Assembly (NCBI GenBank): GCA_913031285.1
Contig: CAJWEI010000001.1
Span: 1-64,000 of the forward strand
DNA: 64,000 nucleotides
Source of the DNA: an uncultured Alphaproteobacteria bacterium
Lineage (GTDB): Bacteria; Pseudomonadota; Alphaproteobacteria; Rhodobacterales; Rhodobacteraceae
Reading direction: 5' to 3'
Position 1 is the stretch's first letter. Each line of letters opens with the position of its first letter. The translations under genes were made by a program, and so were the position numbers. Positions 1 to 64,000 of the stretch are shown here, in pieces. The notes below the pieces were generated by a model. It was not told the DNA's origin, ran no database searches, and worked only from the letters and a program-made list of their open reading frames with translations.

Positions 1-620
1 GAGGCTGTGGAGGTCGTGGCATCATTCATGGGTTTGAGCTTTTGGAGAAGCTTGGGTTTCATGATTGGGATTTCGATTATGTTTTGCTGGACTTCCTCGG
101 AGACGTCGTCTGTGGGGGATTTGGTCTACCAATTGCTCGAGATATGGCGCAAAAAGTGATCCTTGTTGCATCAAATGATCTGCAATCACTTTATGTGGCA
201 AACAACGTTTGCTCCGCTGTGGAATATTTCCGCAAATTAGGTGGCAACGTTGGAGTTGCAGGCTTGGTGATTAATAAGGACGATGGAACTGGTGAGGCGG
301 CAGCCTTTGCTGAGTCTGTCGATATCCCAGTATTGGCGGCAATCCCTCAGGATGATGATTTACGTAAAAAATCTGCTAATTATCAGATTGTCGGGACTAG
401 TGAAAGCCAGTGGGGTGGACTTTTTGCTCAATTGGCTGATGCAGTTGGCATCGCGCCTCCTGTGCGCCCAACCCCCTTGGATCAAGACGGCCTTTTAGCG
501 CTTTTTGATAGCAAAGACACCGGCGGTGATTACGTTCTCGTTCCTGCAACGGACGTTGATATGCGCGGCAAGAATGCTGAACCCAAGGAGTCACTGGAAG
601 TAATTTACGATGAGGCATGA
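1..620 (+). CDS. bchX: Chlorophyllide a reductase iron protein subunit X (partial, 5' end outside window)
   Basis: BchX is the ATP-dependent, nitrogenase-Fe-protein-like electron donor of chlorophyllide a oxidoreductase, which makes the bacteriochlorin ring in bacteriochlorophyll a synthesis. About 205 C-terminal residues are present, in frame from base 3. Both cluster cysteines expected of this family are visible: GCGGRG at the very start and DVVCGGFGLPI about 30 residues later. The family is about 330 residues long, so roughly the first third (P-loop) lies upstream. The stop is 3 bases before bchY, so the genes are one operon. The order bchX-bchY-bchZ-puf is the classical one. Confidence 0.95.
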   Translation, partial: GCGGRGIIHGFELLEKLGFHDWDFDYVLLDFLGDVVCGGFGLPIARDMAQKVILVASNDLQSLYVANNVCSAVEYFRKLGGNVGVAGLVINKDDGTGEAAAFAESVDIPVLAAIPQDDDLRKKSANYQIVGTSESQWGGLFAQLADAVGIAPPVRPTPLDQDGLLALFDSKDTGGDYVLVPATDVDMRGKNAEPKESLEVIYDEA

Positions 621-623
621 TGG

Positions 624-2189
624 ATGAGTGAAGCAGTCACATACGACAACTCTGATGAAGTAGATGTTATCAAGGGTCATCCACACGATGACGTATCTGA
701 TGCAACTATTATTCAGGACGGTCTGGGATGCCACTCTGGATCTGAGATGGAGAAAGCCGCCAGATTATCTGGTAATAACATGATATTGGATCAGTTCGAA
801 AAGGATTATCCAAAGGGACCACACGATAAACCACAGTCGATGTGTCCTGCGTTTGGCTCCCTTAGGGTCGGTTTGCGTATGCGCCGGGTTGCAACTGTTT
901 TGTCAGGTTCGGCATGCTGTGTTTACGGTTTAACCTTTGTTAGTCATTTTTATGGCGCACGTCGCTCTGTTGGCTACGTTCCCTTTAATTCAGAATCATT
1001 AGTCACTGGAAAATTGTTTGAAGATATCCGCGATGCAGTTCATGAGATTGCAGATCCAGAAAATTATGATGCTGTGGTAGTTACGAATTTATGCGTCCCA
1101 ACTGCGAGCGGTGTGCCGCTTCGCCTACTGCCTGATGAGGTCAATGGAGTCCGGATCGTAGGTATTGATGTGCCGGGATTTGGTATTCCAACCCACGCCG
1201 AGGCTAAAGATGTTCTCGCTGGGGCCATGCTAAATTATGCTCGAAAAGAGATCGAAGCTGGTCCAGTCCCTGCGCCGATCGGAGGCAAATCTGATCGCCC
1301 AACGGTTACTCTGTTAGGTGAAATGTTTCCTGCAGACCCGATGATGATTGGAGCTATGTTGGCACCTATGGGTTTGGCCGCCGGTCCGGTGGTTCCAGCG
1401 CGTGAATGGCGAGAGCTTTATGCAGCTCTTGATTGTGGAGCAGTTGCTGCCATCCACCCTTTCTATACTGCAGCGGTCCGTGAATTCCAAGCTGCGGGTC
1501 GTCCAGTCGTGGGCAGCGCTCCAGTTGGATATGATGGGACAGCTAGCTGGCTGAAAAATATCGGTGAAGCATTTGGTCTTCCTAATGAAAAAATAGCGGC
1601 TGCGCAAAATGCCTTTCTTCCTTCTATTCGCGAAGCTCTTGTAAATGCGCCCATCAAAGGCCGCATCACCCTTTCGGGTTATGAGGGAAGCGAACTTCTG
1701 GTCGCTCGACTATTGATTGAAAGTGGCGCAGAGATCCCATATGTTGGATCTGCCTGTCCCAAGACCCCGTGGTCTGCGGCGGATGCCGAATGGCTAGAAG
1801 CGCAGGGAACCAAGGTCAAGTTCCGTGCCTCTCTTGAAGATGACTGTGCCGCAATGGAGGCTTTCAAGCCAGATCTTGCTGTTGGAACGACGCCCGTTGT
1901 TCAAAAGGCAAAAGAGCTGGCTACTCCAGGATTATATTTTACAAATCTGATTTCGGCACGTCCTCTTATGGGGCCGGCTGGGGCAGGTTCATTGGCTGAA
2001 GTTATCAATTCGGCAATCGCTGGACGCGAGCGCATGGATAAAATGCGCAACTTCTTTGAGGGCGTCGGTAAGGGAGATACTGCCGGTGTTTGGGAAGGTG
2101 ATCCAAATCTGCGGCCCGACTTCCGGGCGATGCATCAGAAAAAACTTGATAAAGCTGCTCGCGCAGCCAAAGCGGCGGAGATGATCTGA
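624..2189 (+). CDS. bchY: Chlorophyllide a reductase subunit Y
   Basis: One of the two subunits of the catalytic (MoFe-protein-like) component of chlorophyllide a reductase; it pairs with BchZ and receives electrons from BchX. The 521-residue protein has cysteines in the N-terminal region typical of cluster ligands: C36 in GLGCHSG, C74 in MCPAFGS and the pair C98-C99 in GSACCVYG. Length is normal for the family. The stop TGA shares its last base with the ATG of bchZ (TGATG), so translational coupling is likely. No frameshift or missing segment is seen. Confidence 0.96.
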
Positions 2190-3667
2190 TGTTAGTTCAG
2201 GATCATGATCGCGCGGGTGGATATTGGGGCGCTATTTATGCATTTTGCGCTGTAAAAGGCCTGCAATGTGTCATTGATGGACCCGTAGGGTGTGAAAATC
2301 TGCCAGTAACGTCGGTGCTGCACTATACGGACGCTTTACCTCCTCATGAATTGCCGATTGTAGTGACGGGCCTTGCTGAAGAAGAATTGGGCCGTGAGGG
2401 AACCGAGGGCGCGATGCGACGTGCCTGGGGAACCCTTGACCCAGCTCTTCCTGCTGTTGTTGTCACCGGATCAATAGCTGAAATGATTGGTGGTGGTGTG
2501 ACGCCACAAGGGACAAACATCCAACGCTTTCTGCCGCGAACTATTGATGAAGACCAATGGGAAGCTGCGGATCGCGCAATGACTTGGATTTTTACTGAAT
2601 TTGGTATGACCAAAGGACGTATGCCGCCTGAGAAAAAACGCGCTGAAGACGCTAAGCCAAGGGTTAATATACTTGGGCCAATGTACGGCACTTTTAATAT
2701 GCCAAGTGATTTGGCTGAAATTCGCAGGTTGGTAGAAGGTATAGGTGCAGACGTTAATATGGTCATGCCACTTGGTGCCCATATTGCAGAAATGCGTAAT
2801 TTAGTGAATGCTGATGTCAACATTTGCATGTACCGCGAATTTGGTCGCGGGCTGTGTGAAGTACTGGACAAGCCATATTTGCAGGCGCCAATTGGCATCG
2901 ATAGTACGACAAAGTTCCTGCGTATGCTGGGTAATATGTTGGGGCTGGACCCTGAATCCTTTATCGAGCGCGAAAAACACTCGACCATTAAGCCAGTTTG
3001 GGATCTATGGCGCTCAGTTACACAAGATTTTTTTGCAACAGCTGGTTTTGGGATTGTAGCTAATGAAACTTATGCCCGAGGCATTCGGAACTATTTGGAA
3101 AGTGATCTAGGTTTTCCTTGTGCATTTGCGGTTGCCAGGTCGCGCGGAAGTAAGACTAATAATAATGAAGTGCGCGCGCTAATGGCGCAGAAACGCCCAC
3201 TTATTGTTATGGGTAGTATTAATGAAAAGATGTATTTAGCTGAGTTAAAGGGTGGGCATGGACCCAGTCCAGCATTTATTCCAGCCTCATTTCCGGGCGC
3301 GGCTATCCGGCGCGCAACAGGAACGCCCATGATGGGATATGCTGGGGCGACATATCTGTTGCAAGAGGTTTGTAATGGATTGTTTGAGGCTCTCTTCCAT
3401 ATTCTTCCATTGGGAACAGACATGGACTCTGCGGACGCTACTCCAACAACTCTCAAACGGGATTTCCCTTGGGATGCGGATGCGCAGTGTGCATTAGATA
3501 GGATCGTCGCACAGCATCCAGTTCTCACAAGAATATCCGCAGCCAAAAACTTGCGCGATGCTGCTGAAAAATCGGCACTTTCGCAGGGAGCTGAGCGGGT
3601 TTTAATTGAAACGGTTTTGGCACTTGACCCTGGTGGGTCGCAAAAAATTAAGGAGGAGCACAAATGA
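2189..3667 (+). CDS. bchZ: Chlorophyllide a reductase subunit Z
   Basis: Partner of BchY in the catalytic component of chlorophyllide a reductase. The 492-residue protein has the BchZ N-terminal signature with C20, C27 and C35 ([13 protein letters not shown]) followed by [18 protein letters not shown], and a long substrate-binding region. The start overlaps the bchY stop by one base; the 3' end overlaps the pufQ start as ATGA. A strong ribosome-binding site (AAGGAGGAG) inside the end of bchZ serves pufQ. The overlaps tie pigment synthesis to the puf genes in one transcript. Confidence 0.96.
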
Positions 3668-3885
3668 CAGACGTTGCTTCAAATACCCCCAAATCCCGCA
3701 CTTCAAGTAAGCGGAGTATGGAATTCACATTTTATTTCAGCATCATATTCGTACTGGCAATTCCCTTTGCTACCGTATTCTGGGTGTTGGACGTAGTTCG
3801 CAAGCAAACCCTGATGCTGCACGGTCCACTGGCGCGTGCATGGGCAGAAGCAGATAGAGTTACGCCACTAATTTTCTCAGCCTGA
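3664..3885 (+). CDS. pufQ: PufQ, bacteriochlorophyll synthesis/assembly factor
   Basis: A 73-residue protein with one membrane segment at about residues 22-44 and the C-terminal pattern [15 protein letters not shown] characteristic of PufQ. In Rhodobacter, PufQ is needed for normal bacteriochlorophyll synthesis and has been proposed to carry pigment intermediates; its exact role is not settled. It starts inside bchZ (ATGA overlap) with a strong upstream AAGGAGGAG. Its position between bchZ and pufB matches Rhodobacter capsulatus. Identification rests on the C-terminal signature, length and position. Confidence 0.9.
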
Positions 3886-3954
3886 CAATGTCAGTTGAGA
3901 AATCGAGACTGGCCTTCCTTGCGGAAGGTCAGAGCCCTGAGGGGGTAATTCCCT
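3882..3954 (+). promoter_or_regulatory. Hairpin cluster between pufQ and pufB
   Basis: Three inverted repeats follow one another. CTGACA/TGTCAG lies over the pufQ stop (3882-3894). A strong 10-pair stem, CTGGCCTTCC with GGAAGGTCAG around a TTGC loop, spans 3909-3932. A short AGGG/CCCT stem spans 3940-3954. No T-run follows, so this is unlikely to be a terminator. In purple bacteria the puf message is processed and differentially stable, and RNA structure upstream of pufB would fit a processing or stability element; that role is inferred. Confidence 0.55.
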
Positions 3955-4012
3955 GATGGACCCGGCCGCAGGGGCACTGCGGCGTCAGCGTAGAAACCCG
4001 GAAGGAAATTTT

Positions 4013-4180
4013 ATGGCTGATAGAAGCGACCTATCTTTTACAGGTCTTACAGACGAACAAGCACAGGAACTGCACTCGGTTTATATGAGCGGCTTATGGC
4101 TATTTTCCATAGCATGCATAATCGCACATATTGCCACGTACATGGTTCTGCCTTGGTTCAGCTTTGCAGGAGGATCATAG
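4013..4180 (+). CDS. pufB: Light-harvesting 1 beta polypeptide
   Basis: A 55-residue LH1 beta chain. The N-terminal segment [21 protein letters not shown] is the family hallmark. One membrane helix covers about residues 25-47, with H39 as the expected bacteriochlorophyll ligand, and the chain ends LPWF then a short tail. The open frame extends upstream to 3956, but the ATG at 4013 is preceded by GGAAGG and gives the conserved N-terminus, so it is the real start. pufA follows after 3 bases. Confidence 0.96.
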
Positions 4181-4183
4181 AAA

Positions 4184-4345
4184 ATGGCTAATTTTTATAA
4201 GATCTGGCTGGTTTTCGACCCGCGCCGCGTTTTCGTGGTGCAGGGAGTTTTCCTCTTTTTGCTGGCAGCAATGATTCACCTTGTTCTGCTTAGCACTGAT
4301 GGCTTTAATTGGTTTGAAATGGCAGCTACCGCAAACGGCGGCTAA
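4184..4345 (+). CDS. pufA: Light-harvesting 1 alpha polypeptide
   Basis: A 53-residue LH1 alpha chain. It starts [20 protein letters not shown], the conserved alpha N-terminus, followed by one membrane helix with H32 as the expected bacteriochlorophyll ligand ([11 protein letters not shown]). The gene is short and easily missed by length-filtered gene calling. The ribosome-binding site GCAGGAGGATC lies in the end of pufB. With PufB it forms the repeating unit of the LH1 ring around the reaction centre. Confidence 0.96.
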
Positions 4346-4372
4346 AATTTCACAACTCAGTGTCAAATAATG

Positions 4373-4455
4373 TTGTGGGCGCGGCTTTAAGAGGCAGTGC
4401 CCGCAACGCAAAGTAAACATTGGGCGGCCACCTACCCCAAAGTCGGCGCTGCCGA
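4373..4455 (+). promoter_or_regulatory. Intercistronic hairpins between pufA and pufL
   Basis: The stem TTGTGGGC/GCCCGCAA (4373-4406, 8 pairs with one G-U) is followed by TTGGG/CCCAA (4420-4440) and TCGGC-GCT-GCCGA (4443-4455). In Rhodobacter capsulatus, stem-loops at this position protect the pufBA part of the message from 3' decay and raise the ratio of LH1 to reaction centre. The position and structure here fit the same role; function is inferred from that precedent. Confidence 0.65.
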
Positions 4456-4474
4456 AAAACGCGGAGATAAACAG

Positions 4475-5323
4475 ATGGCGTTGTTAAGTTTTGAAAGGAA
4501 GTATCGTGTCCGTGGGGGGACATTGATCGGTGGTGATCTATTTGATTTCTGGATAGGACCATTTTATGTTGGTTTTTTCGGGGTCACCACTGCATTTTTT
4601 GCCCTTCTTGGTACTGCTTTGATTTTTTATGGAGCAGCAATAGGCGATACTTGGAATCCTTTTCTTATATCGATCGATCCACCCGAACTTGAAATCGGGT
4701 TGGGCATGGCACCGCTTGCCAAAGGCGGACTTTGGCAATTGATAACAATGTGTGCAGCAGTCGCATTTATTAGTTGGGCGTTGCGAGAGGTGGAGATTGC
4801 ACGAAAACTGGGCATGGGTCTGCATGTGCCGTTTGCATTTGGAGTTGCCATTCTTGCCTATATAACCCTTGTTGTGGTTCGGCCTGTTCTCATGGGTGCG
4901 TGGGGTCACGGTTTTCCCTACGGAATTTTCAGCCACTTAGATTGGGTAAACAACGTGGGATATGCCTACGGAAATTTCCACTACAACCCGGCTCATATGA
5001 TTGCGGTGAGTTTCTTTTTCACCACTTGTTTGGCTTTGGCTCTGCATGGATCGCTGATCCTTTCAGCAGCTAATCCTGAAAAAGGCGAAACCATGCGCAC
5101 ACCAGAACATGAGGATACATTCTTTAGAGATTTGATTGGCTATTCAATAGGTCCACTAGGTATTCATCGTCTGGGATTGTTTTTAGCACTTAATGCGGGA
5201 TTTTGGTCCGCAGTATGTATCGTAGTCTCAGGCACTGTCTGGTTCGATGCATGGGCAGACTGGTGGTACTGGTATGTCGATCTGCCCTTCTGGGCTGACT
5301 TGGAAGGAGGAGTCAATGGCTGA
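4475..5323 (+). CDS. pufL: Photosynthetic reaction centre L subunit
   Basis: The 282-residue L subunit of the type-2 (quinone) reaction centre, the usual length. It starts [20 protein letters not shown], and GGAGA lies just before the ATG at 4475; upstream in-frame ATGs are not conserved sequence. Conserved pigment and iron histidines are visible in [23 protein letters not shown] and GIHRLG. Five membrane helices are expected. The last 8 bases overlap the start of pufM, coupling the two subunits. Confidence 0.97.
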
Positions 5324-6239
5324 GTATCAAAATATATTTACCCAAGTTCAAATCCAAGGTCCACCTGAAATGGGAATGGTCGAAGATGTAGACTTAGGCG
5401 AAAGATCAAAATCAGCGGGCTTTTCATCTCTCTTAGGATGGTTTGGGAATGCCCAACTTGGCCCCTTCTATTTAGGTGGTCTCGGGGTTGCGTCGCTTGG
5501 TGCTGGGCTTATTTGGTTTGTTATGGTTGGGGCTAGCTTTTGGGCTCAGGCAGGATATAGCCCAGGGGTTTTCATGCGAGATCTATTCTATTTTTCACTT
5601 GAGCCGCCCTCACCTGGAAACGGTCTTAGTATTCCATCCCTTAAAGATGGTGGAATGTGGTTTATTTCAAGTTTCTTCCTTCTGATTGCTGTGATGGCAT
5701 GGTGGGCACGCACGTATGTGCTAGCACAGCAGCTGAAAATGGGTAAGCATGTGTTTTATGCCTTTGGGGCCGCGATCTGGTTGTTTCTTGTATTGGGCCT
5801 TTTTCGTCCAGTGCTTATGGGAAGCTGGTCGGAGGCTGTTCCTTACGGAATATTCTCGCACCTAGACTGGACTATGAGCTTCTCTGTAACTTATGGAAAC
5901 CTGTTCTATTGCCCTTTCCACGCTCTTTCTATCGTATTTTTATATGGCTCTGCTCTATTATTTGCGATGCATGGTGCAACCATACTTGCAGTGTCAAGGT
6001 TTGGCGGTGATCGCGAACTTGAGCAGATTGCGGATCGAGGTACGGCTTCGGAACGTGCGGCGCTCTTTTGGCGGTGGACCATGGGCTTTAATGCCACGAT
6101 GGAAGGTATCCACCGTTGGGCTTGGTGGTTCGCAATTCTAACTCCGATCACTGGCGGTATCGGTATCCTTTTGACCGGCACAGTTGTCGACAACTGGTAC
6201 GTCTGGGCACAGGTGCACGGTTTTGCGCCGCTAGATTAA
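5316..6239 (+). CDS. pufM: Photosynthetic reaction centre M subunit
   Basis: The 307-residue M subunit, the usual length, starting [13 protein letters not shown] at an ATG preceded by TTGGAAGGAGG. Conserved elements include [30 protein letters not shown] and [15 protein letters not shown], which hold bacteriochlorophyll and non-haem iron ligands. It pairs with PufL to bind the special pair and quinones. The gene overlaps pufL by 8 bases. No pufC (tetrahaem cytochrome) follows; the next gene is pufX-like. Confidence 0.97.
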
Positions 6240-6253
6240 AGGGAGAATATAAA

Positions 6254-6496
6254 ATGAGTTCGAAAAGAAAGATATTTGACGGAGACTTTTCCCCAGAGCG
6301 GATAAGAGCTGAAGGTTTTGGCAACATGTTTGCCGGTGCTTTGTTTGGAGGGGTAATAGTTGGAGGGGTTGGTGCTTTTATTGCGGTTCTGATGGTAGTT
6401 TCAAGCTGGTTGCCACCAGAGTCAAAAGAAGCAGACGATCCTACGCCAGATTCATTCTCGGCATATGTGCTGCCGTACGATGAGACACAAGTTTAA
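6254..6496 (+). CDS. pufX: PufX-like core-complex protein
   Basis: An 80-residue protein 14 bases after pufM with a GGGAG ribosome-binding site. It has a charged N-terminus (MSSKRKIFDGDF), one glycine-rich membrane segment at about residues 22-52 containing FGGVIVGGVGAF, then WLPPES and an acidic tail. Rhodobacter PufX is a single-helix protein of about 80 residues encoded at this exact position; it opens or gates the LH1 ring for quinone exchange and promotes core dimers in some species. PufX sequences diverge fast, so the call relies on position, size, topology and the helix followed by a LP motif. Dimerisation cannot be judged. Confidence 0.75.
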   Translation: MSSKRKIFDGDFSPERIRAEGFGNMFAGALFGGVIVGGVGAFIAVLMVVSSWLPPESKEADDPTPDSFSAYVLPYDETQV

Positions 6497-6673
6497 CTTT
6501 ACGTCTCAAAGAGTATCAGAGTGGAGCAGGACTTCCCTGTACCGCTCTGAGCCAGATTTGGCCCATTTTCCCGTGGGTCAAATACGGGGTTTCTGCACCC
6601 CGGTTCCCTTCCTGTTGGCTACAGGAAACTTGCGCCACGTTCAGATTTTCTGAGCGTGGCGTTTATAATTTTT
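6481..6673 (+). terminator. Array of hairpins after pufX, ending in a terminator-like stem before dxs
   Basis: Five inverted repeats occur in about 190 bases: TGAGAC/GTCTCA over the pufX stop (6481-6508); TCAGAG/CTCTGA with an extended imperfect stem (6516-6550); CGGGGT/ACCCCG (6585-6602); TTCCTGT/ACAGGAA (6609-6627); and CGCCACG/CGTGGCG with a longer imperfect stem (6633-6661) followed by a T-rich run to 6673. The last resembles a rho-independent terminator or attenuator just upstream of the dxs start. The array would separate puf and dxs expression and protect the puf 3' end; this role is inferred. Confidence 0.65.
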
Positions 6674-6685
6674 CAGGAGTGAGTG

Positions 6686-8605
6686 ATGTACGAACGTGAA
6701 ACTTCAATTTTAGACCATATCGCTGGACCTTCTGACATGAAACAACTTTCTGATGCCGAGCTGACTTTACTTGCCAACGAGTTGCGGTCTGAGGTAATTT
6801 CGGCTGTTTCTGAGACTGGAGGTCATCTCGGATCGTCGCTCGGGGTTGTGGAAATTACGGTAGCTCTTCACGCAGTGTTTAATACGCCGCTGGATAAAAT
6901 CATCTGGGATGTTGGACACCAATGCTACCCACATAAAATTTTAACTGGTCGCCGCGAACGTATCCGGACTTTGAGACAAAAAGACGGATTGAGCGGTTTT
7001 ACCAAACGCAGTGAGAGTGAATTTGACCCCTTTGGTGCCGCGCATAGTTCCACTTCGATTTCAGCTGCATTAGGATTTAGCGTTGGTCGAGATATGGGTC
7101 AACCCTCCGGCGATGCCATTGCAGTCATTGGTGATGGATCCATCAGTGCCGGCATGGCTTATGAAGCTCTGAATAATGCCGGTGCAGAGAATAGGCGTTT
7201 GATTGTCGTTTTAAATGATAACGAAATGTCGATTGCGCCACCAGTTGGCGCAATGTCGTCATATTTGTCCGGTCTTTACGCAAATGAGCCGCTAGCTAAA
7301 ATCAAATCGCTTGCTGAAGGTTTTGAAGCCGCCTTACCCTCGCCGTTGCGCGACGGAGCCAAGCGCGCGAGGCAACTCGTGACTGGGTTGCACGGCTCGG
7401 GCACACTTTTTGAAGAGCTTGGTTTTGAATATGTTGGGCCGATCGATGGTCATGATATGTCTCAGTTGTTACCCGTTCTGCGCGCAGCACGGGCCCGGGC
7501 GACTGGCCCGGTCTTGATCCATGCTTGTACAGTAAAAGGCAAAGGCTATGCGCCAGCTGAAAATTCAGCTGATAAATATCATGGAGTATCAAAGTTTGAT
7601 ATTGCAACTGGAACCCAGGCTAAATCAAAGCCAAACGCTCCTAGTTATACGAATGTCTTTGGTGATACGCTGACTGACGAGGCCTCAAGAGATCCTAAAA
7701 TAGTCGGCGTAACAGCTGCAATGCCGTCGGGGACTGGTCTGAATATCATGGCTAAAAAGTTTCCTGGCCGCGTGTTTGATGTTGGTATCGCTGAACAGCA
7801 TGGTGTTACCTTCGCTGCTGGTATGGCCGCAAGTGGGCTAAAGCCGTTTTGTGCAATCTATTCTACTTTCTTGCAACGGGGCTATGATCAAATAGTCCAT
7901 GATGTTGCTTTGCAAGGATTACCTGTCAGGTTTGCAATTGATCGCGCCGGATTGGTTGGGGCTGATGGTGCTACGCATGCAGGTTCTTTTGATGTTGCTT
8001 ATCTTGCGAATTTGCCGGGATTTACTGTTATGGCCGCTGGGGATGAAGCGGAGCTTATGCATATGGTTGCGACGGCTGCCGATTATGACGATGGACCAAT
8101 TTCATTCCGTTTCCCGAGGGGTAACGGTACTGGAGTAACCCTTCCTGAGCGCGGTGAAATTCTTGAGATTGGCAAGGGGCGTATCGTGGCAGAGGGGACG
8201 GATGTCGCAATTTTATCCTTTGGAGCGCATTTGTTCGAAGTTGAACAGGCGGCGATGCTACTTGCCAAAAGTGGAGTTAGTGTCACGATTGCCGATGCTC
8301 GGTTTGCGAAACCTTTGGATACTGATTTAATCCTACAGTTAGCTCAAAACCACGAAGCGCTTGTAACAGTTGAACAGGGCAGTGTCGGTGGCTTTGGCGC
8401 GATGGTCTTACATCATCTTGCGGCGACTGGACAGTTAGATAATGGACTCAAAATTCGTACATTGACCTTGCCAGATGTATTTATTGACCATGGATCACCT
8501 GCAGAAATGTATCAGGCTGCTGGGCTTACATCCCTTGACATTCAGCGTACAATATTAAACATCATTCGTCCCGAGCACAATGTTATCCCGCTTTCAAAAG
8601 CATAA
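6686..8605 (+). CDS. dxs: 1-deoxy-D-xylulose-5-phosphate synthase
   Basis: Condenses pyruvate and glyceraldehyde 3-phosphate to DXP, the first step of the MEP isoprenoid pathway that supplies phytyl, carotenoid and quinone side chains. The 639-residue protein shows the thiamine-diphosphate motif ([20 protein letters not shown]), the N-terminal [12 protein letters not shown] region and the transketolase central motif ([15 protein letters not shown]). A GTG lies at 6683, but the ATG at 6686 has better spacing from AGGAG. dxs next to puf is the Rhodobacter capsulatus arrangement; the intervening terminator-like stem suggests partly separate control. Confidence 0.96.
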
Positions 8606-8608
8606 GGG

Positions 8609-8627
8609 CGGCGGAGTAAACCCGCCG
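8609..8627 (+). terminator. Possible dxs terminator hairpin
   Basis: A perfect 6-pair stem CGGCGG/CCGCCG with a 7-base loop lies 4 bases after the dxs stop, in the gap between the convergent dxs and rppH. No strong T-run follows, so termination efficiency is uncertain. Confidence 0.4.
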
Positions 8628-8655
8628 AATTCTCTTACTCTTGGAGGCATTTCTC

Positions 8656-9138
8656 TCAGAAATGAGATTTAAATTCTTTTACAACTTGCCGGTATACATC
8701 TTTTTTGAATTTTACTATGTTTGCCTCAAGTTCACTGACAGCCACCCATTTCCACGCTGCAAATTCTGGGTGCGAAGTTGTGATATTGATGTGTTTATCG
8801 GAACCGCCAAACCGCATTAGGAACCATTTCTGTTTTTGGCCGCGATAGCGCCCTTTCCAAAGTTTAGGAATAAGCTCAACCGGTAAGTCATAAGTGATCC
8901 AATCTTTAGAAACCGCTTCGATTTGCGCCAAACTCTTGACAACGCCGGTCTCTTCTTCCAATTCACGAAAGGCGGCGTCTTCTGCGTGCTCTCCTAAGTC
9001 GATACCTCCCTGTGGCATTTGCCATGCATCTTGATGATTATCTAGACGCTGGCCGACAAAAACCATATTCTGATCGTTAAGGAGCATAATCCCGACGTTT
9101 TCCCGATAAGGTAATTTTTCCAGATCTAGCGGGGTCAT
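8656..9138 (-). CDS. rppH: RNA pyrophosphohydrolase (NUDIX)
   Basis: Removes pyrophosphate from 5'-triphosphate RNA and so starts 5'-end-dependent mRNA decay. The 160-residue protein begins MTPLDLEKLPYRENVGIML, typical for RppH, and carries the NUDIX box beginning GGIDLGEHAEDAAFRELEEE. Tryptophan-rich C-terminal features (KWFLMRF, AAWKWV) also fit. A GTG four codons upstream (9150) is possible; the ATG at 9138 gives the conserved start and sits about 11 bases from AAAGG. It is the last gene of the leftward block that includes ctpA. Confidence 0.9.
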   Translation of the reverse strand: MTPLDLEKLPYRENVGIMLLNDQNMVFVGQRLDNHQDAWQMPQGGIDLGEHAEDAAFRELEEETGVVKSLAQIEAVSKDWITYDLPVELIPKLWKGRYRGQKQKWFLMRFGGSDKHINITTSHPEFAAWKWVAVSELEANIVKFKKDVYRQVVKEFKSHF

Positions 9139-9293
9139 TGTGTTCTTCACCTTTGATTTTCTAGCGCATTTTTATTTTTGCTCATCTAGGCTTTTACGGA
9201 CTTCTAATATAATCCTGAGAGGCCGGTAAAAGCTTATCTCAGATTGGCTTTCAGCATACTTTAAGGTGGGAGAACTTTATTGTGATCAACACC

Positions 9294-10637
9294 TTAGTTA
9301 CTAGCTGACAGAACACGAAGTCCCTTAAGAAGGTCGATAGCATAAGCCAATTGGTAATCGTTCTCGCGCAGTTCAGCCGATTTTATGGCAGTTTCTCGAT
9401 CTAATTCGATCTGTTGGCGCTCATCTTCTGTCAGGCTATCGTTATCAAGGCTTCCTCTGAGATCTGCTTCGTTGCGTCTTGATCTCGCAATATCATCTTC
9501 TTTCTCCTCATCCTTGGGGGAAGTCCTTGGTTGTTCCACCAAGATATCCGGTGTTACGCCAAGAGCTTGAATGGAGCGACCGGATGGCGTGTAATATCGC
9601 GCCGTTGTTAGTCTCATCGCAGCACTGTCACGTAGTGGCATAACTGTTTGCACTGAGCCTTTGCCGAAACTTTTGGTTCCCACAACTACAGCGCGTTGAT
9701 GATCCTGTAATGCTCCTGCAACAATTTCAGAGGCTGACGCAGAGCCACCATTAATCAAGACCACGATAGACTTACCCTGAGCAAGGTCGTCTGGCGATGC
9801 ATTATACCGATCGCCATCCTGAGGGTCTCGGCCTCTAGTCGAAACAATTTCACCCTTTTCCAAAAATGCATCTGAAACCTTGATAGCCTGTGATAACAAT
9901 CCACCGGGGTTATTGCGAAGATCCAAAACAAACCCATCAATGTTTTCTATGCCACCAGCCTCCTCTAATTGTTTTGCAATTCCTTCGGACAGGTTGTCAT
10001 AAGTTTGATCGTTAAAGGTTGTTACCCTTACAACGACGCTTTTGCCTTCAGTACGCAATCTGACAGCTTTTAACTTGATCGTATCTCTGATGATGGTGAC
10101 GTCAAAGGGCTCATCCTCGCCTTCACGAACAACTGTAATCACGATTTCTGATCCAACGGGGCCTCGCATCAAGTCGACGGCCTCACTAAGTGTGAGACCA
10201 AGAACAGTGTCCCCATCAACATGAGTTATGAAGTCACCTGCTTCTATGCCTGCCTGATCGGCCGGAGTATCATCCATTGGTGAGACAACTTTTACAAAGC
10301 CGTCTTGCTGTGTAACTTCAATCCCAAGCCCGCCAAATTCGCCGCGGGTTTGAAAGCGCATCTCTTTTGCTGCGTCAGGGGATAGATAGCTCGAGTGTGG
10401 GTCAAGTGAAGTTAGCATACCATTAATGGCGGCTTCTATTAGATCAGCTTCATCGACTTCTTCGACATATTGCAACCGAATGCGTTCAAAAATATCCCCA
10501 AACAAATCAAGTTGTTCATAAATATTGGCCTTTTCCTCAGACGTCTGAGCAAGAACAGGGCCCGCAATTTGAATGGCACTTATGGCACCTAAACAACAGC
10601 CAATAATTATGGCTAGAAACAATTTTTTCATCAACAT
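9294..10637 (-). CDS. ctpA: Carboxy-terminal processing protease (S41 family)
   Basis: A periplasmic serine protease with signal peptide (residues 1 to about 30), a PDZ domain at about 95-175 and an S41 catalytic domain. The likely Ser-Lys dyad is S301 (in GGSASASEIVAG) and K326 (in GTKSFGKGSVQ), with the 25-residue spacing usual for the family. Length of about 447 is normal. Its start shares one base with the stop of the EnvC-like gene (TAATG); a second ATG at 10631 is better spaced from AAGGA and may be used. Pairing with an EnvC-like protein is common in alphaproteobacteria and points to envelope maintenance. Confidence 0.92.
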   Translation of the reverse strand: MLMKKLFLAIIIGCCLGAISAIQIAGPVLAQTSEEKANIYEQLDLFGDIFERIRLQYVEEVDEADLIEAAINGMLTSLDPHSSYLSPDAAKEMRFQTRGEFGGLGIEVTQQDGFVKVVSPMDDTPADQAGIEAGDFITHVDGDTVLGLTLSEAVDLMRGPVGSEIVITVVREGEDEPFDVTIIRDTIKLKAVRLRTEGKSVVVRVTTFNDQTYDNLSEGIAKQLEEAGGIENIDGFVLDLRNNPGGLLSQAIKVSDAFLEKGEIVSTRGRDPQDGDRYNASPDDLAQGKSIVVLINGGSASASEIVAGALQDHQRAVVVGTKSFGKGSVQTVMPLRDSAAMRLTTARYYTPSGRSIQALGVTPDILVEQPRTSPKDEEKEDDIARSRRNEADLRGSLDNDSLTEDERQQIELDRETAIKSAELRENDYQLAYAIDLLKGLRVLSASN

Positions 10638-11782
10638 TAGTCCTTTTTAACTTGGAACCAAAGGATTGGATCCTGCGGCGTCTCATTTTCTCTTATTTCT
10701 ATATAGAGCGTTTCTGGCCGGTAGGTACCACTTCTAGCGGCAGATTCCTTGAACATTTCACCGGCAGATGGCAGTTCGCCGCCCATAATCCCTACAGGGC
10801 TTCCTGCCGGTAAGACTTCGCCAATGTTTCCAAAGATTTGTGCCAAACCTGAAAATATGAATAAAATATCCCGTTGTGGTTCAATTATGGACACTAATCC
10901 GTAGTCCAACAATTCGCCCTTATACCTGATGGTAGCAGCTGTTGGCGTGCTGACAAGTGCTCCAGGTGCTGTTGCGACAATTATTCCGGGACGTACGACC
11001 CCGGCAGCATCTGCAGATTTAAACTCTCGTAGAACCCTGCCGTTAACGGGAAAATGCAATTTGCCCTTGCGATCGCGAATGTCCGGAAGCGATTCGGCAG
11101 TTTCGTTGATTGCGACAATAGAGAGACCTTTGATAAATGTTTCGAGCGTTTCTGCTGCGGCAATTAAGATAGCCGTTTTTGATTTATCTTCGATAAAGCG
11201 CTTGGGCAAATTTTTTCTATCGGCTATTGCCAAGGCAAGATTACTGCGAGCAGATTGTAGCTCGTTTAAACCGTTTTGAAGGATCGTGGTTGTATCTTTC
11301 TGGATATTCTGAAGCGTTTTGATATTTTCAAGTTGTTGTCGTATTTGGTTAATAGGGCGCTGCAATGTGGGAAGTATATGGCTCAATAGCATGCCGGCGC
11401 GGGCTGTGCTAAGTGGACCGTCCGGATGCATCAATTTAGCCGTCATTGGTTCATTGTCTATGCCGTGTAAAACACCGACGAGGCGACTTATGTCTTTCTC
11501 TTGCAAAGACAGGTTTGTTTTGAGGTCTGCCTGAGTGATTGCAATTTGGCGCATGCTAGACCGCAGTAACGCCAAAGCCTCTTCAAAGGCTTGAATAGTC
11601 CCAGCAAGCGCTTTGATGCGGTATTTTGCGCTTTTTGCAACCACCATTTCCGCTGTAGCCTCATCTAGATTTTTAGCCGCGGCTCGGGCAGTCTCTGCGA
11701 CATCTTCTTCCGCGAATAGTGGAACTGAAAGATAGCCTGAAAATAACACAAGGCAAAGGGATATGCATTGCAGTTTTTTCAT
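10637..11782 (-). CDS. EnvC-like murein hydrolase activator (degenerate LytM/M23 domain)
   Basis: A 381-residue secreted protein: signal peptide to about residue 24, a long coiled-coil region at about 30-220, then a C-terminal M23/LytM-type domain (GRVLREFKSADAAGVV...PGALVSTPTAATIRYKGELLDYG). The zinc-binding histidines of active M23 peptidases are not seen, which fits EnvC-type proteins that activate amidases at the septum rather than cut peptidoglycan. The gene overlaps gpmI upstream (ATGA) and ctpA downstream (TAATG), so the three are co-translated. Which amidase it would activate is not visible here. Confidence 0.8.
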   Translation of the reverse strand: MKKLQCISLCLVLFSGYLSVPLFAEEDVAETARAAAKNLDEATAEMVVAKSAKYRIKALAGTIQAFEEALALLRSSMRQIAITQADLKTNLSLQEKDISRLVGVLHGIDNEPMTAKLMHPDGPLSTARAGMLLSHILPTLQRPINQIRQQLENIKTLQNIQKDTTTILQNGLNELQSARSNLALAIADRKNLPKRFIEDKSKTAILIAAAETLETFIKGLSIVAINETAESLPDIRDRKGKLHFPVNGRVLREFKSADAAGVVRPGIIVATAPGALVSTPTAATIRYKGELLDYGLVSIIEPQRDILFIFSGLAQIFGNIGEVLPAGSPVGIMGGELPSAGEMFKESAARSGTYRPETLYIEIRENETPQDPILWFQVKKD

Positions 11783-13302
11783 GAACGTATTAGAGATAAT
11801 CCTGTCATCTCCATCGGTTTTTGGAGCCCCATTAATTCAAGCAAGGTTGGCGCGATGTCACAAAGTCTACCGCCGTCGATTAGTCTTTTACCTTCACCTG
11901 CATTTATGAGTGACACTGGCACTAGATTTAAGGTATGCGCAGTGTGCGGAGCTTGCGTATCTGGTTCGATCATAGTTTCACAATTTCCATGATCTGCAGT
12001 TAGAAGCATTTTGCCATTCACTTGTTTAAGGGCCCTTATTACTTCTCCCAACGCTTTGTCAATGGATTCACAGGCTTTGATCGCTGCCTGTAAGTTACCA
12101 GTATGCCCAACCATATCAGGATTTGCATAATTCACTATGATTAGGTCATATCCTTGTTGAAGAGCTATCAAAAACTGCTTTGTCACTTCTTTCGATGACA
12201 TCTCGGGCTGCATATCATAGGTTGCCACATTTGGTGACTTGGGCATTTTGCGATCCTCGCCAACCTCGGATGCCTCTTTGCCTCCATTAAAGAAAAAGGT
12301 CACATGCGGATATTTTTCAGTTTCAGCTAGTCGGAACTGTCGTTTATTCTTTTTAGCTACCCAGGCGCCCAACGTATTCACAATTTCTTCTTTGGGAAAG
12401 CATGTTGTCATAAACTGGTCATGCTTTTTGGAATAAGTTACCATACCCAAAATCGTAGACCATTCTGGACGGCCTGAGATGTTAAAGCTATCGAAACCCG
12501 AAAGTCCAATTGCTGCTAGAATTTCGCGCGCTCGGTCTGCACGAAAATTCAGGCAAAATACTCCGTCACCCTGCTTTGCTCCTGCATAATCTCCAATTGC
12601 CGTGGCGGGGATGAATTCATCGCTGAATGTTCGCGCATAGGCACCTTCGATTGCAATTTTAGCAGTCTTGGCCCGAACTTTTGATATGCCATTTATCATC
12701 GCCTCGAAGGCAGTTCTGACTCGTTCCCAGCGATTATCCCTATCCATCGCATAATACCGTCCACATACCGTTGCAATTCGCGCTGTTGCAGGTAGCGCTT
12801 CTTCTAACTGGGATAAATATGTTAAGGCAGAACTGGGTGCAACGTCCCGTCCATCCGTAATCGCGTGGATTTCTGTTGGAATATTCGCCTTTTCAAGAGC
12901 TTGCAAAACGGCTATCAGATGGGAGATATGGCTATGCACACCGCCATCTGAGATAAGTGAAATGAGATGTGCTACTCCGCCTACGGCTTCTAGCTTGGCG
13001 ATGAAACCTTTCAGTGCCGGGTTCTCAAAAAAGGATCCATTTTGGATGGCTAGGTCAATTTGACCCAAATCCATTGCAACAACCCGACCCGCGCCGATAT
13101 TTACATGGCCGACTTCAGAATTGCCCATTTGACCTTCTGGCAGACCTACATCTGGTCCGTGGGTTATTAACTGTGAGGATGGAAACTCGGCCATGATACG
13201 GTCTATATTGGGCGTCTCGGCTAAATAAGGCGCGTTACCAGCTCCTATGTCACTGTGACCCCAGCCATCTAGAATACAAAGAACGACCGGTTGCTGGTCC
13301 AT
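11779..13302 (-). CDS. gpmI: 2,3-bisphosphoglycerate-independent phosphoglycerate mutase
   Basis: Interconverts 3- and 2-phosphoglycerate using two metal ions. The 507-residue protein starts with the metal-binding LCILDGWG motif (D12) and has the catalytic serine S62 in GQMGNSEVGHVNIGAGR. Further alkaline-phosphatase-fold motifs include ITDGRDVAPSS, NFRADRAREI and a C-terminal TADHGNCE. Length is normal. A ribosome-binding site AAAGGA precedes the ATG, and the 3' end overlaps the EnvC-like gene by 4 bases. Confidence 0.95.
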   Translation of the reverse strand: MDQQPVVLCILDGWGHSDIGAGNAPYLAETPNIDRIMAEFPSSQLITHGPDVGLPEGQMGNSEVGHVNIGAGRVVAMDLGQIDLAIQNGSFFENPALKGFIAKLEAVGGVAHLISLISDGGVHSHISHLIAVLQALEKANIPTEIHAITDGRDVAPSSALTYLSQLEEALPATARIATVCGRYYAMDRDNRWERVRTAFEAMINGISKVRAKTAKIAIEGAYARTFSDEFIPATAIGDYAGAKQGDGVFCLNFRADRAREILAAIGLSGFDSFNISGRPEWSTILGMVTYSKKHDQFMTTCFPKEEIVNTLGAWVAKKNKRQFRLAETEKYPHVTFFFNGGKEASEVGEDRKMPKSPNVATYDMQPEMSSKEVTKQFLIALQQGYDLIIVNYANPDMVGHTGNLQAAIKACESIDKALGEVIRALKQVNGKMLLTADHGNCETMIEPDTQAPHTAHTLNLVPVSLINAGEGKRLIDGGRLCDIAPTLLELMGLQKPMEMTGLSLIRS

Positions 13303-13386
13303 TGTTAAATCCTTTTACCGTAACGATCTATTGCGATGTACATTTCAACGCAAGCTTTCAAAAGCCTAAATCAAATAATCAACTTT

Positions 13387-13857
13387 CTAAGTTCGATGGT
13401 AAGGCTTATGGGCGAGGATTGTAACAGCGCGATAAATTTGTTCGCATAGCATGACTCTAGCCAAGAGATGTGGCCAAACCATTTTGCCGAATGATAATTT
13501 AGTACAACTCTGCGATTTTAAAGATGCGTCAAGTCCATCTGCACCTCCGATTACAAAAGCTAGATCCTTTATGCCTTGATCCCGCAGAGTGGCAAAAAAT
13601 TTTGCGAACTCTGGTGATGTCATTTGTTCACCGCGTTCATCCAAAACGGTAAGATGGCAAACATGGGGTAATGAGCGCTGTAAGAGAAAAGCTTCTGCAG
13701 CCATTCCGGCATTCTTCTTATCTTCAACCGTAATGAGCGACAAAGGCCCAAGGCTCAAACCTCGCCCTAGTTTATCAAAGCGTGTTTTGTAGTCGTCAAT
13801 AAGTTGTTTTTCTGGACTCGACTTGAGCCGCCCGACAGCGCAAACAGAAACTCGCAT
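13387..13857 (-). CDS. rlmH: 23S rRNA pseudouridine-1915 N3-methyltransferase
   Basis: SPOUT-class methyltransferase acting on helix 69 of 23S rRNA in assembled ribosomes. The 156-residue protein shows the family motifs LDERGEQMTSPEFAKFF, FVIGGADGLD (SAM loop) and the C-terminal block SFGKMVWPHLLARVMLCEQ followed by IYRA and PYHR. The start lies 16 bases after the rsfS stop, and the rsfS-rlmH pair is widely conserved. No anomaly is seen. Confidence 0.95.
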   Translation of the reverse strand: MRVSVCAVGRLKSSPEKQLIDDYKTRFDKLGRGLSLGPLSLITVEDKKNAGMAAEAFLLQRSLPHVCHLTVLDERGEQMTSPEFAKFFATLRDQGIKDLAFVIGGADGLDASLKSQSCTKLSFGKMVWPHLLARVMLCEQIYRAVTILAHKPYHRT

Positions 13858-13873
13858 AAGTGCTTAACCTTGG

Positions 13874-14218
13874 TCAGACATTTTTTGTGCCGACTAGTGT
13901 CGGTTGCCACATTTTTTCAAGCTGATAGAACTCACGCACTTCAGGGCGGAATACATGGACAATAATATCCCCAGTATCGACAATGATCCAGTCTCCGCTA
14001 TCTTTACCTTCTATCCGTGAGTGGCGGTTAAGGCTAAATTTTAGATGATCTGATAACTTTTTAGCTATGGCATTCACCTGGCGCGATGATGTGCCAGAAG
14101 CAACAAGCATGTAGTCGCCAATAGTGGATTTTCCACGGAGGTCAATCTGTACGACATCTTCAGCTTTGGTGTCAGAAAGAGATTTTAGAATGTTGGCTAA
14201 CAGCTTTTCGCTTGTCAC
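13874..14218 (-). CDS. rsfS: Ribosomal silencing factor RsfS
   Basis: Binds ribosomal protein uL14 and prevents subunit joining during starvation. The core motifs EDVVQIDLRGKSTIGDYML, SRIEGKDSGDW and DIIVHVFRPEVREFYQLEKM are clear. The GTG start given here yields 114 residues and covers the domain. However, AAAGG lies only one base before this GTG, which is too close. The frame stays open upstream with no ATG, and AGGAG precedes a CTG at 14287 by 8 bases, so a longer 137-residue form with a non-AUG start is possible. Confidence 0.9.
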   Translation of the reverse strand: MTSEKLLANILKSLSDTKAEDVVQIDLRGKSTIGDYMLVASGTSSRQVNAIAKKLSDHLKFSLNRHSRIEGKDSGDWIIVDTGDIIVHVFRPEVREFYQLEKMWQPTLVGTKNV

Positions 14219-14287
14219 ACCTTTCAGCGCTTTATTTAATAAAGACGGCTGGGTTGCAGTAGGAACTGCATCGACGGATAATGTCAG

Positions 14288-14623
14288 GATTTTATCTCCT
14301 CAAGTAATATGCCACATCCCGTGACACTGGGTTTTGAATTTATAATAGCACCAGTTCGGAAAATTCTCAACGATACCCAAAAAAATTATGCTCCAATGTT
14401 GCAAGTTGACAAAGCCAATCTAACTTCAAAAAACTTACAAATTTAAATAGTGCGCAAAAAAGTATGGTTATCTGACCACAAAAACTACTTTAAGTGCTCT
14501 TCGGTTGTTTTGGTTATCATAATTATAACGTTAAGCTTATGTGATGAACTCTTCCTACAAGGTGTTGCGCTGAAATTTTCCCACCTTGATGCAGATTCGA
14601 TTCGAGCTTATAGAGGAAGATGC
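14288..14623. other. AT-rich intergenic region between rsfS and leuC
   Basis: The divergent promoters for the rsfS block and the leu genes must lie here, but no convincing sigma-70 elements can be picked by eye. A 13-base string at 14323-14335 (GACACTGGGTTTT) recurs at 34309-34321 in another gap. No gene is seen apart from the short frame at 14624-14768. Confidence 0.5.
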
Positions 14624-14768
14624 TATGAATGCGAATTTTGATATACCGGAGAATGTACGACTACTGTTGTTCTTTTTTGGGCGCTATGAAAAATTCATTG
14701 CTCGAGGATGTGCCCTGCCCAACACGAACTATTTAAGCCATTATTTAAATTTCACGGGAGAGGAATAG
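14624..14768 (+). CDS. Possible small protein or leader peptide before leuC
   Basis: A 47-codon frame with a good ribosome-binding site (GAGGAAGATGCT before ATG) whose stop lies one base before the leuC ATG, so it could be translationally coupled to leuC. It contains adjacent Leu-Leu-Leu and Phe-Phe-Phe ([14 protein letters not shown]). A run of leucines recalls leucine leader peptides, but there is no clear attenuator terminator between it and leuC. I do not recognise a family; it may be chance. Confidence 0.25.
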
Positions 14769-14769
14769 A

Positions 14770-16176
14770 ATGACCGCCCCGAAAACACTGTATGATAAGA
14801 TCTGGGACGCCCATGTTGCGCATGAATCTAAAGACGGAACTTGCCTGCTGTATATAGATCGTCATCTTGTGCATGAAGTCACAAGCCCACAGGCGTTTGA
14901 AGGTCTACGAATGGCTGGTCGCAAAGTACGCGCCCCTGAAAAGACAATAGCGGTGCCGGATCACAATGTTCCCACTACTCTGGATCGTGCAAATGGTATC
15001 AAGAACGAAGAAAGTCGTATTCAGGTTGAAGCTCTAGATAAGAATGCTAAAGATTTTGGCGTTCACTATTATCCTGTTTCAGATGTCCGCCAGGGCATAG
15101 TTCATATCGTTGGCCCTGAGCAAGGATGGACCCTTCCCGGAATGACAGTGGTCTGTGGCGATAGTCATACGGCGACCCACGGTGCATTTGGATCTTTGGC
15201 ACATGGCATCGGTACCTCCGAAGTCGAGCACGTTCTTGCTACACAGACACTTATTCAGAAAAAATCAAAAAATATGAAAGTTGAAGTCACTGGCAAATTG
15301 CTGCCTGGGGTTACAGCAAAAGATATTACCTTATGTGTTATTGGTAAAACGGGTACCGCCGGCGGGACAGGTTATGTGATCGAATACTGTGGCGAAGCGA
15401 TCCGTGATTTGTCGATGGAAGGCAGGATGACAGTTTGTAATATGGCCATTGAAGGGGGCGCTCGGGCCGGACTTATTGCGCCTGATGAAGTGACTTACCA
15501 ATATTGTAATGGACGCCCACATGCGCCAAAGGGTGCTGAATGGGACGCTGCAGTTACTTATTGGAACACTCTTTTTACTGATGAAGATGCTTATTTTGAC
15601 GAAGTGATCACGATCAAAGGTGAAGATATTGCGCCGGTTGTAACGTGGGGAACATCTCCAGAAGATGTGTTGCCAATCACCGCTTCGGTCCCTTCCCCAA
15701 ATGATTTTGATGGGGGCAAAGTAGACGCGGTAAAGCGTTCTCTAAACTATATGGGCTTGCAAACAGGAACACCACTTTCAGATATCATGATTGACACAGT
15801 CTTTATCGGCTCATGTACTAATGGTCGCATAGAAGACCTTCGTGCAGCGGCTGCAATACTTAAAGGGCAAAAGATCAAGAATGGCATGCGAGCCATGGTC
15901 GTCCCTGGGTCAGGCCTTGTGCGTGCTCAGGCCGAAGAAGAAGGCTTGGCAGATATCTTTAAGGAGGCTGGTTTTGAATGGCGTTTGGCAGGCTGTTCAA
16001 TGTGCCTTGCAATGAACCCAGACCAGCTGGCTGCAGGTGAGCGATGCGCTGCTACGTCGAACCGTAACTTTGAGGGCCGACAAGGCAGGGGTGGGCGTAC
16101 GCATTTGATGTCCCCAGGTATGGCAGCAGCTGCTGCGATTACTGGAAAGCTTACCGATGTGCGGGAGATGATGTAA
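14770..16176 (+). CDS. leuC: 3-isopropylmalate dehydratase large subunit
   Basis: With LeuD isomerises 2-isopropylmalate to 3-isopropylmalate in leucine synthesis, using a 4Fe-4S cluster. The 468-residue protein has the aconitase-family motifs ([20 protein letters not shown]) and the three cluster cysteines C349 (IGSCTNGR), C409 and C412 (AGCSMC). The ribosome-binding site GGGAGAGGAA is strong. The stop TAA overlaps the leuD ATG (TAATG). Confidence 0.97.
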
Positions 16177-16781
16177 TGGATAAATTTACGGAACTAAGTG
16201 GTGTCGCAGTTCCCATGCCGTTGATAAATATCGATACGGATATGATTATACCAAAGGTTTTTTTGAAAACGATCAAGCGATCTGGACTTGGCGTAAATTT
16301 GTTTCATGAAATGCGGTACGATGATGACGGTCATGAAATAACGGATTTTGTTCTGAATAAACCTCAGTATCGCAATTCGCAGATTATTGTTGCTGGTGAT
16401 AACTTCGGCTGTGGATCATCACGCGAACACGCTCCCTGGGCGATTAAAGATTTTGGTATTAGGTGCGTAATATCGACCAGTTTTGCAGATATCTTTTATA
16501 ACAACTGCTTTAAAAACGGAATTTTGCCTATTGTTCTGCCAAAAGAACAGGTCGATTTACTGATGAAAGACGCTGAAAAAGGTGCTAATGCCCGAATCCA
16601 AATTGATTTATTAGGCCAGACTGTGACGTCTTCAGATGGAGTGGTCATGAATTTTCAAGTAGATGACTTTAAGAAACACTGCTTATTGAATGGATTGGAT
16701 GATATTTCGCTAAGCCTTGAAAAATGTGACGCTATAACAAGATATGAGACTAAGGTCGCTGACAGTCATCCTTGGGTTTAA
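16176..16781 (+). CDS. leuD: 3-isopropylmalate dehydratase small subunit
   Basis: The 201-residue swivel-domain subunit that completes the isopropylmalate isomerase active site. Motifs [32 protein letters not shown] and [18 protein letters not shown] are conserved in the family. It overlaps leuC by one base, and GGGAG in the end of leuC serves as ribosome-binding site. Length is normal. Confidence 0.97.
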
Positions 16782-17330
16782 CACATTTACAACATTATAA
16801 CGAAAAAGCTTTTGGAAATGACTTTGAATGGTTTTGCGGAAACTCGTGAAATCATGCGGGCAGTCTTGAGACTTCTGCGATGTTATTTGATTTGAACTTA
16901 AATGTTACGATAAGGATGAAAAGTTTATTTTGGAAATTTACGCTTATGGTTTCATAGCTGAGTGCCGGTGGTTTTCTGTAACATGCAAAAATGAAGCCCA
17001 ACACTAAGAGTTGGTAAAATCTGGAAATGGCCTTGAATTTATCCAAAGAACTATCAATCAGAATGTAAATTTTCTCGATACGAGTTCTAGGCGAGATCAA
17101 AATTTTTCATTTGCAAATTTAGCTTGTACTGCATGAGGGAGTGTTATGGGCAGCAAAGATATTAAATGTTCTAGGAATTTGAATATACGGCTCTAGCTAA
17201 ACTTTGCATATGTGGATTGAATGCGAGATCTGTAGTAAAATTTGGATTTTAAAGGCTTGTGGCTTGACCCTTCTGGTCACAATCGCTACGCGCTAGAGAG
17301 TTGAAATTATTATTCGGAGCAAACTTATCT
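16782..17330. other. AT-rich gap between leuD and leuB
   Basis: About 550 bases without a recognisable gene. A 16-codon frame at 17146-17196 has a good ribosome-binding site (GAGGGA) but no similarity I know, and a minus-strand open frame at 16852-17100 looks like chance. The leuB promoter is expected in the last 150 bases. Confidence 0.5.
17265..17279. promoter_or_regulatory. Inverted repeat upstream of leuB
   Basis: A perfect TGACC-N5-GGTCA repeat lies about 50 bases before the leuB ATG. It could be an operator; no matching regulator is identified. Confidence 0.25.
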
Positions 17331-18428
17331 ATGACAAAACCTTCGCTTTTGATTTTACCTGGTGACGGTATCGGACCGGAAGTAATGACCGAGGTTAGAA
17401 AAGTAATATCTTGGTTTGGAGAAAATCGGGGTCTGGAATTTGACTTGAGCGAAGATTTGGTCGGTGGGTGCGCCTACGACGCGCACGGTACGCCCTTGCA
17501 TGACGATGTGATGGCAAAAGCTCAGGAGGTTGATGCAGTTTTGCTTGGCGCAGTGGGAGGCCCAGAATATGATAATCTTGGCTTTGACCTCAAGCCTGAA
17601 AGGGGTCTCTTGCGTCTGCGCAAAGAAATGGACCTATTTGCGAACTTGAGGCCAGCCCAGTGTTTTGATGCATTGGCAGATTTTTCATCTTTAAAAACAG
17701 AGATAGTAGCCGGGCTCGATATCATGATTGTGAGGGAATCTACGTCGGGTGTGTATTTTGGTGAACCGCGCGGTATTTTCCAAGAAGGTAATGAGCGCAT
17801 AGGGCTTAACACACAGCGCTACACTGAAAGCGAAATCGATCGCGTTGCACGCAGCGCCTTTGAACTGGCGCGTCGGCGCAATAATAAGGTATGCTCAATG
17901 GAAAAAGCCAACGTTATGGAATCTGGAGTGCTTTGGCGCGAGATTGTCCAAAAGGTGCATGACGCGGACTACACTGACGTAGAGTTGACCCATATGTACG
18001 CTGATGCGGGGGCGATGCAGCTCTGTCGTTGGCCCAAGCAGTTTGATGTGATTGTCACCGATAACTTATTTGGCGACATTCTCTCGGATACGGCTGCTAT
18101 GCTTACAGGAAGTCTTGGAATGTTGCCCTCTGCAACGCTTGGTCCGTTTATGGAGAATGGAAGACCCAAAGCTATGTATGAGCCCGTTCACGGGTCTGCC
18201 CCTGATATTGCAGGGAAGGGTAAAGCCAATCCAATAGCGTGTATTTTAAGCTTTGCCATGGCGCTTAGATATTCTTTTGATAATGGAGCAGAGGCCAATA
18301 TGCTGGAACAGGCTATTGAATCAGTCCTGGCTAGCGGTGCACGGACTCCGGATTTGATGGGGCCGGATGACGGTAAGCCGTTCACTACATCACAGATGGG
18401 AGATGCTATCGTCGCTGCATTGAGGTAG
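17331..18428 (+). CDS. leuB: 3-isopropylmalate dehydrogenase
   Basis: NAD-dependent oxidation and decarboxylation of 3-isopropylmalate in leucine synthesis. The 365-residue protein has [10 protein letters not shown] at the N-terminus, the Arg-rich [15 protein letters not shown]-type segment, DIMIVREST and the C-terminal metal/substrate region DAGAMQL and [12 protein letters not shown]. The frame extends upstream to a TTG at 17301, but the ATG at 17331 gives the standard [13 protein letters not shown] start. It lies about 550 bases from leuD and probably has its own promoter. Confidence 0.96.
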
Positions 18429-18559
18429 TATAAACAGTTCCCAAGCTGCTTACCGAGTGTTGGGTTTGATAGCTTTCAAAAGGCGTTGCAGACTAATCAT
18501 GGGAACCGTTGCAAACTTTCATAAATGATTTACGCAACGCAGTAGTAGAATGTTGATGC

Positions 18560-19852
18560 TCAGATCACGACCTTGATTTTTTTTTGCTTCGTAACCTCAA
18601 AAACTTTTTTATAGCGATTTATCTCACTCGCTGGCCCCATTGCTTTGTTGGGGTTATCTGAAAGTTTGACTGTTGGGTGGCCTTCGGCAGACACTGCTTT
18701 GCAGACCAAGGAAAATGCATCTAACTCACCGTTTGGAGCCAGGCCTCTGAAATCATTGGTGAGATTAGTTCCCCAGCCAAAGGTCACAGAGACAAGTCCA
18801 GAGAACTGTTTGTGAAGCTTTTGGATCGTATCCGTATCAAGACCGTCGGAGAAGATCACAAGCTTATCTCTTGGATCTTCCCCTTGCTCTTTCCACCATC
18901 GGATCGCATTTTCGGCTCCGACCGCGGGGTCGCCGCTATCAATTCTGATCCCAGTCCAAGAGGCCAGCCAATCGGGTGCATTCTTTAAAAAACCTTCTGT
19001 CCCAAAGGTATCAGGCAAAATAATCTTAAGATTACCATCATGCTCCTCTTGCCAGTCTGAGAGGACTCTGTAGGGCGCATTTGCCAATTCGTTGTCGTTT
19101 TTTGACAGTGCGGCGTAGACCATAGGAAGCTCATGCGCATTGGTTCCTATCGCTTCAATCTCGCGGAAGCGCGCAATCGAGCAATTCGAAGTACCGATAA
19201 ATTTATTTCCAATTCCTTCTAGCATGGCTTGGACGCACCAATCTTGCCATAAATATGAGTGCCGCCGCCGCGTGCCAAAATCGCCTATACGTAATCCATC
19301 AATTTTGCGCAGCGTTTCAATTTTCTGCCAGAGCTTTGTCATTGCGCGCGCGTAGAGCACTTGGAGCTCAAATTTACCCATTTTTTTCAGGGCACTCCGG
19401 CTGCGCAACTCCATGAGAACTGCAAGGGCGGGGATTTCCCACATCATTACCTCGTGCCAAAGTCCCTCAAACGTGAGCTCATACTGGCCATCTCGTTTCT
19501 CAAGATGATAATCTGGCAGTTGAAGTTTCTCGAACCATTCCATGAAATCAGATCTAAACATTTGACGTTTACCATAAAAAGTATTGCCTCTCAGCCAAGT
19601 GCTTTCACCCCGTGTGAGGCGTAAGCCTTTAATATGATCAAGCTGCTCTCGTAATTCACCCTCGTCTATTACTTCTGTGAGACGTACGTTTTTGGATCGG
19701 TTAATAAGACTAAATGTTACGTTGGTGTTCAGTTTGTTGCGAAAAATCGACTGGCACATCAAAAGTTTGTAAAAGTCAGTATCAATCAGGGATCTTACAA
19801 TTGGATCGATTTTCCATTTGTGATTCCAGACGCGAGTTGCAATATCGGCCAT
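18560..19852 (-). CDS. pncB: Nicotinate phosphoribosyltransferase
   Basis: Forms nicotinate mononucleotide from nicotinate and PRPP in NAD salvage. The 430-residue protein shows [16 protein letters not shown], the [12 protein letters not shown] segment, [20 protein letters not shown] and the C-terminal [11 protein letters not shown] and [10 protein letters not shown] motifs. The ATG directly abuts the pncA stop, with GGAG as ribosome-binding site, so it is co-translated with pncA, the enzyme of the preceding step. Confidence 0.96.
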
Positions 19853-20452
19853 CTAGCTCTCCAAAGTTACGCCTGCAGCTATCATGGCAGAGCGCGCTGA
19901 GTCTAGCGATCCCCCAAGGTCGATGGCTTTTGTCAAGTTTTCTAAAACACGTGTTTTATATCCCAGTTTTGCTGCGTCTACGGCAGAGAAGTTGACGCAA
20001 AAGTCAGTTGCCAAGCCAACTAGATCGATGGCGGTTACACCTCTCGTATTGAGATAACCATGAAGCCCAGTCGGAGTCTTTTGGTCATTTTCAAAAAACG
20101 CAGAATAACTGTCTATTTCTGGATTATAACCTTTACGCACAATTAGATTAGCGGGATCTGTATTCAGGTCGGGATGAAAAGCGGCACCTTTTGTTCCTTG
20201 TATACAATGGTCTGGCCATAGAACCTGAGTCCCATAAGGCATCTCAAACGTTTCAAGGGGGGATTTGCCCTCTTGTGAACTTGCAAAAGAAGAATGACCC
20301 CCTGGATGCCAATCTTGAGTTAATGCAATAACTTCGTAATCATTCATTTTGTCATTTATGAGTGAAACTATGCTGTCGCCATCGACTACAGCCAAGGCAC
20401 CCCCAGGACAAAAGTCATTTTGAACATCTATTACAACAAGAGCGGTTTGCAC
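19853..20452 (-). CDS. pncA: Nicotinamidase
   Basis: Hydrolyses nicotinamide to nicotinate, feeding PncB. The 199-residue protein has the catalytic triad positions D9 (VVIDVQNDF), K107 (IVRKGYNPE) and C152 (LATDFCVNFSA), and metal ligands in TQDWHPGGH (D47, H49, H53). The start is GTG at 20452, with AAGGA eight bases upstream. It forms a two-gene NAD-salvage operon with pncB. Confidence 0.95.
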   Translation of the reverse strand: MQTALVVIDVQNDFCPGGALAVVDGDSIVSLINDKMNDYEVIALTQDWHPGGHSSFASSQEGKSPLETFEMPYGTQVLWPDHCIQGTKGAAFHPDLNTDPANLIVRKGYNPEIDSYSAFFENDQKTPTGLHGYLNTRGVTAIDLVGLATDFCVNFSAVDAAKLGYKTRVLENLTKAIDLGGSLDSARSAMIAAGVTLES

Positions 20453-20683
20453 AAAATATATCCTTGAGTTTTTCTGCCTACAATTTTGTCGTGAACTTCG
20501 TCTTAGTGCAAGCGCAATTCAGACTGGATTTCAGTGATCTTGCCGTCAATAGTCGATGCAAACGGCCGTTCAATGTTGTATCTGTATTTTGTTGTTGATA
20601 GTAAACTTATCAAATTGGTCACTAAAAGATGAATTATTATAGCTTAAAAAGTCGAATATGATGCGTCCGCGGTTTGAATTGCC

Positions 20684-22864
20684 ATGTCTGAAAAACAGCG
20701 GTTGACTCATAAGGAAATTGATCTTCAGTGTCGGCTAAGTTTAAGCCGGACCGCAGCATTTGTAATACTTTATTTTGCTTTAACATGGTTCGCTTTATTA
20801 TGGTGCATTGGCGATCGCGCTGGGATGTTTGCTTCTGGGTTTATAGCTTTAATATGTGTGGTAAATTTAACTATATTGAAGTTTTATCAAAATATTCTTG
20901 CCCGATCTGTTTGGCTTCTGAGCGCGACTATATCTACGGTTGTTGGCCTAGTCTTTACAGTTCCAACAACTGATGTGGATTTGTTATTTCTTCCCATATT
21001 GGCCATTCCATTTCTATCGTTTTCTTGGAAATTTGAGCGGGTAATTCTTATAGTCTTTTTGGTGATCCCGGTAATTTCTTGGCTAGTGGTGGCCAACTAC
21101 GATGTGATTGGAACGGCTGATGTTTTATTTGGTGCGCCGCTGCTTAATTCAGCACTTAATATTGATATAGCAAATTTTGGCCTGAGGTTGACCGTCGCAT
21201 TACTTTTCTGTGCTTTGCTGTACTACTTCATAAAGTTGACTTCTGAAACTGAAAGCGAACTTTATTGGGCCGGTATTAAATCCGAAAATTCGACAAGAGC
21301 TAAAGGTGACTTCTTAGCTAATATGAGCCATGAAATCCGAACGCCGATGAGTGGCATCATTGGGATGGTAGAAGTCATCGATACGTTAGATAATTCTGAC
21401 GAACAAAAAAAGATGACGTCAATAATACGAAATGCAGCCTTTTCACTTTTGCAAATTATAAATAATATTCTTGATTTCAGTAAGATAGATGCTGGCAAAA
21501 TGATCATAGAGAAAACTAAAACTGACCTACTGTCTGTTATTGAGGATGTCGTGATTACACAACAGCAGTTCTCTGATGATTGTGGCGTTAAACTGATTAT
21601 GTCAATCGATCCAAAGGTGCCCAGATGGGTGCTTGCGGATGCTGGTCGCCTGACACAGGTCTTGCTGAATGTTCTAAGTAACACGATCAACTTCTCCAAC
21701 GCTGATCTCACCGGGAAGAATGGCGTGGCAAATTTTTCTGTTGAAAAAGAGGAAAATAACTTTGTGAAATTCAAAATTCAAGATCAGTGCATAGGCATGT
21801 CTGAAGATGTACTTAAAGCTTTAAATCAGCCAGTCATGCACGGTGTGGCGTCAAGAACAGGGAGGGTTAACGGCACCGCTCTGGAAATGGCGATTGCTCA
21901 GAAGCTGGTCGAACAAATGAATGGGAAAATTTCCACTGAAAGTGAAGAGGGTCAGGGCACAACTGTAACCATTAATCTTCCGCTGCCAGAGGCTGATAGC
22001 GATGTCGAAAAAATTGATTTGAGCGGGCTGACCGTGGAATTGATAACTGAAGAAGGCGGGTTTGAAAATTTGACATTGGCTAAGACTCTGGAATCAATGG
22101 GCTTGTCGGTTTCTGAGACAAGGGCTTCAAACTCGCTCGACAACTATGCCCCTCCAAAAAGTGATGAGATAATCTATATTTTACAGCCGCATAATCAGAC
22201 CACAGCAGAGATTTGGCAGAAAAAGCTTCATGCTGACATAAAGGGCGCAAAATTAATTGTGCTTTCAGCTAATAGGTCGGATCATATGGGACAATTAATG
22301 CCGGATGTTTTCCGTATACAAATGTTCCCACTGCTCCCGTCAGATTTGAGAAAAGCTCTTGGTGTTCTGGCTGGTCTTCGAGCCCCAGATGTTCAAAATA
22401 AACAAAAAATTCTGAATGCCATCGCTTTAGATGGTGAAATTTCTATGCGCAGTGATAAGACAATTCTGCTTGTTGAAGATAATGCGGTCAATCGAATCGT
22501 CTTGTTACAACAACTGAAAATACTTGGATTTAGGGCGGATTTTGCCAAAAACGGGAAAGATGGATTTGATAAATGGGCCGCTGGAGATTATGATATAGTC
22601 CTATTAGATTGCCAAATGCCATTGGTGGATGGTTTCGAAATGGCTGCTATGATTAGATGCCGGGAGGAGGAAAAAAATTCTGGCCGAACGCCATTAATTG
22701 CAATTACTGCAAATGCCTCAAAAGGAGATACTGAAAAATGTCTAGCAAGCGGCATGGATTACTATATTTCCAAGCCGGTAGAAATTAAAGATTTAGAAGT
22801 GACCCTACAGACCATACTAGAAATTAAAGCAGATTCTTATAACACTGGCGCAGGCGTTTTATAA
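20684..22864 (+). CDS. Hybrid sensor histidine kinase with degenerate ATP-binding motifs
   Basis: A 726-residue membrane protein. Residues 1-185 hold about six membrane segments and no recognised periplasmic sensor. HisKA follows with phospho-accepting H216 in NMSHEIRTPMSG. In the ATPase domain (about 315-435) the N box is kept (N333 in LLNVLSNTINF), but the G1 box reads DQCIG (367-371) instead of DxGxG and the G2 box GTALEM (397-402) instead of GTGLGL. A diverged receiver-like stretch lies at about 448-565. A complete receiver at 592-715 has D598/599-type acidic residues and phospho-acceptor D642 (LLDCQMPLVDG). No response regulator is adjacent. Kinase activity is doubtful; phosphatase or receiver output remains possible. 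Confidence 0.85.
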   Translation: MSEKQRLTHKEIDLQCRLSLSRTAAFVILYFALTWFALLWCIGDRAGMFASGFIALICVVNLTILKFYQNILARSVWLLSATISTVVGLVFTVPTTDVDLLFLPILAIPFLSFSWKFERVILIVFLVIPVISWLVVANYDVIGTADVLFGAPLLNSALNIDIANFGLRLTVALLFCALLYYFIKLTSETESELYWAGIKSENSTRAKGDFLANMSHEIRTPMSGIIGMVEVIDTLDNSDEQKKMTSIIRNAAFSLLQIINNILDFSKIDAGKMIIEKTKTDLLSVIEDVVITQQQFSDDCGVKLIMSIDPKVPRWVLADAGRLTQVLLNVLSNTINFSNADLTGKNGVANFSVEKEENNFVKFKIQDQCIGMSEDVLKALNQPVMHGVASRTGRVNGTALEMAIAQKLVEQMNGKISTESEEGQGTTVTINLPLPEADSDVEKIDLSGLTVELITEEGGFENLTLAKTLESMGLSVSETRASNSLDNYAPPKSDEIIYILQPHNQTTAEIWQKKLHADIKGAKLIVLSANRSDHMGQLMPDVFRIQMFPLLPSDLRKALGVLAGLRAPDVQNKQKILNAIALDGEISMRSDKTILLVEDNAVNRIVLLQQLKILGFRADFAKNGKDGFDKWAAGDYDIVLLDCQMPLVDGFEMAAMIRCREEEKNSGRTPLIAITANASKGDTEKCLASGMDYYISKPVEIKDLEVTLQTILEIKADSYNTGAGVL

Positions 22865-23239
22865 AAACTCACCGAACCTTTCTCGTTCTATTTTTGATCG
22901 AACACCAAAAAAAGCGTCAGATAGAGGATAGTTTTTATTTTTAAAAAATTAAATTAGTTTACCGTGGCGGCAGTGATCCAATTACCAGCATATGATCCTG
23001 CGGGTACTTCTTTGACTATGACTGCTGGCGTTATAACCGGTTCTTCCATACCGTCGGGATTTTCTGTGCTTCTTAGATCTGCAACCGTTAATAGAAGAAC
23101 GAGGTTTTAATATTTCTTCTTTATTATATGCGATAATTACTTACAGTTATATAGGTAAGCTCAATTAAAGTGAGTATGTGATACTCAAGTATAGTTACGG
23201 CCTGGAATATAGGCTTAATCTGATATAGAAGATTTGCTC
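22865..23239. other. Gap with a short minus-strand protein-like remnant
   Basis: On the minus strand a frame is open from 23106 to the stop at 22954 (about 50 codons). It reads as a hydrophobic stretch LVLLLTVAD followed by a polar tail ending GNWITAATVN. The only ATG (23049) has no ribosome-binding site, and an in-frame stop lies just upstream. It looks like the 3' end of a lost gene. The rest of the gap is AT-rich with nothing recognisable. Confidence 0.35.
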
Positions 23240-23830
23240 TTAAATTATTAATACTTGGGTCCCTACTTTAGCTAGTTTGAATAGTTCAGATATATGTTCG
23301 TTGTAGAGCCCTATACAACCGTTAGATGATCTACGGCCAATTTTGCGTGTGTCATGAGTGCCATGAATACGATAAAATCTCCAGCTAAGATAAAGCGCAT
23401 GAGTTCCAAGTGGATTATCTGGACCGGGGCCTATAAAACTAGGCCACTCTGGATTACGCTCTAGCATAGAGGGTGTTGGTCGCCAGCTTGGACCAACAAT
23501 CTTTTGCGTAACCTGAGTTCTTCCCCGTCTGGTCAACTCTTCACTTAAAGGCACACTCGACGGGAATAGCTTGTATATGGTTTCATCTTCTGACCAATAA
23601 TGCAAAGCTCTAGAAGAAATATCGACTAAGATTGCACCATTATTTAAATTAGAAAAATATGACGTCCACTCAAGCGCCCGGAAGCTGGAAACATTGTGAC
23701 GCACAGTATTGGAGACTTCGCTTTCAAATTCAGTGGCAGCAGCTTCGGTTACATCTGTTTGTGCCATGCCTGGCAAAGCCAGCATAGAAATCCCAGTTGT
23801 GATAAAATGGCGCCGTGTTTGCCAGATCAT
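23240..23830 (-). CDS. L,D-transpeptidase (YkuD domain), probably exported
   Basis: A 196-residue protein with an N-terminal segment resembling a Tat or Sec signal (TRRHFITTGISMLALPGMAQ). The YkuD catalytic motif is present: HGTHD followed by SSNGCIGLYN with C172 as nucleophile. Such enzymes make 3-3 peptidoglycan cross-links or anchor proteins to the wall. The ATG has a CGGAG ribosome-binding site. It is encoded divergently from a CAP-domain lipoprotein, with a second L,D-transpeptidase beyond that. Confidence 0.88.
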   Translation of the reverse strand: MIWQTRRHFITTGISMLALPGMAQTDVTEAAATEFESEVSNTVRHNVSSFRALEWTSYFSNLNNGAILVDISSRALHYWSEDETIYKLFPSSVPLSEELTRRGRTQVTQKIVGPSWRPTPSMLERNPEWPSFIGPGPDNPLGTHALYLSWRFYRIHGTHDTRKIGRRSSNGCIGLYNEHISELFKLAKVGTQVLII

Positions 23831-23997
23831 ATAATGCTCCGATAAATTAAATATACTAAACTCACGCTATAAAATAGTGCAGCAATGTCTCAATCTCTAT
23901 TTAAACCCATGTTACCGCATTATAATCTAGCAATCATAGTTTGATTGGGAACCCTCAACAATATAACATCTTAGTTGAAAAATCGTTTGAGGGAAAG

Positions 23998-24540
23998 ATG
24001 CTGAAATTATCTTATAAGATTTTGATGGTAGTTATGCTTTTGGCGTCTTGCTCTTCAGATCTGTCAACTATGGGGCCAGATGGAAAACCTCTACCTAAGA
24101 TCTATAGACTATCCATGCAAAAAACTGCGGAAGTGCAGTTTAGGATGCTTGATGCCGTAAATGCTCTTCGCAGCTCGTCTGGGGTGGGCGAGGTGAGTTT
24201 GAATTCCAGATTAAATGCTGCGGCGGCGACCCATTCGCGGGACATGTACATTCAGAATCGGCCTTGGCACTTTGGTTCGGATGGGTCATCGCCTCTCGAT
24301 CGTGTTAGGCGTGTTGGGTATTTGGGACAACTCTCTGGTGAGGTTATCTCTGAAACCTATGAAACAGAATTAGAAACTTTGTCGGCTTGGGTAAAAAATG
24401 AAAACACGCGTCGCGTACTGCTTGATTCCAACGCCAAGGAATTGGGTTTTTCCTGGCACCAAGAAACAAGTGGTAAAATCTGGTGGGTGCTGGTTCTTGG
24501 TGAAAATTCCCTTAGTGACGAGGTGTCTAGGGTCGAATAA
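23998..24540 (+). CDS. CAP/SCP-domain lipoprotein
   Basis: A 180-residue protein starting at the ATG at 23998 (GAGGGAAAG upstream); the frame extends further 5' without conserved sequence. The signal peptide ends in the lipobox LLASC (Cys at about 18). Residues 45-170 resemble the bacterial CAP (SCP/PR-1) domain: LDAVNALRSSSGV, LNAAAATHSRDM, NRPWHFGSDGSSPLDRVRRVGY and ISETY. The substrate of bacterial CAP proteins is generally unknown. Its last 14 bases overlap the end of the convergent L,D-transpeptidase gene. Confidence 0.82.
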   Translation: MLKLSYKILMVVMLLASCSSDLSTMGPDGKPLPKIYRLSMQKTAEVQFRMLDAVNALRSSSGVGEVSLNSRLNAAAATHSRDMYIQNRPWHFGSDGSSPLDRVRRVGYLGQLSGEVISETYETELETLSAWVKNENTRRVLLDSNAKELGFSWHQETSGKIWWVLVLGENSLSDEVSRVE

Positions 24541-25045
24541 AAATTGGTGTCCCAATATTCACTGCAGCATATATTTCCCTCATGTCTTTGTTGCGCAGTG
24601 CAATGCACCCTTCAGTCCAATCTCGAGTAAAATAATGAGGTTTGCTGTCTTCGCCGTGTATGAAAATATCACCGCCTGCAGACTTTCCGAAAGATTTGGC
24701 TTCGGCCAAGTCCCTCTTGTTTGGATAGGAAATACCCAACGATAAAAAGAAACGGCTTTTGGGGTTCTTGCGATTGATATAATACATACCCTCGGGCGTT
24801 TTGCCGTCGCCACTAATCTTTTTATCGCCTATTGGATCAAAACCAAGCCCGACACGATAATCCTTAATCATCTCTTTGCCGCTAAAGAGATATAATTTTC
24901 TGGCGCTTTTAATTACGACTAGACTGGTGATTGCGGGAGAACTGTAACCCGAGGAATTTCTGGATGTACTGAAAAGATTAAATTGCATGCAACCGCTAAG
25001 GACGCAAAGCAATAAAACCATTAAAACTGAACGAAGGTAAAACAT
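24527..25045 (-). CDS. L,D-transpeptidase lipoprotein (YkuD family)
   Basis: A 172-residue lipoprotein with lipobox VLSGC (Cys at about 19). The catalytic domain shows GDGKTPEGMYYI, FIHG and the nucleophile motif DWTEGCIALRN with C147. It resembles ErfK/YafK-type enzymes, which act on peptidoglycan or release lipoprotein cross-links. The gene is convergent with, and overlaps, the CAP lipoprotein gene. It differs clearly from the transpeptidase at 23240-23830, so the two are not a recent duplication. Confidence 0.88.
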   Translation of the reverse strand: MFYLRSVLMVLLLCVLSGCMQFNLFSTSRNSSGYSSPAITSLVVIKSARKLYLFSGKEMIKDYRVGLGFDPIGDKKISGDGKTPEGMYYINRKNPKSRFFLSLGISYPNKRDLAEAKSFGKSAGGDIFIHGEDSKPHYFTRDWTEGCIALRNKDMREIYAAVNIGTPIFIRP

Positions 25046-25229
25046 ATAGACTGCTCATTTTTTTATTTTAGTGGAAAATTTGACACTTCAAGATAAGTAC
25101 TTGGTTTAAATATTGCTCTTTTTGGAGTAACTGGGAAAATAACATCAGGCAACTTAATAAAATAGTTAAACTTGGTTTGAGATAGTTTGATAGGATTTAG
25201 ACCCGCCTATATCTAATATTTAACCTTTA

Positions 25230-26444
25230 TCATTTGAAGAAACTGCCGACCAGCTCTATATGAGAGGACCACCGGAATTGATCGACTGTTTGTACAAACT
25301 GCAGGTCATAGCCATTTGTAGTAAGAGTGGCAGCATCGCGTGCAAAGCTAACCGGATTGCATGAAACATATGCAATCATTTTGATATTGCTTTTGCTAAG
25401 AGCGGCGATCTGTGCATCTGCACCTGCGCGGGGTGGGTCAATAATGGCTGCGTCAAATTTATCCAATTCATCTGGCAGAAGAGGGTGGCAAATTAGGTCG
25501 CGGGTCTCATGGGTCACTTTTTTCAAACCAAGTGCGTGTCTCCAGCCTTTGTCTAAAGCAGCCATCATATCTTTATTACCTTCAACGGCGTGAACTTCTG
25601 TAGTTTCTGCAAGCGGCAGGGAAAAAGTACCGCTACCGCTGAACAGATCAACCACTCGTTTTGCACCTTTAAGTATTTTTTTTACAGTTTTCAGCAGGTC
25701 TTCCTGTCCTTCTGTCGTCGCTTGAAGAAAGCTACCCGGTGGTGGAAAGACTGTTGCTGTACCAAATTTTTGCGAGGGCGCATGACGTACGGCGATTATT
25801 TCTTTATTCCAAGTTAACCGTGCCAACTGATATGCTTCAGTCTGCTGTGCAAGGCTGGCATGCATAGGCCCATCAAGCTGCTTTCCGCCTTCTATGGCAA
25901 TGTCAAGGCCAACCTGCGAAGTAGTTACCTGAGCCCTTAGTTCGCCTTTTCGGCTTATCCCGAAAATGGCAAAAGCCTCGATAATTGGTAAGGCTGCGAG
26001 AAGATCAGCATTAAGTAGCTGGCAATTTGAAATTTTGACAATGACGCCAGAGCCTCTTGCATGGAAACCTGCCAAGGCGCCTTTCTTAGTGCGCCGTGCG
26101 GAAAACGTCGCCCGGCGTCGCGATGCGATTGGCGAAGTTAGGCAGGTGCGCAGCTTAGTTAAAATTCCGTGCGCGGCGAGCGCTTGTGCGACTATTGCGA
26201 CTTTCCAGCCAGAAACAAATTCATCAGACGCATGTTGTAACTGGCAACCGCCACAGGTTTTGAAATGGGTGCAAGGAGGGCGTACGCGGTCAGAGGACGG
26301 TTCAATAATCTTGATTTGTTCAAGTGACTTGGCATTTTTTATCCCACGTATGATTTCGCCGGGCAGGGTGAGAGGAGCGTAATATCCGCCCTCTGTGATT
26401 CCGTTGCCATGATGACCGAGGCGCATGATGTTAAATTCTTCCAT
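25230..26444 (-). CDS. 23S rRNA (uracil-5-)-methyltransferase-like protein (RumA/TrmA family)
   Basis: A 404-residue SAM-dependent RNA methyltransferase. The N-terminal iron-sulphur cysteines are C58, C64, C67 (CTHFKTCGGC) and C141. The SAM-binding motif is VVDLFSGSGTFSLPLA; IIDPPRAG and the nucleophile C362 in YVSCNPVSFARD complete the active site. The family forms 5-methyluridine in 23S rRNA (RlmC/RlmD) or tRNA (TrmA); the cluster cysteines favour the rRNA enzymes. The start gives the usual MEEFNIMRLGHHGNG segment, although no good ribosome-binding site precedes it. Confidence 0.88.
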   Translation of the reverse strand: MEEFNIMRLGHHGNGITEGGYYAPLTLPGEIIRGIKNAKSLEQIKIIEPSSDRVRPPCTHFKTCGGCQLQHASDEFVSGWKVAIVAQALAAHGILTKLRTCLTSPIASRRRATFSARRTKKGALAGFHARGSGVIVKISNCQLLNADLLAALPIIEAFAIFGISRKGELRAQVTTSQVGLDIAIEGGKQLDGPMHASLAQQTEAYQLARLTWNKEIIAVRHAPSQKFGTATVFPPPGSFLQATTEGQEDLLKTVKKILKGAKRVVDLFSGSGTFSLPLAETTEVHAVEGNKDMMAALDKGWRHALGLKKVTHETRDLICHPLLPDELDKFDAAIIDPPRAGADAQIAALSKSNIKMIAYVSCNPVSFARDAATLTTNGYDLQFVQTVDQFRWSSHIELVGSFFK

Positions 26445-26492
26445 AGGAGAGGTCTAAAGAATGTTTGCCAGATTATAAATAGCTTTTGACAT

Positions 26493-28337
26493 CTATTCTG
26501 CTGCCTTAACATCGATAAAACCGCCTGACTGGCGGTTCCAGAATCTTGCATAAAGCCCATCTTGGGCTAAAAGCTTTTTATGGCTACCTTCCTCGGCGAT
26601 CTGACCCTTATCCATGACTAAAATGCGATCCATTCGTGCAATGGTGGACAGGCGATGAGCAATGGCGAGGACAGTTTTACCTTGCATTACTCGTTCAAGG
26701 GCCATTTGGATCGAAGCTTCTACTTCGCTATCCAGCGCGCTTGTAGCCTCATCCAGCACTAAAATAGGTGCATCTTTCAATATGGCACGGGCAAGCGCAA
26801 TGCGCTGGCGTTGGCCCCCGGACAGTTTAACCCCGCGCTCGCCAAGATGCGCGTCATATCCAGTCCGTCCCTTGCTATCAATGAGGTCATGAATAAATTT
26901 ATGCGCCTCTGCCTTTTGGGCGGCTGCGATCATTTCTATTTCACTGGCCTCAGGCCGTCCATAAAGGATATTATCACGAGCAGAGCGATTGAACATTGAT
27001 GTCTCTTGCGTGACCATGCCGATGTGGTCGCGCAGACTGTCTTGGGTGACGTGGCCGATATTTTGACCGTTAATGGTCACGCTACCACTTTCGGCATCGT
27101 GCAGGCGCAAAAGCAGAGAGACAAGCGTTGATTTACCTGCGCCTGAGGCTCCCACGATACCAAGCTTTTCTCCCGGATTTATCGTAAGCGAGACATTTGT
27201 AATGCCACCAGTCTTGCGTCCATAAGCAAAGGTGAGTTTTTCAAAACGTATCTGGGCTGTATCGATCTCTAGGACTCGTGCATTTTCTGCATCAGTCAGC
27301 AAATGTGGTGGGGTCAGCGTGTGCATTGCGTCTTCGACTTCTCCAAGATTAGTGTAAATGGTTATCAACGAAAAGCTGACCCAGCCAGCCATCATCATCA
27401 GACGCATAGCGACTGACCCTGCTGCGACAACTGCTCCAGGAGTACTGTTTCCAGTTGCCCAGAGCGCAATTGTAGAGCCAGTGACGGCGATGAAAATAAC
27501 GCCAGAATAAATCAAAAGGTAGGTTCTAAAGCGCGTAAGGCTTTTGCCGTACTCAACCGAGGTGTTACGCAAGTGGTCGAACGCTTCTAAGGCCGCTCTA
27601 TCTTCGTGGCGAGAATTGGCAAAAAGCTTTACAATGCTGATATTGCTCACTGTATCGACAATCTGACCCGTTACTGAGGCCTGCGCATTTGCCTTTTCTG
27701 CTGAGGTTAATCTGATGCGTGGGAGAAAAAAACGCATTAGGCCATAAAATCCTGTAAACCATATTCCGACGACGAGGCCGATGCGCCAATCTATGCTGCT
27801 TATAATTAAAATTGCTGCAATAACTGAGGCAATTGCAAAAAGCACAGTATGAAGAAACTCTACAACTACATCTGTCAAGGCCGATGCGGCCTGAACTTCT
27901 TTTTGTGCTATCCGGCCGGCAAAATCATTGTCAAAAAAGCTGGTTGACTGGCCCAAGGTCCAGCGGTGTAAACGCGTCGCAATTAATTTACGCAGGTTAG
28001 GGCCAACGATAACAGATTGCGCGTAGGCTGAGCCAATGAAAAATATTGGCCGGACAATTAAAATAAATGCGCAAGCTGTGATCAGAAAAAAACCCTGTTC
28101 GGCAAATAGTTGATGCGGGCCAGTCTCTAAAACGACATCAAGGACAATACCCAGCAATGCTGCTGTCAACATTTCGACAACCCCAGAGATAATACTGGCA
28201 AAAGCGGCTAGCGCCAACACAAAATAGCTCCCCATTAGGCACCAATTTATAAAAGGCGTAAGTACCTGCGGTGGTGGTCCTTTGGCCGGATTATGAGTGC
28301 TCAGCCAGTTTTGAGGGGGTTGAAGGTTAGGCCACAT
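26493..28337 (-). CDS. ABC exporter, fused permease and ATPase (second of a pair)
   Basis: A 614-residue half-transporter: six membrane segments in about residues 35-310, then an ATPase with Walker A (VGASGAGKST), signature LSGGQRQRIALARA, Walker B ILVLDEATSALD and switch histidine (LAIAHRLST). The frame extends to 28388, but the ATG at 28337 fits better: it overlaps the upstream gene by 11 bases. The two exporters are similar in sequence and probably act as a heterodimer. The substrate is unknown; MsbA-like lipid or multidrug export is possible. Confidence 0.9.
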   Translation of the reverse strand: MWPNLQPPQNWLSTHNPAKGPPPQVLTPFINWCLMGSYFVLALAAFASIISGVVEMLTAALLGIVLDVVLETGPHQLFAEQGFFLITACAFILIVRPIFFIGSAYAQSVIVGPNLRKLIATRLHRWTLGQSTSFFDNDFAGRIAQKEVQAASALTDVVVEFLHTVLFAIASVIAAILIISSIDWRIGLVVGIWFTGFYGLMRFFLPRIRLTSAEKANAQASVTGQIVDTVSNISIVKLFANSRHEDRAALEAFDHLRNTSVEYGKSLTRFRTYLLIYSGVIFIAVTGSTIALWATGNSTPGAVVAAGSVAMRLMMMAGWVSFSLITIYTNLGEVEDAMHTLTPPHLLTDAENARVLEIDTAQIRFEKLTFAYGRKTGGITNVSLTINPGEKLGIVGASGAGKSTLVSLLLRLHDAESGSVTINGQNIGHVTQDSLRDHIGMVTQETSMFNRSARDNILYGRPEASEIEMIAAAQKAEAHKFIHDLIDSKGRTGYDAHLGERGVKLSGGQRQRIALARAILKDAPILVLDEATSALDSEVEASIQMALERVMQGKTVLAIAHRLSTIARMDRILVMDKGQIAEEGSHKKLLAQDGLYARFWNRQSGGFIDVKAAE

Positions 28338-30156
28338 GAATGAAACCACCCGATTGGCGGGCCCAAAAGCCAGCATAAAGATGATCAAGCTCTAAAAGCT
28401 CACGGTGCGTACCATCTTCGACAATGCGGCCTTCATCCATGACTAAAATTCGATCCATACGAGCGATAGTAGACAGCCTGTGAGCGATAGCGACAACGGT
28501 TTTTCCTGACATCATGGAATAAAGCGTATCCTGAATAGCAGCCTCTATCTCACTATCTAGGGCGCTTGTCGCCTCATCCAATAGCAAAATAGGAGCATCT
28601 TTTAAAATGACCCTGGCAAGGGCGATACGCTGGCGTTGGCCGCCAGATAGTTTGACCCCGCGTTCGCCAACTTGGGCGTCATATCCCGCCCGGCCTTCGG
28701 GGTCTTGAAGGCCCAAAATAAACTCGTGAGCTTCAGCCTGTTTTGCTGCGTTGATGACTTCCACGTCGCTTGCATGCTTGAAGCCGTACCGGATATTGTC
28801 GCGCACGGATCGGTGTAACAGGCTGCTATCCTGCTGGACCATTCCGATTTGGCCGCGCAGACTTGCTTGGGTTGCCAGTGAGACATCCTGACCATCTATT
28901 TCGATCCGCCCGCTCTCAATATCGTAAAAGCGCAATAACAATTTAAGCAGTGTTGACTTACCAGCACCAGAACGGCCAATTAGCCCTACTTTTTCGCGTG
29001 GCTTGATAGTCAGGTCTAAATTATTCAAACCCCCACTTTGCCGCCCATAATGATGTGTCAAATTGGTAAAACTTATACCGGGATTTACCACTGAGAGGTC
29101 TTTGGCCTCTGGTATATCTACAAGCGCAATAGGTTGGGCAATCGTTTTCATACCTTCAGATACTATCCCAAGTTCGCGGAAGTAAGTCGTTACAGCCCAC
29201 ATGATCCAGGCTGTCATTGAGTTTAGCCTTAAGACAAGTGCGGACGCTGCGGCGACAATCCCTGCAGTTGCCTGACCATTTGACCATAGAATGATCCCCC
29301 AACCGATGACACCAACAATCAAAAACCCATTTATGAAAACTAAAATTGCATCCATCGATGTGTAGATGCGCATTTCTTTTTTGACAGTAATACGGGTACT
29401 CTCGATAGCCTGTTTGGCATAATCTAACTCGTTAGTTTCATCGGCAAACATTTTGACTGATTGAACATTGGTATAGCCATCTACTATTCGACCGTTAAGT
29501 TCAGAACGGGCATCTGAAGACGCTTCTGAGGCAGGTTGAACTCGGCTTACGACCCATTTTAGCAAAATAAGGTAACACACAAACCACACAACCAATGGGA
29601 CGGTCAAACGGATATCTGCCTGCCAAAGAATAAAAAATGATCCTAAAACATAAGCAAGTGCATAACTTATAGCATCAAAGACTTGAAACACTACAGCGTT
29701 TGCGGCCGGTGGTGTTTGCATCACACGATTAGCTATCCGGCCAGCAAAATCATTTTCAAACCAGCCTACAGATTGTCTTAGAACGTGACGGTGTGCACGC
29801 CAGCGAATGAGTGTTCCCAAATTCGGCATGAGGGTATTGTTTAAAAGGGCGACGTCTAGGGTGATAATGATTGGGCGCACAAATATAACTAGAAAGGCTA
29901 AAATAATGAGCAAAGTTTTGTACTCATCAAGCACCGCCGAAGGGTCGCCTTGCATTACGTCGACGATCCAGCCAGTAAAATAGATGAGGGAAAGTTCAGT
30001 TGCAGCAATGGCAAACGCCATGATGGTAGCTACGATAAAGACCCCATAAAATGGACGACAGTAGTGCATCATGAACGGAAGAATACGCTTTGGGGGCGTA
30101 TCCATTTCTTCATAATTCACATAGGGATCAACTAGACTTTCGAAAAAGTGGAACAT
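28327..30156 (-). CDS. ABC exporter, fused permease and ATPase (first of a pair)
   Basis: A 609-residue half-transporter with an unusual 30-residue lead (SLVDPYVNYEEMDTPPKRIL), six membrane segments, Walker A (IGRSGAGKST), signature LSGGQRQRIALAR, Walker B ILLLDEATSALD and the switch IAHRLST. Both members of the pair keep complete catalytic motifs, so two active ATP sites are expected. The C-termini of the two proteins share FWxRQSGGFI. No other gene in the operon hints at the substrate. Confidence 0.9.
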   Translation of the reverse strand: MFHFFESLVDPYVNYEEMDTPPKRILPFMMHYCRPFYGVFIVATIMAFAIAATELSLIYFTGWIVDVMQGDPSAVLDEYKTLLIILAFLVIFVRPIIITLDVALLNNTLMPNLGTLIRWRAHRHVLRQSVGWFENDFAGRIANRVMQTPPAANAVVFQVFDAISYALAYVLGSFFILWQADIRLTVPLVVWFVCYLILLKWVVSRVQPASEASSDARSELNGRIVDGYTNVQSVKMFADETNELDYAKQAIESTRITVKKEMRIYTSMDAILVFINGFLIVGVIGWGIILWSNGQATAGIVAAASALVLRLNSMTAWIMWAVTTYFRELGIVSEGMKTIAQPIALVDIPEAKDLSVVNPGISFTNLTHHYGRQSGGLNNLDLTIKPREKVGLIGRSGAGKSTLLKLLLRFYDIESGRIEIDGQDVSLATQASLRGQIGMVQQDSSLLHRSVRDNIRYGFKHASDVEVINAAKQAEAHEFILGLQDPEGRAGYDAQVGERGVKLSGGQRQRIALARVILKDAPILLLDEATSALDSEIEAAIQDTLYSMMSGKTVVAIAHRLSTIARMDRILVMDEGRIVEDGTHRELLELDHLYAGFWARQSGGFIHVA

Positions 30157-30863
30157 GTTGGAACTTTCCTAAAACGCAATAAAAAGCCTTTAAAGATATC
30201 TGATTTTTGAGGATTGTAAATATCGCACAATTCAGATTTTATTTTCAGCTACTCCAAAGATATAAGCAGAACATGAATCCAATCATCATAAAAGCCAAAG
30301 AGACGTTGAACTAAAATCCTTTTTTATTATTTATAAGATACCTGCAGTTTACTGGCTTATAAGGCCCCAAAGTGATGCTGAGCATAGCCTGCAACGGTAA
30401 ACGTAACAGTGACAACTATAGATGTTGTAAAAGGGACAGCAGGATCAATGAGTTGGTCCGCCAAAGTAATGAACATGGTCCAGTCTTTAATATCGAGTTA
30501 TTACAAACTCGTCACTTCCAAAGATTTGAAAGGTATTGCCTAGACCATAAGAAGAAGCTATTTTAAAAGAAGTATAGTGCAGAACAATAGTCTCCACTAA
30601 TCGAAGGTTCTATGTAAGTCGAAGGCGTTGATGAAAAATATTTTTCAATAAAGTCCCAAATTTAAGACCATCATTGCATATCCTAGCGCAATCCCCAGCA
30701 TATGTATTAAAGAAGGCTGATATCCAAAATTTAGCCAAGAGGCAGCGAACAAGGTATCATTGCGTTAGGGTGCAAAAACGGTATATGATGCCATCTATAA
30801 ACGCCAAAAGAGTGTTTGATTGCACATGAGTTTCTAATTACAAACTAAAACGTTTATAAAAGG
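30157..30863. other. Long AT-rich gap between ABC exporter and cca
   Basis: About 700 bases with no recognisable gene or RNA. A plus-strand frame at 30372-30566 and a minus-strand frame ending near 30365 are open but show no family features. The promoter of the ABC pair should lie near 30160-30300. Confidence 0.45.
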
Positions 30864-32027
30864 CTATAATAAGTTGGATGAGTGTAAAAGGTCGCTCCGC
30901 GATAGGTTAAATTCAGATGCGATCCAACGGGTTTCAAGTTGATCAAGTTTTTTACCCAAGGCCTCTCCTGAGTATTTCTTTAAAAGATCTTTTCCTTTAA
31001 TTGGAAAGATCGCGGCTGAGCCAACGTCGGCTTTAATCAAATCCTGGTTAGCCATGGTAGTTCCAAACTGGACAGCGCGCAGCAAAAGGATGCTGTGCGA
31101 TAGGTCTTTGCCAAAGCGATAGCCGAGTTCACCAGCTTGCAGGCTCGTACCAATATGCTCTCTTAAAAGACTAAGCGTGTTAGCCTCCGCGTTTGACAGC
31201 CGGAGTTCTGATTGTACATCTTTACCGCCGATGGACGCTAATCTACGCATTGCCTCAGCGCGCAAGCCACTAGCATCTTCGAGGTGGATCAAGATAGCGA
31301 GACCGGTATCGTCAGTGCCGGGCAGGATGTGGGTCAAAGCCCCAACGGCGCGCATCGCAGCGATGCTGGGGGCTGGATCTGGGGCGCCAAGCAATTTCCG
31401 CATTTCCGCACCGATACGCTCTTTTGAAAGAGATGATAGGCCATCTAGATTAACACTAATAGCGCTTAATGCGTCTGGATCAAAACCGTGATCGGGGTTA
31501 GCGTAATAAGCCGAAAACCGGAAGAAGCGTAGAATCCTAAGGAAATCCTCGCCAATGCGAGCGTGCGCATCCTCAATGAAATGAACACGTCCGGCCATTA
31601 GGTCATCCATACCATTCAAAGGGTCTATGACGTATCCTGTCGCGTCGGCGTAAAGTGCATTCATCGTAAAATCCCGGCGCTGGGCGTCGTCCACCATATC
31701 TTTTGAAAACTTTACTTGGGCATGTCGCCCGTCGGTTTTAATATCCTCACGAAAGGTTGTTACTTCATAGGACTGTCCCTGTGCCATCAGCGTTACTGTG
31801 CCGTGGTCTATTCCTGTTGGAATAGCCTTCAGGCCAGCCCTATCAGCAAGTAACATCGTTTGCTCTGGTCTGGCATCTGTGGCAATGTCCACATCGGTTA
31901 CAGGGTGACCTAAAAGTGCATTGCGCACACAGCCTCCAACGAAATAAGCTTTGTATCCGGTTTGCTCAAACATCTTCAATACAGATTGTGCCCCTTTTGC
32001 CTCTATCCAGCTTTCTGTAAGCTTCAT
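30864..32027 (-). CDS. cca: CCA-adding tRNA nucleotidyltransferase
   Basis: Adds or repairs the 3'-CCA of tRNAs. The 387-residue class II nucleotidyltransferase shows YFVGGCVRNALLGHPVTDVDIATDA (given here only for its GG and DxD elements), RRDFTMNALYAD and RIGEDFLRILRFFRFSA. The frame is open to 32120, but the ATG at 32027 overlaps the NUDIX gene stop as ATGA and gives a normal N-terminus. The NUDIX-cca pair appears to be translationally coupled. Confidence 0.9.
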   Translation of the reverse strand: MKLTESWIEAKGAQSVLKMFEQTGYKAYFVGGCVRNALLGHPVTDVDIATDARPEQTMLLADRAGLKAIPTGIDHGTVTLMAQGQSYEVTTFREDIKTDGRHAQVKFSKDMVDDAQRRDFTMNALYADATGYVIDPLNGMDDLMAGRVHFIEDAHARIGEDFLRILRFFRFSAYYANPDHGFDPDALSAISVNLDGLSSLSKERIGAEMRKLLGAPDPAPSIAAMRAVGALTHILPGTDDTGLAILIHLEDASGLRAEAMRRLASIGGKDVQSELRLSNAEANTLSLLREHIGTSLQAGELGYRFGKDLSHSILLLRAVQFGTTMANQDLIKADVGSAAIFPIKGKDLLKKYSGEALGKKLDQLETRWIASEFNLSRSDLLHSSNLL

Positions 32028-32632
32028 TTCTGTAATCTTTCGGCTAGTCCTCTGAGCATGCGCGCGGTTGCTCCCCATATATAATATGGCCCATATGGGA
32101 CGGTATAGTATTTTCGGCATTTTCCAAAATCTAATCTGGCCCGGACGTAATAATTGCGGGGATCTGTAAGAAAGGACAAAGGGACTAGGAAAATTTCATC
32201 GACTTCGCTTTGTTGTCGTCGTAGAGCGACGGTTCCGCTAACGAGGCCGATAATGGGTGCGATGCGAAAGCCAGTGATTGTGATATGAGGTGTGAGGGAG
32301 CCCAGAACCTCTACCTTATCTGACGGCAGGCCTATTTCTTCCTTTGCTTCGCGCAAAGCGGTGCTAAAAACGTCGGCGTCTTCTGCTTCGACTTTGCCTC
32401 CGGGAAAGGCAATTTGACCTGGATGGTGCTTTAATGCTGCTGTGCGTTTTGTTAAGATAATGTGCGGCTGATCGTTTATAATTTGAACGGCCACTAATAC
32501 AGCGGCTTCGCGGGGTGATTTAAACGTGATATTTTTATAGTTGCTGTTTAGATCAAAATCTGAAGATACCGAGGTTGATACGGCCAGACCACGCAAAAGC
32601 TGGTCTTTGATGTCAGCTGTCGATCTTAGCAT
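32024..32632 (-). CDS. CoA pyrophosphatase-like NUDIX hydrolase
   Basis: A 202-residue NUDIX protein of the NudL/CoAse type. The UPF0035 extension ILTKRTAALKHHPGQIAFPG precedes the NUDIX box (GGKVEAEDADVFSTALREAK then EEIGL). This subfamily cleaves coenzyme A and derivatives to 3',5'-ADP and phosphopantetheine. The start overlaps the end of hslO by 20 bases, and the stop overlaps cca. Substrate is inferred from the extension motif. Confidence 0.85.
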   Translation of the reverse strand: MLRSTADIKDQLLRGLAVSTSVSSDFDLNSNYKNITFKSPREAAVLVAVQIINDQPHIILTKRTAALKHHPGQIAFPGGKVEAEDADVFSTALREAKEEIGLPSDKVEVLGSLTPHITITGFRIAPIIGLVSGTVALRRQQSEVDEIFLVPLSFLTDPRNYYVRARLDFGKCRKYYTVPYGPYYIWGATARMLRGLAERLQK

Positions 32633-33599
32633 CGAACCCTACTGTATTTGGTTCAAGAATGTAGTGTGCGCCGCAAAATTGGCAGTCAGCGGTCACGTTT
32701 CCATCCTCTGTAGTCATATGTGCAATATCTTTGGCTGAATAAATGGATAAAGATTGCCTGACGCGTTCTTCCGAACAAGTACAACCAAACTGGACATGCT
32801 GAGTATCGAAAACACGAGGATTTTCTTCGTGAAACAATCGTATCAAAAGCTCTTTAGGCGGCAGAGTTGGTCCAATCAATTCCAGTTCTTCAACCGTGTT
32901 CAGATGTAAATTTGCCCGTGTCCAGTTTTCCTCAGTTTCGCCACTTAATAAGTCTAATGCTTCTAAAAGGCCTCGTTCGCCCGAGCCACCCTCATGCGCT
33001 ACAAACGGGTTTGCTTTGGGCATATGTTGTAGCATGATTCCTCCTGCACGCCAATGTTCTGGAATTCCCGGTTCAGTTGCTTTTCCAAAGCTAAGTGTAA
33101 ACCTAGTCGGTAACTGTTCTGACTGTGCAAAATATGCTTCCGCGCTCGCTGAAAGGGATTCGGGCGCAAGCGGTGTAATTCCCTGGTAGGGCTGCATGCC
33201 TTTACCTTGATCGATCATTATTGCGAAATACCCTTTACCAACTTGTTTGATTGGTTCTTCATCTGTCAATCGATCTTTGTCATAGCTAGCGTAGGCGCGG
33301 ATTTGAGCAGGTTTTCCTTCTTCTGTCGCTCCATAATAATCAGTCGCGATCATTCTTACTGGGCCTTTTGATTGAACTTGTAGCGAGAGTTTCCAACGCA
33401 GCTTGACTGTTTGTCCAATCAGTGCCGTTAAAAGAGCCATCTCCGCAACCAGAGCTTCGACCACTGGTGGATAGTTGTGCTGCTTAAGCACCCCGCTCAG
33501 CACACCGTCCAAGCGCGCAACTCGACCTCGGATATCGGACTTGTCGAGTTGAAACGGTAAGACCGTATCGTCCCAGTCTAGTTTGGTAGAGTGCAACAT
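32613..33599 (-). CDS. hslO: Redox-regulated chaperone Hsp33
   Basis: Holdase activated by oxidation. The 328-residue protein ends in the zinc-binding redox switch with C273, C275 (FGCTCSEERV), C306 and C309 (ADCQFCGAHY). The body contains FQLDKSDIRGRVARLDG and QVGKGYFAIMIDQG. The frame is open far upstream to 33767, but the ATG at 33599 has AAGGA five bases before it and gives the conserved KLDWDDTVLPF start; the ATG at 33629 is a less likely alternative. It is divergent from the NUDIX gene at 33681. Confidence 0.92.
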   Translation of the reverse strand: MLHSTKLDWDDTVLPFQLDKSDIRGRVARLDGVLSGVLKQHNYPPVVEALVAEMALLTALIGQTVKLRWKLSLQVQSKGPVRMIATDYYGATEEGKPAQIRAYASYDKDRLTDEEPIKQVGKGYFAIMIDQGKGMQPYQGITPLAPESLSASAEAYFAQSEQLPTRFTLSFGKATEPGIPEHWRAGGIMLQHMPKANPFVAHEGGSGERGLLEALDLLSGETEENWTRANLHLNTVEELELIGPTLPPKELLIRLFHEENPRVFDTQHVQFGCTCSEERVRQSLSIYSAKDIAHMTTEDGNVTADCQFCGAHYILEPNTVGFDAKIDS

Positions 33600-33680
33600 T
33601 TGATTCCTTAAACTCTCAGGCTGTGCCATACCCTGTCTTAAAACGCTGGGCAAGAGACGTATAGCTATAAGGAATTTGTG

Positions 33681-34127
33681 ATGAAACGGTTTGGTGAAAG
33701 TGTCAGAGGTAATATTAAATATGTGCCTCGGCCAGGAGTTTATGCAATTTTGCCTATCAATGGGCACCTTTTGTTAACCCATCAAATGGCGCCCGTTTCC
33801 GAGTTCCAATTGCCTGGAGGTGGAATTGATCCGGGCGAAAATCCTATCGCCGCCCTACACAGAGAAGTGATGGAGGAAACGGGATGGAAAATTGCTAGAC
33901 CGAGAAGACTTGGAGCGTTTCGCCGATTTGTCTTCATGCCCGAATACGACCTTTGGGCAGAAAAGGTCTGCACAGTTTTTCTTGCACACCCTGTTATAAG
34001 GCTTAGTGATCCTACCGAAAAAGGGCATAGTGATCACCTAATTCCATTAGCTTTTGCAAACGCTCTTATTGTCAATCCTGGCGACAGCAGCTTTGTTAGT
34101 CGATTTATGCAAAAGATGGTAAATTAG
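33681..34127 (+). CDS. NUDIX hydrolase of unknown substrate
   Basis: A 148-residue protein with an intact NUDIX box: GGGIDPGENPIAALHREV followed by MEETGW. The N-terminal segment YVPRPGVYAILPINGHLLLT and the pattern EFQLPGGG resemble small NUDIX proteins found in many alphaproteobacteria; the substrate is not known. AAGGA precedes the start; GTG at 33678 is a minor alternative. It is transcribed divergently from hslO across about 80 bases. Confidence 0.85.
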   Translation: MKRFGESVRGNIKYVPRPGVYAILPINGHLLLTHQMAPVSEFQLPGGGIDPGENPIAALHREVMEETGWKIARPRRLGAFRRFVFMPEYDLWAEKVCTVFLAHPVIRLSDPTEKGHSDHLIPLAFANALIVNPGDSSFVSRFMQKMVN

Positions 34128-34783
34128 GCGTGTCCCTTGAGTAAAACGTTGAAAATACAATAGTGAAATATGTTTGAACCAAAGTAGCTTTGATATTTAT
34201 GAAGTAGACGGTCAGAAAAGGTCAAATCATTAGATTATTAACTATTAAATCATGGTAAAAATCCCTATTTCGCAAAGCACTCTGCCTTATTGATCAAAAG
34301 CCGTCTGCGACACTGGGTTTTAATTTGAAACAAGCTTTTTAGGTTGCCACAGATATTCTGTCTGTACATCTTGATCCTCAAAACTAAAATCTTTCAGGTA
34401 AAATTTAAAACAAGGATTTTGTGGCAGTATTGAAACCATGTGTAACGGGGATAGCAATGAATGACTTTAAAGGAGTAGCTGAGTTATACGATTAAGCTAG
34501 CTTGGGTCATTTCGACTATATAAATTTTTTATTTATGGAAGAGGTGCAAGAGTTTATTGATTTCTGTTGCGACAGACAAGGTTTTAAGAAACTGCATAAA
34601 AATCTTCGTTGCTTAAAGAATAGTGTACTGAAAATTGAGCTTTTCTAATTTGTTCCGATTAACCAACGGGGAGAAATTTTTCTTCTTCAAAGTCGCTAAG
34701 GCCGGATTGATATTAATCAACCAATTCAGGGCTATAAAATTCTTTGAAGCGTTTCTCGTACAAATATCTCAAATTGTTATCAT
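34128..34783. other. AT-rich gap between NUDIX gene and ilvA, with short open frames
   Basis: Two short frames look protein-like but unfamiliar: a 39-codon minus-strand frame at 34320-34439 rich in aromatic and acidic residues (FEDQDVQTEYLWQPKKLVSN at its end), and a 37-codon plus-strand frame at 34535-34648 (MEEVQEFIDFCCDRQGFKKL at its start). Neither has a convincing ribosome-binding site. They may be remains of decayed genes or chance. Confidence 0.35.
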
Positions 34784-36010
34784 TTAGACCACAAACTGAG
34801 CTATTATCTCATCATTGGTAATGTCTGAGTATGTAAACCCTGACGCATCCAACCTGTTAAAGAAGCTTTCAAATTGGTCTGCCGATTTTGTTTCAAGACC
34901 TATTAGGATTGACCCAAAGTTACGGGCTGATTTTTTAAGGTATTCAAATCGTGTGATATCATCGTCAGGTCCAAGCAAATTCAAAAACTCTTTGAGCGCA
35001 CCAGGCCGCTGTGGCATTCTAAGGATCAGGTATTTTTTCCGCCCTGCAAAGCGCTGCGCGCGCTCTTTCACTTCTGGCAGCCGTTCAAAATCAAAATTGC
35101 CACCCGAAGACACACAGACCACTTTGCGTCCCGCAATAGAGCGGCCAAGATCCTTTAATGCATCCATCGCCAATGCTCCAGCAGGCTCAAGTACAATACC
35201 CTCAACATTAAGCATTTCAAGCATCGTAAGGCAAATGCGATCTTCTGGAATTCTCAAAACGTTGGCAAGCCCTATATCCCGGAGGCGAGCAAAGGTTCTT
35301 TGCCCAATCTGCCCAACCGCAGCGCCATCAGCGAATGTATCAACGTGATCAATATTAACAGGTTTTCCGGCAATGAGTGCCGCCCAAAGACAGGCGCCGC
35401 CCATGGGCTCCACAAGCGTGAATTGGGAGCGATTTTCAAAATAGCTGATCATTCCCGAAGACAATCCACCCCCGCCTACAGGTAGGATGATTTGATCCGG
35501 TGCGCCGCCTAGCTGCCTTTCAATTTCAACAGCAACTGACGCCTGACCTTCTATGACATCCTCATCATCAAATGGTGAAAGGAAATGTGCTGAATTCTGA
35601 GCGCTATAATCTTGAGCGGCGCGCAAGCAATCATCAAAGTAATCTCCTGTGAGCTCAATCTTGACGTTCTCACCACCAAACATTTTGGTCTTTTGAATTT
35701 TTTGCTGTGGTGTTGTGACGGGCATAAAGATTGTGCCCAAAACGTCAAAGTGGCGGCACATATAGGCTACGCCTTGAGCATGATTTCCTGCACTTGCACA
35801 GACAAAATGCTTTTGGTTTTCTAATTTACGCATCGCATTAAATGCGCCCCGTAATTTGTAAGAGCGTACTGGCGACAAGTCCTCGCGCTTTAGCCAGATA
35901 TCTGCATCATATATCGCGGACAGATGAGCATTCCGTTGCAATGGGGTTTCGGTGAAAACACCCCGCATTTCAGCTTCGGCGGCACGGGCAAGGATCTGAA
36001 AGTCAGTCAT
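34784..36010 (-). CDS. ilvA: Threonine dehydratase
   Basis: PLP enzyme deaminating threonine to 2-oxobutyrate for isoleucine synthesis. The 408-residue protein has the PLP lysine K52 in VRSYKLRGAFNAM, the phosphate loop VGGGGLSSG and a single C-terminal ACT-like regulatory domain at about 325-405 (YLILRMPQRPGALKEFLNLL). The first possible start is TTG at 36028; the ATG at 36010 is preferred, though its ribosome-binding site is weak. The short regulatory domain matches the shorter ilvA class. Confidence 0.92.
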   Translation of the reverse strand: MTDFQILARAAEAEMRGVFTETPLQRNAHLSAIYDADIWLKREDLSPVRSYKLRGAFNAMRKLENQKHFVCASAGNHAQGVAYMCRHFDVLGTIFMPVTTPQQKIQKTKMFGGENVKIELTGDYFDDCLRAAQDYSAQNSAHFLSPFDDEDVIEGQASVAVEIERQLGGAPDQIILPVGGGGLSSGMISYFENRSQFTLVEPMGGACLWAALIAGKPVNIDHVDTFADGAAVGQIGQRTFARLRDIGLANVLRIPEDRICLTMLEMLNVEGIVLEPAGALAMDALKDLGRSIAGRKVVCVSSGGNFDFERLPEVKERAQRFAGRKKYLILRMPQRPGALKEFLNLLGPDDDITRFEYLKKSARNFGSILIGLETKSADQFESFFNRLDASGFTYSDITNDEIIAQFVV

Positions 36011-36911
36011 GTCTATGGTGTGGCTCAAGGCGGACTGTAAGGCAAGAGTATATTGATAAAACTAAGGCGCGTTTTTTGACACAAGGACCTGAGAGCGTGT
36101 TTATCAATAGGGTGTTAATTAGGATTATAAACCAGTATAGTATCAACCAAAAAACTGCCCGAACTACAATATTATAAGATAGTAATAGTACGAATGATAA
36201 CGTAGGAGCCGTCTAAACCACAAATATCAAAATTGACAACACGGTCATGTACAAACGGCTGCCTTGTGTTGAATTCCAAGCATCTTTCCAGTTAAGCCTT
36301 TTACCAAGAAAGAAACTCGCAGCATCTCAATATTATGAGGGTAAAATGTTCAACAGATCACTAACCATGTGATCATCCAAGCACTCAATTCTATAAAAAT
36401 GCTGATCCCTGTTTTGTAGCTTTTATTAAGCAACACAAGCGAGATCTTATTCATTGGAAGCGGGATGCTAATCAACATAAGAATTAGTACTAAGAAAAAG
36501 GTATTTAAAAAAATAGTTAGGGATACGTTCTATGTAAATCCTTAGGGGTTTTTTGTTGATGAGAATCCTATGCAGGCGACTTGTCATCCAAAGAGGTGTG
36601 ATTAATAAGGTAATTAGAATGGCAGACCCTATGACAAAATGCTACACAAAATACAGTATAAGCCAGAGAGATATCATGAATTAAATACATGCGACGCACT
36701 CGAAGGCAAGCAAGGTAGTCGATATCCTTGGTACAGTCAAAAAATTTCCAAAGATTTGAACAATCCAATGCTTGTATTAAACACATGGTTTGGAATTTTT
36801 AAATCTAGTGAATCTTTTATTTAAAATACTATTTTGGTTCAAGTGTATTGGACTTGCCCATCATTGTAAAAAACGTTATCGCCGCAACAAATTCGCAAAT
36901 GTGAGGATGCT
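36011..36911. other. Long AT-rich gap between ilvA and argG
   Basis: About 900 bases. It holds a probable gene remnant on the minus strand (36213-36508, listed separately). Overlapping open frames at 36568-36786 (minus) and 36639-36824 (plus) have no recognisable features. The argG promoter is expected in the last 100 bases. No RNA gene is seen. Confidence 0.45.
36213..36508 (-). pseudogene. Decayed fragment of an integral membrane protein
   Basis: Two minus-strand frames join across a frameshift. The first (36508 to the stop at 36350) is strongly hydrophobic with FFLVLILMLISIPLPM and IELSAWMITWLVIC. The second (about 36323 to the stop at 36213) reads FFLGKRLNWKDAWNSTQGS and then a hydrophobic end. 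The order helix, basic linker with W-AW-TxG, helix recalls alphaproteobacterial multi-pass proteins with a conserved AW-TRGNGWR segment, but I cannot name the family. No start codon or intact frame spans the region. Confidence 0.3.
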
Positions 36912-38135
36912 ATGACTGCGCCGAAGAAAGTTGTTCTCGCCTATTCTGGTGGTCTTGATACTTCGATCATTCTAAAATGGTTGCAAACTGAATATCGTTG
37001 TGAAGTTGTTACGTTCACAGCTGATCTTGGCCAGGGAGAGGAACTTGATCCAGCGCGCAAAAAGGCTGAATTTTTGGGGATTGCGCCCGAAAATATTTAT
37101 ATTGAAGATGTGCGTGAAGAGTTCGTGCGCGATTTTGTGTTTCCGATGTTCCGCGCCAACGCACTTTATGAAGGGCTCTATCTGCTGGGCACATCTATTG
37201 CCCGTCCATTGATCTCCAAGCGCTTGGTTGAGATTGCCGCGCTAACTGGTGCTGATGCGGTGGCACATGGCGCGACTGGCAAGGGCAATGACCAAGTGCG
37301 CTTTGAGCTGGCCGCTTATGCCCTGAACCCAGATATTAAAGTGATTGCCCCATGGCGCGAATGGGATCTTTTAAGCCGGACCAAGCTAATTTCATTTGCT
37401 GAAGAAAATCAAATCCCCATCGCAACTGATAAACGAGGAGAAGCACCCTTTAGCGTTGACGCGAATTTGCTGCACACCTCATCTGAGGGTAAAGTTCTCG
37501 AGGACCCTGCTGTTGAGGCGCCTGATTACGTTTATCAGCGCACTGTCAGCCCTGAAGTTGCCCCCGATACTCCCGAATTCGTCGAAATTGGATTTGAACG
37601 TGGTGATGCAGCTTCAATCAACGGTGTGGTCATGTCGCCTGCAACCATCCTAACCCACCTGAATGAGCTGGGCGGAAAACACGGCATCGGTCGGCTTGAT
37701 CTTGTTGAGGGACGTTTTGTGGGTATGAAATCGCGTGGTATCTATGAAACTCCAGGTGGTACTATCTTGCTGGAAGGGCATCGGGGGATTGAACAGATCA
37801 CTCTTGACCGTGGCGCGGCTCATCTAAAAGATGAGCTGATGCCCAAATATGCCGAGTTAATCTATAATGGGTTTTGGTATTCGCCCGAGCGCGAAATGCT
37901 GCAGGCGCTGATCGATGCCTCACAAAAACATGTAACTGGTACAGTGCGGCTTAAGCTTTACAAAGGGTCTGCGCGCACAGTCAGCCGCTGGTCCGAGCAT
38001 AGCCTTTATTCAGAGGCGCATGTCACTTTTGAAGATGACGCAGGTGCTTATGATCAAACCGATGCAGCGGGCTTTATTCAGCTAAATGCGTTGCGTTTGA
38101 AATTATTAGCGAAGCGCAAACGACGAGTAGGCTAA
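36912..38135 (+). CDS. argG: Argininosuccinate synthase
   Basis: Joins citrulline and aspartate in arginine synthesis using ATP. The 407-residue protein starts with the ATP-pyrophosphatase loop AYSGGLDTS (residues 10-18) and has [17 protein letters not shown], the [15 protein letters not shown] segment and [16 protein letters not shown]. Length is normal. GAGGATGCT precedes the ATG. It stands alone between two long gaps. Confidence 0.97.
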
Positions 38136-38658
38136 ATTCTTAACCAAGTGAGCTACAACTCCAAATTCTTTTCATAATCATTGTTTAATCTAAGGATCCT
38201 TCCGTGGCCCTTTAGGATATTAAAATTAAAAGAGACAAGGAAGGAAATTTCGCCTACTTCAGAATTTTTAAAAGCAAGCTCTTAACTTAGTATGCCATTT
38301 GAGACTGAGGTCTTGAAATAATACCGGCTGAAAATGCAGTGAAGTCAAGATGGACATGTTGCATCTCCTCATTTTACGGCCGTTGTAAGTCTTTTGGCTG
38401 CAGCTGCATCTGGTCAGTTTTAAAATACTGTTACTGCGGCTCTTTGTAATTATCTATTCGATACTCATCAACACAATGACCTGAATGCGCCTTGATTACC
38501 ACAGGTAACCCTCCAAGAGCGCTGAGAGGTGTCATGCTTTTTCTCTTAGAGATCCCGACAGGATCAAGGTCTAATTAAGTGTTTTTTTAAAATCTGTGAT
38601 CCTGCAAACAAAACAATCTGCTCACGGTGGGACGTCTCTAAACCTTTATCGGCAGGTT
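38136..38658. other. Gap between argG and rpmJ
   Basis: About 520 AT-rich bases between convergent argG and rpmJ. No strong terminator is seen; AAACC/GGTTT after the rpmJ stop is weak. No gene recognised. Confidence 0.45.
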
Positions 38659-38784
38659 TTATCCCTGACGCGCTTTGAACCGCGGTTGCGTCTTGTTTAT
38701 CACGTATACTCTGCCTTTACGACGCACGACGCGGCAGTCGCGGTGACGCTGCTTAAGCGAGCGGAGCGAGTTTTTGACCTTCAT
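38659..38784 (-). CDS. rpmJ: 50S ribosomal protein bL36
   Basis: A 41-residue, very basic protein starting [18 protein letters not shown] and ending in [16 protein letters not shown], the alphaproteobacterial form of L36. The zinc-binding cysteines of the classical 37-38 residue form are not all present; only one Cys is seen, as in C-minus forms. The ribosome-binding site AAGGAGAAGG is strong. It lies 68 bases downstream of tRNA-Val on the same strand and may share its transcript. The DNA is clearly richer in G+C than the surrounding gap. Confidence 0.93.
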
Positions 38785-38841
38785 AGCCTTCTCCTTCAAT
38801 CGCGGCGCGTCTTTGCGCCATTCATGGTCGCCCACTATGGG

Positions 38842-38852
38842 CCACCAGCTTC

Positions 38853-38858
<6 letters not shown>
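38842..38858 (-). promoter_or_regulatory. Palindromic hairpin overlapping the tRNA-Val 3' end
   Basis: A perfect CCACCAG/CTGGTGG stem with a 3-base loop includes the encoded CCA and first acceptor bases of the tRNA. Just downstream lie GCCCA/TGGGC and GGCGC/GCGCC stems before rpmJ. They may guide 3' processing of the tRNA precursor. Confidence 0.4.
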
Positions 38859-38927
<69 letters not shown>

Positions 38928-39042
38928 ATTTTGATGATAGAAGCCAAAAAGAGCGACGTACACCAGACTCTGGTCTATAAAAGGTAGCTGTCAGAGGATC
39001 AAGGGCTTTTGCCTATCTAAATTTTTCTGTATCTTAACAGTC

Positions 39043-39915
39043 ATGAAGAACTTGACGCAAAGTCATATTGCTTATGAAATTCGAGATCCAGAGGTGCTTT
39101 TATCACCTGTGGTCTTATGCTCACCCCATAGCGGTCGCGACTATAATGAAGTATTTTTAAAATCATCAGTTTTAGATATCCGAGAAATACGTAGTTCAGA
39201 AGATGCATATGTAGATAAGCTTATTGATTTTATTGTCGAAATTGGCGCTCCTTTGTTGCTAGCTAAAGCGCCGAGAGCTTTTGTTGATATGAACAGATCG
39301 AGCGATGAACTCGATCCTGCTTTGATTGAGGGAGTAAAAAACCGTGGTCAAAACCCCCGTGTTAATTCAGGACTTGGCGTCATCCCGCGGGTCGTGTCCA
39401 ATTCGCGGTCTATTTATCGTGGAAAATTAACCCGTTTAGAGGCTGATATGCGAATCAACAAGTATTGGCGACCCTACCATTTAGCCCTCAGCCAGCTTTT
39501 AGCCCGCGCGGAGCAAGTGTTTGGGTACTCGTTACTTATTGATATGCATTCGATGCCCCATGAGGCGATTGCTTGTCTGGGTAGACTGCAACAAGGTACG
39601 CAGATTGTCCTAGGGGATCGTTTTGGCGCATCTGCTCATTTAGCTCTAGTTGAAATGGTCCAAACAGCACTGGATGAAAGTGGTTTTTGCGTAAGCCGCA
39701 ACGTCCCGTTTGCAGGGGCATTCATCACGCAGAATTATGGTCGCCCTCGACAATCAAGGCATGCAGTCCAGATTGAAATCGATCGATCCTTATATCTTGA
39801 GGAAAGATCTGTAGAACTTTCTAAAGACTTTTATGATCTTAGAAAAAAAATTGGTACTGTACTAACTAAGATTGTTCATTACACATCTAATGAAATAGCT
39901 CTGGCAGCGGAATAA
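39043..39915 (+). CDS. N-formylglutamate amidohydrolase family protein
   Basis: A 290-residue protein of the N-formylglutamate deformylase family. Motifs VVLCSPHSGRDY (H29), SSEDAYVDKLID, FVDMNRSSDELDP, SIYRGKLT and LLIDMHSMP carry the expected metal ligands. In histidine degradation the family releases glutamate and formate; no hut genes are adjacent, so the physiological substrate is uncertain. No clear ribosome-binding site precedes the ATG. Confidence 0.88.
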   Translation: MKNLTQSHIAYEIRDPEVLLSPVVLCSPHSGRDYNEVFLKSSVLDIREIRSSEDAYVDKLIDFIVEIGAPLLLAKAPRAFVDMNRSSDELDPALIEGVKNRGQNPRVNSGLGVIPRVVSNSRSIYRGKLTRLEADMRINKYWRPYHLALSQLLARAEQVFGYSLLIDMHSMPHEAIACLGRLQQGTQIVLGDRFGASAHLALVEMVQTALDESGFCVSRNVPFAGAFITQNYGRPRQSRHAVQIEIDRSLYLEERSVELSKDFYDLRKKIGTVLTKIVHYTSNEIALAAE

Positions 39916-39930
39916 TCTGGCTAACCATCC

Positions 39931-41184
39931 TTAACGAAGAGCGCGACCTTTGATAATTGCTGAAGGCCCAAATTTTTCTTTTATCGCATCACTTGCACGT
40001 TCCGCTTTGCCTCTTTGTTCCGCTTTTGCATCTAACATATCATAAGAGCGTTCAGCATCTGATTCTGGGCAAAGATTAGACAACCCAGCGCCCAATAGCC
40101 GGTAGTCAGTATTAAGGTCTCGTTGTTCAAACATGTCGCGCAGTGCGTGGTAAAGTGTATCAGCCAACTGGGTGGCTTCTCGAAGTGTGGCCCGTTTGGT
40201 GAGAATTTTATGCGAGCTGGTCTTGAGTTTGAGGGTTGCTACACGTCCGGCGAGCTTTTTTACTTTAGCACGTTCTGAGACTTTTTCACACATGCGCCAA
40301 AGATGCCCGTCCAAAATAATTGGATCTGATGTGTTTTGGCTAAATGTGGTTTCGTTGGAAATTGATTTTATCAATGCATTGCGTTTGACAGATCTGTAAT
40401 CTTCGCCCCGGGCCAAATGCCATAAGCGATCTCCCATTTGCCCAAATTTTTCATTGAGATCCCGTTGCTCCCATCTGAGCAAATCGTTAAAGCTCCGAAT
40501 CCCGGCTTTTTCAAGGGATTCTTGCATAGCTTTACCGACTCCCCAGATAAGCCGGACGGGTTTGTTATTTAAAAAGCTGGTAGTATCGCATTTGCCGATC
40601 ACTGAAAAGCCATGAGGTTTGTCGAGGTCAGATGCAATTTTGGCAAGGAATTTATTATGCGATAGCCCGATTGATCCTGTAAGACCAATCTCCAGGCGCA
40701 TTCGTTTTGTAAGCTTTGCCAGCATAACGGCTGGGGGTGCGCCATGAAGCTTTTTAGTCCCAGTCAAATCTATAAACGCCTCGTCTAGAGACAAAGGTTC
40801 TATGGCTGGGCTAAGTTCATCCATCATTTGGCGTATCTGACGGCTGATATCTGCATAAACGCTCATCCTAGGCTTGACGACTACGGCGTCGGGACAAAGT
40901 TTCATGGCCTGAAACATAGGCATCGCAGATTTTACACCACGAATACGCGCAATATAACATGCAGTTGAAACCACGCCCCGTCGTCCACCACCAATTATCA
41001 CAGGTTTGTCTGCCAAATCTGGATTGTCTCTTTTTTCAACACTTGCATAGAACGCATCACAATCCATATGGGCGATAGACAGGTCTAAAAGTTCAGGATG
41101 TGTAATCACTCGCGGCGATCTGCAGCTTGCACATCGGTTTGAATCAGGGCCCGTCAAGAGGCAGTCACGACATAAACTGGCCAT
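39931..41184 (-). CDS. dinB: DNA polymerase IV with N-terminal zinc-finger-like extension
   Basis: A Y-family translesion polymerase of 417 residues. Catalytic acidic residues are D41/D43 (HMDCDAFYASVE) and D134-E135 (SLDEAFIDL). The little-finger domain lies at about 290-400. A 30-residue N-terminal extension holds four cysteines, C5, C8, C18 and C21 (CRDC, CASC), a feature seen in some Rhodobacterales DinB proteins. It converges on the preceding gene with a 15-base gap. No LexA box was recognised upstream. Confidence 0.93.
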   Translation of the reverse strand: MASLCRDCLLTGPDSNRCASCRSPRVITHPELLDLSIAHMDCDAFYASVEKRDNPDLADKPVIIGGGRRGVVSTACYIARIRGVKSAMPMFQAMKLCPDAVVVKPRMSVYADISRQIRQMMDELSPAIEPLSLDEAFIDLTGTKKLHGAPPAVMLAKLTKRMRLEIGLTGSIGLSHNKFLAKIASDLDKPHGFSVIGKCDTTSFLNNKPVRLIWGVGKAMQESLEKAGIRSFNDLLRWEQRDLNEKFGQMGDRLWHLARGEDYRSVKRNALIKSISNETTFSQNTSDPIILDGHLWRMCEKVSERAKVKKLAGRVATLKLKTSSHKILTKRATLREATQLADTLYHALRDMFEQRDLNTDYRLLGAGLSNLCPESDAERSYDMLDAKAEQRGKAERASDAIKEKFGPSAIIKGRALR

Positions 41185-41237
41185 AAAAGAAAACTAACCT
41201 TCTTTAGTCGAAGTAAGAAGAGGTAAGTCGAATTATA

Positions 41238-41261
41238 CTAGAGATTTCTTGTCAACTCTAG
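41238..41261. promoter_or_regulatory. Inverted repeat between dinB and the SPFH gene
   Basis: CTAGAG-N12-CTCTAG in the 129-base divergent region. It could be an operator for either gene; nothing else supports this. Confidence 0.2.
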
Positions 41262-41313
41262 CTTTGCGTCTTATTTAGTTTATAAAAAAAGCTTATAACG
41301 TGAGGATTCAACA

Positions 41314-42204
41314 GTGAATGAAGTGTTAATTTTAGAATTTTTGGGCGCAAATATTGTTTTTTTGTTGCTTGCAGCTCTTGTTATAATATCTGTCTTTCTT
41401 GGAGTAAGAATTGTATCGCAGTCTGAAAAACATATTGTAGAGCGTTTTGGCCGTCTGCATTCGGTTCTTGGCCCAGGTATCAATCTTGTGGTGCCATTCT
41501 TAGATAAAATTGCACACAAGATTTCGATTCTAGAGCGTCAGTTGCCTACAGCAGAACAGGATGCAATTACTGCAGACAATGTCTTAGTAAAAGTAGAAAC
41601 TAGTGTTTTTTACCGTATTACAGAGCCGGAAAAAACGGTTTATCGAATTCGCGATGTCGATGCCGCTATTGCTACCACTGTTGCTGGTATTGTGCGGAGT
41701 GAGATTGGTAAGATGGAACTTGACGAAGTTCAATCAAACCGCGATGACTTGATTACAAAAATACGTGAAGCTGTCACTGTTATGGTTGATGATTGGGGAA
41801 TCAATGTCACCCGAGCAGAAATCCTAGATGTTAATTTGGATGAGGCGACACGCGCTGCGATGCTTCAACAACTTAATGCTGAACGTGCGCGTCGGGCACA
41901 GGTTACAGAAGCTGAGGGTTTAAAACGCGCGGTGGAGCTCTCCGCAGATGCGCAACTTTATGAAGCTGAGCAAGTCGCAAAAGCTCGCCGTATTCAAGCG
42001 GATGCCGAGGCCTATGCGACCCAAGTTGTGGCGCAGGCAATCGCGGATAATGGTTTGGAGGCTGCGCAGTATCAAGTTGCTTTGAAGCAAGTTGAGGCAT
42101 TGTCTGCAGTTGCAAAAGGGCAGGGTACAAGTACAATTATTGTACCATCAAATGCCGTAGATGCGTTCTCGGATGCATTTAAAATGCTGAAAGGAAGGTC
42201 TTAA
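41314..42204 (+). CDS. qmcA: SPFH/Band 7 membrane protein (QmcA-type paraslipin)
   Basis: A 296-residue protein with one N-terminal membrane segment (about 5-30), the Band 7 domain (SQSEKHIVERFGRLHSVLGPG, ITADNVLVKVETSVFYRI) and a charged coiled-coil region at about 190-240. Such proteins form large membrane rings near proteases and partner with NfeD. The start is GTG at 41314 with GAGGA seven bases upstream. Its stop overlaps the nfeD-like start (TAATG). Confidence 0.9.
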   Translation: MNEVLILEFLGANIVFLLLAALVIISVFLGVRIVSQSEKHIVERFGRLHSVLGPGINLVVPFLDKIAHKISILERQLPTAEQDAITADNVLVKVETSVFYRITEPEKTVYRIRDVDAAIATTVAGIVRSEIGKMELDEVQSNRDDLITKIREAVTVMVDDWGINVTRAEILDVNLDEATRAAMLQQLNAERARRAQVTEAEGLKRAVELSADAQLYEAEQVAKARRIQADAEAYATQVVAQAIADNGLEAAQYQVALKQVEALSAVAKGQGTSTIIVPSNAVDAFSDAFKMLKGRS

Positions 42205-42482
42205 TGATACTATTTCAGGCCTGGTGGTTTTGGATCGGTTTTGGACTGGTCTTGGGGATTTTAGAAATCTTACTGCCAGGATTTATTCTGCTGGGATTTG
42301 GACTTGGCGCCGTTATGACAGGCTTGATCATTTTATCTGGAATCGTGATGTCTTTGCCGCAAATCCTTCTAGTGTTTGCAGTTTTCTCGCTGGGTGCTTG
42401 GCTTTTGCTTAAAAAGTTCTTTCGCACAGAACATGGTTCAACCAAAACCTTTGATCATGATATTAATGATGATATACGTTGA
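42204..42482 (+). CDS. NfeD-like membrane protein (short form)
   Basis: A 92-residue protein with three hydrophobic segments (FWIGFGLVLGILEILLPGFI, an alanine/glycine-rich second and a third) and a short tail without a clear OB-fold domain, so it is the short form. AAAGGAAGG in the end of the Band 7 gene is its ribosome-binding site. The Band 7-NfeD pair is a common conserved operon thought to act in membrane quality control. Confidence 0.85.
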   Translation: MILFQAWWFWIGFGLVLGILEILLPGFILLGFGLGAVMTGLIILSGIVMSLPQILLVFAVFSLGAWLLLKKFFRTEHGSTKTFDHDINDDIR

Positions 42483-42630
42483 TTTAAATGGCAAATTTTT
42501 CTGTGAAGTCTTCTATCAAACGATCGAGATACGTTGAGCTACCATGCGAGATTTTTCCTTCTCCGGAGTTTGGAAAGGTTATAATAGTTTAGATTGATAG
42601 CGCGTGGACGGAGATGCACGGTGCGTTCGC

Positions 42631-43032
42631 TCAGACACTGAACTCAGCAGCATCCAACAACTGCACACCTGAAATTTTCCATCCGTTTTGGGTTTCTGTC
42701 ACGAAATATCTTAGATAATGAGCTTTACCCGCGGAGTCGAAAATTTGGACATCTTGGGTGCGACCTTGAGCGTTTTCTTTATGCTCAAGAAATGTTACGC
42801 GAGCGGGTCTCCACACCATTGGATAACCGCGTTGTACCATATCTCCAAAATTTTCAGGGGTTTTAAAGATTGATCGTATTGAAGGGCTGGCAAAGGAGAA
42901 TGCTCGACGAACATCGTCTTCTAAAAATGCTTGAAACTGACCGTTAATTGTGGCCTGCACTTCCTCTTTTTCTCCAGCAATCGCTGAAAGGCTAAATAGT
43001 AGGAATATAACTATACTTGTAAGATAACGCAT
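42631..43032 (-). CDS. Secreted DUF4864-like protein
   Basis: A 133-residue protein with a signal peptide (residues 1 to about 20) and a domain with QATINGQFQAFLEDDVRRAF, FASPSIRSIF and GYPMVWRPARVTFL, then LRYFVTETQNGWKISGV. This pattern fits the DUF4864 family of unknown function, structurally like NTF2-fold proteins. The first ATG (43041) lies against the AAGGAG ribosome-binding site, so the ATG at 43032 is preferred. It is downstream of lysS on neither an obvious operon partner nor a pathway. Confidence 0.7.
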   Translation of the reverse strand: MRYLTSIVIFLLFSLSAIAGEKEEVQATINGQFQAFLEDDVRRAFSFASPSIRSIFKTPENFGDMVQRGYPMVWRPARVTFLEHKENAQGRTQDVQIFDSAGKAHYLRYFVTETQNGWKISGVQLLDAAEFSV

Positions 43033-43079
43033 TAAACTCATCTCCTTGTGTCTACGAAGTAGTTTGCGAAATCTTTATT

Positions 43080-44660
43080 TCAAGTTGGCAAGAACTTTCC
43101 ATCCAAGGCGTCATCAATTAGTTTAATACTTTCTTTTATTCCGTAGAGCGCAATAAAGCCCCCAAAACGAGGCCCTTGGCTTGCACCAAGTAATACTTCG
43201 TAAATTGCTTTGAACCAATCACGGAGAGGATCAAACCGTTCCCGTCCACATGCAAATACAATGCTTTGCAACGTCTCGGCGTCCAACTCACCACGATAAG
43301 TATCTAGTTGAGCCCGTAAATCTAGCAGCGCCTCGCACTCTAGTTCAGACGCGGCTCGATAGACTTTTTTAGGTTTTACAAAATCATTGTAATAGCGCAC
43401 TGCAAAGCCTGCCGCTTGGTCAAGGCCAGGATGGGTTAGTGCTGATGCGCCAGGGGCATACCGTTTGATGAAGCCCCAAAGTTGGTTTTTTTCATCTGCA
43501 TTTGCCACAGCAGCAAGGTTTAAAAGCATTCCAAACGGGACGACCATGTCTGAGGATGGAACATTATGCCCATGAATATGAAAAGCAGGATTGTTTAGTC
43601 GCGCCTTACTGTCTTGATCTTCGTAAGCACGCAGTTGCTGTTGATACTCATCCATTGCTTTTGGGATCACGTCAAAATGCATACGTTTTGCAGTTTTGGG
43701 CTTTTGGTACATAAAATACGAAAGACTTTCGGTACTTCCATAACTAAGCCATTCATCGATCGATACGCCATTGCCTAAAGTTTTTGAAATTTTTTGGCCA
43801 TTCTCATCCAGGAAAAGCTCATAGGTGAAATGTTCCGGTGCCGGTTGCCCCAAGATTCGGCAGATCTTGTCATAAATTGGAGTATTCGTTGAGTGGTCTT
43901 TACCATACATTTCAAAATCTACGCCCAATGCCGCCCAGCGTGCACCAAAGTCAGGTTTCCACTGCAATTTAACATTTCCACCTGTGATCGGTAGAGTCAT
44001 TTCATTACCAGTTTCGTCATCAAACGTAATTGTACCGTTTGAGGCGTTAACCTCTTTGATTGGAACGTAAAGTACTCGGCAAGTTTCAGGGTGAATGGGA
44101 AGGAAAATGGAGTAAGTCCGCCGCCGTTCTTCCCGAAGACTGGCTAGCATTACTTTCATAATAGCATCGTAATTTTCCGCAGCTCTTATAAGCGTTTCAT
44201 CAAATTTTCCAGAGCAGTAAAATTCTGTTGCTGAATAAAAATCATATTCAAAGTCAAATTTGTCCAGAAAACGTCTTAATTGCGCGTTATTATGATGTCC
44301 AAAACTCTCGTGCGTACCGAATGGATCGGGAACTGATGTAAGCGGTTTTTGAAGATGAGCGTGTAGCGCGTCTGAATTAGGCACGTTTCCAGGGACTTTG
44401 CGCATTCCGTCAAGATCGTCTGAGAAGCAAATTAATTTTGTGGGGATATCACTGATTTCGCGGAACGCGCGCATTACCATAGTAGTTCGTGCTACTTCAC
44501 CAAATGTTCCCAGATGTGGTAATCCAGACGGGCCGTACCCAGTCTCAAAGAGTACATAGCCTTTTTCTGGAGGAGCCGTCCGATAGCGTTTTAGCACTCG
44601 GCGGGCCTCTTCAAAGGGCCAGGCTTTTACGCCTTGGGCTGCTTCTCGCAGGTCAGACAT
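43080..44660 (-). CDS. lysS: Lysyl-tRNA synthetase, class I
   Basis: A 526-residue class I enzyme, the archaeal-type LysRS also found in most alphaproteobacteria. HIGH-like motif HLGT at 49-52 and KMSKS-like motif KISK at 290-293 are clear. GGAG precedes the ATG. It is the only lysyl-tRNA synthetase seen in the window. Length is normal. Confidence 0.95.
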
Positions 44661-44765
44661 GCTTATTCTCCAAAATTAGTGGGAATGATCTGAAGATCCC
44701 CTGAGCTTCCTATTGCCCCTTTGTTAATAGGTCAATATTCTGCAAATTATTGAACTTCATGAAAG

Positions 44766-45200
44766 GTGGCTTCTTTGACTCAAGATATAGCACACGTAAT
44801 GACACCTCAAGATTGTCTTCTAGCTCTCATGATTGCTGTTTCGGCCTCGGATGAGAACATCCTGACTGCGGAATTGATGAAGATTCAATCAACCTTGAAC
44901 CATCTTCCAATATTTGCAAAATACGATATGGATCGTCTTAATGTTATGTCACAGCTGGTTTTTGACCTGTTTGAACAGGAAGATGGGCTTGATGCATTAT
45001 TTGGTCTTGTAAAGGATAATCTTCCTGAGCGTTTTTTTGAGACTGCTTATGCGCTTTGCTGCGATGTAGCGGCGGCAGATGGTGTTATACGAGAGCCTGA
45101 GCTACGGCTTTTGGAAGAAATGCGTTATACTTTGAATCTTGATCGATTGCATGCCGCGGCAATTGAACGCGGCGCGCGTGCCCGGCATATTTCCGGATAA
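44766..45200 (+). CDS. TerB-like helical protein
   Basis: A 144-residue all-helical, acidic protein resembling the TerB/tellurite-resistance-associated domain: two similar halves with ALMIAVSASDENILTAELMK and ALCCDVAAADGVIREPELRL, each with the acidic ExxD pattern. No other ter genes are nearby, so resistance is not implied. The start is uncertain: GTG at 44766, or TTG at 44775, which is better spaced from AAAGG. Confidence 0.65.
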   Translation: MASLTQDIAHVMTPQDCLLALMIAVSASDENILTAELMKIQSTLNHLPIFAKYDMDRLNVMSQLVFDLFEQEDGLDALFGLVKDNLPERFFETAYALCCDVAAADGVIREPELRLLEEMRYTLNLDRLHAAAIERGARARHISG

Positions 45201-45498
45201 TGCGGTTGGAAGCCAGAATTTGGATCAGGAAGTTTAACAAAGCACAAAGTTTTCTTTGTGGCGCCTGTAACCAGCCTATCCAGCGATTTAAGACAATATT
45301 TAATAGGGCGCACCCGTTTCCCCCATCCTTTTGATCATTGTTTATACGTTAGCTCCTGCCACAAGAGTTGCGCCAGTTGTGTATTTGCAGATTATCAGAG
45401 CGGCGATCATGAGTATCTTGGTCTTTTGGTATTGGTCAAACGGAATTTCTTGGGTTGGAATAAATGTTATCATAGAGTTCGTCGCTTGATTAGAAGTA
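45201..45498. other. Short gap with a hairpin after the TerB-like gene
   Basis: A perfect CACAAAG-TTTT-CTTTGTG stem lies at 45243-45260, between convergent genes. It lacks a T-run but may aid termination. The open frame crossing this region looks like chance. Confidence 0.4.
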
Positions 45499-46071
45499 TT
45501 ATGGAGCGTCCTCACTGCGCAGTGAGCTTGAGGACAGACGACTCATCGGGAGATTGATATAGCACCAACGTGGCGGACGACCTTTGGCCAAAAGCTGGCT
45601 CTGGTGCATAGGCACTCTACAAGCCCGATATATCCGAGCAGCCCGCGCGTTGAGCGGCGCGAGGCGATTTCCTGGACGGGCGAGAATGCCAACGGGAAGG
45701 GTGTGCATAATGCGTTCCCATTGCTTCCAATTATCAAATTGGTCTAGGTTATCTGCGCCCATTAGCCAAACAAATTGGGTTCTAGGCAAAATATGCGTCA
45801 AGGTAGACAGAGTGTCAGCGGTGTAGTTTGTTCCGATTCTTCTTTCGATGTCTGTCACACGCACGCGTGGGTGTTGCATGATTTTGGAAGCCAATACCAG
45901 GCGAGTGCTGTAAGATGCATGACTTGCCGTTTTCAAAGGATTTCTGGGGCTTACGAGCCACCAGACTTCGTCAAGATCAAAGCGCTTAATTGCTGCCTTA
46001 GTAATATTTACGTGACCGGCATGTGCTGGATCAAAGGAGCCGCCAAGTAAGCCCACAGTTTTTGTCTTCAT
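45499..46071 (-). CDS. nadD: Nicotinate-nucleotide adenylyltransferase
   Basis: Forms deamido-NAD from nicotinate mononucleotide, the step after PncB. The 190-residue protein has the nucleotidyltransferase motif GGSFDPAHAGHV (10-21), VWWLVSPRNPLK, MGADNLDQF and a C-terminal SRLSSSSLR corresponding to the ISSTxIR motif. AAGGA lies eight bases before the ATG. The usual partner rsfS is elsewhere in the window (13874). Confidence 0.93.
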   Translation of the reverse strand: MKTKTVGLLGGSFDPAHAGHVNITKAAIKRFDLDEVWWLVSPRNPLKTASHASYSTRLVLASKIMQHPRVRVTDIERRIGTNYTADTLSTLTHILPRTQFVWLMGADNLDQFDNWKQWERIMHTLPVGILARPGNRLAPLNARAARIYRACRVPMHQSQLLAKGRPPRWCYINLPMSRLSSSSLRSEDAP

Positions 46072-46252
46072 CTACGAAGTCCTTCATTTGGGTTATACTT
46101 AGCTCGAATTGAAACCAGAAAGAAAGCTCTAGCCCAAAATGGGTTATCAGGAAAATAATTTTGAAAACTAAGGTAAAACTACACTCAGCCGTTGCCCCTG
46201 CGCAAGCTCTTCGCTATTTAAGCAGGCAATTCTAACATAGCGGAGTCCTATT

Positions 46253-47908
46253 ATGGCAGCCTACCAGTATGTTTACCACATGGATGGAGTTTCTAAGACT
46301 TATCCAGGTGGGAAAAAGTGCTTTGAAAATATACGGCTATCCTTTCTCCCGGGTGTGAAAATTGGTGTTGTTGGTGTAAACGGTGCAGGTAAGTCGACTT
46401 TAATGAAAATTATGGCTGGTCTGGATAAAGATTATACAGGTGAAGCATGGGCTGCGGAAGGCGCTAAGGTTGGGTATCTGCCACAAGAACCTCATTTAGA
46501 CGAAGCGCTTGATGTGCGTGGCAACGTGATGCTTGGTGTCGCAGCTAAAAAAGCGATCTTAGATCGGTATAATGATCTGGCGATGAACTATTCTGATGAG
46601 ACAGCGGACGAAATGGCCGAGCTTCAGGATAAAATTGATGCTGAAAATCTATGGGATTTGGAGAGTCAGGTAGATGTTTCAATGGAGGCCCTGCGGTGTC
46701 CGCTGGATAATGCCAGGGTAGCCTCTTTGTCAGGAGGCGAACGTCGTCGCGTGGCTTTGTGCAAGCTGCTGCTGGAAGCACCAGAAATGCTCCTTTTGGA
46801 TGAACCTACCAACCACCTTGATGCGGAAACTATCGCATGGCTGCAACAGCATTTGATTGATTATAAAGGGACAATCCTGATTGTTACACATGATCGTTAT
46901 TTTCTCGACGACATAACAAGCTGGATTTTAGAGCTCGACCGTGGGCGTGGTATGCCGTATGAAGGCAACTATTCTAGCTGGCTAGAACAAAAGGCAAAGC
47001 GCCTCTCACATGAGGCGCGCGAAGATAAATCTAAACAGAAAACACTTGAACGCGAACTTGAGTGGATGCGACAGGGGCAAAAGGCCCGTCAAGCTAAACA
47101 GAAAGCTCGGATCAACGCCTATAACGAATTGGCAGGCCAGTCTGAGCGTGAAAAAATTGGCCGCGCTCAAATTGTTATTCCAAATGGGCAGCGACTTGGC
47201 GATAAAGTAATCGAAACCAACAGTTTGCAAAAGGCGATGGGTGATAAGCTTTTGATCGAAGGCTTGACATTTGCCTTACCCCCGGGTGGTATTGTTGGTG
47301 TTATCGGGCCAAACGGGGCAGGTAAGTCAACTCTGTTTAAGATGCTGACAGGTCAGGAAAACCCAGACAATGGCTCAATTGAATATGGCGATACAGTCCA
47401 ACTATCTTACGTTGATCAGTCGCGTGATGACCTTGCCTCAGGTGATACTGTTTGGGAAGCTATCTCAGGGGGCGCAGAAATTATTGAGTTGGGCGATGCA
47501 CAAGTCAATTCACGCGCTTATTGCTCGTCTTTCAACTTCAAGGGTGGTGATCAGCAAAAGAAAGTTGGCCTTCTTTCAGGTGGAGAGCGCAATCGCGTTC
47601 ATTTAGCCCGACTTCTCAAAGAGGGCGGCAATGTTCTTTTACTCGATGAACCGACAAACGATCTAGATGTTGAAACTTTACGGGCACTCGAAGATGCGCT
47701 TGTTGACTTTGCCGGCTGTGCGGTGGTCATTTCGCACGATCGGTTTTTCCTTGATCGGATTTGCACTCATATATTGGCCTTCGAAGGGGAAGCCCATGTG
47801 GAATGGTTTGAGGGTAACTTTGAAGATTACGAAGAAGACAAGAATCGTCGCCTGGGTGCAGATGCTCTCCAACCCAAGCGGATCAAGCATAAGAAATTCT
47901 CACGATAG
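46253..47908 (+). CDS. ettA: Energy-dependent translational throttle protein EttA
   Basis: An ABC-F ATPase that binds the ribosomal E site and gates the first elongation step according to ATP/ADP. The 551-residue protein has two ATPase domains: Walker A GVNGAGKST (about 42-50) and GPNGAGKST (about 350), signatures LSGGERRRVAL and LSGGERNRVHL, and a linker at about 240-320 with EREKIGRAQIVIPNGQRLGD. No membrane segments. CGGAG precedes the ATG. Confidence 0.95.
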   Translation: MAAYQYVYHMDGVSKTYPGGKKCFENIRLSFLPGVKIGVVGVNGAGKSTLMKIMAGLDKDYTGEAWAAEGAKVGYLPQEPHLDEALDVRGNVMLGVAAKKAILDRYNDLAMNYSDETADEMAELQDKIDAENLWDLESQVDVSMEALRCPLDNARVASLSGGERRRVALCKLLLEAPEMLLLDEPTNHLDAETIAWLQQHLIDYKGTILIVTHDRYFLDDITSWILELDRGRGMPYEGNYSSWLEQKAKRLSHEAREDKSKQKTLERELEWMRQGQKARQAKQKARINAYNELAGQSEREKIGRAQIVIPNGQRLGDKVIETNSLQKAMGDKLLIEGLTFALPPGGIVGVIGPNGAGKSTLFKMLTGQENPDNGSIEYGDTVQLSYVDQSRDDLASGDTVWEAISGGAEIIELGDAQVNSRAYCSSFNFKGGDQQKKVGLLSGGERNRVHLARLLKEGGNVLLLDEPTNDLDVETLRALEDALVDFAGCAVVISHDRFFLDRICTHILAFEGEAHVEWFEGNFEDYEEDKNRRLGADALQPKRIKHKKFSR

Positions 47909-47978
47909 TATATAGCAGGGCGTGAATTGTAAAACAGGATCCTATGAGTAATGAGCGCTCCGTGTTAATCGGCATCAT

Positions 47979-50396
<2,418 letters not shown>

Positions 50397-51098
50397 TCAA
50401 GTCATCCTTTATAATTATGCCCTACTGTAGGGTTTTAAAGTACAAATGTCACGTGTTTGAGAATATAATTATTCTTCAGATTGGTTAAATAATTCAGTTT
50501 AAAAAATTTGCAAAGATCCGGCGAAAACCCAAAATTTGCGCACGGCTGTTGCAGATCGAATGCGACCCCTTAACTGGCTTACCACCTCTACCAAGATACA
50601 GTTTTCCGTAAATGGAGCTAGGGATGAATAATCAAAATGGTTACTAATCTTAAAGTTGTGATTTGAGTGAGATGAAAGACATCTGTCAAGATATCTAGGT
50701 AGAATAAATTTATGCTTGGATTCCTCAGAATAAACACAAGGCCCGCTGTACAGCTAGCCAACGTGCTCGGTATCGTCTGTTTGAAGTTGACAGTAGTAGT
50801 TATTTCTTATGATCAAAATGGAACCCTTCAAAAGAAAAATTGCGCATGAAGTTTGTTTTGGATTTGACATGAAATTAGTGAAAATGGTTGTAAACCGCGC
50901 AACTGCACGTATGGCGATAAAGGGCCAAATTACTGTCTTTGACAGTGTCTTCAACGGCGAGCTCCCATGTGGGCCTATCGTTGTATCTAATGGATCTGGC
51001 GACAATAGTCAGCGATATTGGACTATGACGCCAAATTTCGAACAAAAAAGCTGCTGGAATAAAACAAAATTAAAGGTGATAAAATCAAAACCCCATCT
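50397..51098. other. Gap between recF and gyrB
   Basis: About 700 AT-rich bases inside a normally compact dnaN-recF-gyrB block. It holds the uncertain plus-strand frame at 50809-51102 and the gyrB promoter region. No DnaA-box cluster or RNA gene is seen. Confidence 0.45.
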
Positions 51099-51102
51099 TT
51101 AA
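50809..51102 (+). CDS. Possible hypothetical protein between gyrB and recF
   Basis: A 97-codon frame opposite in direction to gyrB and recF. It overlaps the recF stop by 4 bases. The middle part (VVNRATARMAIKGQITVFDS) looks more protein-like than its ends. There is no good ribosome-binding site, and an overlapping minus-strand frame of similar length exists. I recognise no family; it may be chance or a remnant. Confidence 0.25.
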   Translation: MIKMEPFKRKIAHEVCFGFDMKLVKMVVNRATARMAIKGQITVFDSVFNGELPCGPIVVSNGSGDNSQRYWTMTPNFEQKSCWNKTKLKVIKSKPHL

Positions 51103-52196
51103 GGTTGAGAAATTATGGAAGTGCCGTCTTGATCGGTGACGTATAAAAACTGAGCTTTATTACCGAACTCGGAAAAAAGCTCAGGTTCGGTGCCGGTCAT
51201 CCATGCCTGTAAATTTAAATCGCATATCTCTTTATAAAGCGCTCCGCGTCTGTCTGTGTCAAGGTGTGCTGAGATCTCATCCAAAAGTATGAGTGGCTTA
51301 GCACCTTGATCTTGGGCCAATGCGCGCGCATTGGCCAAAATGATTGAGACCAAAAGTGCCTTTTGTTCTCCAGTAGAGCAATCGCTTGCAGGCACACCTT
51401 TGGCTGCGTAGGCGCCATACATATCAGTTTTATGAGGACCAACCATAGTTCGACCCACAGCTAAGTCGCGGAACCTACTTTCGGCAAATGCTGTTAGTAG
51501 ATCGGCCTCGGTTTCGGGAAGTGTACCTTCGCGTTGTCGTAATTCAAGCTTGGCTATTGGAAATTGGGTGCTGGCATTTGCCTGAGCTTGTGAAATTCGA
51601 TCAACAGCTTTTATTCGTGCCCGATCAATGGCTGTTCCAGATTTTGCCATTTGGTTTTCTAGTGCGGCGTACCAATGCGCATCGAGCACTTGTTCTTTTA
51701 ATAATCGATTACGCTCCCGCATTGCCTTCTCGTAGCTTAAACTATGTTCTGCGTGTTTGGGAAAAAAGCTGAGAACGATCCTGTCCAAAAACCGGCGCCG
51801 ACTCTCAGCGCCTTCGGTCCAAAGCCGGTCCATAGACGGGATCAGCCACAAAACCCGCGTATGTTTGGCTAATTCAACTTGAGAGGTTGGTTTCCCGTCA
51901 ATTTTTACCTGACGAGATGTACCATTTTCAGAAACTGATTCAATTTCTAGGGTTCTATCCGTAGTTTCAAGTTCGCCGGTGATTTTCCAGCCCAGAGATT
52001 CTGGACGCCGCATCATAGCTTCTGCACTTGCTCGTCGCATTCCTCGCCCCGGGGAAAAGAGTGATATAGCTTCGATGATATTCGTCTTTCCCGACCCATT
52101 TGCTCCAAATATTGCCACTGGCCTTTTGTCTAGTTTCAGATGGACATGTTTGTACGAACGGAAATGCGATAAGTTTAATGACGTCACAAATGACAT
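51099..52196 (-). CDS. recF: DNA replication and repair protein RecF
   Basis: An SMC-like ATPase that loads RecA at gaps. The 365-residue protein has Walker A FGANGSGKTN (residues about 30-38), signature DCSTGEQKALLVS and Walker B PLILLDEISAHLD. AAGGAG precedes the ATG. It lies 69 bases downstream of dnaN. Confidence 0.95.
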   Translation of the reverse strand: MSFVTSLNLSHFRSYKHVHLKLDKRPVAIFGANGSGKTNIIEAISLFSPGRGMRRASAEAMMRRPESLGWKITGELETTDRTLEIESVSENGTSRQVKIDGKPTSQVELAKHTRVLWLIPSMDRLWTEGAESRRRFLDRIVLSFFPKHAEHSLSYEKAMRERNRLLKEQVLDAHWYAALENQMAKSGTAIDRARIKAVDRISQAQANASTQFPIAKLELRQREGTLPETEADLLTAFAESRFRDLAVGRTMVGPHKTDMYGAYAAKGVPASDCSTGEQKALLVSIILANARALAQDQGAKPLILLDEISAHLDTDRRGALYKEICDLNLQAWMTGTEPELFSEFGNKAQFLYVTDQDGTSIISQP

Positions 52197-52265
52197 GGGC
52201 CAACTGCTCCTTGTTTGAACTTAAATAGCACAAGAGCCGAGGTGCGACAAAAGCCAGTTCGCAGA

Positions 52266-53384
52266 CTAAACGCGCATCGGCATGACAACATAAATCGCAC
52301 TTATGTCGTTGCCTTCGCGCATCATTGTCGGATCACCTGAAGAATTAAACAAGAAAACTGCGTTTTCACGGTCTACCTGGCTGGCGATTTCTAGAAGATA
52401 TTTTGCATTAAAACCGATATCTAGTTTTTCGTCACCATAGGCTACAGATAATTCTTCTTCGGCGGTGCCGCTATCTGGTGAATTAACCGACAAAATCAAA
52501 CGATCTTCATCTAAGGAAAGTTTAACCGCGCGCGAACGCTCGGATGAGACGGTCGACACCCGATCAACCGCCTTTGCAAACTCATTTGCATCAACTTCCA
52601 TTTTGCGCGAGTTGCCTTTTGGAATAACTCTAGCATAATCTGGGAATGTGCCATCAATGACTTTTGAAGTCAGAGTAATCTCAGGGGTTGCAAATCGGAT
52701 TTTTGTTTCCGATACAGACACGGCGATTTGCATTTCATCATTATCTAAAAGTTTACGTAGTTCTCCGACAGTTTTGCGTGGAACTATCACACCTGGCAGA
52801 TCAGAAGCGCCATCAGGTATTTCTGCATCAACGCGGGCCAAACGATGCCCGTCTGTAGCAACACATCTTAAGACTTGACCGCCTTCTGAATCTGCTACGT
52901 GCATATAGACGCCATTGAGGTAATAACGGGTCTCTTCGGTGGACATGGCAAATTTAGACTTATCAAACAATCGTCGCAGCAACGAGGCCGGTGCCGAAAA
53001 ATTTGCCGCATATTCAGAGTTTGCCATGACTGGGAAATCTTCTTTTGGCAAAGTCGCCAATGAGAAGATAGAGCGTCCTGCCTCTACACTCAACCGACCC
53101 TTTGAAGGATCGTCATTTAATGTAACTAAAGCTCCATCGGGCAATTTTCTAATTATTTCGTGTAACGTGACCGCCGAAACAGTAGTCGCCCCAATTTGTT
53201 CTACTTGGGCAACTGCCTTGTCCAGAACCTCAATATCAAGATCTGTCGCGCGGAAATGTACGTGTTCGCTCTCTGCGTCGATCAAGACATTTGCTAATAT
53301 CGGTATGGTATTACGTCTCTCAACGACTGATTGCGCCTGAGATACGGCTTTCAGCAAGGCACTGCGTTCGATGCTCAGCTTCAT
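52266..53384 (-). CDS. dnaN: DNA polymerase III beta sliding clamp
   Basis: The 372-residue processivity clamp, starting MKLSIERSALLKAVSQAQSV. The frame is open to 53408, but GAGGAGC precedes the ATG at 53384, which is the conserved start. The C-terminal VMPMRV is the usual clamp end. Three clamp domains are all present with no gaps. Confidence 0.97.
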   Translation of the reverse strand: MKLSIERSALLKAVSQAQSVVERRNTIPILANVLIDAESEHVHFRATDLDIEVLDKAVAQVEQIGATTVSAVTLHEIIRKLPDGALVTLNDDPSKGRLSVEAGRSIFSLATLPKEDFPVMANSEYAANFSAPASLLRRLFDKSKFAMSTEETRYYLNGVYMHVADSEGGQVLRCVATDGHRLARVDAEIPDGASDLPGVIVPRKTVGELRKLLDNDEMQIAVSVSETKIRFATPEITLTSKVIDGTFPDYARVIPKGNSRKMEVDANEFAKAVDRVSTVSSERSRAVKLSLDEDRLILSVNSPDSGTAEEELSVAYGDEKLDIGFNAKYLLEIASQVDRENAVFLFNSSGDPTMMREGNDISAIYVVMPMRV

Positions 53385-53528
53385 AGCGTTGCTCCTCTTT
53401 TTACCCACCCAGATCCATTTTGACCAAAAACGGTGGCTAAAGTTCTATCTTCTTTTCTACGCTAACGGAATCTACGTCAAGGGCAAGAGTGCCCACATGC
53501 ACAATAGATTTTAGATGCTTGTGTGCAA

Positions 53529-54905
53529 TCATGCTTCTAAGGTGCGCCTAAGCATTTCAATATCCTCTGCAACCTGACCGTCTTGTATTTGGAGGTCTTC
53601 TATCCTTTTCACACCATGCATGACAGTGGTATGATCACGCCCACCAAACCGACGACCAATTTCAGGAAGACTTCGACTGGTTAGGAGTTTGGATAGATAC
53701 ATTGCAACTTGGCGAGGGCGCGCGTAAGAGCGCATGCGTTTTGGACCGATCATATCTGATAGCCGGATATTGTAGTGCTCTGAGACTTTTCGCTGAATTT
53801 CTTCAACTGTAATTTTGCGCTCGGATGCCCTTAGAATATCGGAGAGGCAATCCTGAGCTACGTCTAAGGTAATCGGTCGTCCGACAAGCGATGCAAAAGC
53901 AAATAAACGAGTTAATGCACCTTCAAGAACTCGTACATTGCTAGAAATGCGTAAGGCCAAAAGTTCGAGCACAGACCGTTCAATTTCTATTCCAGGATAC
54001 TGTTCTTCGTGTAACTCCACTTTTGCCTGTAAGATACCTAAACGAAGTTCGTAATTCGTTGGATGCAGATCGACAACCAAGCCACATTGAAGGCGACTTT
54101 TAATACGATCTTCTAAACCTTTAATCTCTCCCGGAGCACGATCAGCAGAAATGATTATCTGTTTATTTTGGTCAACTAAGGCATTAAATGTGTGGAAAAA
54201 CTCTTCTTGCGTGCTGTCTTTTCCAGCAATGAATTGAACGTCATCAACCATAAGGACATCAAATGACCGAAACAATTGTTTGAAATCCATCATCTTTCGG
54301 TCTCTCAAAGCTTGAACAAATCTATACATAAATTGCTCGGCTGAAAGGTAGATTACATTTAAATCAGGACTTTTCTTTTGAAGGTCCCAAGCAATTGCAT
54401 GCATGAGATGTGTTTTTCCTAAGCCGACGCCACCGTAAAGGAAAAGTGGATTGAACGCAACTGGGCCACCTTCAGACACACGTTTCGATGCTGCATGTGC
54501 AAGTTCGTTTGGTTTCCCAACCACGAATGTATCAAAACTAAAGCGTGCATCCAGCGGTGCGCCAGGAATTTGCCCATCAGACGTCAGACTTGGAGCTCTT
54601 TTATATACCTCAAGGCTGTTCGTTTCAGATTTTGAACTTGCCTGAGTTTGATCATCATTTGAAGCAGATGCTACTTTAAAAGAAATACGTCTGATATCAT
54701 CGTCCACCTTTGACAGATGGTATAATAACAAATCACCAAAATTCTGAGACACGTAGTTTCCAAGAAAGTTCGTGGGTACATGAAATATTGCTATTCCATC
54801 TTCCACCTTCGAAAATTTTAGAGGGGCTATCCAGTTTGAAAAGTTATGTTCACCGACCGTTTTATTTAACGTTTGCTGAAGTTGGCTCCAGTTCTTTTTT
54901 TCCAT
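53529..54905 (-). CDS. dnaA: Chromosomal replication initiator DnaA
   Basis: The 458-residue initiator with four domains: N-terminal domain I (NWSQLQQTLNKTVGEHNF), a linker at about 90-115, the AAA+ domain with Walker A GGVGLGKTHLMHA and Walker B VLMVDDVQFI, and the DNA-binding domain with GRDHTTVMHGVKRIE. The ATG has no strong ribosome-binding site. dnaN follows 144 bases downstream, the usual order. Confidence 0.97.
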   Translation of the reverse strand: MEKKNWSQLQQTLNKTVGEHNFSNWIAPLKFSKVEDGIAIFHVPTNFLGNYVSQNFGDLLLYHLSKVDDDIRRISFKVASASNDDQTQASSKSETNSLEVYKRAPSLTSDGQIPGAPLDARFSFDTFVVGKPNELAHAASKRVSEGGPVAFNPLFLYGGVGLGKTHLMHAIAWDLQKKSPDLNVIYLSAEQFMYRFVQALRDRKMMDFKQLFRSFDVLMVDDVQFIAGKDSTQEEFFHTFNALVDQNKQIIISADRAPGEIKGLEDRIKSRLQCGLVVDLHPTNYELRLGILQAKVELHEEQYPGIEIERSVLELLALRISSNVRVLEGALTRLFAFASLVGRPITLDVAQDCLSDILRASERKITVEEIQRKVSEHYNIRLSDMIGPKRMRSYARPRQVAMYLSKLLTSRSLPEIGRRFGGRDHTTVMHGVKRIEDLQIQDGQVAEDIEMLRRTLEA

Positions 54906-55256
54906 ATTACTTGTTTCCTAGCAGCAGGCTCTTGCAAAGGCTTAAGGAGCATAAGAACAATGCACCACGAAAATTCATCTCTGGCGAAACCTCACCCCAT
55001 AAGCAAGTCGGCTAATGAGTGGGCCACTAAAATTGCAGTACCGAAGGCTGCGCCAGATATCTAAAAGGTAGACAACTGAAATGTTGTTCACAGAAGTTCT
55101 ATTAACTTAAACGTAATCTTGCGATCACTTTTCATTGCCATCCCCGATTTGCGATGTGACTCGCAACTCAAGCCTATCAGCAGTATATCCAAAGGAGCAA
55201 TAGAACTTACTTCTTGACTCATTAATTTATCAAAAAGAATCTATTTAGTACGCGGA
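54906..55256. other. dnaA upstream region
   Basis: About 350 bases between dnaA and the rpsT terminator, holding the dnaA promoter. It contains a TTGCGA palindrome (listed separately), a third TTGCGA at 55118-55123 and two GANTC sites, which are CcrM methylation targets in alphaproteobacteria. No good match to the DnaA box is seen beyond a two-mismatch candidate near 55084, so oriC is not supported here. Confidence 0.5.
55149..55166. promoter_or_regulatory. TTGCGA palindrome upstream of dnaA
   Basis: A perfect TTGCGA-N6-TCGCAA repeat about 245 bases before the dnaA ATG; another TTGCGA lies at about 55118. It looks like a protein-binding site for dnaA control; no regulator is assigned. Confidence 0.35.
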
Positions 55257-55286
55257 AAACAAAAAAAAACGGCGCCTGAAGCGCCG
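55257..55286 (-). terminator. Rho-independent terminator of rpsT
   Basis: On the minus strand CGGCGC-TTCAG-GCGCCG is followed by an uninterrupted run of T. It lies 26 bases after the rpsT stop. This is the clearest terminator in the window. Confidence 0.92.
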
Positions 55287-55311
55287 AAACCAGACTAAAG
55301 TCTACTACAAC

Positions 55312-55575
55312 TTATCCCATAGCCTTCACACGCGCGGACAAACGAGACATTTTGCGCGCCACCGTATTCTTGTGAAATATACCTTTTGTCACACCTTTCA
55401 TCAATTCTGGCTGAGCCATTCGTAGAGCATCTTGTGCTGATTCTTTGTTTGCGCTCAGAATTGCTTCTTCAACTCTGCGCAAAAAAGTGCGAACGCGGGA
55501 CCTTCGTGTTTTGTTTACAATTTTATTACGTTCGTTTTGGCGGGCGCGTTTTTTGGATTGAGCGGTGTTGGCCAT
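55312..55575 (-). CDS. rpsT: 30S ribosomal protein bS20
   Basis: An 87-residue basic protein starting [18 protein letters not shown] and ending in [11 protein letters not shown], typical of S20, with [12 protein letters not shown] near the end. The frame is open to 55647, but the ATG at 55575 gives the conserved N-terminus. It is followed by a strong terminator, and its position next to dnaA is conserved in this order. Confidence 0.96.
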
Positions 55576-55679
55576 GTTTTTCTTGTTCCGATAGTTAATT
55601 TGGAGATTCCAATAAACGTACTTACGGCCGACTCGTTGTGCTGTCAACAGTGTTGGTCGCTTAATTTAATCTATTAAAC

Positions 55680-56456
55680 TTAATTGTCGCGGAATTGAGC
55701 TTCCCTTTTTTCCATAAAGGCTGCCATACCTTCTTTCTGGTCCTCCGTTGCAAACAAGGAATGAAAGACCCTTCTTTCGAACAAAATCCCTTCTCTAAGA
55801 GTGGTTTCGTAGGATCGATTGACCATTTCCTTTATAGCCACGACCGTGATCATTGACTTTTCTGCAATCTTGCCTGCCGCTGCCATTGCTTCGTCCATCA
55901 GCTTTTTAGTTGGGACGACTCGACTTACCAAACCACATCTCTCGGCTTCATCGGCTTCCATGAAGCGTCCGGTCAGGTTCATGTCCATTGCTTTTGATTT
56001 GCCGATAAAGCGTGTCAGACGCTGGGTGCCACCAAGGCCGGGTGAAACACCCAGATTTATTTCGGGCTGGCCAAACTTTGCTGTTTCTGAGCAAATGATG
56101 AAATCACACATCATCGCCAGTTCGCAGCCGCCGCCCAAAGCATAGCCTGAGACCGCGGCGATTATAGGTTTTCTTATAGCGATAATTTTATCTGATGCTT
56201 CGGTGAATAAATCCCCGGCGAACACATCCACAAAGCTCTTGCTGTTCATCATATTAATATCTGCACCTGCGGCAAAGGCTTTTTCAGAGCCAGTTAATAC
56301 AATACAACGAGCCTTGTCATTTGACTGCGCGCTTGCGAGCGCATCACAGAGTTCTGAAAGCAGTTGGTCATTAAGAGCATTGAGAGCATCGGGGCGGTTG
56401 AGCGTGACCAGCGCAATGTGGTCTTCGATTTCGACGATAATAGTCTCGTATGCCAT
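55680..56456 (-). CDS. Enoyl-CoA hydratase
   Basis: A 258-residue crotonase-family enzyme hydrating 2-enoyl-CoA in fatty acid oxidation. Motifs: RPDALNALNDQL, oxyanion-hole segments KAFAAGADI and ALGGGCELAMMCD, and the catalytic glutamate region FGQPEINLGVSPGLGGTQRL. The ATG at 56456 is chosen over 56471 because it gives the standard MAYETI start. Neighbours rpsT and mutM are typical of this locus in Rhodobacterales. Confidence 0.92.
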   Translation of the reverse strand: MAYETIIVEIEDHIALVTLNRPDALNALNDQLLSELCDALASAQSNDKARCIVLTGSEKAFAAGADINMMNSKSFVDVFAGDLFTEASDKIIAIRKPIIAAVSGYALGGGCELAMMCDFIICSETAKFGQPEINLGVSPGLGGTQRLTRFIGKSKAMDMNLTGRFMEADEAERCGLVSRVVPTKKLMDEAMAAAGKIAEKSMITVVAIKEMVNRSYETTLREGILFERRVFHSLFATEDQKEGMAAFMEKREAQFRDN

Positions 56457-56533
56457 GAAATATTCTTTCAATCGTTTCGATTAAACAGGCCTTTAACATG
56501 TAATTAATTTTCATGTCCAGAACATGTTGATTT

Positions 56534-57385
56534 CTATTTTTGACATTTTGGACAGAAAAAACTGGATCGTCCAGATTGTGTTACGCGAGCGATGTTACCA
56601 TCACAATCTAAAGTTGGGCAAGATTGACCTTCTCGGGCATAAACGGCAAAACTATGTTGGAAATAGCCAAGTTCGCCGTCTGCTTGACGAAAATCGCGCA
56701 AGGATGAACCCCCTGCCATAATAGCCTCTTCCAAGACTTCTCGAATGTGGGGTACGAGTTTACGAAGACGCGCTTTTGAAATATCGCAGGCTTTTTTCTT
56801 GGGTGATATCCCTGTCCGATAAAGAATTTCACAGACATAAATATTACCCAGTCCGGCAACGATTCTCTGATCGAGCAGCACATTTTTTATCGGAGATTTT
56901 CGGAGTTTCGCAGCATCTGCAAAGTAAGAGGCATCAAACTTGTTGCCCAAAGGCTCAGGGCCAATATGGTTTAAAAATCTGTTTTGGCTTTCCTTTACCG
57001 TTTCGAATATGTCCATCGCGCCAAAACGACGGGGATCATTGTAGGTCAGTCGCGCACCATTCGAAAAATCTAGAATTACGTGGTCATGCTTTTTTTTGCT
57101 GGGGTGGTTTGTGACAAAAGTACCAAAAGGGTGACCAGAAATCAGTATACGGCCTGACATGCCTAGATGGATTAAGAGTGTTTCACCTCCTGATAGGTCT
57201 GCCAGTAGATATTTTGAGCGACGCCTAAGCATGATGATTGTTTGTTGAGATAGGCGTTTGCCCATATCTTTAGGAAATGGCCAGCGAAGATCAGGGCGGT
57301 TTACAAGAACATTTTGGATCTTCTGTCCTTGGACCACTGGAACCAGTCCGCGCCTGACGGTTTCGACCTCGGGTAATTCGGGCAT
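56534..57385 (-). CDS. mutM: Formamidopyrimidine-DNA glycosylase
   Basis: Excises 8-oxoguanine and cuts at the abasic site. The 283-residue protein has the catalytic N-terminus [14 protein letters not shown] (P2, E3), K58-type lysine region, and the C-terminal zinc finger with four cysteines (CPTLDCDG and CPKCQK). AGGA precedes the ATG. It is divergent from ubiE, as expected for this locus. Confidence 0.95.
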
Positions 57386-57583
57386 AATTTTTCCTGATTT
57401 TGGTTTATATTGCGCTTAGACAGGATGAATGGATTATCTTTCTTAAAAAAATATAGAGACGTTTCAAAAAAATAGAATCAGTTTTTTTGCATTCATTTTT
57501 GTTAAAACAGTTCGAGTAAATCTGCCGCATTGTATTTAAGTGCTTTGAGATGATAAAGTGTTTAAGAAATTGGAACCTATTCA

Positions 57584-58336
57584 ATGGCTGAACAATCTGA
57601 TAACACAACGCATTTTGGCTTTCAGACGGTGCCTGAAGCTGCAAAAGCTGACCGCGTAAGGGGCGTGTTTGGAAGTGTCGCGCGACGTTACGATATCATG
57701 AACGATGTCATGTCTGCTGGTGTCCATCGAGTATGGAAAGACGCGATGATGGACTGGTTGGCACCGAGGACTGACCAGCGGCTATTGGATGTCGCTGGCG
57801 GAACAGGCGATATTGCCTTTCGTTTTTTAAAACGCGCTGGTCAGGCCAAAGTAACAGTCCTTGATTTAACTGCTGAAATGCTTGAGGCAGGCAAGAATAG
57901 AGCTGTTACAGAAAGGATGGACGGCCAGCTTCAGTGGGTTGTAGGGGATGCAATGGCACTGCCTTTTGAAGACAATTTCTTTGATGTGTATACCATCAGT
58001 TTCGGTATTAGGAATGTCACTCGGCCCCAAGAGGCTCTTAATGAAGCATTTAGGGTCTTGCGTCCGGGTGGGCGGCTTATGGTGCTAGAATTCTCGCAAA
58101 TACCCAACGACATGTTGCAGTGGGTCTATGACCTGTATTCTTTCAATGTTATCCCTTTGATGGGCAAAATCATCGCAGATGACCAGGCCAGCTATCAGTA
58201 TCTTGTGGAGTCAATACGCAAATTTCCTGACCAGGACAGTTTTTTGTATATGCTACATAAGGCAGGCTTTGAGAATGCGAAATATCGCAATCTATCAATG
58301 GGCGTGGCCTGTCTTCATTCGGGTTGGAAAATTTAG
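57584..58336 (+). CDS. ubiE: Ubiquinone/menaquinone C-methyltransferase
   Basis: SAM-dependent C-methylation in ubiquinone synthesis. The 250-residue protein has [17 protein letters not shown], the SAM motif [15 protein letters not shown] and [27 protein letters not shown] and [17 protein letters not shown] precedes the ATG. The stop TAG overlaps the ubiB GTG (TAGTG), coupling the two. Confidence 0.95.
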
Positions 58337-59868
58337 TGCGCGGACCTCATAATATTTGGCGTTTGATTCGAACGGGAGCTACTTTTGAACGATCAGGGGC
58401 TATGGTTGTCGTACTCAATGCATTCGAGGCGCCTAGATCTCTTAGATTTGTTGCGCGCATTTTAGGGGCTCCGTTCTTTTGGTTGGGCTTAAAAGGGGAT
58501 CCATCTGTGCCGTCGCTTCCTCGTGCTCTTACTGCACTTGGACCGGCCTACATTAAATTTGGCCAGATTTTGTCAACTCGACCTGATGTCGTGGGCAGCG
58601 AACTTGCTGGTCAAATGAGAGTGCTGCAAGACAAGCTCCCGCCATTTCCGGTAAAAACCGCAAAGAAGATTTTCCGCCAAGAACTTGGATTGGATCCTGA
58701 TGAGGTCTTTTCCGAATTCAGTGATGCAGTTGCAGCTGCCTCTATTGCCCAAGTCCACAAAGCGCGATTGATCGAGACCGGTGAATTGGTTGCTGTGAAA
58801 ATCTTGCGTCCAAAGATTGAGCGAGCTTTTCAAAAAGATATAGATGCTTTTTATTTTGCCGCTCGAATGATTGAGATCCTTTCTCCTAGCTCGCGCAGAT
58901 TGCGTCCAAGTGATGTTATTGAGCATTTTGAAGGCGTTGTGGATGGCGAATTGGATTTGCGTTTAGAAACATCCGCAGCTTCGGAATTTGCAGCCAATAC
59001 AAAAGGGGATATGGGGTTTTCGCTGCCTTCACTCAAATGGTCATTGTCCTCGCGCCGCGTCATGACAATGGGTTGGGCAGAGGGGCTGCCCATGGGTGAT
59101 AATGATGCACTTTACGCGGCAGGACATGATCTAACCAAACTTGGAGAACGCGTGTTAGAGCTGTTTTTGCAGCATGCATTAAGAGATGGATATTTTCACG
59201 CTGATATGCACCAAGGGAACCTTAAAGTTGCTGCGAACGGCGATATTATTGCGCTTGATTTTGGTATTATGGGGCACATTGACGAGTATACACGCCGCGT
59301 TTATGCGGAAATTCTCTTTGGATTTATAAGAAAAGACTATCAGCGTGTTGCTGAGGTCCACTTTGAAGCTGGATATGTGCCTGCTGATCAGGACGTGGAT
59401 GAGTTTGCCCGCGCGCTGCGCGCAGTAGGTGAACCAATCTTCGGAATGGATGCGACGCAGATTTCAATGGGCCGGCTTTTGAACTATCTTTTTGAAGTAA
59501 CCGAGACGTTTGGGATGGAGACGCGTACTGAATTGATACTTTTGCAGCGGACGATGGTTGTTGTAGAAGGGGTCGCGCGGTCCCTGAACCCGAAAATTAA
59601 TATTTGGGAAGTCGCGCAACCTGTTGTAGAGTCCTACATCAGAAAGAGTATCGGGCCCAAGGCGCTATTTAGAGACCTAGCAAAAACTGCCAGTGTTCTA
59701 GCAAGGTTTGGCCCAAGGCTTCCCGGACTTGTAGAAGCGGCACTGATCAACCAGTCGAAGCCTGCTGCAGTGCCTTCTGAAAGGTCCAGGGTTTCTCACG
59801 TATTGATCTTGCTGATTGCGGCTGCAGTTAGTGCATGTGCTACTTACCTTTCAATGCGGTTCTTTTAA
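58336..59868 (+). CDS. ubiB: UbiB, ABC1/ADCK-family ubiquinone biosynthesis protein
   Basis: An atypical kinase-fold protein needed for ubiquinone synthesis. The 510-residue protein shows the KxGQ motif (YIKFGQILSTRPDV), the ExD-like AAASIAQVHKA loop (replacing a normal P-loop), HADMHQGNLKV and ALDFGIMG, and a C-terminal membrane segment (ILLIAAAVSACATYL). The frame is open from a TTG at 58324, but GTG at 58336 overlapping the ubiE stop is the likely start. Confidence 0.93.
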   Translation: MRGPHNIWRLIRTGATFERSGAMVVVLNAFEAPRSLRFVARILGAPFFWLGLKGDPSVPSLPRALTALGPAYIKFGQILSTRPDVVGSELAGQMRVLQDKLPPFPVKTAKKIFRQELGLDPDEVFSEFSDAVAAASIAQVHKARLIETGELVAVKILRPKIERAFQKDIDAFYFAARMIEILSPSSRRLRPSDVIEHFEGVVDGELDLRLETSAASEFAANTKGDMGFSLPSLKWSLSSRRVMTMGWAEGLPMGDNDALYAAGHDLTKLGERVLELFLQHALRDGYFHADMHQGNLKVAANGDIIALDFGIMGHIDEYTRRVYAEILFGFIRKDYQRVAEVHFEAGYVPADQDVDEFARALRAVGEPIFGMDATQISMGRLLNYLFEVTETFGMETRTELILLQRTMVVVEGVARSLNPKINIWEVAQPVVESYIRKSIGPKALFRDLAKTASVLARFGPRLPGLVEAALINQSKPAAVPSERSRVSHVLILLIAAAVSACATYLSMRFF

Positions 59869-60357
59869 ATACATAAGGTCGAGTTCTAGCAGCTTTTAAT
59901 GAGCGGATTGACCTTGGCATATTTTCCAAATGACAACACAAGGTATATGAAAGTTAATTTGCGCTCAGAAATACTTCTTCCCAGTGTGGATTTAAGGCAT
60001 GGTAAGAAAGTAAAAAAGTTCTGTCGATCCTGATCTGCTAAACTTGTGCCTAGATAAAGCCATTGGATCGCATATGACGGAAATGGCATAAGTCTTTTCA
60101 GGTGATCCAAACGCGTGTTACTGCCAATCAATCAACTTTGCCGTGCCATTAGATAAGATGACGAGTGTGAGAACTGGATCTGTATGGATAGTTGCATATA
60201 ATATTTTAGCGGCGTAAAGCTCAAAGCTATCCAAATATATAATTGTACGCTTGCCTAAAAAAGAAGCGCTCTTTCAATTTCTTAACCAAAGAACACACAG
60301 GTCGGAAAGAGTAGAGATATTAGTAATCATGAAATGTCAAAGGGTTACAGGTGCTGA
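59869..60357. other. Gap between ubiB and gshA
   Basis: About 490 AT-rich bases. It holds the interrupted minus-strand frame at 59886-60149; the remainder shows no gene. coaBC and dut, which often follow ubiB, are absent. Confidence 0.45.
59886..60149 (-). pseudogene. Small hypothetical gene interrupted by an in-frame TGA
   Basis: A minus-strand frame of 81 codons (stop at 59886, first TTG at 60131) reads as plausible protein: LDHLKRLMPFPSYAIQWLYL, then ADQDRQ and ERKLTFIYLVLSFGKYAKV. In the same frame, just upstream, an ATG at 60149 leads through five codons to a TGA at 60132-60134. It therefore looks like an 87-codon gene with a nonsense change at codon 6, unless translation starts at the TTG. 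No family is recognised and no clear ribosome-binding site is seen. Confidence 0.35.
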
Positions 60358-61728
60358 TTAATAGCTAAAATTATCAAAGATATGATTTATATCTTCTCCC
60401 CATTCGCCATAATAAAGATCCAACAATTCGTCAGCGGGCGTTTTTCTCATGTCGAGGCTGTCTTTTAGAGCATTTAAAAAATGGCTCTCATCATGTAAAA
60501 GGCCTTGTACTCCAATTTTAGCCCGTGACCTCAGTCCTGCTTCCGATATTGAGACAACTTCCTTTGCAATATCAATCATTTTCTGACCTTTAACGACGGC
60601 GTCGAGGCCGTTAATAGAAGCAGCAATGCGCCACGCTTCGCGCGTCTCACTATCCCAGCCTTTCGCAAGATCCCAAGCGGCATCCAAGGACGACTGATCA
60701 TAACAGATGCCCACCCAAAACGCTGGAAGTGCGCAAAGCCTACGCCATGGTCCGCCGTCTGCCCCGCGCATCTCTATGAATTTCTTCAATCGTGCTTCTG
60801 GAAAGATTGTTGTTAGGTGATCTGCCCAATCGCTAAGTGTTGGCGTTTCTCCTGGAAGAGCTGGCAAGTCGCCTTTTAAGAAATCACGGAAAGACTGGCC
60901 CAGGGCATTAATATACCTACCATCGCGATAGACAAAATACATAGGTACATCTAAAGCATAATCTACCCACGCTTCGAAGCCGAAACCATCCTGAAAAACA
61001 AATGGAAGCATGCCCGTACGATTATCATCAAGTGATCTCCAGACACGGCTGCGCCAACTCTTATGGCCGTTCGGTTTACCCTCAAAAAATGGTGAATTTG
61101 CAAAGAGTGCAACTGCAACAGGTTGGAGTGCAAGTGCGACCCGCATTTTTAAAACCATGTCCGCTTCACTGGAAAAATCAAGGTTAACTTGAACACATGA
61201 GGTTCTGTACATCATGGATTTTCCCATCGTTCCCACCTGATCCATATAGTCGGTCATAAGCTTGTATCGACCTTTAGGCATCATTGGCATTTCATCATAC
61301 TTCCACGATGGAGCGGCCCCCAAACCAATAAAGCCGACGCCTAAACCGTCGGCAATAGATTTCACTTCTTTTAGATGGATGTTTACTTCGTCACAGGTTT
61401 CATGAATTGTCTCTAGCGTCGCTCCGGAAAGTTCTAGCTGACCGCCTGGCTCAAGAGATACATTTGCACCGTTTTTCTCCAAACCGATGAGTTTTCCGCG
61501 CTCTTCAATGGGCGCCCAATTGTATATGTCTCTTAATCCTTCAAGTAAAGCTAGGATAGATCTTTCTCCTTCGTAGGGCAAAGGAAGTAATGTATCCTTG
61601 AAATAGCCGAATTTTTCATGTTCAGTACCAATGCGCCAATCCTCTTTGAGTTTGCAGCCCGATGCAAGATACTCCATCATTTGCTCTGGACGTTCGATAG
61701 CTCCGCCGCCTGATTGTGGTATGGACAT
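60358..61728 (-). CDS. gshA: Glutamate-cysteine ligase
   Basis: First step of glutathione synthesis. The 456-residue protein is of the plant/alphaproteobacterial (GCS2) type: WRIGTEHEKFGY, VSLEPGGQLELSGA, MYRTSCVQVNLDF, FANSPFFEGKPNGHKSWRSR and FIEMRGADGGPWRRLCALPA. GAGGA precedes the ATG. Length is normal for this class. Confidence 0.95.
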   Translation of the reverse strand: MSIPQSGGGAIERPEQMMEYLASGCKLKEDWRIGTEHEKFGYFKDTLLPLPYEGERSILALLEGLRDIYNWAPIEERGKLIGLEKNGANVSLEPGGQLELSGATLETIHETCDEVNIHLKEVKSIADGLGVGFIGLGAAPSWKYDEMPMMPKGRYKLMTDYMDQVGTMGKSMMYRTSCVQVNLDFSSEADMVLKMRVALALQPVAVALFANSPFFEGKPNGHKSWRSRVWRSLDDNRTGMLPFVFQDGFGFEAWVDYALDVPMYFVYRDGRYINALGQSFRDFLKGDLPALPGETPTLSDWADHLTTIFPEARLKKFIEMRGADGGPWRRLCALPAFWVGICYDQSSLDAAWDLAKGWDSETREAWRIAASINGLDAVVKGQKMIDIAKEVVSISEAGLRSRAKIGVQGLLHDESHFLNALKDSLDMRKTPADELLDLYYGEWGEDINHIFDNFSY

Positions 61729-61782
61729 TACGTGAAATTCCTCTGTGCTATACTCATGGTGTGCTTAGCTTTTATATTACTG

Positions 61783-62304
61783 TCAATGGAGGTATCGATC
61801 ATTTCTTCCATAATCGTTACGTCGCCAAATCATGGCTGAATGTTTGGTGTCTCGGGATATCTGACCAACCATATTTTCCAGATTTAGCCCTTTTAGCTCT
61901 GCAAATGCATCAAACAGTATCTCTCCACCCTTTGCAGTGATGGGAATGATAAGCGATGAATGTCCATTTTGATCCAGTCGCCAACTCCGCATATTGTCGT
62001 GCGTTACCAAGCTGACGCCAGTAATATCGCCTATTGCAATCGTACCGCCTTCTTTAGGGCTAAAATAAGTGATTTGGCCCTCTATAAGACTGACAATTCC
62101 TGGGGCTGAGCCTGTCACCCGGAAGCGGCCGCGCTGCTGTCCAACAAAAATTGTGATTGCACCCAAGAGCATTGTGACCGCCCCCGCTAATTTTAGAAGA
62201 CCAAAGCTGGTGAGATACCAGTTTCCTCCAATTGCAACCACCAGAAAACCAATGACAAATTCACGCCATCTCCAAAACGATGCTTTGATCTCAGGTCTTA
62301 TCAT
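61783..62304 (-). CDS. Small membrane protein of unknown function
   Basis: A 173-residue protein with two close membrane segments at about residues 15-55 (EFVIGFLVVAIGGNWYLT, LAGAVTMLLGAITIFVG) and a soluble domain with alternating strands (GIVSLIEGQITYFSP, GTIAIGDITGVSLV) that may resemble a PH-like fold. I recognise no family. Its start overlaps the rsmE stop (ATGA), so the two are co-translated; gshA follows. The linkage rsmE-this gene-gshA with ubiA divergent seems typical of Rhodobacterales. Confidence 0.75.
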   Translation of the reverse strand: MIRPEIKASFWRWREFVIGFLVVAIGGNWYLTSFGLLKLAGAVTMLLGAITIFVGQQRGRFRVTGSAPGIVSLIEGQITYFSPKEGGTIAIGDITGVSLVTHDNMRSWRLDQNGHSSLIIPITAKGGEILFDAFAELKGLNLENMVGQISRDTKHSAMIWRRNDYGRNDRYLH

Positions 62305-63023
62305 CTCCAGTCCCCAAGTGCGTTTTGCCAGAGCGTTAGTGCGGCAACAGCCGCCGTGTCAGCCCGTAGGATTCTTGGACCCAAGCTTAAGGAGAAACTA
62401 TTTTGCATGGAATGGATATACTTACGCTCTTTTTCAGAAAATCCACCTTCCGGGCCTAAAAGAATTGCCCATTTGCCTTTTGGGAGATCTTTAGTTTCCA
62501 CCCTTTCACCTACTTTTTCTTCATCACAAAACAATAAAAACCGATCCATAGGCCAATTGGACAATAGTTTTTCGAGGCGGCCTATATCTGTGACCTTGGG
62601 GATAAATGTACCGCCGCATTGCTCAGCTGCACCAATTGCGTGATCTTGTAACCTTTCACGCCTTATCCTTTCAGAATTTGTAAAATCTGTTTGCAAAGGG
62701 AGAATGCGGGCCACGCCGAGCTCCGTCGCTTTTTCTACAATGAAGTCGGTTCGAGCCTTTTTAATTGGAGCAAACATTAGCCAGACGTCTGGCGGATTTT
62801 GCTGAGGCTTAGTTATTTCAAGACAACGCACCACCCCCTGTTTTTTTCTAGCAAAGTCAATCTGCGCAAGCCATTCGCCGTTTTTGCCATTGAAAAGTCT
62901 AATGTGATCTCCCTTTGACTTACGCATCACGGAAAATATGTAGTGTGCCTGCGTCCGGCTCAAATGAACCAATTGCGCCTCAGACAGTGGGTGGTCTACA
63001 AAGAGTCTGATCTTAGTTTTCAT
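62301..63023 (-). CDS. rsmE: 16S rRNA U1498 N3-methyltransferase
   Basis: SPOUT-class methyltransferase of 240 residues acting on 16S rRNA. Motifs: HYIFSVMRKSKGDHIRLFNG, FIVEKATELGVARILPLQT, WAILLGPEGGFSEKE and LSLGPRILRADTAAVAAL. The frame is open to 63122, but the ATG at 63023 gives the conserved MKTKIRLFVDHPL start. The start lies only 12 bases from the divergent ubiA start. Confidence 0.94.
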   Translation of the reverse strand: MKTKIRLFVDHPLSEAQLVHLSRTQAHYIFSVMRKSKGDHIRLFNGKNGEWLAQIDFARKKQGVVRCLEITKPQQNPPDVWLMFAPIKKARTDFIVEKATELGVARILPLQTDFTNSERIRRERLQDHAIGAAEQCGGTFIPKVTDIGRLEKLLSNWPMDRFLLFCDEEKVGERVETKDLPKGKWAILLGPEGGFSEKERKYIHSMQNSFSLSLGPRILRADTAAVAALTLWQNALGDWR

Positions 63024-63035
63024 GAAAGATAATAT

Positions 63036-63992
63036 ATGGCTGAGCGGAGTAGAACGGAAGAGGCTACAGGACAAGTTTCTGATGCAGTCAAGGGCAACTG
63101 GGTCGATACGTTGGCTCCTCAATTTAGTCAGCCCTATTTAAGGCTGTCACGGGCGGATCGGCCAATCGGAACATGGCTGTTGTTGATTCCTTGTTGGTGG
63201 GGTCTTCTACTTGCCATTTTGAAAGATGGTGAGGCCAGTCTAGTAGACTTATGGATTTTTGTTGGCTGTGCTTTTGGAGCATTTTTGATGCGTGGCGCCG
63301 GGTGTACTTGGAATGATATTACCGATCGAAACTATGATGGCGCAGTCGCGCGAACAAAATCACGTCCCATTCCTTCTGGTCAGGTGAGTGTACTAAAAGC
63401 TTTTGTCTGGATGGGATTACAGGCTTTGCTTGCATCGTTAATCTTGTTTTCATTTAACTGGGTCGCAATTACTTTGGGATTTATATCTTTGTTTCCAGTA
63501 ATGATATATCCGTTTGCAAAACGGTTCACTTGGTGGCCTCAGGGTTTTCTTGGAATTGCCTTTAATTGGGGAGCTTTGCTTGCCTTTGCAGCCCATAGTG
63601 GTGCGCTGCATGGATCTGCAATCCTTTTGTATCTGAGTGGCGTAACATGGACACTTTTTTATGATACGATTTACGCGCATCAAGACAAAGAAGACGATGC
63701 ATTGATTGGGATCAAATCAACTGCGCGGCTGTTTGGGGATGCGACAAATATTTGGTTATGGGGGTTCTCGCTGTTGAGCAGTTTTTTAATGCTTGGGGCG
63801 CTCTTTTTTGGGACCTCAGGATTAAGCCTTATAATCTCGGGTTTCGGCGTGCTTGGTTTTTGGGTTCATTTGGTGTGGCAGGTCCGTCAAGTGAACTTTG
63901 ACAATGCCGAAGATTTATTAAGAATTTTCCGGTCAAATCGAAATGCTGGTCTTATTCCACTGATGTTTTTTGCCAGTGCGGTTATACTTTAA
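63036..63992 (+). CDS. ubiA: 4-hydroxybenzoate polyprenyltransferase
   Basis: Attaches the polyprenyl chain to 4-hydroxybenzoate in ubiquinone synthesis; an integral membrane enzyme with about eight or nine helices. The two aspartate-rich motifs are NDITDRNYDGAVARTKSRP and YAHQDKEDDALIG. The 318-residue protein starts at an ATG with a weak ribosome-binding site. The sequence RLSRADRPIGTWLLL begins the conserved part. Confidence 0.95.
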   Translation: MAERSRTEEATGQVSDAVKGNWVDTLAPQFSQPYLRLSRADRPIGTWLLLIPCWWGLLLAILKDGEASLVDLWIFVGCAFGAFLMRGAGCTWNDITDRNYDGAVARTKSRPIPSGQVSVLKAFVWMGLQALLASLILFSFNWVAITLGFISLFPVMIYPFAKRFTWWPQGFLGIAFNWGALLAFAAHSGALHGSAILLYLSGVTWTLFYDTIYAHQDKEDDALIGIKSTARLFGDATNIWLWGFSLLSSFLMLGALFFGTSGLSLIISGFGVLGFWVHLVWQVRQVNFDNAEDLLRIFRSNRNAGLIPLMFFASAVIL

Positions 63993-64000
63993 TTGCACAG

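Follow-up and report, generated by a model that had tools for sequence, protein, structure and literature searches.

In the pufX-type marine Rhodobacteraceae the puf operon is known in the order pufQBALM-X-dxs (PMC6052148, PMC6739100), and pufX, located after pufM and before dxs, is described as the replacement of pufC, the pufC type being held ancestral (PMC6052148). Dimerisation of the Rba. sphaeroides core is reported to depend on the binding of the lipid SQDG by Arg49 and Arg53, no role in PufX dimerisation is assigned there to the GxxxG motif, and no protein-Y (PufY) is reported outside Cereibacter (PMC11346425). Dimers have been described in Rba. blasticus and Rhodobaca bogoriensis without the SQDG-binding arginines and sqdB (PMC11346425, PMC11463270). 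In Rba. sphaeroides the puf 3' untranslated region also gives rise, upon cutting by RNase E, to the sRNA PcrX (PMC9438474, PMC8625941), whose effect is Hfq-dependent (PMC8625941, PMC9438474) and which destabilises the pufLMX mRNA, probably via pufX (PMC9438474).

In the present study we have analysed a window, which is a stretch of 64,000 nucleotides from an uncultured member of the Rhodobacteraceae (contig CAJWEI010000001.1), with attention to a small ORF at the pufX site and to the RNA that follows it.

Results

The puf operon of the window

The genes are found in the order pufQ-B-A-L-M-X-dxs, and the features considered below are as follows.

3664..3885 (+): pufQ (Pfam PufQ, 84.7 bits)
4013..4180 (+): pufB, LH1 beta (Pfam LHC, 30.1 bits; NCBIfam pufB, 59 bits, just below its cut-off of 61)
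4184..4345 (+): pufA, LH1 alpha (NCBIfam pufA, 75.4 bits, cut-off 35)
4475..5323 (+): pufL (Pfam Photo_RC, 325 bits)
5316..6239 (+): pufM (Pfam Photo_RC, 313 bits)
6254..6496 (+): pufX, 80 amino acids (Pfam PF11511, 25.7 bits; leave-genus-out profile, 72.5 bits; AF2 helix 14-52)
6326..6412 (+): PufX transmembrane helix core, residues 25-53, MFAGALFGGVIVGGVGAFIAVLMVVSSWL (alignment of 72 PufX-position ORFs, residue-by-residue comparison)
6598..6676 (+): RNA element at the PcrX position, with leader GGUUCCCUU, invariant hairpin CCUGUUGGCUACAGG, terminator hairpin at 6632-6662 and U-rich tail (R1, 75.7 bits; fold z, covariation, terminator scan)
6683/6686..8605 (+): dxs (Pfam DXP_synthase_N, 375 bits)

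The ORF runs from the ATG at 6254 to the stop at 6496 and encodes a protein beginning MSSKRKIFDGDF...FGGVIVGGVGAF...; both the peptide and the coordinates 6254-6496 are exactly those of the original prediction. A ribosome-binding-like AGGGAG at 6240-6245 precedes the ATG; the pufM stop is at 6239, 14 nt before this start, and the next gene in the 3' direction is dxs. Thus the ORF occupies the PufX site, immediately 3' of pufM and ahead of dxs, where pufC would otherwise stand. The search of the window's genome for pufC gave no match; it had no positive control of its own, the control being the same search over the family, positive in 52 of 295 genomes. The LH1 pair represents the only antenna genes found in that genome, so that LH2 was not detected there, and a comparison with plasmid records gave no match. 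The photosynthesis cluster ends after dxs, where a NUDIX hydrolase, an S41 peptidase and other genes occupy 8656-13857 on the minus strand, unlike the gene list given for D. shibae, in which idi-bchP follows dxs (PMC6052148).

Assignment of the ORF to PufX

The protein passes the Pfam PufX model (PF11511), the HMM check that had been called for, with 25.7 bits against a cut-off of 25, a margin of 0.7 bits; no NCBIfam model lies above its cut-off, and phmmer, run with the window protein alone against the solved structures, returned no solved PufX up to an E value of 10. We take the low Pfam score to reflect a narrow Pfam model, whose cut-off is passed in 66 of the 295 family genomes. At the 83 loci examined pufM is present in 81, and in 80 of them it is followed by an ORF of PufX size, the exception (L082) being an ORF of 374 amino acids that was excluded from the PufX set. 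The PufX-position ORFs pooled from several searches comprise 72 distinct sequences, from which a profile was made with 66, leaving out the five sequences of the window's genus and L080; the latter is likewise excluded from the counts over 66 given below.

This leave-genus-out profile gives the window protein 72.5 bits, and 64.1 bits after removal of five further near relatives. The highest scores among 1000 segment-preserving shuffles were 26.2 and 24.5 bits with the full and the reduced profile, respectively, and among 1000 whole-sequence shuffles 6.2 and 5.7 bits, while the best 8 rows of either profile search contain no ORF from the 2202 decoys. Identity to the window PufX falls from 98-74% in the genus to 55-40% in the next five relatives and to 19% in the Rba. 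sphaeroides PufX (L010), in keeping with the divergence that had been noted from the sequence. Among the 66 others G28 is invariant (66/66), and A29 (60/66), L53 (64/66) and P54 (64/66) are conserved, as are C-terminal PufX residues in the profile comparison. The family profile A1 retrieved from the PDB 11 distinct sequences, all of them PufX chains by name, except 8ygd, which is labelled dxs and was recognised by its likeness; as the Rba. sphaeroides PufX is part of A1, its own match is by construction. In 8ygd and 8ygl, chain X is a PufX-like chain that bears the molecule name 1-deoxy-D-xylulose-5-phosphate synthase, the product of the neighbouring gene.

At the level of genomes, pufX and pufC are nearly mutually exclusive, occurring together in just 2 of the 295 (G058 and G194). 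In the PufM tree, whose bootstrap is not fully settled and whose root is arbitrary, the window falls into a group of 10 rows with support of 100/99, which lies outside that of the pufC rows.

The AF2 model, made with 29 of the 72 sequences in the alignment, shows one helix at residues 14-52 (mean pLDDT 77.9, pTM 0.44). Ahead of the helix core there are five Lys/Arg and beyond it a single one, and the C-terminal charge is -6. A single transmembrane helix with a cytoplasmic N-terminus is thereby predicted, in agreement with PufX. Foldseek found no match for the model in the PDB, a result that carries little weight for a lone helix. The place, the length and the single-helix topology that had been attributed to the ORF are in this way upheld by operon position, profile scores and the AF2 helix. 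Taken as a whole, the best explanation, which we hold with high confidence, is that an uncultured marine lineage of the Rhodobacteraceae/Paracoccaceae has an RC-LH1 core of the PufX type, whose PufX subunit is the product of this ORF; this PufX is ordinary, fast-evolving and correctly named.

Helix glycines and the state of the core

The 29-residue helix core contains 6 glycines, versus 7 in the Rba. sphaeroides PufX. At least six are found in 14 of the 72 PufX, and the mean of the 66 others is 4.3. The idea of an unusually glycine-rich helix was rejected, 6 in 29 being inside the normal PufX range, and the adjective "glycine-rich" does not suit a helix with fewer glycines than that of Rba. 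sphaeroides. The GxxxG of the latter (G32 and G36, Met counted) corresponds to L30 and V34 in the window PufX. According to its title, Crouch et al. 2010 reportedly reached the conclusion that GxxxG has no role in dimerisation. Glycine motifs were accordingly rejected as an explanation of dimers, since GxxxG is reported to have no such role and the sphaeroides PufX is the richer in glycine. On the same grounds (7 glycines against 6, L30 and V34 at the GxxxG columns, and the reported lack of a role) the suggestion that glycine packing could inform how monomeric and dimeric cores differ is not supported.

The residues that bind SQDG in Rba. sphaeroides, Arg49 and Arg53, are absent from the window PufX, which has M47 and S51 at those columns (M/I/V and S in the genus); both arginines occur in 2 of the 66 other PufX. 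The LWVAF contact motif is missing as well. A clear sqdB was not found in the window's genome, which is 96% complete: the best score, 49.8 bits, is confined to the N-terminal part, against 325.7 bits for G051, a genome like that of Rba. sphaeroides; neither passes the curated cut-off of 575 bits. Of the 27 places with an epimerase domain, seven were inspected and correspond to five different proteins; none of these reaches the cut-off for UDP-sulfoquinovose synthase. Given the lack of the two arginines, of LWVAF and of a clear sqdB, the core would be either a monomer or a dimer unlike that of Rba. sphaeroides. A monomer seems the likeliest from these sequences, but we favour it weakly, as dimers occur in Rba. 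blasticus and Rhodobaca bogoriensis, which have neither these arginines nor sqdB.

A conserved RNA downstream of pufX

The RNA element lies between the pufX stop at 6496 and dxs, that is, in the puf 3' untranslated region. Fold z values are -5.2 for 6497-6640 and -4.6 for 6620-6690, and the 190 nt that follow the pufX stop reach -8.2. Between the stop and the element (6497-6597, plus strand) there are more stable hairpins, one of them of about 11 pairs (TTTGGCCCATTTTCCCGTGGGTCAAA) and largely kept in the genus.

The motif CTGYYGGCNNCAG is found within 320 nt of the stop at 53 of the 72 PufX-position loci, mostly inside GGTTCCCTTCCTGTTGGCNACAGG, and also at 4 of 9 pufC-type loci. Alignment A2 contains 52 of the 57 elements found (L001, L009, L025, L065 and L119 were omitted). 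In these 52 sequences four stem pairs of the first hairpin are invariant, and with no covariation their pairing is predicted from folding. In the terminator stem all 13 pairs show changes on both sides and 94.2% of cells pair, versus 39-52% when the pairing is slid by 1 to 3 columns. At four further loci (L007, L013, L016 and L018) a variant hairpin (TTGGCTACGGG) lies 3' of pufX with a different downstream stem and was missed by the pattern; in G123, G212 and G240 the element was missed by the covariance model too.

The covariance model R1 was built from the 52 aligned elements, 49 of pufX-type and 3 of pufC-type rows. In the 295 family genomes it gives 82 matches of at least 33 bits, every one of them (82/82) within 400 nt downstream of pufX or pufC on the same strand, 54 after pufX and 28 after pufC; as just 3 pufC-type rows entered R1, no fewer than 25 of the matches after pufC are independent of the model. 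In the 177 family genomes with neither pufX nor pufC the score never exceeds 30.7 bits. An associated match is lacking in 14 of the 68 genomes with pufX and in 21 of the 52 with pufC, and the R1-negative genomes include G011, G157 and G194, relatives in the PufM group of the window. In a class-wide sample of 385 genomes R1 reaches at most 33.2 bits outside the family (five genomes); the best of these matches, at L157, was rejected, having no CCTGTTGGC hairpin and looking like a chance hairpin. A scan of the puf region with Rfam gave two matches, both far below their gathering scores; at those scores Rfam has no such family.

Discussion

The element occupies the place from which PcrX derives, and in the Rba. 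sphaeroides-like genome G051 it is present at the same puf 3' place (R1, 75.7 bits). By its position it may be equated with PcrX, and the puf transcript of the window would probably end in the conserved hairpin and terminator RNA, where Rba. sphaeroides makes this sRNA. In a crude test the best pairing site of the leader lies in pufX at +40 to +110 in 7 of 53 genomes, versus 3 to 11 of 53 for shuffled leaders; pairing of the leader with pufM-pufX does not rise above that of shuffled leaders. The RNA element is probably older than pufX, as it is also present in operons of the pufC type, which is considered ancestral (PMC6052148). We therefore lean towards the proposal that the puf 3' RNA, PcrX in Rba. 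sphaeroides, is an old family-wide RNA, that it was present before pufX replaced pufC, so that its ancestral target would not be pufX, and that the invariant leader and hairpin perform the same function in phototrophs of the pufX and the pufC type.

The distribution after both pufX and pufC could also have arisen by transfer of whole operons between lineages, in which the element would have spread with them. Protection of the mRNA 3' end, with no trans-acting sRNA involved, is a possible role for the same structure. A simple conserved terminator does not explain the element, because the leader and hairpin upstream of it are unchanging. The element matters more than PufX itself: its hairpin core is unchanged in the 52 aligned sequences and all 82 strong matches (82/82) are at photosynthesis operons, a pattern suggesting that the synthesis of reaction centres is under a shared post-transcriptional control that is older than PufX, the reported PcrX target.

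As for the protein, of its glycine features the spacing alone is genus-specific in the sequences compared. G32, G33 and G37 are present in all five sequences of the genus versus 7, 12 and 4 of the 66 others, at least two GxxxG motifs are seen in 5/5 versus 2/66, and G33, G37 and G40 fall within 60 degrees on a helical wheel. This clustered and otherwise scarce pattern could be read as a new PufX-PufX or PufX-LH1 alpha surface, made by the extra spacing G28xxxG32 and G33xxxG37, which would give the genus a distinct dimeric or tightly gated core. We consider such a surface unlikely: the five sequences are closely related and the spacing may thus be one event, the total of helix glycines is ordinary, the GxxxG of Rba. 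sphaeroides is reported to have no role in joining opposing PufX (PMC11346425), and G37 is at the position of Phe39, which in the Rba. sphaeroides dimer is described as touching a neighbouring LH1 beta (PMC11463270). For the most part the helix glycines would simply be small residues that pack against LH1 alpha, RC-L or pigments; their spacing is specific to the genus, and glycine content is a poor guide to the oligomeric state of the core.

Least probable is the replacement of PufX by another single-helix accessory protein (of the PufW, protein-U/PufY or protein-Z type), an idea fed by the borderline Pfam score and the single-sequence search that matched no solved PufX, and opposed by the large margins of the leave-genus-out profile (72.5 bits), by the intermediate relatives of 40-55% identity that connect the protein to other PufX, by the near exclusion between PufX and PufC (both in 2/295) and by Pfam and NCBIfam, where no other family lies above cut-off. 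Among the families covered by Pfam and NCBIfam, these searches and the profile largely rule out a different single-helix family for the ORF, and the better match to such a family that would have spoken against the original prediction was not obtained in Pfam or NCBIfam.

With the ORF taken as PufX, its function can be outlined from the solved PufX structures. The helix would lie tilted at the end of the LH1 arc, the C-terminal stretch LPPESKEADDPTP would bind the periplasmic face of RC-L, and PufX would hold the LH1 ring open, thus permitting quinone exchange.

The window PufX adds an uncultured genus of marine bacteria to a known family whose sequences diverge strongly. It resembles the PufX of Rba. 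sphaeroides, veldkampii, capsulatus and blasticus in its place after pufM, its length and its one helix, as well as in the invariant G28, the LP junction and the acidic C-terminal stretch. From the Rba. sphaeroides protein, to which it is 19% identical, it differs by lacking Arg49/Arg53 and LWVAF and by its shifted glycines. With the marine pufX-type Rhodobacteraceae it shares the operon type, whereas the genus has its own N-terminus, MSS(K/Q)(R/K)xIFDGDFSPERI, and its own glycine spacing. Finally, the RNA element has in common with PcrX of Rba. sphaeroides its location in the puf 3' untranslated region, and differs from it in being found also 3' of pufC, in genomes without pufX.
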